This document shows positions 1-64,000 of a stretch of DNA of 64,000 nucleotides, in pieces. The stretch covers positions 20,802,742 to 20,866,741 of the forward strand of contig JAMKCF010000003.1 of NCBI GenBank assembly GCA_023634235.1. The letters run 5' to 3'. A model generated the notes under the pieces. It made no database searches and was not told where the DNA came from. It worked only from the letters and a program-made list of their open reading frames with translations. The position numbers and the translations under genes are program-made. Source of the stretch: Pisaster brevispinus. Lineage: Eukaryota; Echinodermata; Asteroidea; Forcipulatida; Asteriidae. The number at the start of each line of letters is the position of its first letter. Position 1 is the stretch's first letter.

Positions 1-1095
1 GTATCTTCCGAGCTCGTATTAACGAGAGTCGACTGTAGTACCTTTTTCATTGCTGCAATCTAAATGATTGTAGTGGAGACACTTGTTGCAAGTTCTCTTT
101 CTTCAGAATGAGTTAGACAGACTCTACAAACTTCTCTTGGACTCTAAAATGTGATAATCCTGCCATGAATAAGCTCGTTAGCAAACTGCAGAATGTGCTA
201 TTGGTGAGCCTTGGTTGTGATTGATGGCAGTGTGACTTTTGACTAAAAGAAGGGTATCCTCTCAGGACTGGCTGAACCCCGTCGGTAATTTGGGTCCCTC
301 TGACACCGGTGGTTGAATGAGCTGAGTTTTGAGTTGATGTAGAGGATGAATCCTCATTTATAACACGAAGCATGACTTTTGATTTTAATTTTTGTCCCCA
401 TGGGGTTCTGACATTAGTTTAGTGGGACTGGGAAGATATCATTATTTGAATTGGAGGAGGGGTTAGTTTAGCTTTAGACATTGGAAATTATTCGCTCTTA
501 GTGGGTAGGTAAAATCTTCACCTCTAGGTGAAAATAAGGTTACAGGTTGTATTGGATTTTTGACAATGGTTACAGGTTGTATTGGATTGATACTCACATG
601 CAAACATGTTAGTTGGGTTTCTGACAATAGTTTAGTGGAGCGTGGAAGAATGTGTAAATATTAGGGAAAAGGAGGGTTTGGTTCAGCTGAAAGACTTGGT
701 AGGTATCATCTGCACCTCTAGGGAGCAGTTCAACAGTGGTTGCTTCCTTGGGTTTCTTACCTACTTGCAAATAGGTTTCATGAGTTTGTGACAATAGTGA
801 AGTGAGATTGGGAGGTTTTTATGTGATTATTTGAGGGAAGAAGGGTAGATTCAACATAGAACTGAATATATAAATATCTTCTTGGTATCATAATCATCTT
901 GGGAGCAGGTTAAGTTTGGAAACTTTTGGTTGTTTTAAAGTGTAGGAGGGAGTAGGTTTGTGTGTAGTTACAAAAGGTTGATTTTCTGTTGGCATTTTCT
1001 TTTCAAGGACTTTAGGGACAATCTTGTAGATAATGTGGCTTTCCTTAATTTTGGTTTTGGTTCCAACAATACTTTTTCAACACTTCAGGGGACAT
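1..1095. repeat. ~2-kb tandem repeat unit, copy 1 (interrupted right part)
   Basis: From about base 43 this sequence matches 10,380-11,469 and 12,390-13,450 almost base for base, for example the stretches that read GTAGTGGAGACACTTGTT and TACAGGTTGTATTGG. It ends at CAGGGGACAT, where the other copies continue directly into CTTTAACTAGC. Here the continuation resumes only at 9321, after the 8.2-kb element. Short minus-strand ORFs of 60-90 codons recur in the copies but are broken differently in each, so I do not call a gene. The unit resembles no family I know. Confidence 0.85.
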
Positions 1096-1128
1096 CTCGG
1101 CCCTGTGTTGGCAAAAGGGTGTATCTAC
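1096..1128 (+). repeat. Left terminal inverted repeat of the 8.2-kb element
   Basis: It pairs with 9286-9320 over about 30 bp, with three mismatches and one 2-bp indel. The conserved core is CTCGGCC, TGTTGG and AAAAGGGTGT. The core GGCAAAAGGGTGTA is also the motif repeated in the subterminal arrays. Confidence 0.8.
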
Positions 1129-1339
1129 AAAATTCACAATTTGAGAAAACTGATTCTAAAATTTAAATTTCTTAATAGTTTTCTATCATAATTCAATCAG
1201 AGATTAAATTTAGAGCATACACATATCAGAGTGTTCTAGATTTATGTACTTAATCTGGATAATTTAGACTTTTAATTTTTTCAGTTTTTATCAATTTAAA
1301 AAAGTTACGGTTTTCTGCCAACAATCAATATGTAATATT

Positions 1340-1525
1340 TATGACATTGTTGTTTGGCAAAATGGTGTTAGTTGAGTTAGTGCACCTTCTTCAATGTTTC
1401 TTTTCAGGCAAAACGATGCATCTTAAGTTAACGTACAACTTTATAAATTTTGTTTTGGCAAAGGGATGTATCTCTATTTACAGGTTTATCTTTCTTCGAA
1501 TTTTCTGGCAGAAGTGTGTATGTCA
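1340..1525 (+). repeat. Left subterminal motif array, ~50-bp spacing
   Basis: Copies of the GGCAAAAGGGTGTA-like motif begin at 1356, 1407, 1457 and 1507, a spacing of 51, 50 and 50 bp. A related copy sits in the TIR at 1111. The motif degenerates (GGCAAAATGGTGT, GGCAAAACGATGCA, GGCAAAGGGATGTA, GGCAGAAGTGTGTA), but its GGCA start and its phase are kept. In many DNA transposons subterminal repeats bind the transposase. That role here is an inference. Confidence 0.6.
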
Positions 1526-1654
1526 AAATACTTTATTGCACTGAACATTCCAAGCTGTTTGATTTGAAAGGATTTTGCAAACAAAAATACAAAAAACAAT
1601 TTCAAACCCGCAGATATTAACATGAACATTTAGTTTATTATTGCATTGGTTTTT

Positions 1655-3015
1655 ACTAAGGACAGTCACATTTCAAAAATAATCCAATAAAGTAAATTAA
1701 AATTTTATAGCAAGGAAAAGTTTAAACTTTAAATACTATTAAAAAACACATTATTTGTTGCACATCCTGCTTTTGTTTTATTGCAAATTAAAAGAACACT
1801 TGTGAGCCATTTTCCCTAACGAAATACTGCATATTCATACATACTTTTGTTTAGGTCTTAAACATATGAGTTACTGTAAAATCGAAAGTGCGTTCATCTG
1901 TTTTTCTTGTTAACCAGATTTTGGAAATTTGAGCCAATGTTTAAATTGTTCTTGAGGTAATTCTGCTAAAGGAAAGTATTAAGCCTTTTGTACACATTTA
2001 TGCCACTGTTAATCAAGCAACTTCCTGAAATGATTTTGAAAATTTTCAAGATATCACTTGTATTAACTTTTTAAAAAAATGTATTCAATGAAAGACAGAG
2101 TTTGATTTTACAATATTAAAATCTTAAAATCTGGTGGCACACTAATAGAGTTAAAATATAAAACTATGGATGGATTTTTTATGAAAGAGTGCAGTAATTA
2201 TTTGTGTTTGTCCATAAGCCCTCGAACCGCTCTTAACAATTTAAATTAAAGTTAATTGTTGAAATTCATCAGAACAACATACTTTAAACTATCAACTTTT
2301 TTAATTGTTTGAACTTGTACAAAATGGATCACCTTGAAAACTTGAAAACAAAAAACAATAACAAAGTGACCAAGAAACAAACGACCACCTTGTTAATTTA
2401 ATAGAATACAAGTACATGTATACGAATTTGAGGTACAATTATACACTTGTTGAAAAAACTAACTATCCTCTCCGATAACAAAGTATTTTTCGGAAACATG
2501 CTACTAAGGACAATCACATTTCAAAAGTAATCTCAAGTAAGTAAAACAAATCTGATAGCAAAGAAAAAGTTTGAACTTTAAATACTATTCAAGAACACAT
2601 TATTTGTTGCACACCCTGCTTTTGTTTTTTTTTGCAAATTAAAAGAACACTTGTGAGCCCTTTTCCCTAACGAAATACTGCATATTCATAAAGATTTTGT
2701 TTAGGTCTTTAACATATGAGTTACTGTAAAATTGAAAGTGCGTTCATCTTTTTTTCCAAGCAACTTCCTGAAATGATTTTGAAAATTTTCATTTTTAAAA
2801 TTCATCAGAACAACACACTTTAAACTATCAGCTTTTTTAACTGTTTGAACTTGTACGAAATGGATCACCTTGAAAATTTGAAAAAACTAACAATGACAAA
2901 GTGACCAACAAACAAACGACCACCTTGTTAATTTAATAGAATACAAGTACATACGAATTTGAGGTAGAATTATAAACTTGTTGGAAAACACTAACTATCC
3001 TCTCCAAAAAACAAA
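1655..3015. repeat. Imperfect direct duplication downstream of the element's gene
   Basis: The block 1655-1905 (ACTAAGGACAGTCACATTTC and onward) recurs at 2501-2750. The block 2228-2480 (TTCATCAGAACAACATAC and onward) recurs at about 2795-3010. The second copy lacks roughly 300 bp from the middle. The duplicated block is AT-rich, has no ORF of note and lies between the subterminal array and the 3' end of the gene. Nothing else is recognisable from 1,540 to 3,230. Confidence 0.75.
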
Positions 3016-3233
3016 TTCTTTTTTCGGAAACACGAACAAGGGCTCTATCATTGTAAATGTAACTTTGATGCAAAAAAGTGTATCAATTAGAATGTTTTAC
3101 TAATAGCAACAATAGCTTTAATGCATGTCATCAATTGTTTGATCATGCTCTTAATGAAAATCTGCATTTTTAGTAGAGAACTTCAGGCTTCAACAGTATG
3201 TAAATACAAGTATTTCTTATTCCTTTGATATTT

Positions 3234-4930
3234 TTACTCATCTACCTCAAGGTCAGCAGCGGCATCATCAACAGAAAGATTCTCGAAGAATAATTTCTTA
3301 TGAGGTGGCATTGTTGTGGTTAACTTAAGCACCTCTTCCTTCTTTGCTGAGCTTATCCCCTTGGGTTGCTCCATACATGGCAAACTAAGCAAACTTTGAC
3401 CATCAGAAAGTTTGGACTCAAGACTGCGAATCTCTGCTTTCTTTAAAAAGCTCACGCGTTGAAAGCTAGCTTCCTCGTGTGAACTTTTGATGTGCATATC
3501 CAGTGACCCACGTCGAAATTCTAGTACTTTGATATCTTTGAGGTTGATGTTTACCTTCTTCGCGCGATTTTCAAAACTGAACATGGACTTATGATCTATC
3601 TTTGCACACCTTATATTTTTGCGACTAGACCCAATGATGTCACAAATATCTGTAAAATCGCAAATTGTAGTGTACGTGTTCATCTTTGTTGCAATGCTGC
3701 CATGGACAGAGTCTGCTGCCATAAATGTGTGACCGGGTTCCAGGTACTTGATGGTTACACTGTTAGTGCCCAATGATGTGTCATTAACAATTCTCGGTAA
3801 TGCTGACAGTAGTGTCCAGTTTTTATTTTGTGAACTGCAGTTGTCAGCATAGATTATAACTTGCTCCTTGTCTCTGTTTTGTTTGATAAACTCGACATAT
3901 GAGCTGCAGATGTTGTAAGCCTTTCTGCCAGCCTCTCCTTCATGCCAAAGCACACAGAGAGCCTGACTATTTTTTCCTGGAGAAGCAAATGTTTCATTAA
4001 AAACAACTACTTTCCTTGAGAAAAAATGGTCTTTGGTTGCCACCTTCGGTATTGTGATAGCCTTTTGCATATCGACCGTTGTTACGATCACCTTTCTATC
4101 CTGCCGCATTCTCTTTGTGTCAAGATCAAGTGCATCTCTTGCCTGTTGAGCATGCCGCCTGTGCTCAAGATACCCATTGCATGCAAAACAATCACATGTG
4201 CAGCACATATGATCATCTTCCCCAGAATGTGCATGGTCATGCTCCAGGCATTTTTTGCACAAATCATTAGATGGCTGCGCAAATGAGATATTCAATGACT
4301 GAAAGACCTTGAAATAGAATGGATAGCTACATACTACTCCTAATTCACCTTGTGCTCTTTGGGAGTCACTGAAGTTGTTGTACATTTTTGTTACTGACAA
4401 TTCAGAGGGTAGATACCTTCTATTTGGTGCATGTTCTCTCTTATAGTGAGATATTTGTGGTCGGTATGATTCTATGTGATTGACAACCGTTTCTTTATAT
4501 TCAACTGAATATTTGTTGTGTGGTTCATGGTGACCTCTTTGATCCCCGATTGTCCCTACTATTACATCCCCATTTTGTTGAATGTTATGCAATGCACTTA
4601 TTACCAACTTGTCACTCTTGTATCCTATGGTGTGCAAGAAGAATATCTTACATACTACTACAGGTCCAAAACACCACACAATGGTAATTGAACGGCGTGA
4701 TCTCTTGGCTGTGTTTGTGACACTGTGTTTCTCCTTCAATTCAACATTGTGAACGATCCAATCTCTTTGTCGATTGTAATTCATACTCCAAAAGTCATTC
4801 CAAATAGCTCTTCTTTCAATCTCCCCTATCTTTTGTTCACACCTTTTGGAACACTTACATGGTGGTAGCATTTGATGTTTGTCCCTGTTTGCCTCTGTCC
4901 TTTCAGCCGATGTTCGGCGGCGCTTTTTTG
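3234..4930 (-). CDS. Exon 5: DUF7869-type RNase H-like catalytic region
   Basis: This terminal exon holds the conserved part of the element's gene. It has an N-terminal CKCSKRC motif followed by an ERRAIWNDFW helix. A middle Cys/His cluster (DLCKKC, HDHAH, CCTCDCFAC) probably binds zinc. Two beta-strand Asp motifs follow (VTTVDMQ and VIIYADNCSSQNKNW), then PGHTFMAADSVHG. In RNase H-fold nucleases such spaced acids co-ordinate metal. The assignment of Asp798, Asp874 and Asp918 as the triad is an inference. The tail is Lys/Glu-rich and ends in EVDE. No frameshift or stop breaks these 565 codons, which argues for recent function. Confidence 0.75.
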
Positions 4931-7900
4931 CTGTTAAAAGGATACAAGGTTTCACATTACTAAAAAATTGAAACAAATAATTTATCGCATAAAATCATGT
5001 GCAGATATAGGTGCACCTAAATTCTGTTCGGATGAAGTCAATGTATTTTACATTTATAAAATAGTTTCGCTTTTGGTTGCAAGACGAATAATAAAGAATA
5101 GCAGAATGTGCAGATACTGATGTTTACAGAAACGCAAGATGCAATGAAGTTCTCTTTAGCTGTACAACAACCATCTTAACCCTAAAAAATAGAAGATTAC
5201 TAAAAAACAGGATCAATCGTTTCAAACCTTGTCTAGCTTCTGCATGTTGGTCCCCATCAGAGTCAGGTTGGCCCCTATCAGTGTGAGGTTGGTCCCCATC
5301 AGAGTCAGGTTGGTCCCTATCAGAGTCAGGTTGGTCCCCATCAGAGTCAGGTTGGCCCCTATCAGTGTGAGGTTGGTCCCCATCAGAGTCAGGTTGGTCC
5401 CTGTCAGAGTCAGGTTGGTCCCCATCAGAGTCAGGTTGGTCCCTATCAGAGTCAGGTTGGTCCCGATCAGAGTCAGTTTGGTCCCTCTCAGATTTGTCTT
5501 GACCAGGTTGTTCATCAACAATTTGAGAATGTTCAGATTTGCCCCTATTAGCTTCTGTTGGACAGGGCTGGGTCCCTACTGTTTCTGCATAAAATATGGA
5601 CAAGAAAACTTAAGGATGACACAATCTGCATCAACTTGCACGTAACAACTACCATTCTTCACCCAAGAGTGACAATGGTTTAAGAGAATGCACATAGTAA
5701 AAAAAAACACTTGTGTTTATGGTGAGCCTGCAACATGTGGTTAAAATAACAAATTGTGACCACTAATTTATTCATCTCATAATATGTAATGAACTAAATA
5801 GTGCACAAAATGTATGAAGAATAATCCTTGTGAAAGGCTTTTAAATCATTAAATACAAATAATACAAGAGTAACTTTAGGAACAAACCTTCAACAATGCC
5901 AATACTCATGCAGGTAAGTAGAAGGTCATTAACTGCTGATCCAATCGTCTGGCTTATCTGAATTTCCTCTGTAAAAATAAATAAATAAATAGGTAAATTA
6001 AGAAGCAAAAATTATGCACACCAACTATATTTTTGATTTCTTGAAGGACACTTTTAATACCAAACAACAGCTGGCAGGATGTATGTAAAGTACTGTGTAA
6101 ACCGATACAATGAAAATACACCATGTAAAAAGCAAAACAACAAAGTTAAGACATTTCCAAGTTGCCCGTCACATGTAACTTTCTCAAATCGTGTTTGACT
6201 CTGTTCAGTAATACTCTTTGTACAGTCACCTTTAACAACGGCGTGTTGTGTTTGCAAATGTTAGATCATAGTAATGCTATTGTATGCACAAATAGCACAC
6301 ACAGAGACCTGTTTGCTGGGTTCACCCTGCTAAACACTGTCTATATTTTGACTTTTTAAAACTGACAATCTATATTTTCATCAACTTTAGTTATACTAGC
6401 TTTAGAAATACTGTCAAAACATAAACACTATCTTACCGAAAATTGCATTGGTCTCATCAGGCAAGCTTTCCATTTCAACATCACTGTAAGAAGGGTCTGC
6501 TGCTTGCATTATATCAGTGTTAAAACCAGGAGGCAAGGTTGCAGCTCTGTCATCTAGATCAGTTAAGACATTAGTTGAGGAGGTCACAGGAGGCAAGATT
6601 GCAGCTCTGTCATCTTCATTAGTTAAGACATTAGTTGAGGTCTCAGGAGGCAAGGTTGCAGCTCTGTCATCTTCAATAGTTAAGACATTAGTTGAGGTGT
6701 CAGGAGGCAAGATTACAGCTCTGTCATCTTCATCAGTTAAGACATTAGTTGAGGTCTCAGGAGGCAAGGTTGCAGCTTTGTCATCTTCATTAGTTAAGAC
6801 ATTAGTTGAGGTCTCAGGAGGCAAGGTTGCAGCTGTGTCATCTTCATCAGTTAAGACATTAGTTGAGGTGTCAGGAGGCAAGATTACAGCTCTGTCATCT
6901 TCAACAGTTAAGACATTAGTTGAGGTCTCAGGAGGCAAGGTTGCAGCTCTGTCATCTTCATCGGTTAAGACATTAGTTGAGGTGTCAGGAGGCAAGATTG
7001 AAGCTCTGTCATCTTCAACAGTTAAGACATTAGTTGAGGTCTCAGGAGGCAAGGTTGCAGCTCTGTCATCTTCATCAGTTAAGACATTAGTTGAGGTTTT
7101 AGGAGGCAAGGTTGCAGCTCTGTCATCTTCATTAGTTAAGACATTAGTTGAGGTCTCAGGAGGCAAGGTTGCAGCTCTGTCATCTTCAACACTTGAGATA
7201 TTAGTTGCGGAGGTCTCAGGAGGCAAGATTTTGTCTTTGTCATTTTCATCAGTTGAAGCATTAGAAGGGAAGATCTGAGATGAGGTGTTAGTTCTGTCAT
7301 ATCCATCAGCTGTTTCACTTCTTGAGGACTTTTTATGAAGTATGGCTTTTGCTCTATCATGTTCACCAGATGTTGGCACGGTGGATTTATGAGGAAACAA
7401 TGCTCTTTTAGTGCACGATGCTTTAGAATAAACTCTAGTCGAGTCTTCTACTGAAGGTTCTCTTTGGACACGTGTTGCTGAAGGGAAGAACGACAGTTTT
7501 ATTTATTATCTTGTTTTTATATGTAATTAACAAACAATACATTGTTCAATTACCTACACTCCATAATAAAATTAGGAAATGGACATATAATTGTAAAAGT
7601 TGGATGTTAGATTATATCCCAATATTATGCCTGGTATTGAATGCAAAAGCATGTGTACTCAGGCATTCAAATTTTTTTAAAACATTAGCAGCATCAGGAT
7701 GAATGACAAATTGAAAACAAACAATTGTATTTCTTGTCACAGTCATTCTTTTATTGTTGTCAAATTTGATGGCGGAAAAATTGCCATCCTACATGTAAAT
7801 CCTATGCTTGCTCGTTGAATATGGACAAAAATACAGCAGTTCTGTTTCCTTTTTGCAACCTGGCATTCAGCCTCATCCTATGCTTTTTCACAGGTCGGGC

Positions 7901-8455
7901 ATTATGACTAACAATCCAACCTCATTTAGGCTAGTTTGTAGTTTTATTCTCACAGTATTTTTTATTGAATGTAGAATGTTAACACAAACATGTAGGCCTA
8001 CTACAATAAAACCACATACCGAAAAACAACCCAAAGTTTACTTTAAAGTAATCAACCGCGCATTAATCTTGTGGAACTTAGGCCTACACATGTTGCAATA
8101 CATCATTACATAGCAGTTAAAAAGCGTTAATAATTTTTCAGCCCAATTGTTTCCTTAAATTCAAAAAATTATCACCAACATCAGCCTTGATGAATGTCTC
8201 TTCAAATGTGTAACTGTATACTCTAAGCCACCAGTAATTAACCAAAGCCACCATCATTACTAGTATTGGTAGACCTACATTACTCCTATGAGTGTAACAA
8301 CCTCATAGTTCTACTCTAGGTCTTAGGAGTACGGTAGACCTACAAAACTATACATTTATGCCAAGTTAAAAAAACACAACACCAACATTTTATTACTTAC
8401 CCTTACGATTTTTAAGTGCTAGTTTTACCATGATAAGCCCTCGACCAGTTGCCAT
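3234..8455 (-). CDS. Five-exon DUF7869-type protein, putative transposase, 1076 aa
   Basis: The exons are 8455-8401, 7477-6437, 5968-5888, 5584-5228 and 4930-3234. Donors are GTAAGT, GTAAGA, GTTTGT and GTTTGA. Acceptors end in TTCAG, TACAG, TGCAG and AACAG. All four introns are phase 1. The spliced frame is 3231 nt with no internal stop, from ATG (8455) to TAA (3234). Residues about 1-18 are short and basic. Exon 2 encodes a 19-residue acidic repeat and exon 4 a 7-residue acidic repeat, both likely disordered. Exon 5 (residues 512-1076) opens with a CxCxxxC motif (536-542). It then has a Cys-rich cluster (736-762, CKKC and CCTCDCFAC) and an RNase H-like core with TVDMQK (Asp798), YADNCSSQNKN (Asp874) and EPGHTFMAADSVHG (His912, Asp918). 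This pattern is typical of DUF7869-containing proteins of invertebrates. The first exon-5 residues seen in an unspliced ORF (4976-4931) are intronic. A variant poly(A) signal, ATTAAA, lies at 3122-3117. The transposase role is inferred from position inside the element. Domestication is the alternative. Confidence 0.75.
5246..5490 (-). repeat. 21-bp coding minisatellite in exon 4
   Basis: About a dozen 21-bp units (plus-strand core GGTTGGTCCCCATCAGAGTCA) encode a DSDRDQP-type heptad, with higher-order variants DSDGDQP and HTDRGQP recurring in the same order. The period is a multiple of three, so copy-number change keeps the frame. The encoded peptide is strongly acidic. Confidence 0.9.
6525..7265 (-). 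repeat. 57-bp coding minisatellite in exon 2
   Basis: About 13 tandem units of 57 bp encode a 19-residue repeat of the form EDDRAATLPPETSTNVLT with a variable first residue (D, N, V or I). Alternating subtypes (AATLPPET and AVILPPDT) suggest expansion as dimers. One unit carries an extra Ser codon. All changes keep the frame. Confidence 0.9.
7480..8400. other. Intron 1 of the element's gene
   Basis: An AT-rich 923-bp intron (8400-7478) lies between the ATG exon and the repeat-coding exon. No recognisable feature or convincing ORF was seen in it. Confidence 0.5.
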
Positions 8456-8720
8456 GATGCAGTGTTAACCATGCCCTTACCGTGCGTATGTCACACACTT
8501 GCACTGACATAATGACATGTACTGTACATACATGATGTACACCAATGCTGGTCGTAACTAGGGGGAAGCGCCCTCTTTTGCTGACAATATTTTGGGTAGT
8601 ATGGGGTAACTGGGAGTTATAATGTACACAATCTATTACATAAAGAAAACATTTCAAGGGAAAATGGTGTATGTTTAAAATATAACAACTGTGACATGTT
8701 TAAACAGTTAAGGCTATGTA

Positions 8721-9060
8721 CGCCAAAAAGATGTATCTGGAGATAGAACTGGAAATAGCTCAATAAAATGAGAGAAGATGTACTGAAATATTAGGTAAAA
8801 AGGCGTACAATAAAGATAGCTCTTTGAACGCATTCAATACAGAGGTATTTCTTTCTGGCAAAAGGGTGTAAATAGATTTACAACTTTTTGAAATTTAATG
8901 GGAGACAGTTTGGCGACATTAATTTTTGGCAAATGAACGCAAATAGTACATACCCCTTTTCAAAAAAGAATTTGGTTTTGCACTAGATGTTAGCCATTAT
9001 GGTCTTTCATGAGATCAAAAGAAGAAAATATTGACGTTAATTTAATGGCAAATATATGTA
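8721..9060 (+). repeat. Right subterminal motif array, ~72-bp spacing
   Basis: Motif copies start at about 8721 (GCCAAAAAGATGTATCT), 8794 (GGTAAAAAGGCGTA), 8867 (GGCAAAAGGGTGTAAATAG) and 8938 (GGCAAATGAACGCAAATAG), with a further copy at 9047 (GGCAAATATATGTAAATAG). The first four are 71-73 bp apart. Inverted copies appear near 8960 and 9120. The region lies upstream of the gene's first exon, so it may also overlap its promoter. Confidence 0.55.
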
Positions 9061-9285
9061 AATAGTAGATAGAATGTTTTGGCTCAGATCACGTGAAACT
9101 AAACAAGGTGCATCTAGAACATACGCCTTTGTGCCACACTGACTAGTCTACTACTTGGCAAACTTGCCAAAGATAGCACATGTTATCTCCTAAACGGTAA
9201 CTTGTTTTGAAATGAAACATAAAAAATTGGATAGAGCGCCCTCAAATTTGTCTGAGAGCCAAAAACCTAAAAAATGTTCTATATA

Positions 9286-9320
9286 TGAGATACACACCCT
9301 TTTACCAACAGACGGCCGAG
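9286..9320 (-). repeat. Right terminal inverted repeat of the 8.2-kb element
   Basis: On the plus strand it reads TACACACCCTTTTACCAAC followed by AGACGGCCGAG, the inverse of the left terminus at 1096-1128. The next base, 9321, resumes the tandem-repeat sequence CTTTAACTAGC. Confidence 0.8.
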
Positions 9321-11469
9321 CTTTAACTAGCTTTTTTTAGAACAGCTTACCATAAAGTAGGTCTAGTTAGGGTACATGTAGCAAATTTTTAAAAACCTAG
9401 GTAGGCCTAGTTATATTTTTTGCTGTCAGAACACTTCAAGAATTGGACTCAAATTGCAAGAAATTATTACTAGACCACAAGCCAGAACACATAAAAAGAT
9501 CAAAACTTTTTGTTTCTTTCTAAATTTTTGTGGAATTGATTTTTGATATTTGGATAAGTGCTAAAATCACTTGATCAGTCCCTTTTTGCTTGCGGGTTAC
9601 TGATCTAGTGCTAAATAACTGGTAAGTGGTCGGTGGGTAATTTGAGCCCAGCTGTTGCTTTTGTGAAGCATTTCATTCGCGGCATAGTGTCCGCCATTAG
9701 TGGACTCAACCTGCTCACGCCTTGGCAGTGTCTTAGAGGCACATTTATCAACCAGGAACAGTTTGTACCTGAGGTGATGACTTCTTGGTCACAAGTCAAC
9801 TGTCATCAATTGCAAGCAGGGCACACTGGTAGCTAAATTTTGCAGTTTGTTTATATGCATTACATCACGAATTGTTTCTTTGAAGCATTAATTTATCCAG
9901 AATTCCATAAGGTCTGTTCACAGAAAAAAGAGAGCTGGATCAATTGTTTTCACCACAATCAATTAATTGATTCGTCTATCTTGTACATTGTGGATATTAA
10001 ATGTGCTAACATTTGCTATGCTAGTCTCTTCATCATTGTGTGTCTTAAGCTTCTTACTCAAAAAGTCAACAATCTCCAGGTATATTTCACTTATGATTTC
10101 AGAGGTTCCTTATTACAAAGAAAGTCAAAGTATCAGTTCTTTCATTTCACAATGTTGTGCTTTTCATTTTTCTTTTTATCATCATTATAAAAAATACTAA
10201 GAATAAAACTCCTAAGTTGAAAGAAAATATTGCATTAAGAAAGCTAATGAATCACTTTTTAAAATCTTTTAAATGAAGCCAGATAGCAAGAAAGTGGAGC
10301 TGGAACTATCCCAGGGAGTGGTCACCCCTGCTCATGACGATGCATAAAGAAATCAACAACTAGCAGCCTTTTCATCTGCTGCAATGTACTGAAGATGTGA
10401 TCATCGGGATGATTGTAGTGGAGACACTTGTTACAAGTTCTCTTTCTTCAGGATGAGTTGGACAGACTCTACTAACTTCTCTTTGACTCTAAATGTGATA
10501 ATCCTGCCATGAATAAGCTGGTTAGCAAACTGCGGAATGTGCTATTGGTAAGCCTTGGTTGTGATTGATGGCAGTGTGACTTTTGACTAAAAGAAGAGTA
10601 TCCTCTCAGGACTGGCTGAACCCCGTTGGTAATTTGGGTCTCTCTGACACCGGGGGTTGGATGAGCTGAGTTTTGAGTTGATGTAGAGGATGAGTCCTCA
10701 TTTATAATACGAAATATGACTTTAGATTTTTCATTTTTTTTTCCCCTTGTTGTTCTGACATTATTTTAGTGGGACTGGGAAGTTATCATTATTTGAATAG
10801 GAGGAGGGGTTAGTTTAGCTTTAGACATTGGAAATGGTTTGCTCTTAGTGGGGAGGTAAAATCTTCACCTCTATGTGAAAATAAGGTTACAGGTTGTATT
10901 GGATTTTTGACAATGGTTTCAGGTTGTGATGGATTGATACTCACATGCAAACATGTTTGTGGAGTTTCTGACAATAGTTTAGTGGAGCTTGGAAGTAATG
11001 TGTCATTAATAGAGAGAAGGATGGGTTGGTTCAGCTTAAGGACAGTGAAAATAGGTTTCACTTACTTGGTATGTATCAGCTGCACCATTAGGGAGCAGTT
11101 CAACAGTGGTTGCTTTCCTTGGTTTCTTACTTTTAATACTTGCAAAAAGGTTTCATGAGTTTGTGATAATATTTTAGTAAGATTGGGAGGTTTCGTGTGA
11201 TTGTTTGACGAAAGAAGGGGTAGATTTAACGAAGAACTGAATAAATAAATATTTTCTTGGTATCATAATCATCTTGGGAGCAGGTTTAGTTTGGAAACTT
11301 TTGGTTGTTTTAAAGTTTAGGAGGGAGTAGGTTTGTGTGTAGTTACAAAAGCTTGTTTTTTGTAGGCATTTTCTTTTAAAGGACTTTAGGGACAATCTTG
11401 TAGATAATGTGGCTTTCCTTAATTTTGGTTTTGGTTTCAACAACACCTTTTCAACACTTCAGGGGATAT
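9321..11469. repeat. ~2-kb tandem repeat unit, copy 2 (2149 bp)
   Basis: The unit starts at CTTTAACTAGC and ends at CAGGGGATAT. It matches copy 3 (11,470-13,450) throughout, except for about 170 extra bases near 9,990-10,190. A minus-strand ORF of about 62 codons (9611-9799) is conserved in all copies, but adjacent frames differ in their stops. No domain is recognised. Confidence 0.85.
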
Positions 11470-13450
11470 CTTTAACTAGCTTTTTTTAGAACAGCTTACC
11501 ATAAAGTAGGTCTAGTTAGGGTACATGTAGCAAATTTTTAGAAAACCTAGGTAGGCCTAGTTATATTTTTTGCTGTCAGAACACTTCAAGAATTGGACTC
11601 AAATTGCAAGAAATTATTACTAGACCACAAGCCAGAACACATAAAAAGACCAAAACTTTTTTTTTTCCTTTCTAAATTTTTGTGGAATTGATTTTTGATA
11701 TTTGGATAAGTGCTAAAATCGCTTGATCAGTCCCTTTTTGCTTGCGGGTTACTGATCTAGTGCTAAATTACTGGTAAGTGGTCAGTGGGTAATTTGAGCC
11801 AAGCTGTTGCTTTTGGGAAGCATTTCATTCGCGGCATAGTGTCCGCCATTAGTGGACTCAACCTGCTCATGCCTTGGCAGGGTCTTACGGGCACATTTAT
11901 CGACCAGGAACAGTTGGTACCTGAGATGATCACTTCTTGGTTACAAGTCAACTGTCATCAATTGCAAGGAGGACACACTGGTAGCTAAGTTTTGCAGTTT
12001 GTTTATAAGCATTTCATCTGGAATTGTTTCTTTGAAGCATTAATTTATCAAAAATTCCATAAAGTCTGTTCACAGAAAAGAAAACTGGATCAATTGTTTT
12101 CACAACAATCAGCTTGTTGAATCTTCTATCTTGTACTTTGTGGATATTTTTATTGTTATCATCATTTTGAAACAATAAGAAGAAGAAAATTCCCAACTAG
12201 TTTAAATTATTGCGTTAAGAAAGCTACAGGTTGAATGAATCAATTTTTTAAAACCTTTAATTGAAGCCAGATAGCAAGATAGTTGAGCTAGAACTACTCC
12301 AGGGAGTGGTCACCTCTGCCCATTACGATGCATAAGGAAATCAACAACTAGTAGCTTTTTCAATTGATGTAATGTACTGAAGATGTGATCATCAGGATGA
12401 TTGTAGTGGAGACACTTGTTACAAGTTCTCTTTCTTCAGGATGAGTTGGACAGACTCTACTAACTTCTCTTTGACTCTAAATGTGATAATCCTGCCATGA
12501 ATAAGCTGGTTAGCAAACTGTAGAATGTGCTATTAGTGAGCCTTGGTTGTGATTGATGGCAGTGTGACTTTTGACTAAAAGAAGAGTATCCTCTCAGGAC
12601 TGGCTGAACCCCGTTGGTAATTTGGGTCTCTCTGACACCGGAGGTTGGATGAGCTGAGTTTTGAGTTGATGTAAAGGATGCATCCTCGTTTATAACACAA
12701 AGCATGACTTGATTTTATTTTTTTTTTTCCACTAGGGTTCTGACATTATTTTAGTGGGACTGGGAAGATATTATTATTTGAATAGGAGGAGGGGTTAGTT
12801 TAGCTTTAGACATTGGAAATGGTTTGCTCTTAGTGGGGAGGTAAAATCTTCACCTTTAGGTGAAAATAAGGTTACAGGTTGTATTAAATTTTTGACAATG
12901 GTTACAGGTTGTATTGGATTGATACTCACATGCAAACATGTTAGTTGGGTTTCTGACAATAGTTTAGTGGAGCTTGGAAGTAATGTGTAACTATTAGGGA
13001 GAAGGATGGGTTGGTTCAGCTTATAGACAGTGAAAATAGGTTGCACTTACTTGGTAGGTATCATCTGCACCTCTAGGGAGCAGTTCAACAGTTGTTGCTT
13101 CCTTGGGTTTTTCACTTACTTGCAAATAGGTTTCATGAGTTTGTAATAATATTTTAGTAAGATTGGGAGGTTTCGTGTTATTGTTTGACAAAAGAAGGGG
13201 TAGATTTAACGAAGACCTGAATAAATAAATATTTTCTTGGTATCATAATCATCTTGGGAGCAGGTTTAGTTTGGAAACTTTTGGTTGTTTAAAAGTGTAG
13301 GAGGGAGTAGGTTTGTGTGTAGTTACAAAAGGTTGATTTTCTGTTGGCATTTTTTTTTAAAGGACTTTAGGGACAATCTTGTAGATACTGTGGCTTTTCT
13401 TAATGTTGGCTTTGGTTCCAACAATACTTTTTCAACACTTCAGGGGATAT
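11470..13450. repeat. ~2-kb tandem repeat unit, copy 3 (1981 bp)
   Basis: This is the second uninterrupted copy. Its junctions with copies 2 and 4 (GGGGATATCTTTAACTAG) show the unoccupied insertion site of the 8.2-kb element. Differences from copy 2 are mostly single-base changes and short indels in T-runs. Confidence 0.85.
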
Positions 13451-14115
13451 CTTTAACTAGCTTTTTTTTTTAACAGCTCACCATATAGTAGGACTAGTTA
13501 GGGTACATGTAGCAAATTCTTATAATTCTAGGTAAGCCTAGTTGTATTTTTTTCCTGTCAGAACACTACAAGAATTGGGCTCAAATTGCAAAAAATTATT
13601 ACTAGACCACAAGCCAGAACACATAAAAGACCAAAACTTTTTTTTTTCTTTCTAATTTTTTGTGGAATTTATTTTTTAATTTTGGATAAGTGCTAAAATC
13701 ACTTGATCAGTCCCTTTTTGCTTGCCGGTTACTGATCTAGTGCTAAATTACTGGTAAGTGGTCAGTGGGTAATTTGAGCCCAGCTGTTGCTTTTCTGAAG
13801 CATTTCACTCGCGGCATAGTGTCCGCCATCAGTGGACTCAACCTGCTCATGCCTTGGCAGGGTCTTAGTGGCACATTTATCTACCAGGAACAGTTGGTAC
13901 CTGAGATGATGACTTCTCGGTCAAAAGTCAACTGTCATCAATTGCAAGCAGGGCACACTGCTAGCTTAGTTTTGCAGTTTGTTTATAAGCATTTCATCTC
14001 TTGAAGCATTAACTTATCCAGAGTTTTATCAAGTCTGTTCACAGAAAAGAGAGCTGGATCTATTGTTTTCACCACAATCAGCTTGTTGAATCTTCTATCT
14101 TGTACATTATAGATA
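13451..14115. repeat. ~2-kb tandem repeat unit, copy 4 (truncated)
   Basis: It aligns with the left third of copies 2 and 3 up to TCTTGTACATT (about 14,108). It is then replaced by sequence of the dispersed Helentron-like family. Confidence 0.8.
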
Positions 14116-14119
14116 TCAT

Positions 14120-14850
14120 CAAACAGTTCGTTAAAAGTTCAACAAACGCTACACAAAACCGGGGTCACCATTTGACATTGAAAGTTTCAAAAATTCATTT
14201 CTCAAACTTTGTAATGTTTCATCAAATTTTTTGCATCAGATTAAAGATGCCAGTTAGTCTGCCTAAACTTTTGCACAGAGATGACAACATTTTGACATCT
14301 GGTCAAAAATCAAACGTTAAAGCCAACGTAGCTGTTTACCCACCTTGACAAAGCACGATAGTGTGTTAACACAAGTTTGCCTACACACAGGCTGATCCTC
14401 TACATGTACACTGCACATGTACCGGTAGTCCAGTTTACATCCTGTACATGTACATTGCCCATGAAGTTTAGTTTACATATTTATTATGTACTGTACAGCT
14501 ACTTGTAAGAATACAATTGGTGTCACTCGCCATTTCATTGTGTACTGCACACCCAAATAATTATAGTCTGTGTAATATTTATAAAAATTCATAACTCTAG
14601 AATCAATTTTACAACCCATCCATGTGACCGCGTTTGACCTGAAATTCTGATTCAAACCACAAGTTAAAATTGTTTCAAAAAATCAGAACTTCTGAACCAC
14701 ATGTTGGATTTTTACAGTTTATACATCATTGACAAAGAATGTAAGAACTTCAGAAACCATACACAGCATGTTGCCCCATTAAACTTTGACTAAATCAATT
14801 AAATACAAGTTCACAACTTTCAATTTGACAGGAAGTTAAATGTCATTGAG
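14120..14850. mobile_element. Internal fragment of the Helentron-like repeat family
   Basis: It shares phrases with 51,190-51,660, such as GTTCAACAAACGCT, CTCGCCATTTCATTG, CACACCCAAATAAT, and AAAATTCATAACTC near GTGACC/TTTGACC. It has neither the 5' AGGTGTTCG hairpin nor a 3' stem-loop, so it is a truncated or internal piece. Confidence 0.5.
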
Positions 14851-14913
14851 GTAAATAAAGATCATAACCTAATGAGCTTTATCTCAAAATAGTGTTTAAA
14901 AAAAACTCTTTAA

Positions 14914-15519
14914 CCCTTTCCTTACCATAGGCGACTTTAGTCGACTGCACTCATACCCCCTCTTCCTTACCATTGGCGACTTTAGTCGACCAAGCTTGCA
15001 CACAAAAAAGCACTCAAGCCTGAGCACAAAAGCCATTTGTAATAAAGTTGTAGTTTTGCCCATGTTCACCCTCCATACCCAAGCTTACCATCATTGGAAA
15101 GAAAGAGATCGGATCTTTCCAATGGTGGTAAAATAAAATAAGGTTGCTATTATGCAATCTCTTCAAATTGGAATAGAAAGATCCGAAATGCCAAACACCT
15201 ACGAAGCGCCATATGGTTGTGTACAAAAAAGTGTTTGAGATTACAGATTGCACTGAGGAAAGAAAGACCAAGAACTTTGACATTTATTGGACCAATCTCA
15301 ATGAGTTTTAGATCATATGAAAGGAAATTCAATAAGGAAGAACTTTTTTATTACTTATTTTGCTGTAAAACAATATCTTCAAGAAGATAATGGAGTTTGT
15401 AAAAATGGCCTTTGAACAAAAGCTTTCTGTTATGTAAGAATGTGTGCTTCACGCTTGAGTGGTCAAACAATGTGGTCACCAGCGGTTGTTTATGTCCAAA
15501 CAATTCGGTAACGAAAGGG
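14914..15519. mobile_element. piggyBac-like MITE with TTAA target duplication (606 bp)
   Basis: TTAA flanks both ends (14910-14913 and 15520-15523). The termini are CCCTTTCCTTACC and GGTAACGAAAGGG, inverted with one mismatch. CCC..GGG termini at TTAA are the piggyBac hallmark. The left end carries two copies of GGCGACTTTAGTCGAC (within 14,930-14,945 and 14,982-14,998). No transposase ORF is present, so it is non-autonomous. Confidence 0.75.
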
Positions 15520-15576
15520 TTAAAGAAATTTTTTTAAGCTATTGCTAATGAAAGCTTACTATTAGTTGTTGTGTTT

Positions 15577-15637
15577 GAAAAGTATGCGGATGTGGAGGGT
15601 AGCTGTGTACAAACTATCTGGGACAGAAAGGGTTAAC
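15577..15637. mobile_element. Right-end fragment of the 39.4-kb TTAA MITE family
   Basis: The stretch from AAGTATGCGG through TAGCTGTGTACAAACTAT to GGGACAGAAAGGGTTAA matches 40,496-40,553 closely. That is the right end of the MITE at 39,448-40,549. Only this end is seen here, immediately downstream of the 606-bp MITE. Confidence 0.6.
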
Positions 15638-15639
15638 AA

Positions 15640-16365
15640 TCATATGGTTTTAAACAATAATTGCAGTAGTTCCGTCCATTGTAAGCCAGTCCCTCTTAAA
15701 ATTTTAGTCCGATAGCCAAGGGGGGGGGAACAATGTTTTGTTGGATGTACAATGTTTTATGCAGATTCCACACAAGAAGGTCACACTGTTCAAGAATCTG
15801 AGTGATGACCCTTCCTTAGGGTTGGGCAGTTTGTAATATCGATTATTTTATGTTTTTATTAATATATGTAATATTTGCATCAGGAAGAAGATTTTTAATT
15901 TGGTTTTTCCCTTACACCAATATGTATAAAGCACTGTATGCTCACTGTATGACAGTGGGGCTATACGTTTGACAAAAAACGAACTGGATATCTTTAATTT
16001 ACCAGTAGATTTTCTTTTAAAAACCTACATATTAAGTTAAAGAATTGATACTTTGTCAAGAATTTAATTTGGCAATTAATTTAATATACAAAGTTTGAAA
16101 ATTTGAGGTGGTCAGAAAAAGAGAAAATTCTGTCAGTGGTGGTCAGGGAATCATGTTCGCCATGCGGGTTTTCCGGCACTGACCACCGTGGGCAGAACCC
16201 TGCTAAGTGTAGGTAAAGGTTAGATTATACTGAACAATGTTAGGTTTAGGTTAAGTTTCAGGTTACTCCTTAATTGTAGTTTGTAGATTTACATTTAGGT
16301 TTGTGAGAATTTAATCAACTTTGAGCATACTTTTTGAAGCTGTTTGTCAAACAAACCAATAGGCA
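15640..16365. other. Intergenic, nothing recognised
   Basis: AT-rich sequence with a G-run at 15,721-15,728. No gene or repeat could be identified. Confidence 0.4.
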
Positions 16366-16369
16366 TGCA

Positions 16370-17985
16370 TGTGAAATATGAAACAATTTGCCGGGTGTCA
16401 TGCGATCCTGCCAAAACATTTGCACAGAGATGATACCAATATGACATTAACTTATGGTCCTTAATGGGCATTACAGCCATGGTTAATATTAACCTGCATG
16501 TAATCTATGTATAGAGCAAAGCAATGTACATGTAGCTCACAGTTCCGCTGCATTAATCATAAGGTTCAAAGTCCACGAATCCTGTGTGTACAGTCCCACA
16601 TAAAGGAAACATAAGCAGTACAATTAACAAAGACGGTGGTGCTGTATCAAATAACTTTTCATGCTTAAATCCTGTGCTCTGGGACATTATTATTTGCTCG
16701 CTCTGCGACAGATCATTGTGTTGCTTATTCTTGTACGTTTTAACAACATGTCCCGCACATAAAAAACCCAAACTCATTCAAAGTTAAGTGTGAATTTAGT
16801 TCCGTTTTGCCTGTCTGGTGGCTTAATCATAATGGAAAACAAGGAATAGAAGAGGAGGTTTCACTGAGGTGTCCACCTGCTTTAGGGATTTGTATGACTT
16901 TTAAAAAGTAACAAAACTTAAACCGAAACAGAATGACACTGGGTCGCTTCTCATCAAATACCTAGACCCACGTCACATTGATCGAGGTGACCCTGCCTTC
17001 CAAAAGCGTTCTAGGCCTCCTGAGTATGCCCTTCAGACACGGTAATTAAAATGGTTTCAAAATCATCGTTAAAAATATGTGGGTCATTCCTCATTTTGTC
17101 TACAATCATGTTATGATTTTTAACGGTCGGATTGAATTGATGCTAACTCCTGTTCAGGTATATGTACATGTACTGTTTATACAAAATCATATCTCGTGAA
17201 CCAAAAAGGGTTTTGACTTAAAACCTTCCAGACCTTTAAACCTTAGTGTCAATGAAACCGCAAATGTTTTCGGTATGATTACGTCATCGATAACGTCATA
17301 CCATTAAATCCATGTTTAAAATTCACAAAAAACATAAGTGGAGAACCATAATTGCTACATATTAGATCTCTAAACCATGTGAAAGACCCTGGAGTATTTT
17401 AAAAATGATACGCAAGTGTGACCCTCTGTGAGCTTTACTTCTGGTCAAAACTGAAAGCAAACTTTCAAACTGATATCCCATTAACCAAAAAGGGTTAAAA
17501 CCTCAAACTATACATGTGCTTAACCTGAGTGTAGATGAAATAGCAATTATTTTCGGGAGGATCACGACATCGATGTTGTCCTAACATAAAATTTACTTTT
17601 AATATCTAAACAATTCATATCTGGAGAACCAAAATTGCTACATATGTACATCATCTTCGCACTATATGACAGCTCTGGACATTTTTGTTATTTCACAAAC
17701 TGTGTCCCTGCGTGACCTTTTCATTCTGATCAAAACAGGAAGCTTAAATGAAAATATTCTTCCCCAGTTTTCATATGATCTTGAAATTAGATAATGTATC
17801 TATATGGAATAAAGTTTTACCTCTAGGCCTTGCAGATTGCTTTGTTATCAAGATATGTAATAAGTGGTAAAAAAAAAAATTGTAAACCATATTGTGTACT
17901 GTTATTGTTGCAATGTGTTACATCAAACCTTTGAACGTCATACCGAACACCTTGTTTTTGTTGTGTAACAAAACAAATTGTCTAG
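16370..17985 (+). mobile_element. Helentron-like element, 3' part with terminal stem-loop
   Basis: The 3' end is diagnostic. CGAACACC (17,944-17,951) is the inverse of the family's 5' AGGTGTTCG. It is followed by a stem-loop (TTGTTTTTGTT paired with AACAAAACAA) and then CTAG at 17,982-17,985 with T after it. The body 16,370-16,720 matches 18,650-18,970 (TTTGCACAGA, AAGGTTCAAAGTCCACGAA, AGTCCCACATAA). The 5' hairpin was not found, so the start is approximate. Confidence 0.55.
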
Positions 17986-18209
17986 TTGTTTCTCTTCACC
18001 CAGGGGTGTAGATTTGTACTTCCGAGGGTAGAGGTTGATATTGTGTTTGAAAAAACCTTCATAGTGCCACGTCAAATCGGGGCTGTATACTCCCTAGGGG
18101 GCTGAGAAAGAATACAGGAATGTTAATTGCCAAATGACCAGGGCACTAATGTAAACTGCCTTGAATTGTTACTGTAAAATGCGCTAAATAAGAACTGTTT
18201 ATTATTATT

Positions 18210-19610
18210 AGGTGTTCGGAGCAACGCTCGGAAAACCTCTTGTTTTTAATCGTTTTTTGTTTGGTTTTTGGTTTTTTTCTTAATACTTATTCTTTTTAAC
18301 CCTGTGATTGTCTGCAAGAATTTCTGCACTTTCTAAGCTGTTATAACCTTTAAACTTCGTGTATAATTTGATCTTTATCATTAGATGACACCGCTGTGAT
18401 GATGTCATGATGACATCATCAGGTGTTGAGTTGCATTAAATCAAATTTTAATTTTTTTAAAGATCTTAACTCCAAAACTACACAATGGATTGTCACAATC
18501 TTCGGATAGGCCTGTTATGACTCTAAAAGCGCTACACAGAGTGTGACCTCATTTGACTTTGACGTCCGGTTCAAACCGGAAGTTCTAAAAAATCTTTAAA
18601 AATTCATATCTCAATAACCACATATAATTTCATCACACAATTTCATTACATAAGAGTGTAGGTCTGTGATCCTGCTGAAACTTTTGCACAGATATGAAAT
18701 GAATATGACCTTAAATTCTTATTCTAAATGGTCGCTACAGCCAATGTTAGTATTAACCCGCATTCGATCTTTGTATAGAGAAAAGCACTCTAGCTGAGTG
18801 TTCTTCACCACGAATCATAAGGTTCAAAGTCCACGAAGCCTGTGTGTTTAGTCCCACATAACAGAAAATGTAAACAGAACCATTCACATGGTCGGTGGCG
18901 CTATATCATATAACTGTTCATTTTTTTAAATCTCGCTGTGGGACATTATTTGCTCGCTCTGTGACAGATGCCGACTCGGAACCCTACACCATTTTATATT
19001 TAAATCTTTGAAATGAGCATCAAATCAAGGATAAAAGATGTTGGGTTGCTTTTTGCAGGATTGTACAAATGTAGCATAGTTTTTTATTTTAATTGTATGC
19101 GTGACATTACTTGAACCTCTTCTCCTGGTTGAAACCGGAGTGCCTTGTAATTTAACGATGTTGTAGTCTGAAAGGTGTGGCTTAAAAAATAAGACTGATG
19201 CTGTCATGCAAAATAAAGAGTGCCATCAGGCGGCAGGTTAAAAACAGTTATAAATACCTTTTTACTAGATGCTTTTGGCAGAGTTTTTATAATAGTTTCA
19301 AAATTTATTTACATAACGGCCTTCATGTGGACAACGTAGATTGATGACGTCATCACATTCTATGTGTTTCACTTTAAAGGAGCACTTTTGAAAGCCATGT
19401 ATCTGCCAAACCAACTTACCAACTGAGTTGAATCTTGGTGTATTGTTAGACAACGACACTGACTATTGAAACCTTTAGTGGCGTCATGATCACGTTATCT
19501 GAAATGGTTTTTTTTTTTGTGCTTTTATTCCATCAGGCTTTTACATCAGGCATGTACTCACCGAAACCGAACACCTAGAGTTTGTGTAAAGACAAACTCT
19601 AAATATTTAG
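18210..19610 (+). mobile_element. Helentron-like non-autonomous element (~1.4 kb)
   Basis: It starts with AGGTGTTCGG plus an imperfect hairpin after a TTATTATT flank. It ends with CGAACACCT, then a perfect 9-bp stem-loop (AGAGTTTGT / ACAAACTCT, 19,577-19,600), and TTAG followed by TTATTATTAT. Subterminal inverted AGGTGTTCG at both ends, a 3' stem-loop and T-T flanks fit Helentron-type HINEs. No Rep/helicase ORF is present. Confidence 0.65.
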
Positions 19611-19619
19611 TTATTATTA

Positions 19620-22600
19620 TTAGTGGTATTTGGGACTCAACTCGGCTTCGTAAATGGAATTGGGTTTTACTATTGTTTGCTGACTGTCAACTGTAATGAA
19701 TGTTTTGACAAGGTGTTCAATGCCAATATAAAACACAATGGACCATAACAGTTATATGAGTTTAAACACAACATTTCAGACTATAGAAGTTTCCAGTTTT
19801 TGATATTCAAGATATTTGTCTGTAATTCCACATGGAAGCAGATTTCAATTCTGGCTTTTCTATTGATTCCAAAATATTTTTGTATCTCTAAACTGCGGCA
19901 TGGTACTTAAAAAAAATTATGATGCTGATTGGCTCTCCTGGTATGTTATAAAACCTTCAAGGTAAACACCAGCACAAATTTTGTACAGCTTTCCTACTGA
20001 TGGGAACTACATTTTTTTACCGTGCAATTTTTACCGTTTTTAATTATGTAATTTTGTATGTATAATTCGTTGCAATTTTGCCTCTGGCAACAAGTTCGGA
20101 TTTTTAATGAACCATGAATTATTAATTAATTATTAAAAATTGTTGTCTTTTCTGAATTAACTTTGAATTTGTGCATGTTTGGTTGTAAGTTTCAATGAAG
20201 AGTGCTGGTGGAGATCGACTACAAAAGCATTGTAATGGTTAGTAAAATTACGTCTATGAAAGGGAGGAAAGTGATTTGTAGCTTGGACCACTCTAGGGAG
20301 GCCTTTATTTTTGTTTCAGGTTCTCATAGGCACATTGCTTGTTGCCAAATGTAATTTCAATGATGGTATGTAGAATGTGTGATCTCTCTAACTCTAAACT
20401 GTAATATGAAAGTCAAAACGGAAAGCACAGCAATGTATTAGTAATTCTGAGTCCTCATCACTTCAGAGTGGCTTTAATATATAATGAGGTCTACAAATGT
20501 GTCTATATGGAAAGCATCATATCTTAGAGAGTCTCTGTCCATCAAACTGTTTTCACTTTCTGTATAGTTTTAAGAAGGTAACCAGAATGAGGATGGATTA
20601 ACAATCACTTTAAGCACATTTTGAGTTTGTTTATGTTTGCTGTTTCTTCAACAAAACGACTGGCATGCATGGTTATTGAAATAGTTTTGGTGTTCATATC
20701 AGCCTCATAAAAGGAATTGACACATGGGCTGAACTATACATGTTGTTGACTGTCAATTAATCTTGTCACATCGGGATAATTTAGATTGCTTTGTAATGCG
20801 TCTCGGCTTGTAATCACAATCGGTGCTTCTTCTTTTTTTTACAAGAAAACACAGAAGGTTCATCAATAAACAGCCACTTATAGAGGTGCAGAAGTGCAAT
20901 TAAACTAAGAAAAATCCCAAAATAGGAAAGCAATTATTATCACAACTTTAATTTTGATTAATTACATGGTGTAAATAAATATAAAATGACAGCAATGTAA
21001 TTTTTCTGCAGCAATCTATTGAAATCAGCAACTTGTTCACATATATGTGGTTGAGTTATTCAATCTAAAGGGGCCATTCAGAATTATCAATGTTTTAATG
21101 TTCTGATAAAGTGTCAACAAAGTAAAACTCAGATACTAATTTCATTTTCAACCCCCCCCCCCAAAAGAAAAAAACACCTGAATAAATAAATAAGTAAGAT
21201 CTAAACATAACAAACAGATACTAATTTTTGAGTTACAAAAGTGGTGGTTGGAAGGGAGAGTTTAGTAAAAAAGCATTGATAACTCTGAAATGTGCCAACC
21301 TCTGAGAAGATTTCTTTAGTTGTTTCTTTTAAAGCCGAACGTGTAGAACACTACACTTGTTTTTAACCGTATTTTTCATTTCAATTGTACATACAGAATT
21401 GTACTCAATGTAACTTAAAATAAATTTAATTTGTAGTTTTAAACCTCAATTTTCAAACCATCTTTTGAAAAACTTTTTAATATAGGATTTCCATATGGAT
21501 AATGGGACAAGCCAAGGGTTTGCGTCATCTTTTCCAAAAACCTAAATTTTTAGTTTCCACCTGTTTGTCCCTACGAGACAAAATGGACAAATTTGATGTT
21601 TACAAGAATCTTCCATGTTTTTCAAAAGGTGTTTTATTTGAGTTTCCAGAGTAAGGGTGATTAAGTTTTCCTGTCCGTTTTTCCCTTTAATATTGTGAGA
21701 AAAAGGTTATATGAAAAGAGTCAACGTGTGATTTATAAAAAGCAATGATTGAATGCATTTCGTGACGTGGAATAGTTCAGATTTCACCTCAAGATTATAC
21801 TCAGTAAATATAAGTGGTTAACACTTGCATTGTAGTTGGTTTTCTGTAACACCATGTGCTCATTTCTCCTTTACATGGCCCTAACAAATGTCGGGCGAGG
21901 GCTGTTGGGGGGTCTCTGCCTGGGAGCAGCCTAATGAGATTTTTTTAATGCACAGATGAGTTGTTTGATATCAAAATTAGCCCCAAATTAATTCTTTGCC
22001 CCCTGCATTGCTTCCCTCCCTGAAAGAAAAAAAAAGTAAAACAATAATGAAAGTATTTTGTTATGCCAAGGTACATTCTTACCAGAACAATCTACACTGT
22101 AAAGTAGAAAACAATAATCATGTGGTGTTACCGCAAACCAAATAAATATTGATACTTTACCATGCAATACCTCAAATAGTAGTTAGCTTTACACCATACT
22201 TTTGTAGTGATGATTGTCTTAATACAAAAACTTGAAATACTTATGTGTATACAAAAATTGAAGGGCTTGTACTTGTAGGTTGTTATGAGGCTAAGGGTGA
22301 ATACACAATGGTAAGCTAACGTTTGAGTATTGCAAACCATTAGGCTAGGAGTACAGCTAGATATCAAGGTGTGTACAGTAGTAGACCAAATGATACAATC
22401 ATTGAAATATAATTTATGTGACTATATATTTATTACAAATGATGGCAGTGTATTCTCAACAGTTTGCCTTTGCATACTTTTTAGCTTTTTATCCACAAAG
22501 TTGTGAGCATAGGCTATACTTTAAACGTTTAAGTATTCAGTGAGTGGGTATGTTGGTAAAGTACAACAACAAATTTGAAGTTTGCAAATAATGAAGTGCT

Positions 22601-22790
22601 TAAGTGACAACTAAATAGTACCACATACAAATGTAAATAGTCTGAAGGCAATTTGAAACCATACTTTACATACATTTTAATTATCTATGTATTTGAATCT
22701 GGATGGGACCTTTTATCATTAAAAATTGTAATAACGTGCACAAAAAGTTACGCTAGAGGGACAAAATCAACAGATTAGAATCCACTGGTT
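19620..22790. other. Long non-coding stretch, nothing recognised
   Basis: About 3.2 kb of AT-rich sequence. The only ORFs are short and compositionally random. A C-run lies at 21,152-21,161. No gene, repeat family or structured RNA could be recognised. Confidence 0.4.
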
Positions 22791-22835
22791 GATGATATTA
22801 GGCACCTCTTAATATTGTGGGTAGTACACCAGACA

Positions 22836-24640
22836 TATCTATTGTACATGTTCAACAGTGCTGTAATGCAATGGAATGAGCACTTCAGACTTATATTCTT
22901 CTGACGATGGTCACTGGAATACAAGTTTGGATCAAGATTGCCATTCAGATCTATGGACAATTTATCTCACTATCAGATGATGAGGTTTTTATTGTACAGC
23001 ACATCAAAGCCTTGGGCATATCTGTCATATTAGCTTATCGTGTACATTGTACATGTTCAACAGTGCTGTAATGCAATGGAATGAGCACTTCAGACTTATA
23101 TTCTTCTGACGATGGTCACTGGAATACAAGTTTGGATCAAGATTGCCATTCAGATCTATGGACAATTCATCTCACTATCAGATGATGAGGTTTTTATTGT
23201 ACAGCACATCAAAGCCTTGGGCATATCTGTCATATTAGCTTATCGTGTACATTGTACATGTTCAACAGTGCTGTAATGCAATGGAATGAGCACTTCAGAC
23301 TTATATTCTTCTGACGATGGTCACTGGAATACAAGTTTGGATCAAGATTGCCATTCAGATCTATGGACAATTTATCTCACTATCAGATGATGAGGTTTTT
23401 ATTGTACAGCACATCAAAGCCTTGGGCATATCTGTCATATTAGCTTATCGTGTACATTGTACATGTTCAACAGTGCTATAATGCAATGGAATGAGCACTT
23501 CAGACTTATATTCTTCTGACGATGGTCACTGGAATACAAGTTTGGATCAAGATTGCCATTCAGATCTATGGACAATTCATCTCACTATCAGATGATGAGG
23601 TTTTTATTGTACAGCACATCAAAGCCTTGGGCATATCTGTCATATTAGCTTATTGTGTACATTGTACATGTTCAACAGTGCTGTAATGCAATGGAATGAG
23701 CACTTCAGACTTTGATTCTTCTGGCGATGGCCACTGGAATACAAGTTTGGATCAAGATTGCCATTCAGATCTATGGACAATTCATCTCACTATCAGATGA
23801 TGAGGTTTTTATTGTACAACACATCAAAGCCTTGGGCATATCTGTCATATTAGCTTATCGTGTACATTGTACATGTTCAACAGTGCTGTAATGCAATGGA
23901 ATGAGCACTTCAGACTTATATTCTTCTGACGATGGTCACTGGAATACAAGTTTGGATCAAGATTGCCATTCAGATCTATGGACAATTCATCTCACTATCA
24001 GATAATGAGGTTTTTATTGTACAGCACATCAAAGCCTTGGGCATATCTGTCATATTAGCTTATCAATCCATGTACATTGTACATGTTCAACAGTGCTGTA
24101 ATGCAACGGAATGAGCACTTCAGACTTATATTCTTCTGACGATGGTCACTGGAATACAAGTTTGGATCAAGATTGCCATTCAGATCTATGGACAATTCAT
24201 CTCACTATCAGATGATGAGGTTTTTATTGTACAGCACATCAAAGCCTTGGGCATATCTGTCATATTAGCTTATCGTGTACGTTGTACAATTTCAACAGTG
24301 CTGTATTGCAATGGAATGAGCACTTCAAACTTTGATTCATCTGGCGATGGTCACTGGAATACAAGTTTGGATCATGATTGCCATTCAGATCTATGGAAAT
24401 ATCCTCCTTAATATTTCAAGTGATGTCTAACATCAGCTTCAGAGACTTGGACATAGCCATCCAATTGGCTTATATTGTGCAAGTGAAACAGTGCTGTAAT
24501 GCAATGGAACAAACACTTCAGACTTATATTCTTGTGACGAGGGTAATAGAAATACAAGTTTGGATCAAGATTGCCATTCAGATCTATGGAAGATTCCCAA
24601 TCTTTATCAGATGATGTGGCATAGGCCTACAATGAACATC
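22836..24640. repeat. 205-bp tandem repeat array, ~8.8 copies
   Basis: The phrase TGTACATTGTACATGTTC recurs at 23,041, 23,246, 23,451, 23,656, 23,861 and 24,071. The spacing is 205 bp, except for one 210-bp step. A partial first copy begins near 22,836. Copies at 24,276 and about 24,476 are progressively diverged. Central copies are nearly identical. The period is not a multiple of three, and the apparent ORFs are repeat shadows. Confidence 0.92.
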
Positions 24641-27140
24641 AGCATCGTCATTAGAGACTTTGATAAAGCCATTATGTTGGGCTTTCATCAGCTGTGTACC
24701 GGGGGGAGGGGCCTGGGGGAATGTGCCTCACTTTCCAAGTGCCTTCAGGTGCTCCCACGAAAAAATCCAGATATGTTCAGTGCCTTGAAAATAAGAAAAC
24801 ATTGCCCTGCCCTAAAACAAAATGTTGAAGAAGATAAGTAAAGTATGGTTTCATTTAAGGCTTCAACAGTCTGATCATGTATTTGAACTACACCTGTAGA
24901 CTACTGTACATATCCATTTGGCTTTACAATTGTTACCTAACAATTTTTTTGTTTTGCATGCAATTGCAAATAGAAGACCGTTGTGTGAACTTCAATCACT
25001 GTTTTTTAGGAATAAAAGTGGAGTCCTACTTGAGTAGTTTTATCTTCTAGTGGACCAAAAAACATTTAGTTTACAGCTTGTATCTTACTGTGCTCTGTGT
25101 TATCCTTACTGGAATATAATTTGGTACATAGCTGTATGCATGGAGGAAGAACACTTTAATTTCAAAAGCAGAGATTAAGAGTTCAGTGTTGTTTTTCAAC
25201 ATGTAGTTAGTACATGTACATCCCAATGTTTGAAAAATCTTAATGATATTGGCTTCTTCTGATTAAAACATCGGGTAATTAGATGTCCTCCTCCATGGTA
25301 TACATTTTCATGAATGCTACTTTACAAGTAGGTATTTTTGAGCTGTGTGGTGAACACTATCATAAAAATTTATTTGAGTCTGAAATCTTTAACTTTCATA
25401 AATCCCAACTACTAGCAGTTGGATAGTAATGATCACCACACAGCAATTTTGTAAAAACAAATAAGAGATGATTTCAGTCACATGTCGTTAAAGTACTTTT
25501 TAAATACTTTGTACGGGTAGCGGGTAGCATCGGGGCTACTTCAGGTCTGACACTCCTGCCCACGCGATGTCCCAGGTCCATCTTCCTAGGGTGGAACCAC
25601 CTGGTAATAGGCCCGCACCCAGGGTTACGGGTATTGATGGATCTCCAGCGAGTTTGTGCAGTTGAAACACTTATTATTATAGGAAGCTGGCAGTAAACTG
25701 GACTCTGATGTTCATAGAATTGCATCATTTGTGGCCAACTTGGAGAATAGAGGACAAAATGAAACTACCATTAGTTTCAGCCAGTTGCAGGAGTTGTGCC
25801 AGAAAAGATTAAACCAGTTAAGATGGCTTTCAACTATACTGTACAATCTTTGAGGATATTTTCTGAACTTGAAACCGCCACCTCAAGTAGATGTAAACAC
25901 AAGAAGCTGCAATCATCAGAAGGATACACAGGAAAACATCAAGTTTTTCAAGCATCACTACTCCCTGAATTAAATGGTTTTTATTAGGGACAAAATATGT
26001 GATTGAAATTAATCCTTTTTAAAAAAACAAAGATGCAACACCCAATTTTTTACCAAGAGACTGCACAATTTTAAATGTTGATATTTTTGAATTTAGAAAC
26101 ATTTAGGAAGAGAGTGATTTTCGAAAAGTGTTTGAAACTGACAGAATGAGCAGTTTCGTTTTTGTTTACAAAACATGCATTTGAGCCTGAAGAAATACAC
26201 ATGCTCTGTGTGGTGTTGTATGTAATTAATCATGTGGGGATTTTATGTTGATTGTCTCTCACTAAGAAAGAAATACAATTTTCTTGACATAGTAAACATG
26301 TACATCAAAATGGTTATAATTGGGTATTGCAACTTTCTTACTATTTAAAAACTTGTAAACTTTTAGTTAAGACTAAATAACAAAACTTTCTAGCACAAAA
26401 CTAAAGTGTATGGGAAAGTAGTTAAAAAGGTGTTCACGAGTCACCGTGCAAGGCTGTAATCAGAGACTCTCACTACGCTATGTTTGAAATCTTTTATAGT
26501 ATTTCAATTGTGTGCTGCTATGAAAAATTAACTGTCACTGACTTTAGTAAAGATTACTAAATTTTAATTGCTCTCCTGCATCTCATTCTTAAAAAAAAAT
26601 TGTGTTCATGGTTTCCCTTTTCAGTATCTAAACTGCCAATTTTGTAATGCATATTTTGTTTTCGTTCGGTGACCGGTTTGTTTTTACCGATGAGTCGGCT
26701 GTATCCGAATCTGTCGTGTAGTTTTCAAAAAGTTTTATGGTTATTTAGAGTGCAAAGTCATTATTGGCACTTAATCATTTTAGCAAGAATTCAAATGTCA
26801 CTTTGAATGCAGGTTTGAAATTGTTTCTCATTCACAATTTATATAATAAATTGCGCGAAACCGTTTGTTATTCCAAAGGAGGCAAACAGTATGATACCAT
26901 CAAGTTCATTGTTTCTATAAAGACAAAGTGTCTGAAATCCATCCTCAGTCTAGGTTGCACATCTTTTGTAAACTATCAGCTCTTGTATGTTGACTGTGGC
27001 TTGACGCACTCTACTCTTCTATTGTTGTTCTATTATATACTTTTTCATGCTCTTATCTTTACTTTGAGGACCAAAATATCTGATGTGAAGATTTGACGTT
27101 CAGCAGTTGCTATTTATAGAAAATTAATTTCAAAGTAGTT
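24640..27140. other. Intergenic, with a GC-rich patch at 25,505-25,650
   Basis: It is mostly AT-rich and empty. The patch (GTACGGGTAGCGGGTAGC, CCCACGCGATGTCCCAGG, CACCCAGGGTTACGGG) stands out for GC content and internal short repeats. I cannot match it to a known RNA or exon. A minus-strand 84-codon ORF crosses it (25,474-25,728) without recognisable domains. Confidence 0.35.
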
Positions 27141-27212
27141 CTCTGACAATCTAAAGCAGTCTACTTTCTATGTCATTGTTGTACAAATTGCAACCTGAGA
27201 TCAGAAACAAAG

Positions 27213-27270
27213 CTCCCTCCTCTCTTTCGCTCTCCTCCTCTCTTTCTTTCTCTCTCTCTTTCTCTTTCTT
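27213..27270. repeat. Polypyrimidine tract
   Basis: About 58 bases of nearly pure C/T (CTCCCTCCTCTCTTTC and onward), with CTCTTT subrepeats. Confidence 0.85.
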
Positions 27271-27424
27271 AAATGCATGTCCTTCAATGACATAAGGCAG
27301 CTGTAGCTCCTGTAATGCCTTTAAATACAGACACTCTTCGTTTGTAAACATCTACTGTGTACTACACCAGCAAAATTGCAATGACAACAAATGCTCGGTG
27401 CTCCTTGGACTCTCTAAAAACTGT

Positions 27425-28045
27425 TGTCCTTCAATGACATAATTAATCGATGGTGACAACTAGAGAGCTCAATATACCAATTCCTTTTGTGAGGTTTTCT
27501 GGTGAGGAGTCTTGGTTCATGACTGATATGACAAGACTTGCTCTGTAATCGGTTATCTCGCTGTTTAACCTTTGTCTTTGAGTTACACCGTTATTACAAT
27601 TCTTTTTAATTGTTTTTTAAGGTTTTGTCTGTCAGTGTCATAATTGGTCTGTAACTTCTAGTAATATTTCTTTGTGCAAGACTGGTTCTGAAATTCATCA
27701 ATTGCTTGGTGTTCCTTGCTTTCTGACTAGAAAGTTTGTCCCTCAGCGACATAACTACTTCCTATAGTGTTTTTTATTATTAACCGACAACCTTTATAGT
27801 AAGGCATTGGATGTCTACTTAGCCATGCAAATTGTGGGTTTTGTCCCCATCAATGTTATCAACAAGTGCTTGACACATTATACATGCAGTGTGTAGGTAT
27901 GTTAGTGAATGATGAAGACATAACAGGTTTACAGTTGGGACATAATTAAATGACAACCAGAAAACTCAACAAGTTACTATTCTTCTTCCAAACTTCTGTG
28001 GTGATTAGTCTTGGTTCATGACTGATATGACAAGACTCAGTGATG
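27425..28045. repeat. Degenerate dispersed direct repeats
   Basis: GTCTTGGTTCATGACTGATATGACAAGACT occurs at about 27,510 and again at about 28,010, each preceded by a related TGACAACNAGA/AACTC block. Related TGTCCTTCAATGACATA phrases occur at about 27,285, 27,425 and 27,735. The family is unknown. Confidence 0.55.
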
Positions 28046-28049
28046 ATTA

Positions 28050-30880
28050 AAGGTAGTTCCAAAAAAAAATGCAAGCAAAACAAACGAAACCAAGTTTTAA
28101 CGAGCTAGATTAAGGTACCTGTAATCACCCTCACCCACCTGGTCCAATATGCAATCGCTCGGTACCACTCAATAATAAAATGCCAAAAAAGCAAGCACTT
28201 TCGAGGGCTCACTGACCCATGAACAATGGTCGTCTTTTTCCAACTGAAGATCTTTAACCCAAGTAAAAATTCAAACGGGTTTGCAAATGACGGATGACGA
28301 CTCATGCGTCTAACAATTGTAGGAATAAACAATGCGCTGGAGGTTTTATAGAACTGTTGCTTTTCGTACAATTAATAAAGTCTTTGTGAAAGCATGTTAC
28401 TGTTTTAGTGTTTTGTCCTCATGATTGTTTAGCGGTAAAATTTTTCACATGGTGACGTATATCATATATATCGTCAATGGGGACGTATATCATACTTCTC
28501 CTTTTATTCACTCATCAGTAATTTTTTTCCAGTCACAGACAACACTGTTGATTGGAAGCCCAAACGGGCTTAATATTTAAAACATCAAAAAGGTCATAGT
28601 CTTTTTCGGCAAATTTTGCAACCCAATCTATATTTGGAAAGAAATCAGCTATTTTAACTGTTTCCAATGTAAAATTACATGAAGCACCGTATTTAGTGGG
28701 GGCAACACACATACATGGCCAAGAAGCATGGCCCTAAATACGTAATAGCAAATGACGCTCTTAATTGAATGGAACTTGCGCATTTACTTGGCTAAGAAAA
28801 TGCGTGGAGTAATCCCACGACAGCAGCCTCACAGAAAAAAAGTAGGGGGGGTACTTGTAACATTGCAGATGTCAATCATTCTATGCAAGGCCGCAATGTA
28901 GTTTCTGTTAATGAATTGCATTATTCGTAATTTATCTTTGTTAATTAATTTGCAAGTCAACAAGACAGTTTAAACAATAAGAGATCAAGAAACAAAACAG
29001 GATTTTAGAAATACTTTTATGTAGTACAATTAAATGATTAAATTATAATATAATATTAGTTTTACACATGATACAATCGTAACCCTTGATTTGAATGATT
29101 ATTGTAAATTTAGGTTTCCACCGATCAGCACAGGTACTGAAAGATAAATCAGGATAAATCATCTTTACTGCAAAGTAAAAATATCATGTAACAAACATTG
29201 CAGAAAACATGGGATATAATTGAAATGTAAACAAAACGGAAATGCATCTATGGAACAACTAGGTGCCAGTGAAGGAGAGCCGTAACTCATGGTTCATTTT
29301 AATGCAATGAAGTTTAAAGTCATTGCCCATAAAAGAAAAGAAAAATGCAGCCTTGCAACATATAATGTGGGCTTCATTGAGTTTTAATGAGTTTTCATCA
29401 TTTGTAAATAAGTATTGGAAATTTAACTTAAGATTGGTCAAAGTGTAGTCTTGAGTGCCTATAAATGAAATAAAATGACTGAAAAGAATTTGAATTAGAA
29501 GAACGAAATCTCAGCTAACTTTTAACAAAAAATCAAAGAACAATTGATTAAATACAAGCCAAAAAATAGGGAAACCATAAATAGCAATTAACAGCTACAA
29601 AATGTGCTCAAACTTTTTTTTAGTTCATTTTTAACACAAGTTTGTCTTTTTTCTTTAAATCATGATGTTTGTCTCCATAAAATATTGGTGGAGGAACAAA
29701 GTACTTTTTGTTTAAAATCTTTTGACATACCGTTTTGTTAGCAAAACACATTTGGTTTACGCCAGACTTTTATTGAATTATAATATCAAAAAGAAATACG
29801 CACACTGTTTATTTACAATGTATGCATGAAAAAAATGCATTTAAAAATGAACCACCCCCCTAAAAAAAAAAAAAAAAAATAAATAAATAAAAGAAAATAA
29901 GCAATTAAATTAAATTTAAAAAATAACAAAAGCTTTCTCAAGTTATCTAGTACATCATTATTTTTTTTGTCCTCGCATGCGACGATAACCTTCATCAATT
30001 GCTGTGACACTCTTTTCACCAGTACCTGGCGAATTGAGAAGGTGCAAAAATTGAGTGTCTTTGAATAACTCACATAATAGCTACAATCTTGTTTGGGTCT
30101 AGCTTGTTTTGCCCTCTAACACTCCGACAGTTACTTCTGGACATTTCCTCTTTGCTAAATAACTCGCAAACAAGAGCCAGTGCAGAACTGAGCTCTAAGC
30201 AGGAGTCTACCTTTATTCCGTTTACTCTGCTCGGAGTCAGCGGCATTGATGGTCAATTTACCAGTACATTTCAGAGTGCATTGAAGGTGATTGGGGGGGT
30301 CATTATCTCCTCACTTGAAACTGGCGAAAACGCATCACGCCCAAACTTTTCCTGCCACAAATCTGTTACCTGCGCGGATGGTTCCCTGAACAATTTTGAA
30401 TTCAAGCACTTGCAGGCGCTGGTTTGTACCTCAAATCTTTCGGTCCAAGGATGCATCTCCTGTGAAAACTACAAATTTCAAATTACAAAATTAAATCCAT
30501 GTATATCTTGTAAGGCTTATATACTCAAAAGAGAATTAGCGCGCAATTGCTTAGATTTTTCCTCAAAGTAAGTGGTGGTGATGGGCCATGTGATAGTGTT
30601 TAAAATGGCACTTGATGTTTTTAACTCCTCCAAACTCATCAAGTTTGTCGTCAAAAGAATTCTTGTAACATGTAAATCGCAACCTGGCGCCCCCCCCCCC
30701 CAAAAAAAAAAAGAAGACCGGCAGGAATATTAATTTTTAACTTTGTACTGAGTGGCTTGAGCAGCCTTTTATTCCAACTTCATACTTAAATAGTTACATC
30801 ATCATAAAACCATGAACATTTTGTCACAAATACAACCATTTAGCCAAACTGAATTTTCAAAATTGAAAGTAACTCTTAGC
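28050..30880. other. Intergenic, nothing recognised
   Basis: AT-rich sequence with homopolymer runs. A 160-codon plus-strand ORF (30,089-30,571) has no domain, codon-use or splice support, so it is not called. Confidence 0.35.
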
Positions 30881-30884
30881 AAGT

Positions 30885-31080
30885 CGATTTCAGGTAGCAA
30901 TCCGATTGGTGAAATCATAGTATATCATTTGCAAGAGCAGTTCTGATTTCCGGCAGTATCATAATCAGCGAAACTTTAAACATCAAAATTGATTTCCGAT
31001 AGCAATCCAATTCGTGAAATATTAAAAAATAATTCTCAAAGCTGAATTCAGGTAGTAATCCAATCTGCGAAAATCTTAAA
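30885..31080. repeat. Four degenerate ~50-60-bp repeats
   Basis: The phrase ATTTCAGGTAGCAATCCGAT and variants recur near 30,887, 30,947, 30,991 and 31,046, each followed by a GTGAAAT or GCGAAA block. They lie immediately 3' of the minus-strand DIRS fragment. Confidence 0.55.
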
Positions 31081-31740
31081 CAATAATTGAAGCAAATGCA
31101 TGCGAGGGGCCAATGAATGGTGCAACAACTCTCGTACCTCTAACTGAAGTCGTTCCAAAGGTTGCTGGGTAAGGGAGTCTGCCCCGGGAGCCAACCTGCA
31201 AAAACGTTTCATCTGAAAAAGGGAAAGAGCATCGGCGATAGACATATCAACACCAGGTACATAACTAGGACAATGAGACGTCTGCCCATTGATAATAGAC
31301 ACAACACCATTGTTTTGCAAGGCGGTGCTTCATAAACGCAGAGCAAGCATTATAGGGAACAGCTCAAGAAAAGCTATGGACAATTTTAAATAATGAATTG
31401 TATCCGGCCAACGACCATGCGACCAACTGCCATAAAAAAAAATGCCCCAAACCATAGTTCTGCTGAAACATCAGTAAACAAATGTAAGTTACTATTAGAC
31501 ATTCAAAAACCGGGTGGAAACGTAACTGAACGATTAAATTGTGACAGAAATTGTTGCCAAGCAAGTAGATCTGCCCGAGCCCCTGCTGTAACATGGATGC
31601 GATGATGTGGCTTATACACACCCAGTCATATCAAACAAGTGCCTCAGAAAAGCACGACTTGGCCTTACACAAAAAATTCAAACTCCCCAACAGAGATTTC
31701 TAACAGCACAAAAGAACAAGTTAACACGAGGACTGCTCAA
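31040..31740 (-). pseudogene. DIRS-type retroelement RNase H fragment, frameshifted
   Basis: Across several minus frames the translation gives, in order, a PHHRIHVTAGARADLLAW block, LFTDVSAEL, LELFPIMLALRLW and VDMSIADALSLFQMKRF. This is the order expected for the region after the RT of a DIRS/Ngaro-like Pol (connection, RNase H Asp motif, then an IADALSRFQ-like motif). Frame changes and stops break it, for example between 31,364 and 31,320. It is a dead fragment and no RT core is next to it. Confidence 0.65.
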
Positions 31741-32710
31741 ACAAAAGTGAAGTGTATTAGCCATGTGGAACATCTGATACGACCAAGGGGGTGACGACTG
31801 AAGTTATAACTGTGGCTGTCAAGTTTTTTAACTATTCGATTTGAGGCCAATACCTTGAGGATTGGCCTCAAATTGATTTAATAGAGAACGGAAATAATTT
31901 ATCCTTAGAATATTTGTTATCACGACCAACTTAAAACATGTTTATTTAACTCCAACATAACACAATCTTAGTCACAATGTAGACTTCTCGGAACTAATTC
32001 AAGTCATGCTTTCTGTTTGAAATTTTCAATATTTTAAATACATCTTCACTTACCAAGATAAGGTTGCGGGCATCCCTAGGTGTCAAAAGATTTGCACTAT
32101 GTTTGCCTGGCAGTCTCTATAAGTATTCAACAATGCAAAAATGAGACTACAGGCCTCTATCTACAGAAATAGTGGAGAAAGAACTGTTGTTTGAGCCTTG
32201 AACATAAAAATGAGTAACATTTACGTGAATAAAAAGTATGACGTTAAGAACAACTTAGAGATTTATGCCGCACGAACTCATCCACTTCCAAAAAGTTCTC
32301 ATCCATCCAAAACCTCACCTCCACCGTCGCTCTCATCTGTTCATGTAATAAATCAACTAAAAATCACAAATGAGATATGACCTTTCTGTTGTTTTGTATT
32401 GAAAAAAGGTGATTCTTACCATTTTTATAGAGTACAAGTAGTTGCTAATGGCAAAATTTTAAATACCTTTTGTGTTTATTTACTTCTTCACATTCTGCTT
32501 TGGGATGTCTGCATAACACAAGAAGGAAGGTTTAAATATTAATGCACAGAACAGGAGTTAGAGCGGCTGCTTATGGTGTACTTAATTTAGAATTGCACCA
32601 TTTCCAAAATTGTGATTATAAACTAATCTAAAAACAAATAAACTACTGTGAAAATAGACAGCTTGTCATCAAGCTGTATTGTTGCACTGAAAGAGTAGAT
32701 CAAACTTACA

Positions 32711-33731
32711 TTTGTCTTGGTATTCTTTTTTCCATTAAAATTCTTCACTACCTCCTTTACAGACTGAAAACAAAAGAAATACAAAAAGGTTTGAGTAAAT
32801 TATGAAATATACCAAAACAATCATTATGATCCGTCTACATGTGTAGAAAAACCATAATCCGTTCGAGATACGAATTGTCTTGGAAAAAGTACGACCTGTC
32901 CAGGGTACGAGGTGTCCAAAGTTACTTCGTACCTTGTAAAAGGTACAAAGTGTCCTTGGTACAAGGTGGTAAAGGTACAAAGTGACCTGACACGTGCAGG
33001 GCTGGTTATCTATATAATGGTTATCATGATTAAGTAAGTACCAGTGCCTTTTTGCCTTTTTTGATCGTCCTTGCTTTTGTGATTGTGGTTTTTACTTCAG
33101 ATATCACTGCAACTTTCACCGACTGTAAAAAAAGAAAACCATAAAATACTGAAGTTAGACCCCCTCGTTTTTTCTTCTTTCCCTGTTGGCTCTCACACTG
33201 TCTAGTAAACAATGAGGCCAACAGAATATTAAAGAGGAAGAAAATGATCTATTTAATTTTGTGATGCACCCACTTTCCAACAGATAGAGTCTTCATAAGA
33301 GTGTGGAAAAAATACAAGTCTCTAACCTCGCGTTAAAGTGGTGTAAAATGCCATTTTATTCAATATCCTTCCAGTGCAAAATTTGACATTTGGGTTTAAT
33401 GACTTTAATGGTTTGGGTAAAGGCCTACCGTAGTTTTATTATCATTTGGATGTAATCATTTTACTTCATCTTTAGTACTAGTAGAAAAAATAGCCATGAA
33501 AATGTTGTAAACGTACCAGAGAGTCTCATGACTTTACATGGAAGTAAAATTCCCTCCGGAAGAACTTCCACCATCTCATCAACTTGCAGGCCTGGTCGCA
33601 CATCTTTAATTAATTTGGATGAAATAATGGACATGGAACAGTCAAGTTCGAATGAAACCAATGCTTCTCGTTGGACCTTGAACAGGTGCCTGAGTGACAT
33701 GTTGACTTCACCAACCCCACTGTATTGGGAA
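32711..33731 (-). CDS. Candidate small-exon gene, minus strand (incomplete)
   Basis: Three exon-like blocks lie in order. The first has an ATG at 33,700, opens ...SLRHLFKVQREALVSFEL, includes RPGLQVDEMVEVLPEG and ends at donor CTG|GTACGT (about 33,518). The second is 33,120-33,045 (TTTACAG acceptor, GTACTT donor) and encodes a Lys-rich peptide starting SVKVAVISEVK. The third is 32,765-32,711 (TTTTCAG acceptor, GTAAGT donor), starting SVKEVVKNFN. The second and third fit phase 0, but the first ends in phase 1. An exon is therefore missing or a boundary is wrong. The first exon hints at a Tudor/chromo-like barrel, which is weak. Treat it as a gene fragment. Confidence 0.35.
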
Positions 33732-34056
33732 AATCGAATACTTCAATTTCCGTCGTTTTTTTTATAGACAGTAGCTCAAAGAGCAATTTTTACAGCGCTG
33801 CTTAACAGTAAGCAAATGTTTGTGCTAACTGTAACGGAAATCTTTGCTTAAGCATAATAATGTTTCACAAGTAAGCAAGAAAATTTGGCAGCCAGCTTGC
33901 GCATTCACCATTGACATCATTTATTTGCATACAGTAAGCACTGGTTAGCAACTCCATGAAATTTGGCCAGGCCAGTTCATACTTGGCGCAAATCGCCTGT
34001 CCGATTGCCCGGGACACGGTAAAACTTTGTCGGGCAACCTGGACGCCTGATCGGTC

Positions 34057-35039
34057 TGCCCGATCGGGCAAGTGCTCTTATTGAAAAACTAATGAGTTAT
34101 ATATTAATTAATAAAATAAAATACCGTTTTATTTCACTGGTGATTTCCTACAAAGTGTTCCAAGCATTAACAATATCTAAGCATTAAAAAATCCACTGAA
34201 GTTGGCGCGATCGGTCAATCTTCACGATCAACGTCCGATAGCGCTGCTCTATTGACCGATCGCGCTGCGCTATTGAAAGATCTATTGTTCGCGCAGCAAT
34301 CGGTCCATCGCGCAACGAACATTAATTGATCGCGCTACGAATATTTTTTGTGTGATCAATTGATCGTGCTGGAATGGTTTTGCGCGATCGACCGATCCTG
34401 CAAGAATGGTTTTGCGCGATCGGTCGATTGTATTTATTGTTGTGCATGGATGTCGTGTTGCACCATCTTAACTGACACTTGTATGTACAATCGAGGGGAG
34501 CCAAGGAAACAATTTTGTACTCATAGACAAATAATGTTTACCCACATGCCTTTCGTTTCCAAAATTTAGTGAATTATTCCACGTAAAAGTATGCTGAAAA
34601 TTTGCACAGATTTTTAGTTCATCGCTGGTATTTAATACGTCGCTGGTGACGGTGAACACTTTACCAGGCAGTCAGTAAACGCTAGGAAGAAATACATCGC
34701 GGGTACTCGGCATCACGTGTACACACAGTGCATGCAAGCAATGTCCATGTCATCAGCGCACTGGTTCTGTGTGAGTTGTGCGTGCATACCGATGACGGAG
34801 TTTACATTGTACGAAACGAACGCAAGTACAAAACTAAATGTTTATTTATTCTACGATAGTAAGCCTACATTGCCAATAAAATAAAAACATACATACATGT
34901 AAGTTGAGGTCTGGCAATGTTGACAGTTGACACTTAATTTTCTGATTAAAATTCCTCAAAATGCATGTCTCAATTGTGTCTCTTTTTGCCGGGCATGTTC
35001 GGGCAAGCAGTCTGCGACCGGAGCCTGCCCGATCGGGCA
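34057..35039. repeat. GATCGG palindrome-rich block bounded by identical 14-bp palindromes
   Basis: The perfect palindrome TGCCCGATCGGGCA occurs at 34,057-34,070 and at 35,026-35,039. Each is preceded by related sequence (GGGCAACCTGGACGCCTGAT against GGGCAAGCAGTCTGCGACCG). Between them, 34,200-34,430 is filled with GCGCGATCGGTC/GACCGATCGCGC motifs in both orientations, including two consecutive AATGGTTTTGCGCGATCG units. No coding potential was seen. The rest is AT-rich. Confidence 0.6.
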
Positions 35040-35059
35040 ATTAAGAAAACAAAATTGTC

Positions 35060-36230
35060 GAGGCCTGCTTGGCGACTGCGTACGCATCTGACAATGCGAA
35101 TTCAGATTTGTCTAAAAAAACAAATAGGTACGCATTAAATGTGGGTCCAAAAAGTTAACGCACTTGTTAACTTGTGGTCGTATTTCCGTGCAGTGCAACT
35201 CCTTCCAATTTTCTCGGTTCCTTCCATGAAGTCATTGCCTTCTATAAATCTCAATGTTTGTTCAACTTGCATTATAAAGATTTGGAAATAGGCGCACAAT
35301 TTCATCTTCTGTAATTAGTTGCCATCATTCAGCTTTATAGTATGATTACGTACTGCGCTTCCATCACACACTGCGGACCACCATCAGTGGGGACACGATC
35401 AACTTGCAAATCCTGCTACAATTTTACAGGAACAACAGTCAGGTACACACAATTTTTTTAAAAGAACTTGGCTTGAATCAAGCAGAGCTGAAATTTAAAG
35501 TTACAAACAAATGAAGAATACTCATATATATTGGTTTATTTGACTTCCAAAATTACACTGGGATCAAACTTTGTTGCGAAATTTCACTGAAAGGATGTAA
35601 AAGCTAAAATAGGTGACTGATGAAGTGCAGTGTATAAAGTATACAGAGCCTCTCCATTAATGGAAATACACAACATTATTATCACCGAAAAGATGTTCTT
35701 TTTGGTATAAGCTCTAACAGCCCCCTTTCGCCTTCTAACCTCCCCTTTTTTCCTGTGAAGATGCATGCAAACATAAAAGGAAAGGTCTGTTGTGTAACCA
35801 TCGCCTATTGAGATTTCAGAAGAGACTGCGGCCATTGTCTCCCACTATTAACAGGAACACAATCATAGGAAGGTTTTCTACAAAGACCAAACCAAAGCCA
35901 TGAGACGTAAATTTCACAACGCTTCTCTACATTGTATGTACCGTACATGTATCTTGCACCTTGACATCTTGCACCTTGACATCCTCCCCCCAATCGCCAA
36001 ACAAACAGAAAGTAACAATGTTTACTCAAGGAAATTTTTATTTAAAATTGGACCAAACTTTCCCAATTTTGGGGGCTTTTGAGACCCCAATTCTAAAGCA
36101 TCCACGAATAAGAAAACATGGAGCCATTGTTCAATTTGTTTTCTTAAATCTAAACCCAGCTGCTAATTGTTCTTATCTGATTGCTTAATAAAGTTAACAC
36201 CTGAAAAGCCAAGAGTGTATAGACAATGCA
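35060..36230. other. Intergenic, nothing recognised
   Basis: No gene found. A short tandem of CTTGCACCTTGACATC (two copies near 35,955-35,985) is the only pattern noted. Confidence 0.4.
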
Positions 36231-36236
36231 CATAAT

Positions 36237-37452
36237 GGGTACGTTCAGACGTCCAAAAGTGCTAAGATAACCTTCCGTTGGAACGCAAAAATCCGGTACG
36301 CGAGAGTCAACTTGACCCACAGAATTGGGCTAAACTAGTCCTTAAAAAAAGGGGACTAGCGCAGACTAGTCCAGGTTTTAAGACCAACCCCCCCCCCTGC
36401 TGCGAGGCCAAATAAACCATCGTTGGAACGCAACTGACCTCCAACTTCCGGTCTATTTTACTCCATGTGACCGTGCCAGAAAAGGTGACGTCATCCTAAT
36501 GTTTATCAACCAATCGATCACATGCATGCAAGCATGTACATTCGCGTCCTTTTTACATTGTACCATGCAAGTGGTTTAGCCTTGGTGGTACATGTACATT
36601 GTTCGCTCGTCGCCCTTTTTCAGTAATCGGTGTAGTTTATTTCTTTCTTTTTTCATCACCATTTCCCAATTTGTTTGTACGATGGCCTCTCAGCCGTCTC
36701 AACAAGCACTTCAGCGAGGGTCCAACTGGCAGGGCCGTGAGGTTTCTGCATTAACCCTAACCCCTATTAGGGTCTCTCCTTAAAGCCTGCCATATGCAAC
36801 AAAATGCAACAAGTGATTTTGTTGCATTGTGCAGGCATTTTATTTGTGTTAGGACTGAGCAATGGTGTTTGCCCTGCTTAATGCAACAGTATGCACATAA
36901 GTGTAATATTTAACTGTTATTATACAGTCTTTTGAATATGATTTGAATTATGATTCTTACCTAATATTACATCATACTTCTCAATACTTCTCCCGTAAAA
37001 AACATTTTGAAATACCCATTATAAGTTGTTCAGATACAATAGAAGCACCCAAAACATATATGAAGTCACTTCACTGCTGAATGTAACAAATTCAGTCAAA
37101 GAATGACATCTGAATTGACTGCCAAATGCAACCGATCACAACAACTTTTACCATTTGGTGCATATTGTTGCATTTACCATGGTTAGTGTTAATCAATATT
37201 TGGGGTGACGAGGAGCATATAGGTAAAAAAAGCACAAAGTACACATGCGCAATGTGATGAACCGGAACCAGTAGTCTAAAAGGGCCAACGATGCATGACC
37301 TAATAATCAACCTCGTGGGTCAGTTTAGTCCGCCGGACAGAAAAAAATTATCGTGTGAACGCAAGCACAGTTTGGATTAAGTCATTTTTATCTTGTGGAC
37401 ACCCATGGTGCTCGGATTAAGGGTTAGTTTAACTCCTCGCCTGAACGTACCC
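36237..37452. mobile_element. 1.2-kb TIR element with AAT target duplication
   Basis: The left end GGGTACGTTCAGACG and the right end CGCCTGAACGTACCC are inverted, matching at 14 of 15 bases. The trinucleotide AAT flanks both (36,234-36,236 and 37,453-37,455). A 3-bp duplication and G-rich TIR would fit a PIF/Harbinger-type MITE, which is an inference. Inside are ACTAGTCC/GGACTAG inverted motifs and several AAATGCAAC/GTTGCATT motifs. There is no transposase ORF. Confidence 0.65.
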
Positions 37453-37459
37453 AATGGTT

Positions 37460-39100
37460 TGTTCATTGGACCACAATAGAGCTGTACTATGTATACTAAT
37501 TTCAATGGTATTGCATGAAACAAAGAGGGGTAATGTCTCCTTTAAATATGCCCATCTCTGCCCATACAACTGACCAAACAATGAGCTCACAACTGCAAAA
37601 CTCCATGACTTTCCCATGCTTTACCCAAAATATCTATAAAACGTTACAAATCACAAAAATTCAGAATGTCAAAAGTTATCACTCTTTCTTGCTACTTAAA
37701 AATTAATTCCATGAATTTGACTTCAATTTTTTAGGTCGAGGACACTTTTTGGTGGAATTGCCCATATGCATACCAGCAGTACAAACACACTTGTGACACC
37801 AAGTCCTCCATTTCATCTATTCATGCCACTTTTTTAGCTCAAAAATTCACTCTTTTCATAATCTCTTAAATTCCACAAGTATCATTTAACAAATCTATAA
37901 TAACTTGCTGTAAAAAATTAGTTTAGTCACTTTGTAAAGCTCTAAGTATAACAGTCAGAAATAATAAGTTCAAAACTTGATTTTAAAAAAGTCAAACTTT
38001 ATCTGCAGTGTCAGGGCAGGCAGCGGCCTCAAACCCGCTGTTACTACGCAAATCCAAAAACAGAAGTAAACGTGTAGTTTGTGACAGCTTACTTATAATT
38101 AGTTAAAGCTTCATTGACAATTAACAAAATGTATTGTATTAAATGTTTAAAAAAAGTTTTTAAATGAAAGTCTGATTGCCCTATTTTCACAACCATAATA
38201 TTCATGAACTACATGTTGGAACACCACATTATGCAAATAAAATGGCTTTGTTCCAACAACTTGGATCTATGCAAAAGAAGTACAAAGTACAAAGTATAGA
38301 GTTTGTTTGACCTTGCTGCTGTTGCATGATGGAAATAAATACATTGTAACAATATTTATTGTAAGAGGGGAGCCACACATCCCTTACGTATGTATCATTT
38401 GGAGAGTTATTTATTCCCAACTTATTTCAACAAAAAATATCAAATGGTGTTGTTAAGCTTAATTGCTGCTATTTGTGACCGGCTCTGCAAAAATGGCCCT
38501 TTTGTCCCAAAACATCATTTTGGAGTTAGATACATGGATGGAAAGGTCTTTCTCTCAGCTTTAATTTCATGTATTTTAGAAGTCTGTAGCATTTGCGATC
38601 CAGAGTTATACTCTAATTAGCATATAAATACTTGCCATTTTTGTCAATGTAGGTTATGGAGAAAAACAGCCTATAAAACTTTACTGTGTATTTTAAAGTA
38701 CTTTAATACCAAGTTCTTGTGAAACGAGTATGTTCCCGTTAGACTGTTCGTCTGAAAATTTCACCAAGTGTTTGTTATGACTTTTAAAGTACAACATATT
38801 TTGCATTTCATTTAATGCACTATATCGCTGTTTGTTTTAAATTAATATGCTAATTTGCATACTGTGCTATTTTTTTTCATTTTTTTGCCAATTTTAAAAT
38901 AGAAAACACACACTTGAGAATTATTTTGAAGAGTTTAGACCTTTTTTGGTGAATTTAGCCTTGGCAGACTAAATATATAAGATTTTGAGCTTTTTGTTCT
39001 AAAAAAAAATGCATGTAATGTATAGAATTTTAAAAAACTTTATTTTGATAAGTGTCATAAAGGTACACTGTAAAACATTTAATATCTAATACTTTCATAA
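37460..39100. other. Intergenic, nothing firmly recognised
   Basis: It contains a phrase GTGACCGGCTCTGCAAAAATGG (about 38,475), which resembles a common non-coding invertebrate repeat. No exon or boundary is supported. Confidence 0.35.
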
Positions 39101-39109
39101 ACGCCAAAT

Positions 39110-39443
39110 TGTAACAATTTATAAACGTTTTGACGTTGATTGTAAACTCAGTAATGTGTATGTGTTAAACATGTACACGTTTAATAACTGAACACAGCAA
39201 CTCACGTTTAATTTCAGAACGCAAACACGTTTAGTCGATTAAAAACATCTAAATGTTTTACAATTAAATACTTTAACATATTTATTATTTGTTGTTAAAC
39301 ACCACAACATGTTTAATACCTAAACATACACACTGTTTATCAAAATGTTTAGATGTTTCTTTATAAACACTTTGACGTGTTTACAAGCCTGTAACAATTT
39401 TTAAACACACAGACGTGTTTTAAATTGTGCAAGTGTTTAGCTC
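39110..39443. repeat. GTTTA/TAAAC-rich satellite-like sequence (left block)
   Basis: It shows short alternating AAACACGTTTA- and GTTTAAAT-like words. It is similar in vocabulary to the large block at 42,690-44,610 on the other side of the MITE/DIRS insert. Confidence 0.5.
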
Positions 39444-39447
39444 TTAA

Positions 39448-40549
39448 CCCTCTCAGTCCCGCACCCGGGATATCCCGGTTTACGTAGCGCGCCCTCAGAT
39501 CCCGCTCCCGGGATATCTCGGGTTGCGCGGTCGCCGCACAATAACTGCTATCACGCTCGCACCAAATGCACTATGAAAACAAAAAGACAGCACCAACTAC
39601 ACGATGAAATTCGCCCTCTGTTGGTATAGTTCAGAGAGGTATAACAGACTGCATCCGGGACTTTTTACACTTTCCGTTCCATGGTTGAGTCTGCGAGAAG
39701 TCCAAATCGAAAAAAAATTGACGTAAAGATTTTCTTCAAAATGTAGCTCGTTTTCCCACTGTGATTTCCTTTCTTGACTACTGGTGACTTAGCAAATACT
39801 ATACTATTAATTCAGGTGTGTATATTTAATAATTAATCAGAAAAATGTGTTGTTTTGATTGGTTTTTGGAAGTATTTTCTATCGTTTGCGGAACTGTACA
39901 CACATAACGAGTTTGCATTTCCACACATGTGTCACGAACGATGCACGACATAGCCGTGTGGCCCTCTGTTTTTTTGCTATTTTTGTTTCCAAATTTTCGC
40001 AGATTGTTTGGCCTTAAAAATGTCCACAGTATTGCAGATGTCTTTAGAAATGTCCATACCACATATGGATAGATTTTCTGGCAGTTGATCATAGCTAAAA
40101 CCATTTAATAACTTCGTCAAAGTTTGAGTAGTTCATCTGACAAAAGTAAACAAAGTTTCAAGAAGGCGGCCGCCATGAGCATATGCGTACGTGGCTAGAG
40201 ATCATGAACAACAACTCAAAGGAAAACCGTTTTAGCTACGGAATTTATCGACACATCAAGCTACAATAATGCAATAAAACTTGTATTGCATGTAAACTAT
40301 TATTTTTTGTATTATATCGAAACTAACTGAAAAACAGAAGCCAAAATGACAAAAATTTTAAAGCATTATGATTTATATTTTGTTTACAACTTCCGTTTTC
40401 ACAGAAAGTTAAAGGTCAATGAGGTCACAGAGGTCAACTAAACCTATCCAGAAATAAAGACAATTACCCGATAAACATTATCCCAAAATATTGTAAAGTA
40501 TGCGGGATATGGGGGTTAGCTGTGTACAAAGTATATGGGACTGAAAGGG
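39448..40549. mobile_element. piggyBac-like MITE with TTAA target duplication (1102 bp)
   Basis: TTAA lies on both sides (39,444-39,447 and 40,550-40,553). The termini are CCCTCTCAGTCCC and GGGACTGAAAGGG, inverted with one mismatch. The left end holds two ACCCGGGATATCCCGG-like palindromes (39,463-39,480 and 39,507-39,522). The right end matches the fragment at 15,577-15,637. There is no transposase ORF. Its right end lies inside the DIRS RT frame. Confidence 0.75.
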
Positions 40550-41630
40550 TTAAATTTTGAATCCACCATTGTAATTCAAGCACAGCCTCAAATGGAAGGA
40601 CCATTTTAGCGCGAAAATTCCCACCATGTTTCCTTAGTGTTTCATCATTTGCTATTTCCAGATTTCTGTAGTACAGCGGGCCAAGTGGCACCGCAGGGAA
40701 ACTTGAGACTAATCTGCTGATTACTTGTGCTACCAATAAAATGGTGGGATTGGTTTGATTGGCAAGATGGCAACACGCCTTTATAATCACAGACACCTTA
40801 TAGTCCGGTAAGCGTACAGTCATATCTACTGTATTAATCACAAAACCCAGAAATTCTACAATTTGAGTGGGATTACGGTGCGATTTTGTCTCATTGATGA
40901 CAAACCCAAGATCAGTCATAAGTGCACATCTTGCATGAGCATTCTTTGTGCATTCAATCATAGTGTCTCCGATAAGTAGAGAATCATCGATATAATTGGC
41001 TGACATGTGACCAATATTACGTAAAGTCGCAATGGCTGGTTTCATTACTTTAGTGAAAATACGCGGTGCGCTAGTAAGTCCAAAACACAAACAGGTAAAC
41101 TGCCACAATTTGTCTCGCCATTGAAATCTCAGGAACTTCTGATGTTCAATGGCCATTGGAATTGTAAAATATGCATCTTTGAGGTCTATTGATGCTAGAA
41201 AACAGTTGGGACGAATAAGAGTCAGTGCAAATTCGAGTGTCTCCATTTTAAAATGGTGATAGGTGACAAATTTGTTTAAATGTTTCAAATTGATGATGGG
41301 CCGCATAGATCCATCCTTCTTCGGTGTTAGAAAAATATTCAAAATAAACTGCCCATGACAAGGTCGTGCTTCAACAATAGCACCCTTAGTGCATAAAGAA
41401 TCTATTTCTTTATCTATCATTTGAGCCTCAGTTTCTGAAAACGTTATCAGAGTTGGGGCAGTATATTGGATTGGCATTCTTTTGAATTCAATATGGCAAT
41501 GCGCCACTGTGTCAAGAACCCATTTATCAGATGTGATATTGGTCCAGGCTGAGATAAATTGTTTCAATCTTCCCGCTATAGGGGTAAATGGTTGAATTGT
41601 GTACTTACTCACATTGGAAGTAGTACTCAT
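40550..41630 (-). pseudogene. DIRS-like reverse transcriptase, C-terminus cut off by the MITE
   Basis: The ORF opens MSTTSNVSKYTIQPFTPIAG. It contains RT blocks in order: LTPKKDGSMRPIINLKHLN, a HHFKMETL block, SIDLKDAYFTIPM, FGLTSAPRIFTKVM, the YIDDSLLIG (YxDD) catalytic motif and a VEFLGFVIN block. This motif style is that of DIRS/Ngaro tyrosine-recombinase retroelements. After LELQWWIQN the reading frame enters the TTAA MITE and stops at 40,464, so RNase H and downstream domains are missing. On the far side of the MITE the sequence is satellite, so the rest of the element is not present there. It lies downstream of, and in frame with, the Gag-like ORF. Confidence 0.8.
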
Positions 41631-41639
41631 CGAGTCTAG

Positions 41640-42242
41640 TCATGCTGTTGAAGATTTTGAGCCCGAGCTTCCTGCAGCATCATGCCGTGCCTGGCTCTGA
41701 GTAGTCTGGCCGCCATATCTGTTTGCCTGCTGGTGGTAGGAGTACGGGCGAGTTGCCGACCCACGGCCGCCTCTGTAATAGGGCACTCGCAGCCGGCGAT
41801 TGTAGGCCCCTCTCCCATACGAGGGCTTGTAGCTATAATGCCAATCACCTGGAGGGCGTGGTTTCTTGTACTGGTTAGCGTTCTCGGTCTGCAGTTGAAC
41901 TTTAGAGCCAATCTTGTTGGAATCTTGGATACTTTTGCACGATGTTGCCAGATCGTCCCCAAACAGCAAACTTGTGCATGGGACTTGTGAGGAGCAAAGA
42001 GGGGTAAATCTTGTACTTAGATCTGGGCGAATTGGGTCTCGTCTGCGCAGATTCAACAAAGAATTGCCATTGCCTGAAATAGCTATGGCATCAATGAGCT
42101 CACAGATAAGCTTCGCAGAGTCAATGCCGGCTTCTGCCTTAATGTTACGAGCTTTAAGAAGCTCGTCGGCTACCATAGAAATAGCTATGGACCCATGAAC
42201 AAAAGCATTCGGGTACAAGACCAACATCATAAAAACCATCAT
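41640..42242 (-). CDS. DIRS-like Gag (N-terminally truncated), in frame with RT
   Basis: A 200-codon ORF ends in a Gly/Arg/Tyr-rich tail (SYGRGAYNRR, YYRGGRGSATRPYSYHQQ), typical of RNA-binding Gag tails in DIRS-like elements. A DDLATSC..IQDSNKIG-type helical region precedes it. The only break from the RT frame is a TGA at 41,642-41,640, followed by CTA GAC TCG and the RT ATG. The context TGACTAG favours stop readthrough in animals. An in-frame TAG lies shortly upstream of the first ATG, and DIRS Gag proteins are usually longer, so the 5' part is probably lost. Confidence 0.65.
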   Translation of the reverse strand: MMVFMMLVLYPNAFVHGSIAISMVADELLKARNIKAEAGIDSAKLICELIDAIAISGNGNSLLNLRRRDPIRPDLSTRFTPLCSSQVPCTSLLFGDDLATSCKSIQDSNKIGSKVQLQTENANQYKKPRPPGDWHYSYKPSYGRGAYNRRLRVPYYRGGRGSATRPYSYHQQANRYGGQTTQSQARHDAAGSSGSKSSTA

Positions 42243-42249
42243 TGCGCTG

Positions 42250-42690
42250 TGTATGTAAAGCGTGACCTATACGCGTAGCATGCACCAGAGATACACTGGC
42301 GATAATGCGCAGGGAGGGCTCTTATATAGCATAGGGTCATAATCACTTTGCTGTGTTATGCTTTAAACGCAAGGTATGTTCCTACCAGAGAATGCAATCT
42401 CACGTGTTTCCGATTGGAGATAATTGTGAGGTAAAATTGGACACGTTCCAATTTGTACGGCTGTCACGACGCGTCGGGATCACGCGAAATTGTGTCATCT
42501 CCCCCATCCCCCCACACTTAGCACAGTTCAAATTTTATTGCAGACAGAAATGTTCCAGATTTTTGTTAGTTTAGCTATTATGGTTAAGCTATACAGGGTC
42601 AGAGCTTAAGACTGTAGACTGGAGATTAGAATCCTTGTAACTTGAAGCTTCTTTTCAAGAACAGCGACAACCATTGTGTAACATGTTTAT
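42250..42690. other. Probable DIRS 5' flank
   Basis: No ORF with support. Position suggests the leader or terminal repeat of the DIRS remnant, but no split direct repeat could be confirmed in the window. Confidence 0.3.
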
Positions 42691-44610
42691 GCGTTAACAA
42701 TGTGTTTAGTTTATAGTCACGTGGATGTTCATTTTCAGCTTTGTTTTATGCAAAAGTTAAACAAAGTGTTTAGCTGCTGAATGTAACATGATCATCATGC
42801 ATTTTCAAAGCGATTTAAACGTGTCATGTTCAGTTGCTCCTGATATAAAAAGTTTAGAAACGAATGTGTTCATCACGTGTACAAACTGAACACATGCGAT
42901 AAATGCACCAAATTATATTATTGTATGTTTAGTTTAGTTTTAAAACGCATGTCTCGTGTATAAACTAAACACATGTGTATAGAACGCACCATTTGTGTTT
43001 TATTATTTTGTTTAGTTAAAAAACGCATGTGTTTATCATGTGTATTATAAACTAAACAAGCAGTGTTTAGACGACAAACGCACCAAGTTTGTATCATGTT
43101 ATTATATTTATAGTTTAAAAATGTTTGTGTTTATTTTGTAAAACTAAACACTGTGTTTAGTTGATATACTTGATAAACACATGCGTTTTTATTATTTTGC
43201 ATGTGTTTATCAAATGAATAAACTATAACCACATTGTGTTTAAAAGATAAAGGCGCCAATTGTATTGTTGGTAAATGTTTAGTTTAAAAATGCTTGTTCT
43301 GTATTTTCATCTTGTGTTATAAACTAAGTGTTTAGACGATAAACGCACCATTTGTATTTTATTATTTTGCATATGTTTATCACATGTATAAACTTAACAC
43401 ATTGTGTTTAGGAGATAAACACACCATTTGTATTGTATTATAATTATATGTTTACTTCAAAACGCATGTGTTTATCATGATGAATAAACTAAACACACTT
43501 TGTTTAGTAAACGCACCAAATTATGTTATAATATGTTAGTTTAAAAATGCACGCGTAAAACTAAACACACTGTTTAAGAAATTAACCTTTTGTGTTTTTT
43601 CATTTAGTTTAGTTTAAAACCGCATGTGTTTATCACGTGTATAAAAAATACACACATTGTGTTCAGTTTATACACATGATAAACACATGCATTTTTTTTG
43701 CATGTGTTTATCATATGTATAAACTAAAAACACATTGTGTTTAGAAGATAAACGCGCCATTTGTATTGTATTGGTAAATGTTTAGTTTTAAAACACATTA
43801 GTTTTATTTCCATGGTGTGTTATAAACTAAGTTTCAGATGATAAACGCACCATTTGTAAAAAAAAATTGCGCCATTTGTATTGTATTATAATTATATGTT
43901 TAGTTTAAAACGCATGTGTTTATAATGGTGAACAAACTAAATACACTTTGTTTTTAAGGCACCAAATTTTGTTATGATATGTTTAGTTTAAAAATGCGCG
44001 TGTAAAACTAAACACACTGTGTTTAAGAACACACCATTTTTTAAAGTTTAAAATCGCATGTGTTTATCGCGTGTATAAAAAATACACACATTGTGTTTAT
44101 ATGATAAACACAACAAATTTGTACTAAGTTATATGTTTTGTTTAAAAAAGCAAATGTTTATCTTGTGTGTAACTAAACACATTGTGTTTAGATGATAAAC
44201 GCACAATTTGTATTTTATTGTTATACGTTTAGTTTAAACACACATTTGTTTATTACGTGTGTATACAACTAAACACAATGTGTTTAGACGATAATCGCGC
44301 CATTTATGTTGAATTTTTGTATGTTTATTTTAAAATTGCATGTGTTTATCTTGTGTAAACTAAACACATTGTGTTTAGATGATTAACGCACCATTTGTGT
44401 TGTACTTCTATGATGTGTTAAGTTTGAAAACGTGTCATGTGTTTATCACGTGTAGTAACTAAACACATTGCGTTTATAAGAGATATATTATAAGACCCAC
44501 CTCACTTTGTTAAACATTTTGCTTTGCTTATACACTCGGTGTTTAAATGATAAAGGCGTCATTTGTAGTTTAGTTATCACGTGTTTAGATTAAAACTCGT
44601 CATGTGTTTC
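42690..44610. repeat. Degenerate satellite, ~80-95-bp period
   Basis: The words AAACGCACCATTTGTA, ATGTTTAGTTTAAAACGC, ATGTGTTTATCA and AAACACATTGTGTTTAG recur in order. CGCACCA-type anchors occur near 42,905, 42,985, 43,078, 43,343, 43,418, 43,512, 43,842, 44,197, 44,291 and 44,386. Copies differ by many substitutions and indels, so the array is old. Many copies contain the near-palindrome AAACACATTGTGTTT. Confidence 0.8.
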
Positions 44611-44625
44611 AGTCCTTCTGATTTG

Positions 44626-44661
44626 AGGCGTGCGATCGCACCCGAATGCCATCGCACGCCT
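44626..44661. repeat. Perfect 11-bp inverted repeat
   Basis: AGGCGTGCGAT (44,626-44,636) and ATCGCACGCCT (44,651-44,661) can form a hairpin. Two further AGGCGTGCG/CGCACGCC-like words follow by 44,720. It sits at the edge of the satellite. Confidence 0.65.
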
Positions 44662-44719
44662 AAAAGCTTACTCAGGCGTGCGAAAAATCACACGCCTAAT
44701 CCCTCTATAGCGCACGCCT

Positions 44720-47700
44720 TGGCATACATTTCCAGCGTTATCATACTTTATAACTTGTAAAATAAAATAACGTCGTAACATTAATTGTTAGTAATTTTCA
44801 AAATCCTTCATAATTCTGGCGATAAAGTCCCTAGTCTTGATATTTACTAGCCGCGATCGTTCATTCCAGTAAACGAATGTCAAAACAAGAATGTCAAAAC
44901 AAGAAGTACTCTGGCTAGATGTGATTTTTTCGTCCATTTTGTTACGTCTTTATGTAGGGATTCATTTTGTATTAAAGTTCTATGAAAATCGATCAAACCG
45001 TCAGTCCCGTAGGAAAAAAAAGCCCTGTCCTAGGGGAAAAGAAAATATTGGCATTAAATTGTTTGGAAACATTCAAGCAATAATCATAATATGTGTATAA
45101 AAGCAAATACATTGTCTCTGTGTAATTGGAAATATTGTTGAAAAACTCTCATACTAAGTTAAAATGTGTAAAATGTTATATTTTACTTTGAAAATGTCCA
45201 ATTCCAAAAGTCCAGATGTCAAACGGGGCGCATGGGTACCCCAATTATGCCACTACCTACAGCCAGGACCACTCCGCTCCTGCCTCCACCACGCATGGCA
45301 ACACTGTTGCATGGCTTAAGGAAATTTGAAAGAAACTAGTCCACCCATGTGTCCCAGCCAGTACTGAACCTCAATTGACGGAAAGATGGGTCCAAAGAGG
45401 CCAATAATACTGTGAAAGGCCTGGATGTGATTTTGCAACACAAATGCGAAAGGTTGTTTTTCTGTTGTCCAGGCCCTAGCCGAAATCACATCCAAGCCAG
45501 AAATCACATCCATGGTTAATTGTGCCTGACTAAAATCACATCCAGTGTCTGGCTCCATTACAAAAATCGTGTGTGAGGCAGAAATCACATCAATGACTGG
45601 GGGATGGGGTTCTTGAAGAATGTTTGTTATGCTCGATGTTACTACTTGATCAATATCATTATGATCAAGTCATCTTTCATGTTTACCCCTGCAGTTATCG
45701 GTCAAAAGATACTTTTTGCACTCATCACCGAAAATGTATACTTCCACATTTGCTTTTGTGGCACTTTCCTTTACATGAACAACTTTGTTTCAAGCAATGT
45801 CAAGATACAAAAATCAAGGACATGTTCCTTGCTTTATTGATTAACAGTTTTGTCTAACACATTTACTTGGTCCCCCCCCCCCCCCGAGTTTTAAAATATT
45901 TAGAGTCAGGAAACACTTTCATGGTTTGTGTTTTGTTTTTAAATATGACCTGAATGTAAACATTTGCTAGAAGTTTAAGTTTAAGTTAAATAATTATAAA
46001 TGAAAAATTCAAAGTTACTCATGAATTGAATTTATCACAATCTGTTTTAAATACTTGAAAAATCATTTGTTTATTCATAAATAAATGAGAAAAAAGTCTT
46101 TGGATCATCACCTTGAGCAGATTATAACTCCATGATGGCAATTTAACAATATGGTCAAGAACATCAGACTTTAAAATTTTTGAGAACTTCCATTAAATTT
46201 TGCAATTGCTGCTATCCTGTATTTTAAAAAAGTCTGGTGTCTAGCCAGCCTTTTGTTTTGACCTTCTATCTGTCCTTTATCTAAGATGTAACTGTGAATA
46301 ACTGGTACGGTTTACTAGGTGGGTTGTTACTGCACTTATTCGGTATTTAAAAATACACCAAGAACACATTACCAAAAAGTAACTACGCAGCTAAATTTAC
46401 CACCTGTGGAAATTGCCATCATAGCAGCGGATTCTATCAATCGATATGTGCTATATTTTTCAATTGGCTTGAATGATATTTTTGAACATGAATGTTCAAA
46501 GATTTGAAAGAGAGAGTTTCAAAATAGAGAAAGGGTTTCAAGTTCCAGGGGCCTGGTTTCTGCTGAGCTCCAGGTAATTGGGTAGGGATGACTGGAATAT
46601 ATTGATTCATGTGACTCCTGAACAGGATAAAATTAATAAAGAAACTTTGATTGACAGTTATATTCATAATGGCTTGCAGGGTCCTTTAATGCTGTGAAGC
46701 TAGGTATCATTTTAGCCTTCTTTGAATTTCTTAGTTTAAAAGTGTTTTATAGCAAAGGGTTCTTCTATTTGACCATTTAACCCAGTTAGCCACAGCCCAA
46801 GGGTCGAACTCATCTTTTAAGTCCTCATGCGTGTATCCCTGGACATTCCAAATTCCTATTCCCCACTTTTATGAATTCCAGAAAACCCATAAAACAACCA
46901 CGGCTGGATAACTAGATGGGTTGTGTAAAACACTATAGCACCCTACCTGGAGGTCACATTTACCATTTCCAAGGTACTCTTCACTGAAAATGTATTGTTC
47001 TATCCATTTGTTTAAATTCCTGTTGTGGACAATTTCATGAACAACCATGCTGGGGAGTGGGCGGGGGAGTGGGGGCCCGTAGGGGTGTAGAGAGTGAATG
47101 AATAAACAGCTTTTTCAAGAGACAATTTGGCACCATATCACTTAGCGCTAACAGTTTATTGCTTCATGGTGCTACACAAAACCCAAATTGTGCAAACAGA
47201 TTCACATCCTTGAAAGCTGCAATCAGATGCTATCCTTAAAACTTCAAGCTCCCTTCAAAACCACACCACCCCCTCCAACCTGTACCCCACCCCTAACACC
47301 TTCATCCTCTCAAACTACCACTTATTCACACAGCGTGTTTTTTTTACAAACTGTTTTTTTCTGCATAATGAACATAGTCCATTAGAAGTAATCAAAAAAT
47401 AACAATTCGCCGTGTGTGTGTGCGTTTGTTTGATACAGAGGGCGCGCAGGCTCTTTGTCAAATTATGGACCATACCATTTCCATACGGGGTAGTATGCTT
47501 AGTAATCAAAGGCTGCGCACGGTGCTGTGATGTGTTGCTCACACTCGAGCGGTTGAATACTTCTTGTCTGCCTACCAAACTCTATGATTGTGATTTAAAG
47601 CATGAAAACTTGAGATAAAATATCATTTTATTACCAAACAGTTTCTTAAAATGCATAGCTTCATAAATTGAATTGCTGAAATAGTGAATTTAAAAAAGCA

Positions 47701-48670
47701 GCTTTACACAGAAGTAAGAGACAATATGCATAATTATGTACGAGTACATTTTAAAAATAATGTCAACATTTATTGCTGAAAGTAATAAGCCAACATTCAG
47801 CTTTGTGATGGCAACAATGTAACATTTCAGTACTGTAAAAGCGAACAATTGGGTACAAAGGAAACATTCACTCGCCATTATTAATTTAGTTCAGTTAAAC
47901 AAAACTATATTTGAGTGAATTGTGTATACACATAGACATAATCTTTGGAGTAGCATGCACTCACAGATTAAGCGTTAATATTATTCAATCATTTGAAAAG
48001 CAAGATTATTGCATGAAAAATTAACAAAGTAAATGTTCAATTTAAAATTGGCAAGAAGCGGTATAAAGAGATGTTGAAATATAGACACGACTCATAAAAT
48101 CTGTCAAAGACATAAGGTACTATTTCTTAGGAATTACTCCTCCTTTATGAAATGGTACGACCCTTTTATGCTATTACTGCAACCTATCCTATGATCAAAC
48201 TGTATTATACATCAACGTTTTTAAGAATGCACATGACTCTCCCTCTCTTTCTATACACTTCATTATGTAGTATTGTAACAATGTTTTGAAACTTTTGACA
48301 GCCTCTTAGTACTTGAACAAAATACTGCACAAGTCATAAATCATTGTGAAGCAAATAGTTTTTAACTGATATAAATAGAATACAATTCTTTTGAAAATTA
48401 TTCTTGAAGGTGATCACATTATAATGTACACTAATTTCTTGACTATACAGCCATTAATGTTCCTGAATATGATAACATACCGTCCTAATTTGTTGATTTA
48501 GACAAGCTATCATTACAGTTTACAGTATTTCTAAAATAAAACTTATTCCGTATTGTATGTTTTACCATACCAATAACAATGAACCATAAGTCTATAAACA
48601 AAAAATGGGCTCGATAAGAGGCAAATTAGCAACACTGACCAATTAATATTTGGAATCAAACACTCAACTT
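44720..48670. other. Long intergenic stretch, few features
   Basis: No gene is supported. A cluster of AAATCACATCCA motifs lies at 45,421-45,595, and there is a C-run at 45,874-45,886. ORFs of 60-90 codons are scattered on both strands without domains or splice context. Confidence 0.4.
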
Positions 48671-48679
48671 TTTAAGATT

Positions 48680-49826
48680 AAATCAAAACAGCTTTCATGC
48701 TGAGGTTTAAAAAATTAAACGACGCTGGAAGACCTATCAATATTAGTACTTTAAGTACAATACATGTAACAATCTGGCGCTGGCAGTGGCAAGATAGCAT
48801 TGTGATTCTGTTTTGTTTCTCGAGGATTTGTTTGAATGAGGTTGAACCAATTTGGCAAGAAGACCGGGAAAAGCAACATGTGACACTGTCGTTAAGTTTT
48901 TCTAAACCCTGTTGAGAGAAGTTACTAATATTTCTATATGCAGCCGCAGTGATTGTGGGATATGATTCATGAGCAAATGCATGTACGGAGTTTCGTCTTT
49001 GGTTTGGTATACTTGTGTTTGCAACATCACCCATGCTCTTGCATCTTCTTCAAATGCATCAATTTCTGTAACAGTGAGGGAACCTTTCAGGGTATTCATC
49101 AACTTCTTGAAATCAGACCAAATCTGCTCAATCTTGGGAAGTTTGGGGTGGTTAGGTATACAATTTGCCAGTGAAATGTTATGAGATATTCCAAAACTGC
49201 CAAGTTATGGCTATGGATTGTACGAACTGCTCAAATAAGAACTCTTTAACAGGGGGACTCATATGTAACCAAAATTTGAGGATAGATGCTTTTACAAAGC
49301 TGAAATCTTTGAACTCATTAACAACTCGAAAGTGCTAGCCTTTACCAAGCAGGTCTAAGAAACCATTACAGTTGGATATGGAGTAGCGCCTTGGTTCATT
49401 CCGGATTTTAACCGTGCTTTCACTGAAAACTGAAAAAGCTTTTTGGGGAATTGCTATGAAAAGGTTAACAAGAGAGTCTGTATTCCTATGACAACATAAG
49501 TTTTCTTTAATAGCAACATTTGCTTTCAGACTGTTATTGATTTCATCATTTGTATGCATCAGATGGTATGGAATATCAATTATATCTGACACAGGTCTCC
49601 ACTCATCATACCTTTTAGGCCATCCACTGTAATGCATGTTCAGGTACAACACCCCAGATTCACAATTCTCACCAAGGACATCCAATTCAAAGAGTTGCTT
49701 TGTTGACAACTTGTCAGAAGTTTGGCTTAGCCTAGGGGGTGATTGTAGTTTAGGACCAGCTGCTAGAATAGCATAATTAATATGCTTTCTGGGTCTGAAA
49801 ATAAACTGTCTAGCAATCAAATCCTA
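48680..49826 (-). pseudogene. TE-derived gene with chromo-barrel-like motif, decayed
   Basis: An acceptor (CATTTTTAG) precedes 49,826. The first 160 codons open DLIARQFIFRPRKHIN and include YLNMHYSGWPKRYDEWRPVSDI, a chromo-barrel-type signature (GW..RYDEW). After a TAG at about 49,334 the frame continues with SPPVKEFLFEQF. A different frame then gives FEEDARAWVMLQTQVY and ETPYMHLLMNHIP (about 49,100-48,920). Another frame gives FSQQGLEKLNDSV and ILEKQNRI (about 48,910-48,750). This order (WR chromo barrel, TPYMH..H.P, F.QQGLEK.ND) occurs in a multi-copy animal protein family that I take to be transposon-derived. At least two frame changes and a stop make it a pseudogene. Confidence 0.6.
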
Positions 49827-49829
49827 AAA

Positions 49830-50540
49830 ATGATATTACACTGAAAACAAATTGCTTTTACTAACCTTATATTTTAATAACGTACATGTTTTACATGTAA
49901 TTGCCATAGCACCTATTTGTTATTTGTTTACAAACATCTTTGAAAAGATTAGTGATCATGATCTGTTTTGGTTTTAGGCCTAAGTTACAAGTATTAGTAA
50001 CTTCAGAAACTAGCACTAACAGTTTGATAAACATAACAACATAATTTATAAACAGGGCTGGTTGAAAATTCAGTTCAACAGTTGAATTTGAAAGTTTTGG
50101 TGGTACACAGAGTAGACAAAAATGTATTTTAGAAATTAACTGAAAAAGACACAAGCAAAATATGAAATTCTGTAAACAGGTAAACAGCTTGCAGTATACT
50201 ATCTTTCCTGCCTACCAGCAAAGGGTCCCCCCGCCTCCCCCACTCAAAAATTGAGCTGGTCACGTAAACATTATCATGAGTATCTGTATATGTACATAAT
50301 GTATGTACACTGTACATTATGTACATGTAACACTTGGCACCAACATCTTCTAAGATGCGTCAGAACAAAAACAAAAACAACTTGCATGACCAATCACAGA
50401 TCCCACGTACTATGGCCGTACAACTGTTCTTTAGAATGACGCGAGCCCGACGCGAAGAAAACCACGATTTATCAAACCGCTTATAATGCATTTGACTGTA
50501 AATGTGGTAAAATGAATGATTGCTATTATTTTTATTATTA
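49830..50540. other. Intergenic, nothing recognised
   Basis: TACATAATGTATGTACA-type palindromic words occur near 50,290-50,325. No gene was found. Confidence 0.4.
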
Positions 50541-50542
50541 TT

Positions 50543-52020
50543 AGGTGTTCGTGCAACATGTGCACGAACACCTCTGTTTTGTTCTGTTCTTTTTTTCGTC
50601 TCCATCTTCTTCTTCTTCTTCTTCTTCTTCCGGAGAACCCTTCTCTACAGCATAACTCAAGATTGAAACTGAATTGAACCTTGAAACTCATCAGACAACT
50701 GAAGCCTAATATGAGGACGGCACACACTTTATGACGTCATGATGACATCATCGGATGTCGAATTACAAGGTTTTCAAAGTTGAAAAAATTCCATTTTCTA
50801 TTTGCTGTATCTTCGTGAATTTTAAAGGTTTGATGTTCAAAGTTTGGCATCTGATAGACCAAGACTTGAGCAACATTTGAAAAGTAAATGCCAAAATCGT
50901 ATGACCTTTACTTCCGGGTCGTTACCCTAGGTCAAAGTTTACCTTCGATTCTGTTCCTTCAAAAAGTCATGTTTTGGCTTTTCTACAGCATAACTAAAGA
51001 TTGAAATTGAAATGGCGGTTGACACTCATTAGACAATTGAACCTCAGTATCAAGATGACACAATCTTGGTGATGTCATGATGACGTCATCGGGTATTGAA
51101 TTACATTAAATCAAAGTTTAATCATTGTAAAAAATCATAACTCATGAACCACACGTGGGATTTTTTCAATCTACACATCATCGGATAGGTCGTGAAAAGT
51201 TCAACAAACGCTGCACACAACGTGACCCCATTTGACCTTGACTTCCGGTTGAAAATTTGAAAAATTCATATCTCATAAACTACGTAATATTTTAATATAA
51301 ATTTAGTGTAGGCCAACACAAACATACGCCGACACTGTACACAGCAACGCACGTGTAGTTAAGTTGACGAGTACATGTGCGAATACATGTAGCGTAGCTC
51401 GCTATTTCATTGTACATGTACATTGCAAACCCAATGATAGTCCGTGTAGTATTTGAAAAATTCATATCTCTTTAACCACACGTTGGATTTCCACAATCCA
51501 TACGTCGTCTGAACGGTCTTGATAAACTAAACACGCACTACACAAAATGTGACCCGTTTGACCTTAACTTCCCGTTCAAACCAGAAGTTGAAATTTCATG
51601 TTTAAAACAACCATAACTTCTAAAGCACACTTGGTCTTTTTACAATCTTTACACCATTGACAAAGCATTTATCAACACAGAATTGACACACAGAATGCGA
51701 CCCAATTTGACCTTGACTTCCGGTTCAAACCGGATGATCAAATTCAATACTTGAAACAATCATAACTCCCCAACCACACATTGGATTATATCAACTACAC
51801 GGCATTACAAAGGGCTTCTAGGACTTACCCAGCGCTACACAGTATGACCTCATTTCACCTATCTTTTGGTTCAAACCGGAAGTTGAAGACTTTCATTGGA
51901 ACAAAATCTTACTCCTGAACCACAAATTTGGTTGATAAAATAAAATATCATTAAATCATAAATTGATGACATCGATCACGGACACATTGTTTTTGTAGTA
52001 AACAAAAACTGAATGTCTAG
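50543..52020 (+). mobile_element. Helentron-like non-autonomous element with hairpins at both ends
   Basis: The 5' end is a perfect 13-bp stem with a 5-nt loop (AGGTGTTCGTGCA / TGCACGAACACCT, 50,543-50,573). It is followed by CTCTGTTTTG and preceded by TTATTATT. The 3' end has a degenerate inverse of AGGTGTTCG (CGGACACAT), a perfect 8-bp stem-loop (GTTTTTGT / ACAAAAAC, 51,989-52,009), TGAATGT and CTAG, followed by T. The interior repeats phrases such as CTTCCGGTTCAAACCGGA and CATAACTC..AACCACAC. It has no Rep/helicase ORF. Confidence 0.7.
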
Positions 52021-52035
52021 TTATTGTTCCGTTTT

Positions 52036-52072
52036 TAGGTGTTCGTGCAACATTGTTCGTCAATTTGGAGTA
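52036..52072 (+). mobile_element. Second Helentron-like 5' end, truncated
   Basis: AGGTGTTCGTGCAACATTG begins 15 bp after the 3' CTAG of the preceding copy, then departs from the family. It is the start of another copy or an abortive insertion joined end to head. Confidence 0.5.
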
Positions 52073-52079
52073 CAAAACA

Positions 52080-53480
52080 TGATCGTGAGTACAATAAAAT
52101 TACTGATGTTGCATCTTAGACATATCAAGAAGCCAGTACGTTTTTTGTTAAAGCTTCTGGGTCTAGTTCTACACTTACTATTGGGTTTGTAAAATCCTTC
52201 GCCTTGCCCGGTGATTTTTGCCGATTGACTACATGTATCTTCATGCCACTGCCAGTACACACATGGATCACCACACACGTGTGAATTGTACAGGCATAGT
52301 TTATGTAGTGAATGATAGTCATAATAATAGTGCTTAGTACTGTAGTAGTATGTTTTACACTAGTACATCCTACATGTACTGTTCAGAGAGAACATGTTCA
52401 TGATACAGTTTAATTGATAGTTATGTATATTTTCACCACTACTACTAAAAAAGTACTAGTTAGTACTAATCATGCTAATTGAATAATTTTAATTAAAAAA
52501 AGAAAAGAAAATAGATGCAGAAAACTGTTTTGCTTTTAGGTTTTTTTTATTTATTTTTTTTTTACTTATGGGTAAATTAACTATCAGGCTCCATTCAAAA
52601 ATCAAACATTGTTTTGATGGCATTAGTAGTGTAAGCTAGGTTGGTATTTCGACCCCTGAATGTGCAAAATAACTTGTTTATCCCGAATTACCCTTCACCT
52701 TACGCAGTAATCCTATCCAGTGTGGTATTTAATTTTAGTGCACCCTTTTAACCATCAAAGTTTAAAAGTAATTTGGGATAAATGTTTTGACGCAATGCAT
52801 GGGTAAAATCCTAAAATAGTTACTTACTACATGTAAATGGTCCAATCATTCAAAGATGTGAAATATTGGGATCAAGTCCCCCCCCCCCCCCCCCCCGCCC
52901 CACACACACACATACGCAAACTTGTTGGGTAGTATTGTTCAATTAATCAATTGTTAAATGTAGTGTACCCTTTAAGTTGGCATGTGTTGGGGCACACACC
53001 CCACCCTTATGGATCCGGTTTGTGGGGTCCTGCTATTGCTGTTCTATTATTTTCTTTTTCTAAATAATTCCTCTGTTGGGTCCAAGTTAAATGAAGAATA
53101 CCTTGTGGGGTCCATCGTTCCGTTGTTTTCCCACAAGGACCCATGCATAAGCCTACACTTGTATAGGCTTACAAATAACAAAAGGAGAAAGACATAAGGA
53201 AACCTACCCCCTCCCCCCCCAAAAAAAAAAAAAAAAAAAAAAAACATAATAAAATAACAAAAAAATATTTATATATAAATATTAAAAGTTAATGAATAAA
53301 GTAATCCTAGTTTTAGTAAAATTAAAACTTGTTTTTGCGAGGTTTATTTGTAAATGAACTTCACAAAAAGTATTTGCACACATCACAATGTTAAGGTTTT
53401 TTCTCTCCTCTCCTCCCCCCCTTATTATATCCAGGTGTACTTGTTGACATTGCATCATGCAACCTGATATTTCAAATTGA
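52080..53480. other. Intergenic with simple repeats
   Basis: A C-run (52,878-52,896) followed by CA repeats, and an A-run (53,221-53,244). No gene was seen. Confidence 0.5.
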
Positions 53481-53483
53481 CAG

Positions 53484-54059
53484 ATTTGAGGATCAACCTG
53501 GATGCTCAGGACCAGTGTATCAGCCAGCATGAATGGTTGGAAGCCTACTGTTTGCATCCTGCAGTTCTGCAGACTGCACATTTACAGTACCAAGCTCAAT
53601 ATGGAAGAAGGGGTGTACAGGGAACAGTTGACAAGTAAGTAGTGTTTTAAGACAAAAGTGATTGTATGTTTAAAACTCTTAACTGTTTAATAATATTACC
53701 AGTAATGTACATTGACAAAGTTCAACAAAAGACATTATGTTTTGTCTCCATATACACCGTGTTGTTTGTAAATAAACATGTACACTGTACAACTTTTCCA
53801 TTTTTGTAGTATTGTTTGTATGGTCAACAAGATTACATGTATAAAGATAGATTGGTTGATTCCGCAAAATAAATGGCTACACTGTATTACAGTATGAACT
53901 AGTATAGTAAATTCACAAGTTTAGTTACTTGGTACTTATACTTTTCTGTTTATTAAATTCTTATTAATCTCCAGGAAATATCGACATGTGGCTTACCGTC
54001 AAGTTCCACTCCCATGTTGTGTGGTGAATAAAATCCATACCCGAACCAGAACCCAGATG
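53484..54059 (+). CDS. P2X7-like C-terminal domain, two exons (partial gene)
   Basis: Exon a (53,484-53,634) has a TTGACAG acceptor and a GTAAGT donor. Exon b (53,975-54,059) has a TCTCCAG acceptor and possibly a GTAAAT donor. They join in frame. The peptide contains QCISQHEWLEAYCLHPAVLQ, KYRHVAYRQ and LPCCVVNKI. This matches the intracellular C-terminal domain of P2X7-like proteins (CITxH..F..CL...VL, then Y/FRxxAYRQ, then P.CCV..IR), which is expanded as stand-alone or fused domains in marine invertebrates. The usual RWxWGxLG segment between AYRQ and the CCV motif is missing. The upstream WCxCGxC part was not found, so the gene is partial or decayed. If exon b is terminal, the frame reads on to a TAA near 54,160. 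Confidence 0.55.
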
Positions 54060-54164
54060 GTAAATACAAATGCTTCAGCTATCCCGAACTGGATCAACTT
54101 TAATTTTTGTGTATGCACTTTTCATGTACATTGTACTTCTTTCAAAATTATTTTTGCTGTTTAA

Positions 54165-55300
54165 TATTACTTTAGACATGGACATGCAACTTCGATAAAA
54201 ATAAATAAAAACTGCCGAGGTAATATATTTGCATATAAACAGTGTTTTCTGATTTGTGTGACACTAAGGAAAGACATGCATCCCTGTATTGATGACCAAA
54301 CTTGTCAGAGTTCATTCACTCTACAGTACAAAAGCTGCCAATTACTTTAATATAGGGATATAACATTACAATGACAATAAAATGACAAAGTAATAGTGTG
54401 TAAAGAAAATATGAGAAATTTTGGGGCTATTTTTACTGTTGTGTTAATAACTGTTTCCTGTGTAACATTTCCTAAACTTACATTTTTCATAATAAAACAA
54501 ACAGTGGTGCATTGTGATTATATCATATCATTAGACCCCTACTTGGTTTGGAATTTAATCAAACAGCATGGTATTTCCAGAGGTTGCAATTAAAGTTTAA
54601 ACAGAATTTTGTGGTAGCCCCCAAAACAAGTAATTTCAAGATTTTACTAGTAAGTCCTCAATTAAAAGTACATGTGTCCTGCACAAAAACAGTCTTATTT
54701 ACATATTGAAATGTTGGTTGTGCTGGTAAAACCACAAGCCTATGTATTTAAGTAACAGTGTTAGTTTTTTACCCCCTCTTTTTTATTTTGGTAATGAAAA
54801 TGCCCACTTGGAAGTATTTTACAGCTCTTTATTTATGTTCGTGTACTATCTTTTATTTTTGGAAAAATATTATATTATGTTGACACTCTCATGGTAATTT
54901 TTTGCAATGTTTCTATCTCAGAAACCCAATTTAGCTCTGCACATATAGATTTATACAGTACTTTCCTAACAGCGTCAAACTTCTTATGCTAATACTGTTT
55001 TTGTTTTGTTTAATTTTGTATTTGCACATTTATTACAACTTTGGCAAAATTATTCCACAGAATTTTGCTTGTGAAAGTATTGTAATCAACCTTTAATATA
55101 TAAACTTTCTATTGCAATATCAACTTGTGATAAATTAAAAGAGTTTGAGTAAATAAACATTTATTTTGGTCCACAAAATGTATCTGTTAAATAATTTACA
55201 TACTCCTTTAGCTCGTCATTTTTAGCCTCCTGTAAAACAATATCAACTTTCTAGATTCTATATTTAGTTGAAACTCTATTTTTTTCATTATTCTAAATTC
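54165..55300. other. Intergenic or intronic, nothing recognised
   Basis: Strongly AT-rich. No exon with paired splice sites was found. Confidence 0.4.
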
Positions 55301-55304
55301 CGAT

Positions 55305-55837
55305 TCAGACTACGATAATAACCTTGGTATCTGAGCTGTAGGTCGATGAATCATGGGTTACGGTACTTCTAAACTTTTCAGATGATGACGACGTCAATTC
55401 CTAAGAACAAACAAATACATGTACATGTTTAAATTTGACATATGAACAAAATAATTGTTGGCAAATAATATACATTATAAATGTGACATATAAAGGACAC
55501 TTGATTTGAACTGACCTATCACAAAATGATTTCACATGAGCTGAACACAGGAATAGTCTCCTAAGTAAATATGTCATGTGTGTGAATTGTACACTTTCAA
55601 GAAATTACGACATGATATTCAGTATCTATGTAATGCTTTTCAATCAAATTTAATTAGTAAAAATGTTGTTTTAGAAGAATAGATGGTTAGGAATATTAAA
55701 TAATTAACATCTACCTCATCAGATGAATCAATCAGATCACTTGATTTTGTGGACAGTGTAGCAGACGCTGAAGACGTTGATGGTTTAGCTGATGACAGTA
55801 CAGCTGTTCCTCTAGGTTCAAACATTTCCTTCAGCAT
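55305..55837 (-). CDS. Two-exon Ser/Thr-rich C-terminal coding segment
   Basis: Exon a is 55,837-55,715 (acceptor TTTTTGCTAG immediately before an ATG, donor GAG|GTAGAT, 41 codons). Exon b is 55,400-55,305 (acceptor TTGTTCTTAG, stop TGA). Both are phase 0 and join to 72 codons. The peptide opens MLKEMFEPRGTAV and becomes Ser/Thr-rich (SSAKPSTSSASATLSTKSSD, SSDEELTSSSSEKF), ending VIIVV. The ATG at the splice edge suggests an internal exon rather than a true start. No function is recognised and upstream exons were not found. Confidence 0.4.
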
Positions 55838-57629
55838 CTAGCAAAAATAAAATAGAACAATTTTTTTTATTCACCACACAAATCCATAACTTTATTTATG
55901 TGTTTTTATGGTTGTTATTTGTTTTTGTTTTGGAAAGACACTCACTAATATATTTCACAAGAAAGATCTTCCATTATGGACTAAACCGTTCTGATATTTT
56001 CAATTTTTGGCTTAAAGGTGATAAAAATGCCAAGCGAACCCTTGTCCTGTGCCAGTGTTTTCCGCCATTACGGGGACGCAAATACGGCTAGTATTAATTG
56101 TGTTTAACGCACCACATCTCAGACCATTGATCTTGATGCAATGATACAAAACGCCAGCAGTATACGAGTTGAAGGCTGCATATTTCACATACACCAGCAT
56201 AACTCTGGGTCTTATGCTTCTGTCTGACAAAAGAACTTTTTGATGTCCACTCGGTATCTTTTTATGAATAATTTAACTAATTTGTCTAAGGTTAACTCCC
56301 ATCACTTAGAATTACTCACTTTTCATCACGTGAAACGTAGAACGGATGCTTATAAATTTTCAACAATTGTACGCTTTCCTAAAATGTTCTCAGAACTCAC
56401 AATAGATACCAGGAATATTTTTATTTTGGAGGGGTTACAAGTCCTTTCGAATGATGCTGAGGGAGGACCTTTTAGTATGTTAGTGCGGGTAGTTTTTATT
56501 TTAATGTTTTATTGAATTTTTATTTTGTTTATTTCCTGCTTCATGGTTTTAAAAGAAAAGTCCATTCGTGTTGGGCTTTGGGGATCTTTTGGGTCCTTTT
56601 CTTGTTTGGGTTTTTAAATATTTGTCCCTGCCTCCTGTTTTTATGGAGTTTTATGGGTACTGTTTTTGGAAGGTTTTGCGATTTGCTTTTGTTTTAATGT
56701 TTACCGTTGTGTGATTTTATAGCGTTTGAGTGTAATCTCCTTTTTATAATTATATAATTATTTTATCAAGATGACGTAGCAGATGTCCAGACAGCTTTCA
56801 TATAGGAGGTTAAGTTCATCAAACCCATCAAGAAGTTCATGGCTGGCTTAATCAGGAAGCGGGTAAAATTATAATCAAAAAAGGTATTAAAAATCAACTT
56901 AAACAAAATCACTCAAACTAATTTGACTGTTTCTCCTTGTTTATTTTTTTGGTCATGAGTGTGAATGTTTCTACCCTGTAATTTTGATGACATTTGATCG
57001 GTAAAAACTAGGCCCCCCCCCCCCTCGATGATTGAAGCAGTGCTTTTTCCTGCTGTTGATAGCACCCTACATGGTTCCCAGCAAAGACCAATAAAAATGA
57101 AAAGTGAAATCAGCACTGAAGTACCGGTGCCTCATCAATCCAGTTTAAAACCAGTATTTGTTGTGATGCCTAATACATCACAACATGGACTGGATGAAGG
57201 TTGTTTATATTCGTTGCTTTGACTTTTCCATTGTCTTGTTTGGATCAAGTTGTTATTGCAATGTCACAGTGCTGTTTTGATTCCTAGGCACTTAGGAGCT
57301 TTTTGTCAAAATGTTTGTTTTTTTCTTTCTACCTTTTGAAACCATATTTATTTACTTTTACTCAAAATTTAAACATTACACACTTTTTCCGTAACGAAAG
57401 AACAACAATGTTAATTTCATTCAAGTTGATCTTTAATGGATTTACTTGATTTACCCCAAATGAACTAGTGTGTCTATACTCATTCCAAATATAACTTCAG
57501 TCGTCTTTCCAAGGAGTCCTGAAAGTACTTGTTGCCAGATCTAAGGGCCTTTGCTTTTTCATCCCCAAAATTTGTGAGCATTGAAAGAACCCCTTGTTCA
57601 AACTTGCGTATTGATTTAATATGTATGAC

Positions 57630-57815
57630 TTTGGATGGCATGGGTGGCGTGTGCATAAAGCACTCACCTCTCACCACTGTGACCCTGGTTTGATTCCTGC
57701 CTAAGGCCATATGTGAGTAGAGTTGTGGTTGTGTTCTCACTTATGCCGTGAGGTGTTATCTACTGGCCCTCTGGTCTTCCTCCCTCCGGAAAAATCAAAC
57801 ACTTTTGATCTCTGG
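57630..57815 (+). repeat. tRNA-derived SINE
   Basis: The head resembles a tRNA with a B-box-like GGTTTGATTCCTGCC (about 57,689-57,703) and an A-box-like TGGCGTGTGCATAAAGCAC upstream. It continues into a body GAGTAGAGTTGTGGTTGTG then GTTCTCACTTATGCCGTGAG and CCCTCCGGAAAAATCAAAC, which resembles SINE bodies common in marine deuterostomes. It lies inside an intron of the neighbouring spliced gene. Confidence 0.5.
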
Positions 57816-57949
57816 CTGTGCTCCTATGTCATACATAAGTCAATGTGGGAGGCATCCAAAGGCACCTTTACATGTCTGAAGTTCGACCACGTTGTCAGCT
57901 GTGAGTAAGGGTTATTAGCCTTCCAAATGATTATTTTTATTATTGGGGG

Positions 57950-58380
57950 TATCGGCCATCCGCTGAAACCACCTTTGTTTTTGTCAAGATTTTTTTTTTT
58001 ATTATTATTATTATTACTATTATACTTCCATCCGAATAATTCTCGTAGTGTTATGAGGTGAAATTTGTTGTGGTTCGATTTCAGAAACTACAGTCACAAA
58101 CAATACAACCACTACATCAAATCAAAGCGTATGCCCTAACTTAGAACATAAAAAGCAAGACAAATTGCTTCATGCACACTGTACTAGAGATGTTTCAAAT
58201 TCGTGGCAATCGACAACTTTGTCACTTTCAACGGTGAACTTGTTTAGCACCCTATTGTAATAATATGTGGCTAAGCCGACCACTCTCTTTGATAATTGTC
58301 AACAGTGGTCTTGTATAGCGCCCTCTTGTGGAGAGTTCACAAAAAAAAACATTACTTAAGTGTGAGAATTAAAAAAAATG
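57950..58380. repeat. Unclassified repeat with internal duplication
   Basis: It starts at an ATTATTATT tract (about 57,998). Two related blocks (ACTTTGTCACTTTCAACGGTG..TAGCACCCTATTGT and GATAATTGTCAACAGTGGTC..AGCGCCCTCTTGTGG) lie about 90 bp apart. It has no coding content. Confidence 0.35.
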
Positions 58381-59930
58381 ATTAACTATAAAAGCGTTAA
58401 AGGGATATTTAATGGTTTTTGCCCCACGTAAAATCAAACTATTAATTTCACAAAAATTCCTGTCATGGTCCCACTTTTACCATTTCTTTACTTTCTTAGG
58501 GTCCAAACAGTAAGTTCAAAGAGTTTTTCCAGTGTTTTTGACAAAAATTTACAATTAACTTTCTCTTTTTGTTCCAGACTCCTTTTATTTTGATTTAATA
58601 TGGATCATTAGTTTGTTATTTTTCATTCATTGATTCTGCTCTTGATGTCCTTATAGACCGACAGCATCTTGTCACAGACCATCAATATCTGCACATGCAC
58701 CTTGATCCACCAGCTGGGCCTAGACACCCTGGAGGAGATCAAAGCTAGGGATGTATGAGCTAACTCCCAAGCGTCCCTGGAGGATATGTGCAAGGAGACT
58801 ATCGCCCTGACCGTGCAGAACGGGTGGGTGCAGTCACACCTCTATGGGGTCTTGAATAACTACACCAAGGCATATGATGCAGGCTGGAGGGCACTGGCTC
58901 AGGCAAGGTGAGGGTAAATACATTGAGGTTGAGTTTAAGAAGGGGGTACCTGGCCATGCAGTTTGGCAGCAGGGTACATAGGGTTTGTTGGCACTGTCGG
59001 GCTAGGTATGATTAAATACTGGGTTGAGTTGTAGAAGGGGGTACCTGATCATGCAGTTTGGCAGAGTACTTCAGGTTTGAGGACTTTGGGTCAGGCTAGG
59101 AGAGGGTAAATGCTGGGTTGAGTTGCAGAAGGGGGTACTTGGCCATGCAGTTTGGCAAGGTACCTCTTTTTTCATAATATACAGTTTCAAGGGCTTTGGC
59201 TCAGCTGAGGTTTGGAAATTGTTGTGTTTTAAACAAAGGGGACGAAGGCACTGATGGAGAGAGCTCCTAGATCTCAACTTTTGTTTGTACATCCTGTTGG
59301 CCGTATGTACCTGTCACCTTTTTCAATGTATGTGATCTTTTTCAGGCAACAGCTGACCGCAGTGACGGCAAACCAGGAGAGTCTGTAGTATGCTCAACTG
59401 CTGTTGGTACGGTACCAGTGGTTATATGAAGACGTCTTACAGCAGGCTGGCACACATAGGCAAAACATGCCATTCCTGCCTCCATCAAGGTACATCCGGA
59501 GTTCAAACTAACACTGGACCACAGGTCCAAGGCAAGTGATTTTAGTGTCTGGCCACAAACGGACAAGTTTGACGGTTTTGTGTTTTTCAAATTTTGAATA
59601 ATAATACATGACTGTGTAAAATCGGTAATAAACAAATTGAAGTTCAATCGGTAACTTTTGAGTCTGATAAATATCTTTCAATTCTGTTGAGTTAGGAAAC
59701 ACTCTTGCCCATAATACAAATGAGATAAATCTAATATGCAAGTACTTGGATGCGATTCTATTTTATATGAATCATGTTTTTGCACGGTCACCCTAAACTG
59801 CATACAGTAAGATACACCACAAAATCAAAGAAGAAAAACAGAGGACCAGCTTGTTTTTTGACTTGGTGCCTCCTTTGCAGGTTACCTTACTTGAGCACGC
59901 GCATAGAATGGATCGGCCTCAGGCCTAATT

Positions 59931-59957
59931 AAAATGTGCTAGATTCTAGCACATTTT
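59931..59957. repeat. Perfect 13-bp palindrome with a 1-nt centre
   Basis: AAAATGTGCTAGA, then T, then TCTAGCACATTTT. It is near-perfect cruciform-forming sequence, preceded by the shorter inverted word GGCCTCAGGCC. Confidence 0.85.
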
Positions 59958-60664
59958 AACATTTAAATGAACCAATTCCAGGGGTTATGATCGAGCAAAG
60001 CTTGCTGGGGAAAAATGGCGTGGCGAGATCGATCACATAGCCCTACAAAGGGTAACATCAGTATAAGGGTAACATCAGTATAATAATAAATAAGAATTAG
60101 TGAAGAAGTCGTAGGGAAAGCTAGAAGCTTCTGCCTGCATGCTCTATAATGTCTATACTGGAAACAATGACCTTTACAATACCTTTTTGGTTGAAGGCAG
60201 AAGTAGTTCAGTTCTTGCAGCCCTTTGCGCAAATTGCAATTTGTACAAGCCACTTGCGAGAGGATTGAAAAGCTGGTCTTCTGTATCCAAAAGATTATAA
60301 TGTTTACTAATTTTCTCATTGGATTTCCAACAGACTTGCAAGAAGGGGGCGGGTCATTTTATATGATGGCCACTTTCAGGCTCATAGTTTTGACCTCCAC
60401 GAGTGTGTGCTAATCCACTTGTGTTGATGCAAATTACCATATGTACACAGTGTATGCTACATCTTGTGATTGGTGTCGCAGCAAAGAGTTACAAAGTCAA
60501 ACCAGAACCGATAAGATCAAAGTCATTTCTGACAGTAGTGTAATTAGCTCCGCCTTGAATTAAACAAAAAAGTACAAAAGGATCAAGGCGTGACAACAAA
60601 TAGTCATACACAATGCACTGGCAACCAGATTGGTGCTCAGGCTGCAAGTCAAGCAATGAACCAC

Positions 60665-60797
60665 AAATGAAACTGACTGGTTAATTTTTTTTTTTAGTTT
60701 TTGGTTGAACAAAGAAAATTTGACTAGAGCCGGACTTGAACCTGAGACCTCCGAATTAACAGTTTTGCACTAAACAGCAAGAGGAATCCGCAGCTCT
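60665..60797 (-). repeat. tRNA-derived SINE (Asn-like head), minus strand
   Basis: On the minus strand, 60,797-60,725 resembles a decayed tRNA with an ACTGTTAAT anticodon-loop-like segment (GTT) and a B-box-like CAGGTTCAAGTCCGG. It is followed by CTAGTCAAATTTTCTTTG, TTCAACC and an A-rich tail (about 60,705-60,690). The acceptor stem does not pair fully, so it is not a functional tRNA. Confidence 0.5.
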
Positions 60798-61054
60798 ATT
60801 AAATACTCAAACAGAAGAGTCATAACATCTTTCTTTGTTCTTGTTTTTCCCTCTTCTAGCCTACATTCAGCAGCCTGGACATCCCCAACGGATGCAGGGC
60901 TATGCCATTTCAATGCCCCAGGCCTACCATGTTCCACCCTCCAACATGGCATCCGAGCTGGCTTCTGGTGGGAACCAACACCCTGCATTTCCGCCTCCGT
61001 ACTACCAGTTAGAGGAAAAGCCGGGAACCACCTTGCCTGAACCTCAGGCATAAA

Positions 61055-61570
61055 GACGGAATGTCAAGAGATAGCCATAAGGGGCGGCAGACTGACAACG
61101 GGTAGCACGAGTAACCTTTAAACTCGAAAATTAATATCAAGTAAAACGAGTGACGTATTCCTGAATTTGAAACTTATTACGAGAAAATGCAGGGGTGTGG
61201 GGCGGACATGAAGAGATAATGTTAAGAACATAACTCCCAAGAAGTAGTACAGCTTAGAAGAAAAGGTTTACAATGTACATGGTATGGAATTTAAACCTGT
61301 TTGAATGCTCAGTGTGAACAAGTAAAATCTAGTGGCTTGTCATTTTGACCGAAAGTACACAGAAAAACATGTGTGGTAATTTTGTGTATGGACTTTCAAA
61401 GCGGGGGATCGGGGGTGGGGGAAATGTTGGTGGTGGGATTGTTTATGACCTGAAATGTAAGTTTAGCTGGTTAAAAACGTTTAAGTAAAACCAAGTCACA
61501 CCATAACAAATTAATGTGTTGTTGCTGTCCTGTTGGAAAGGTTATTAAAAACTAACCTTGCCTAGGTCAG
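61055..61570. other. Possible 3' UTR or intergenic
   Basis: It follows the stop at 61,053. Nothing specific was recognised. Confidence 0.3.
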
Positions 61571-61575
61571 CTTGT

Positions 61576-61800
61576 GTAAACTAACTAGGGACGATCACAC
61601 ACACATGGTTTAACACCACTAAACCATGTCAAGTGGGCTAGTTTCAGTTTACCAACGAGAGTAAACTAACTAGGGACAACCACACATAGTTTAACATCAC
61701 TAAACCATGTCAAGTGGGCTAGTTTCAGTTTACCAACGAGAGTAAACTAACTAGGGACAACCACACATGGTTTAACACCACTAAACCGTTTCACCTGCTG
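61576..61800. repeat. 81-85-bp tandem repeat, ~2.6 copies
   Basis: GTAAACTAACTAGGGAC recurs at 61,576, 61,661 and 61,742. Each copy is followed by GGTTTAACACCACTAAACC and CAAGTGGGCTAGTTTCAG. Each unit contains inverted words (GGTTTA/TAAACC). Confidence 0.85.
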
Positions 61801-61884
61801 TCATTATCACAATCATCTTGGTTGCGCCATTCTGGGTGTCAATGTCCTTGTGTTCTACAGTGTATAGTGAAGTGCCAATTCCAG

Positions 61885-62060
61885 GTCCCAATTTCATAAA
61901 GCTGTTTGATTTTCTGCTAAGCAAAAAGAAGCAGGATACCCCCAGTCATAAATGGTACATGTGGAATGCTATTTTGGCTGGTCACCTTTTTCTTGTAAGC
62001 ATGATGTTATTATTCTTAGCTACTTTTTGCGCTTAAGCAGCTCTATGAAATTTGGCCCAG
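61885..62060. repeat. Foldback (MITE-like) repeat 1
   Basis: GGTCCCAATTTCATAAAGCTG at the left and CAGCTCTATGAAATTTGGCCC at the right are imperfect inverted repeats around TAAGCA-containing sequence. A related right end occurs at about 33,945-33,965. Confidence 0.6.
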
Positions 62061-62206
62061 GCGACAGGGCGTTTACATGCTTACTGTACATTTTTACTTC
62101 CAGTTTTACTCCCAAAATGTGAGCATGGCCAACAGTAACCATGTGTGACATTGGTGTAAGGGGTCAATTCATGGGTTAATATAATTCAACCATTCCATCA
62201 ACAACA

Positions 62207-62323
62207 GGACCCAATTTGTAACTCTGCTTACCACATAATTATTTGCTTGTTAACAAATGGCCAATCTGTAAGCACTGTAAGCATGGATTTCTGTAGAAAG
62301 AGGCACCGTGAAATTGGGCCCTT
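62207..62323. repeat. Foldback (MITE-like) repeat 2
   Basis: GGACCCAATTTGTAACTCTG at the left and a GAGGCACCGTGAAATTGGGCCC-type right end are inverted. It has the same terminal words as foldback 1. Confidence 0.5.
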
Positions 62324-62924
62324 GGCAAGTGGTAAATGCCCAGTTATGAAAGAAGTATTCAGTTACAATTTAAGGGTGATTACCTCCATGCCCTGGTTTT
62401 TGCCTTGGTGGATCTTGAAATTTTCTTGTACAAATTGTTCAATTCCCTCATAGAGGTGCCCTTTTTTAGAGAGGAAGAACTGTGTTGCCCTCAAGAAGAG
62501 ATATCTACCCATCGTTGAAACCTTAAACATTAACAACTATTGACTACTATTTTTGCAGTAATCAGTGCTGTAGGCGAGTCCATGTTTGCCCGAGTCCGAG
62601 GAACTAGTCATATTGATTGACACACACGTTTGAATACAACTTGTGTAATATATTCTTAATAACTGTTTTGTGACTACAATTATCCAAAGTATAAAGTTTA
62701 AACTTTACCAAGGAGTTTGATCATATGTTCACCAGTACTTTTTCAGTTGCTTTTAGCAAAACACTATTTCTTTTGTAGCCATTTGACAAAATGTTGATAA
62801 ATCGCCGGTGTAATTTTAATTGGTTATAATAAGTCAGACTATATATAGACTATATATAAATATATTCAATGGTTATAACATATAGACTGGTTGGGTGACA
62901 CATCAAGACCTGGAGCAGGTTTCA

Positions 62925-63052
62925 CAATAAGCTAAGATTGATCTTAACTGTGTATTAATCTCATTTGCCAAGCAAAGTGTCGTAAAACAAATCACTTTTC
63001 TGTAAATCTTGTCAAAACATCTTAAGATGAATCTAAGTACTTTGTGAAATCA
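62925..63052. repeat. Foldback (MITE-like) repeat 3
   Basis: GGTTTCACAATAAGCTAAG then ATTGATCTTAA pairs with TCTTAAGATGAATCTAAG then TACTTTGTGAAATC, an imperfect long inverted repeat. Confidence 0.55.
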
Positions 63053-63059
63053 AGCGTTG

Positions 63060-64000
63060 GAATTCTACCTTGAAATGAGCACGGCCATTTTCATTTTGCA
63101 AAGGGCACTCCCAACAATATTAAAGTCTATTGGAAATTTTTAGGCATCAAGGCCAAGACCAGGGCAACACTGAAGGCCTCGCGCTTTGTGGCCTCTATGA
63201 AAAGCCCGGCTCATACTTTCTGTGAATAGGATTTCTCAAGAGTTGAGCTGTGCTCTTGCAAAACATTCGCAGCGAAAATAGAGTTGTGACGCAAACATTT
63301 TGAAGTATGAACCAGGCTTAATTCCTGGCATGCACATCTCTCTTCCTGTAGTTCAACAAACCTTAACAATTGGTTTTTTTGGTGGTAATAGTCTAGATTA
63401 TGTGTATGACTTAGTGAATTCAGTCATTAACTTGTAATTTTAAGGCATTTCAGGAACTGTACTTATTTATAAATTTCTTATTTTTTAAAGGTTTATTAAC
63501 CCGATGTTATACTATGAGTCCATTTATACATGGTTTTGCTTTTCAGCTGTTGACACATTCCGAATTTATTCATTAAACACATCACTGTCATTTTTCAAAA
63601 ACATAGCTCACTTATTGTCCCGTTTCTTATGATATTTGAGTAATTTGTCTTGCACTAGTTTTTTGCATTTTTGTTTGCACTGGTTTAATTAGTTGGGCTG
63701 CGCTAATTAATTAACCAATTTGACTGGGTGCCTATGGATGATGGGATGTAAGGAAAACGGCTATGAAAAATTCAGGATTTCAGGATTCCGTTGGCTCTGT
63801 CAAAGACGGTCGTTGACAAGGTTTTTAAAAATTTGGTGCTAGCACCATTTTGGTGCCGGCACTAAATTTAGTGCTGACTTCAGTCATTAACAAAAAAATC
63901 CGCACAAAAAGCAAGTCGTAAACTAAATGTAGTAAGTTCTCCTTCTAAAAATTTCGATATTATTGTAACTTATAAGCATATTTTTTTTAAGAATGCGATG
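63060..64000. other. Intergenic, nothing recognised
   Basis: Palindromic words TTAGTGC/GCACTAA and GGTGCTAGCACC occur near 63,835-63,870. No gene was seen. Confidence 0.35.

Follow-up and report, generated by a model that had tools for sequence, protein, structure and literature searches.

The window studied here, a stretch of 64,000 nucleotides from Pisaster brevispinus, contains three copies of a host repeat of ~2 kb. The first copy is interrupted by an element of 8,221 bp (corrected boundaries 1098–9318), and the other two have an uninterrupted site. The element carries imperfect 25-bp terminal inverted repeats (TIRs), with CGGCC..GGCCG as their outermost bases, and a five-exon gene on the minus strand (Table 1).

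Table 1. Features of the element and of its empty sites; positions are those of the window.
Feature	Position	Strand	Basis or remark
Whole element	1098..9318		4-bp duplications directly outside CGG..CCG in 14/18 related facing pairs; sister-repeat empty sites
5' terminal inverted repeat, 25 bp	1098..1122	+	22/25 match with 3' repeat
3' terminal inverted repeat, 25 bp	9294..9318	-	22/25 match with 5' repeat
Left target-site copy, ATCT	1094..1097		ATCT also in both empty sites
Right target-site copy, AGCT	9319..9322		One substitution from ATCT
Subterminal direct repeats of TGGCAAAAGGGTGTAT	1109..1521	+	Starts at 1109, 1355, 1456, 1506
Subterminal repeats, other end	8657..9307		8657 (+), 8856 (+), 9121 (-), 9292 (-)
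Exon 1, start codon at 8455	8401..8455	-	GT donor; N-terminus resembles Asterias rubens protein P0001
Exon 2, with 57-bp tandem repeat at 6527-7264	6437..7477	-	
Exon 3	5888..5968	-	Exon 2-3 junction region resembles P0001
Exon 4, with 21-bp tandem repeat at 5246-5492	5228..5584	-	
Exon 5, stop codon included	3234..4930	-	N-terminal Cys motifs, Cys/His cluster, DUF7869 with DDD triad
Empty target site, ATCT	11468..11471		Sister host repeat 2; junction 11469/11470
Empty target site, ATCT	13449..13452		Sister host repeat 3; junction 13450/13451

The gene has GT/AG borders and an open frame of 1,076 amino acids, in agreement with an earlier note on this DNA, made from its letters, which had described one intact spliced gene. 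The splice model is supported by the resemblance of the N-terminus, the exon 2-3 junction region and a C-terminal stretch to an annotated Asterias rubens protein (P0001), with 68% identity over 577 aligned columns at the C-terminal end. The DUF7869 model of Pfam (PF25273) matches exon 5 alone with 29.8 bits and the whole protein with 28.4 bits, both above the gathering cut-off of 26 bits. The Pfam matches of the protein include no other transposase family, the NCBIfam search returned 0 families, and no Sola-named family appeared among the matches to either collection. No other open reading frame of comparable length was found in the element, the next longest ones overlapping exons 2 and 4 on either strand.

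The inverted ends reported in the earlier note are present, with 24 of 27 positions matching between 1096-1122 and 9294-9320, and so is the empty site, which is preserved in both sister repeats. The note had also placed the termini at CTCGGCC.. and seen no target duplication, and both statements had to be corrected. Different copies have different bases outside CGGCC, and a 4-bp duplication exists, which is inexact in the window (3 of 4 positions) because one base differs between its two copies; both empty sites read as the left one. Both errors amount to boundaries misplaced by 2 bp, owing to the single substitution in the right target copy. Read from these junctions, the insertion of the element generated a 4-bp duplication of ATCT, of which the right copy is now AGCT, and the leading CT and trailing AG of the first reading are target DNA that pairs by chance.

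To place these ends in the genome, we searched for the end motif CGGCCCTGTKTTGGYAAAAGGGTGT, allowing 3 mismatches at most, and obtained 53 matches in 550 Mb (25 forward and 28 reverse); the reversed-pattern control gave 0 and 0. The 53 ends form 18 facing pairs, with 17 ends left unpaired. One of these pairs is the window, one is a locus on C15 with a homologous gene, and the remaining 16 are short, spanning about 0.43–1.08 kb. An exact 4-bp duplication lies directly outside CGG..CCG in 14 of the 18, compared with 4-bp agreement in 10 of 306 cross-pair controls, and no pair shares 5 bp. The flanks of the two C33 loci are mirror images of each other, which probably reflects the duplication of a single insertion; counting these loci once gives 13 exact duplications in 17. 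The four inexact pairs are the window (ATCT/AGCT), C7 (3 of 4), and C4:5074553 and C8 (1 of 4 each). The exact targets are of mixed sequence with G or T as the last base. Since the related copies show their duplications directly outside CGG..CCG, the end position is settled at 1098 and 9318. A 2-bp CT target duplication was also considered and rejected, as a single pair in 18 shares 2 bp and that pair also shares 4.

These data also bear on whether the block, with its ends read as CTCGGCC, might be an element devoid of target duplication or the product of a chance rearrangement. Such an origin would fit the unequal target copies of the window and the CT..AG that, in the window alone, lengthens the inverted repeat by 2 bp, but it is contradicted by the exact duplications of the facing pairs and by the differing bases outside CGGCC, and we consider it extremely improbable. 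A close second copy of the window element was not found in the genome, the best other 5' end being 75% identical. The short non-autonomous copies that the earlier note predicted were found among the 16 short facing pairs, which are too small for the gene, and they were presumably moved in trans.

The subterminal arrays described in the earlier note are likewise present. All 8 matches of the 16-mer TGGCAAAAGGGTGTAT in the 64 kb, allowing up to 3 mismatches, fall within the terminal regions of the element, whereas five shuffles gave 0–2 matches. These repeats are possible transposase-binding sites.

The exon-5 protein matches at least 46 stretches of the genome. By this homology we picked seven further gene loci (C15, C14, C74, C125, C1, C42 and C19) and searched their flanks for 16-bp inverted repeats with an exact 4-bp repeat outside, the end sequence not being preset. 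Four of the seven loci show a perfect 16-bp TIR with an exact 4-bp duplication: C15 (CGGCCCTGTTTTGGTA, duplication CCCT), C14 (CGTCAGCGACGCCACG, AATT), and C74 and C125 (CGTCGCATTTTTCTCA, ATTT), the last two counting as one insertion because their flanks are identical, which gives three independent insertions. In 40 mismatched flank pairs, taken from different loci, 0 or 1 mismatch gave no hit, 2 mismatches gave 7 hits and 3 mismatches gave 97. An intact TIR pair was not found in the flanks of C1 (10 kb) or of C42 and C19 (20 kb each). By eye, a sequence in the left flank of C42 resembles the C14 end; its right partner was not seen.

The complete elements range from 5.2 to 8.6 kb (C15, 5,714 bp; C74, 5,198 bp; C14, 8,603 bp), and their termini are of two types, CGGCC in the window and C15 and CGTC in C14, C74 and C125. 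The gene on C15 is 48% identical to that of the window, belongs to the same clade and has the same kind of ends. In a midpoint-rooted tree built from 37 selected rows, the window shares its half with C15, and the other half holds C14, C74, C42 and C19; both halves have 100/100 support, and a long-branch warning was given for P0102. Among the five open reading frames scanned, C14 (30.1 bits) and C19 (31.9) pass the DUF7869 cut-off of 26 bits, C74 (24.0) and C15 (22.1) score below it and C42 has no match, so part of the family escapes the Pfam model. The expectation that the same ends would recur around other DUF7869-type genes holds for a second gene of the window clade (C15); the more distant homologues C14, C74 and C125 lie in TIR elements with other ends and 4-bp duplications, and no intact pair was found at C1, C42 and C19.

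The gene could in principle be a passenger or a host gene, with the ends mobilised by another transposase. The window element stands alone at high identity and three homologous loci have no intact ends, as this would predict; against it, homologous genes recur within differing TIR sequences under the same 4-bp rule, no other transposase family was matched in Pfam and the element holds no other open reading frame of comparable length. We regard a passenger or host gene as very improbable. It appears highly probable, on the sequence evidence, that this is a complete transposon whose DUF7869 protein acts as the transposase. The claim of a complete TIR transposon in the earlier note is supported by the recurrence of the ends around the C15 gene, and its proposal of the DUF7869-type protein as a transposase candidate is likely correct, given the homologous genes inside TIR elements with 4-bp duplications.

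To explore residue conservation, we aligned the window protein with 101 of 120 listed hits, out of 259 found; the 19 listed hits left out were mostly partial. Three aspartates, D286, D362 and D406, are invariant in all 102 rows, with 73–87 residues between the first two and 41–46 between the last two, and C224, C227 and H256 are invariant as well. Another alignment of 10 rows, three of them second-clade genes, keeps all three Asp in every row; in the second-clade genes 'GHTFMAAD' is replaced by 'NHGQSEGD' or 'AHGQSEGD'. From this conservation we infer that the three Asp are catalytic and would form an RNase H active site, and the Cys/His motifs ahead of the DUF7869 domain probably bind zinc. 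Two sequence searches against solved structures returned one non-significant hit each. Among the matches listed, those with names belong to echinoderms, insects, molluscs, fish and a crab. Scanning viral contigs with the family alignment gave 21 pattern matches, and scanning bacterial and archaeal genomes with the family motifs gave 8; none of either set was a relative by tblastn.

Taken together, we propose, with a probability of about 85%, that the element is a cut-and-paste DDD transposon, probably of the Sola type, with the DUF7869 protein as its transposase. The single gene would encode a DDD transposase whose catalytic domain, DUF7869, lies at the C-terminal end behind the Cys/His motifs. 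This protein would bind to the subterminal repeats as well as to the TIRs and would cut at CGG..CCG for excision, and insertion at a 4-bp staggered cut would leave the 4-bp duplication that is read at the junctions.

In a literature search that mostly lacked subscription journals, no paper naming DUF7869 or PF25273 was found, and a search combining starfish and Sola gave nothing on starfish Sola, only a plant genome. The link of the DUF7869 domain to defined transposon ends may therefore be new in print, and the element itself is most likely of a known kind. The link suggests a likely job for a domain listed by Pfam as of unknown function, and 'uncharacterized' DUF7869 genes of echinoderms, insects, molluscs and fish could be screened as transposons with predictable ends (a CG start and a 4-bp duplication). 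Additionally, the ends are now defined, the gene model is complete and short non-autonomous copies are at hand, as an excision assay requires.

Several other known groups were compared with the element. Subterminal repeats, present here, are common in CMC elements (CACTA, Mirage, Chapaev), and Sola3 elements have TTAA as their target, a sequence seen in none of the 14 exact duplications of the window group. Kolobok (PMC9587614) and piggyBac (PMC5199201) share a 4-bp target duplication with the element, but theirs is described as TTAA in these sources, and both were ruled out by the same count. EnSpm elements are described with CAC..GTG ends and 3-bp duplications (PMC12730594), and CMC (EnSpm/CACTA) was ruled out on this description, as the ends here are CGG..CCG or CGTC with 4-bp duplications. 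For IS3EU the same source gives a 6-bp duplication, with TAYGG ends in rust-fungus families, and this group was ruled out since 5 bp or more are shared in 0 of 18 facing pairs.

Membership in the Sola superfamily is likely, as judged by its printed description and not by Sola protein sequences. The 2009 paper that named Sola reportedly lists a DDD transposase, 4-bp duplications, lengths mostly of 2–9 kb and very variable ends. The same features, with TIRs of at least 11 bp, are given in the description of Sola in PMC10741241. The earlier note had suggested an undescribed or poorly described group, and that view was revised, as a DDD transposase with a 4-bp duplication is what this source prints for Sola, a match by description and not by sequence. 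We consider it unlikely that the DUF7869 transposons are a separate and widespread animal superfamily, convergent with Sola or very distantly related to it, that is split into two deep lineages, one with CGGCC and the other with CGTC termini, and has 4-bp duplications and a DDD triad (41–46 residues between the last two Asp) joined to a Cys/His cluster. The CG-starting termini, the deep two-clade tree, the lack of either family name in the literature searched and the lack of a bacterial relative point in this direction, but the DDD transposase and the 4-bp duplication are already printed for Sola, whose terminal sequences are there described as very variable (PMC10741241).

Differences from Sola concern its distribution and its targets. 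Bacteria are reported to carry Sola as well (PMC10741241), whereas our motif scan found no bacterial or archaeal relative of the DUF7869 family, and the Sola2 elements of social amoebae are described with AT-rich targets (PMC3627910), in contrast to the mixed targets ending in G or T of the window group. The shared features are the 4-bp duplication (exact in 14 of 18 facing pairs and at 4 of 7 other gene loci, 3 of 4 positions in the window) and the size and TIR length, here 8,221 bp with 25-bp TIRs and 5.2–8.6 kb for the complete elements; curated bivalve Sola1 elements have a mean of 5,445 bp (PMC10294476). For the DDD transposase of Sola, the candidate counterpart here, at the level of conservation, is the Asp triad that is unchanged in all 102 aligned rows and in the 10-row, two-clade alignment. 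Because the putative DDD transposase, the 4-bp duplication, the length of 2–9 kb and the variable TIRs fit the features printed for Sola, this superfamily is the most likely home of the element.

Analysis of the coding sequence revealed that the transposase encoded by the element carries tandem repeats in its non-catalytic part, and that long repeats of another kind, the MSPSVVNQ type, occupy the corresponding part of the paralogue on contig C42. The presence of repeats there in both proteins indicates that repeat-rich N-terminal regions recur in this family. In the C19 ORF, where part of the catalytic domain is duplicated internally, there are two copies of the second Asp region, one reading DVC and the other DGC.

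Coordinates of the repeats in the window and of related coding sequences on other contigs of the same genome (L-numbers, loci).
Feature	Position	Setting
Tandem repeat, 7 codons	window 5246-5492	non-catalytic part of transposase
Tandem repeat, 19 codons	window 6527-7264	non-catalytic part of transposase
Tandem array, 205-bp, 8.6 copies	window 22841-24590	beyond element
Degenerate ~95-bp repeat region	window 42849-44481	beyond element
N-terminal-region fragment of transposase	L015-L021, L023, L024, L033-L038	contigs C24, C25
DUF7869-type ORF, part of catalytic domain duplicated internally	L046:3709-5844	contig C19

We also observed many recurrences of a fragment of about 100 residues from the transposase N-terminal region on C24 and C25, which in one place are spaced 9.2 kb apart (C25:1051498, 1060698 and 1069900). 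The remainder of the transposase is absent from the ORFs at L017 and L036, the two fragment loci with ORFs listed.

On contig C3, three copies (L055, L056 and L057), for each of which a single end was found, have the flank ttcttcggaggtgat in common. Since this flank is identical, the three look like a single insertion that was multiplied through duplication of the host DNA.
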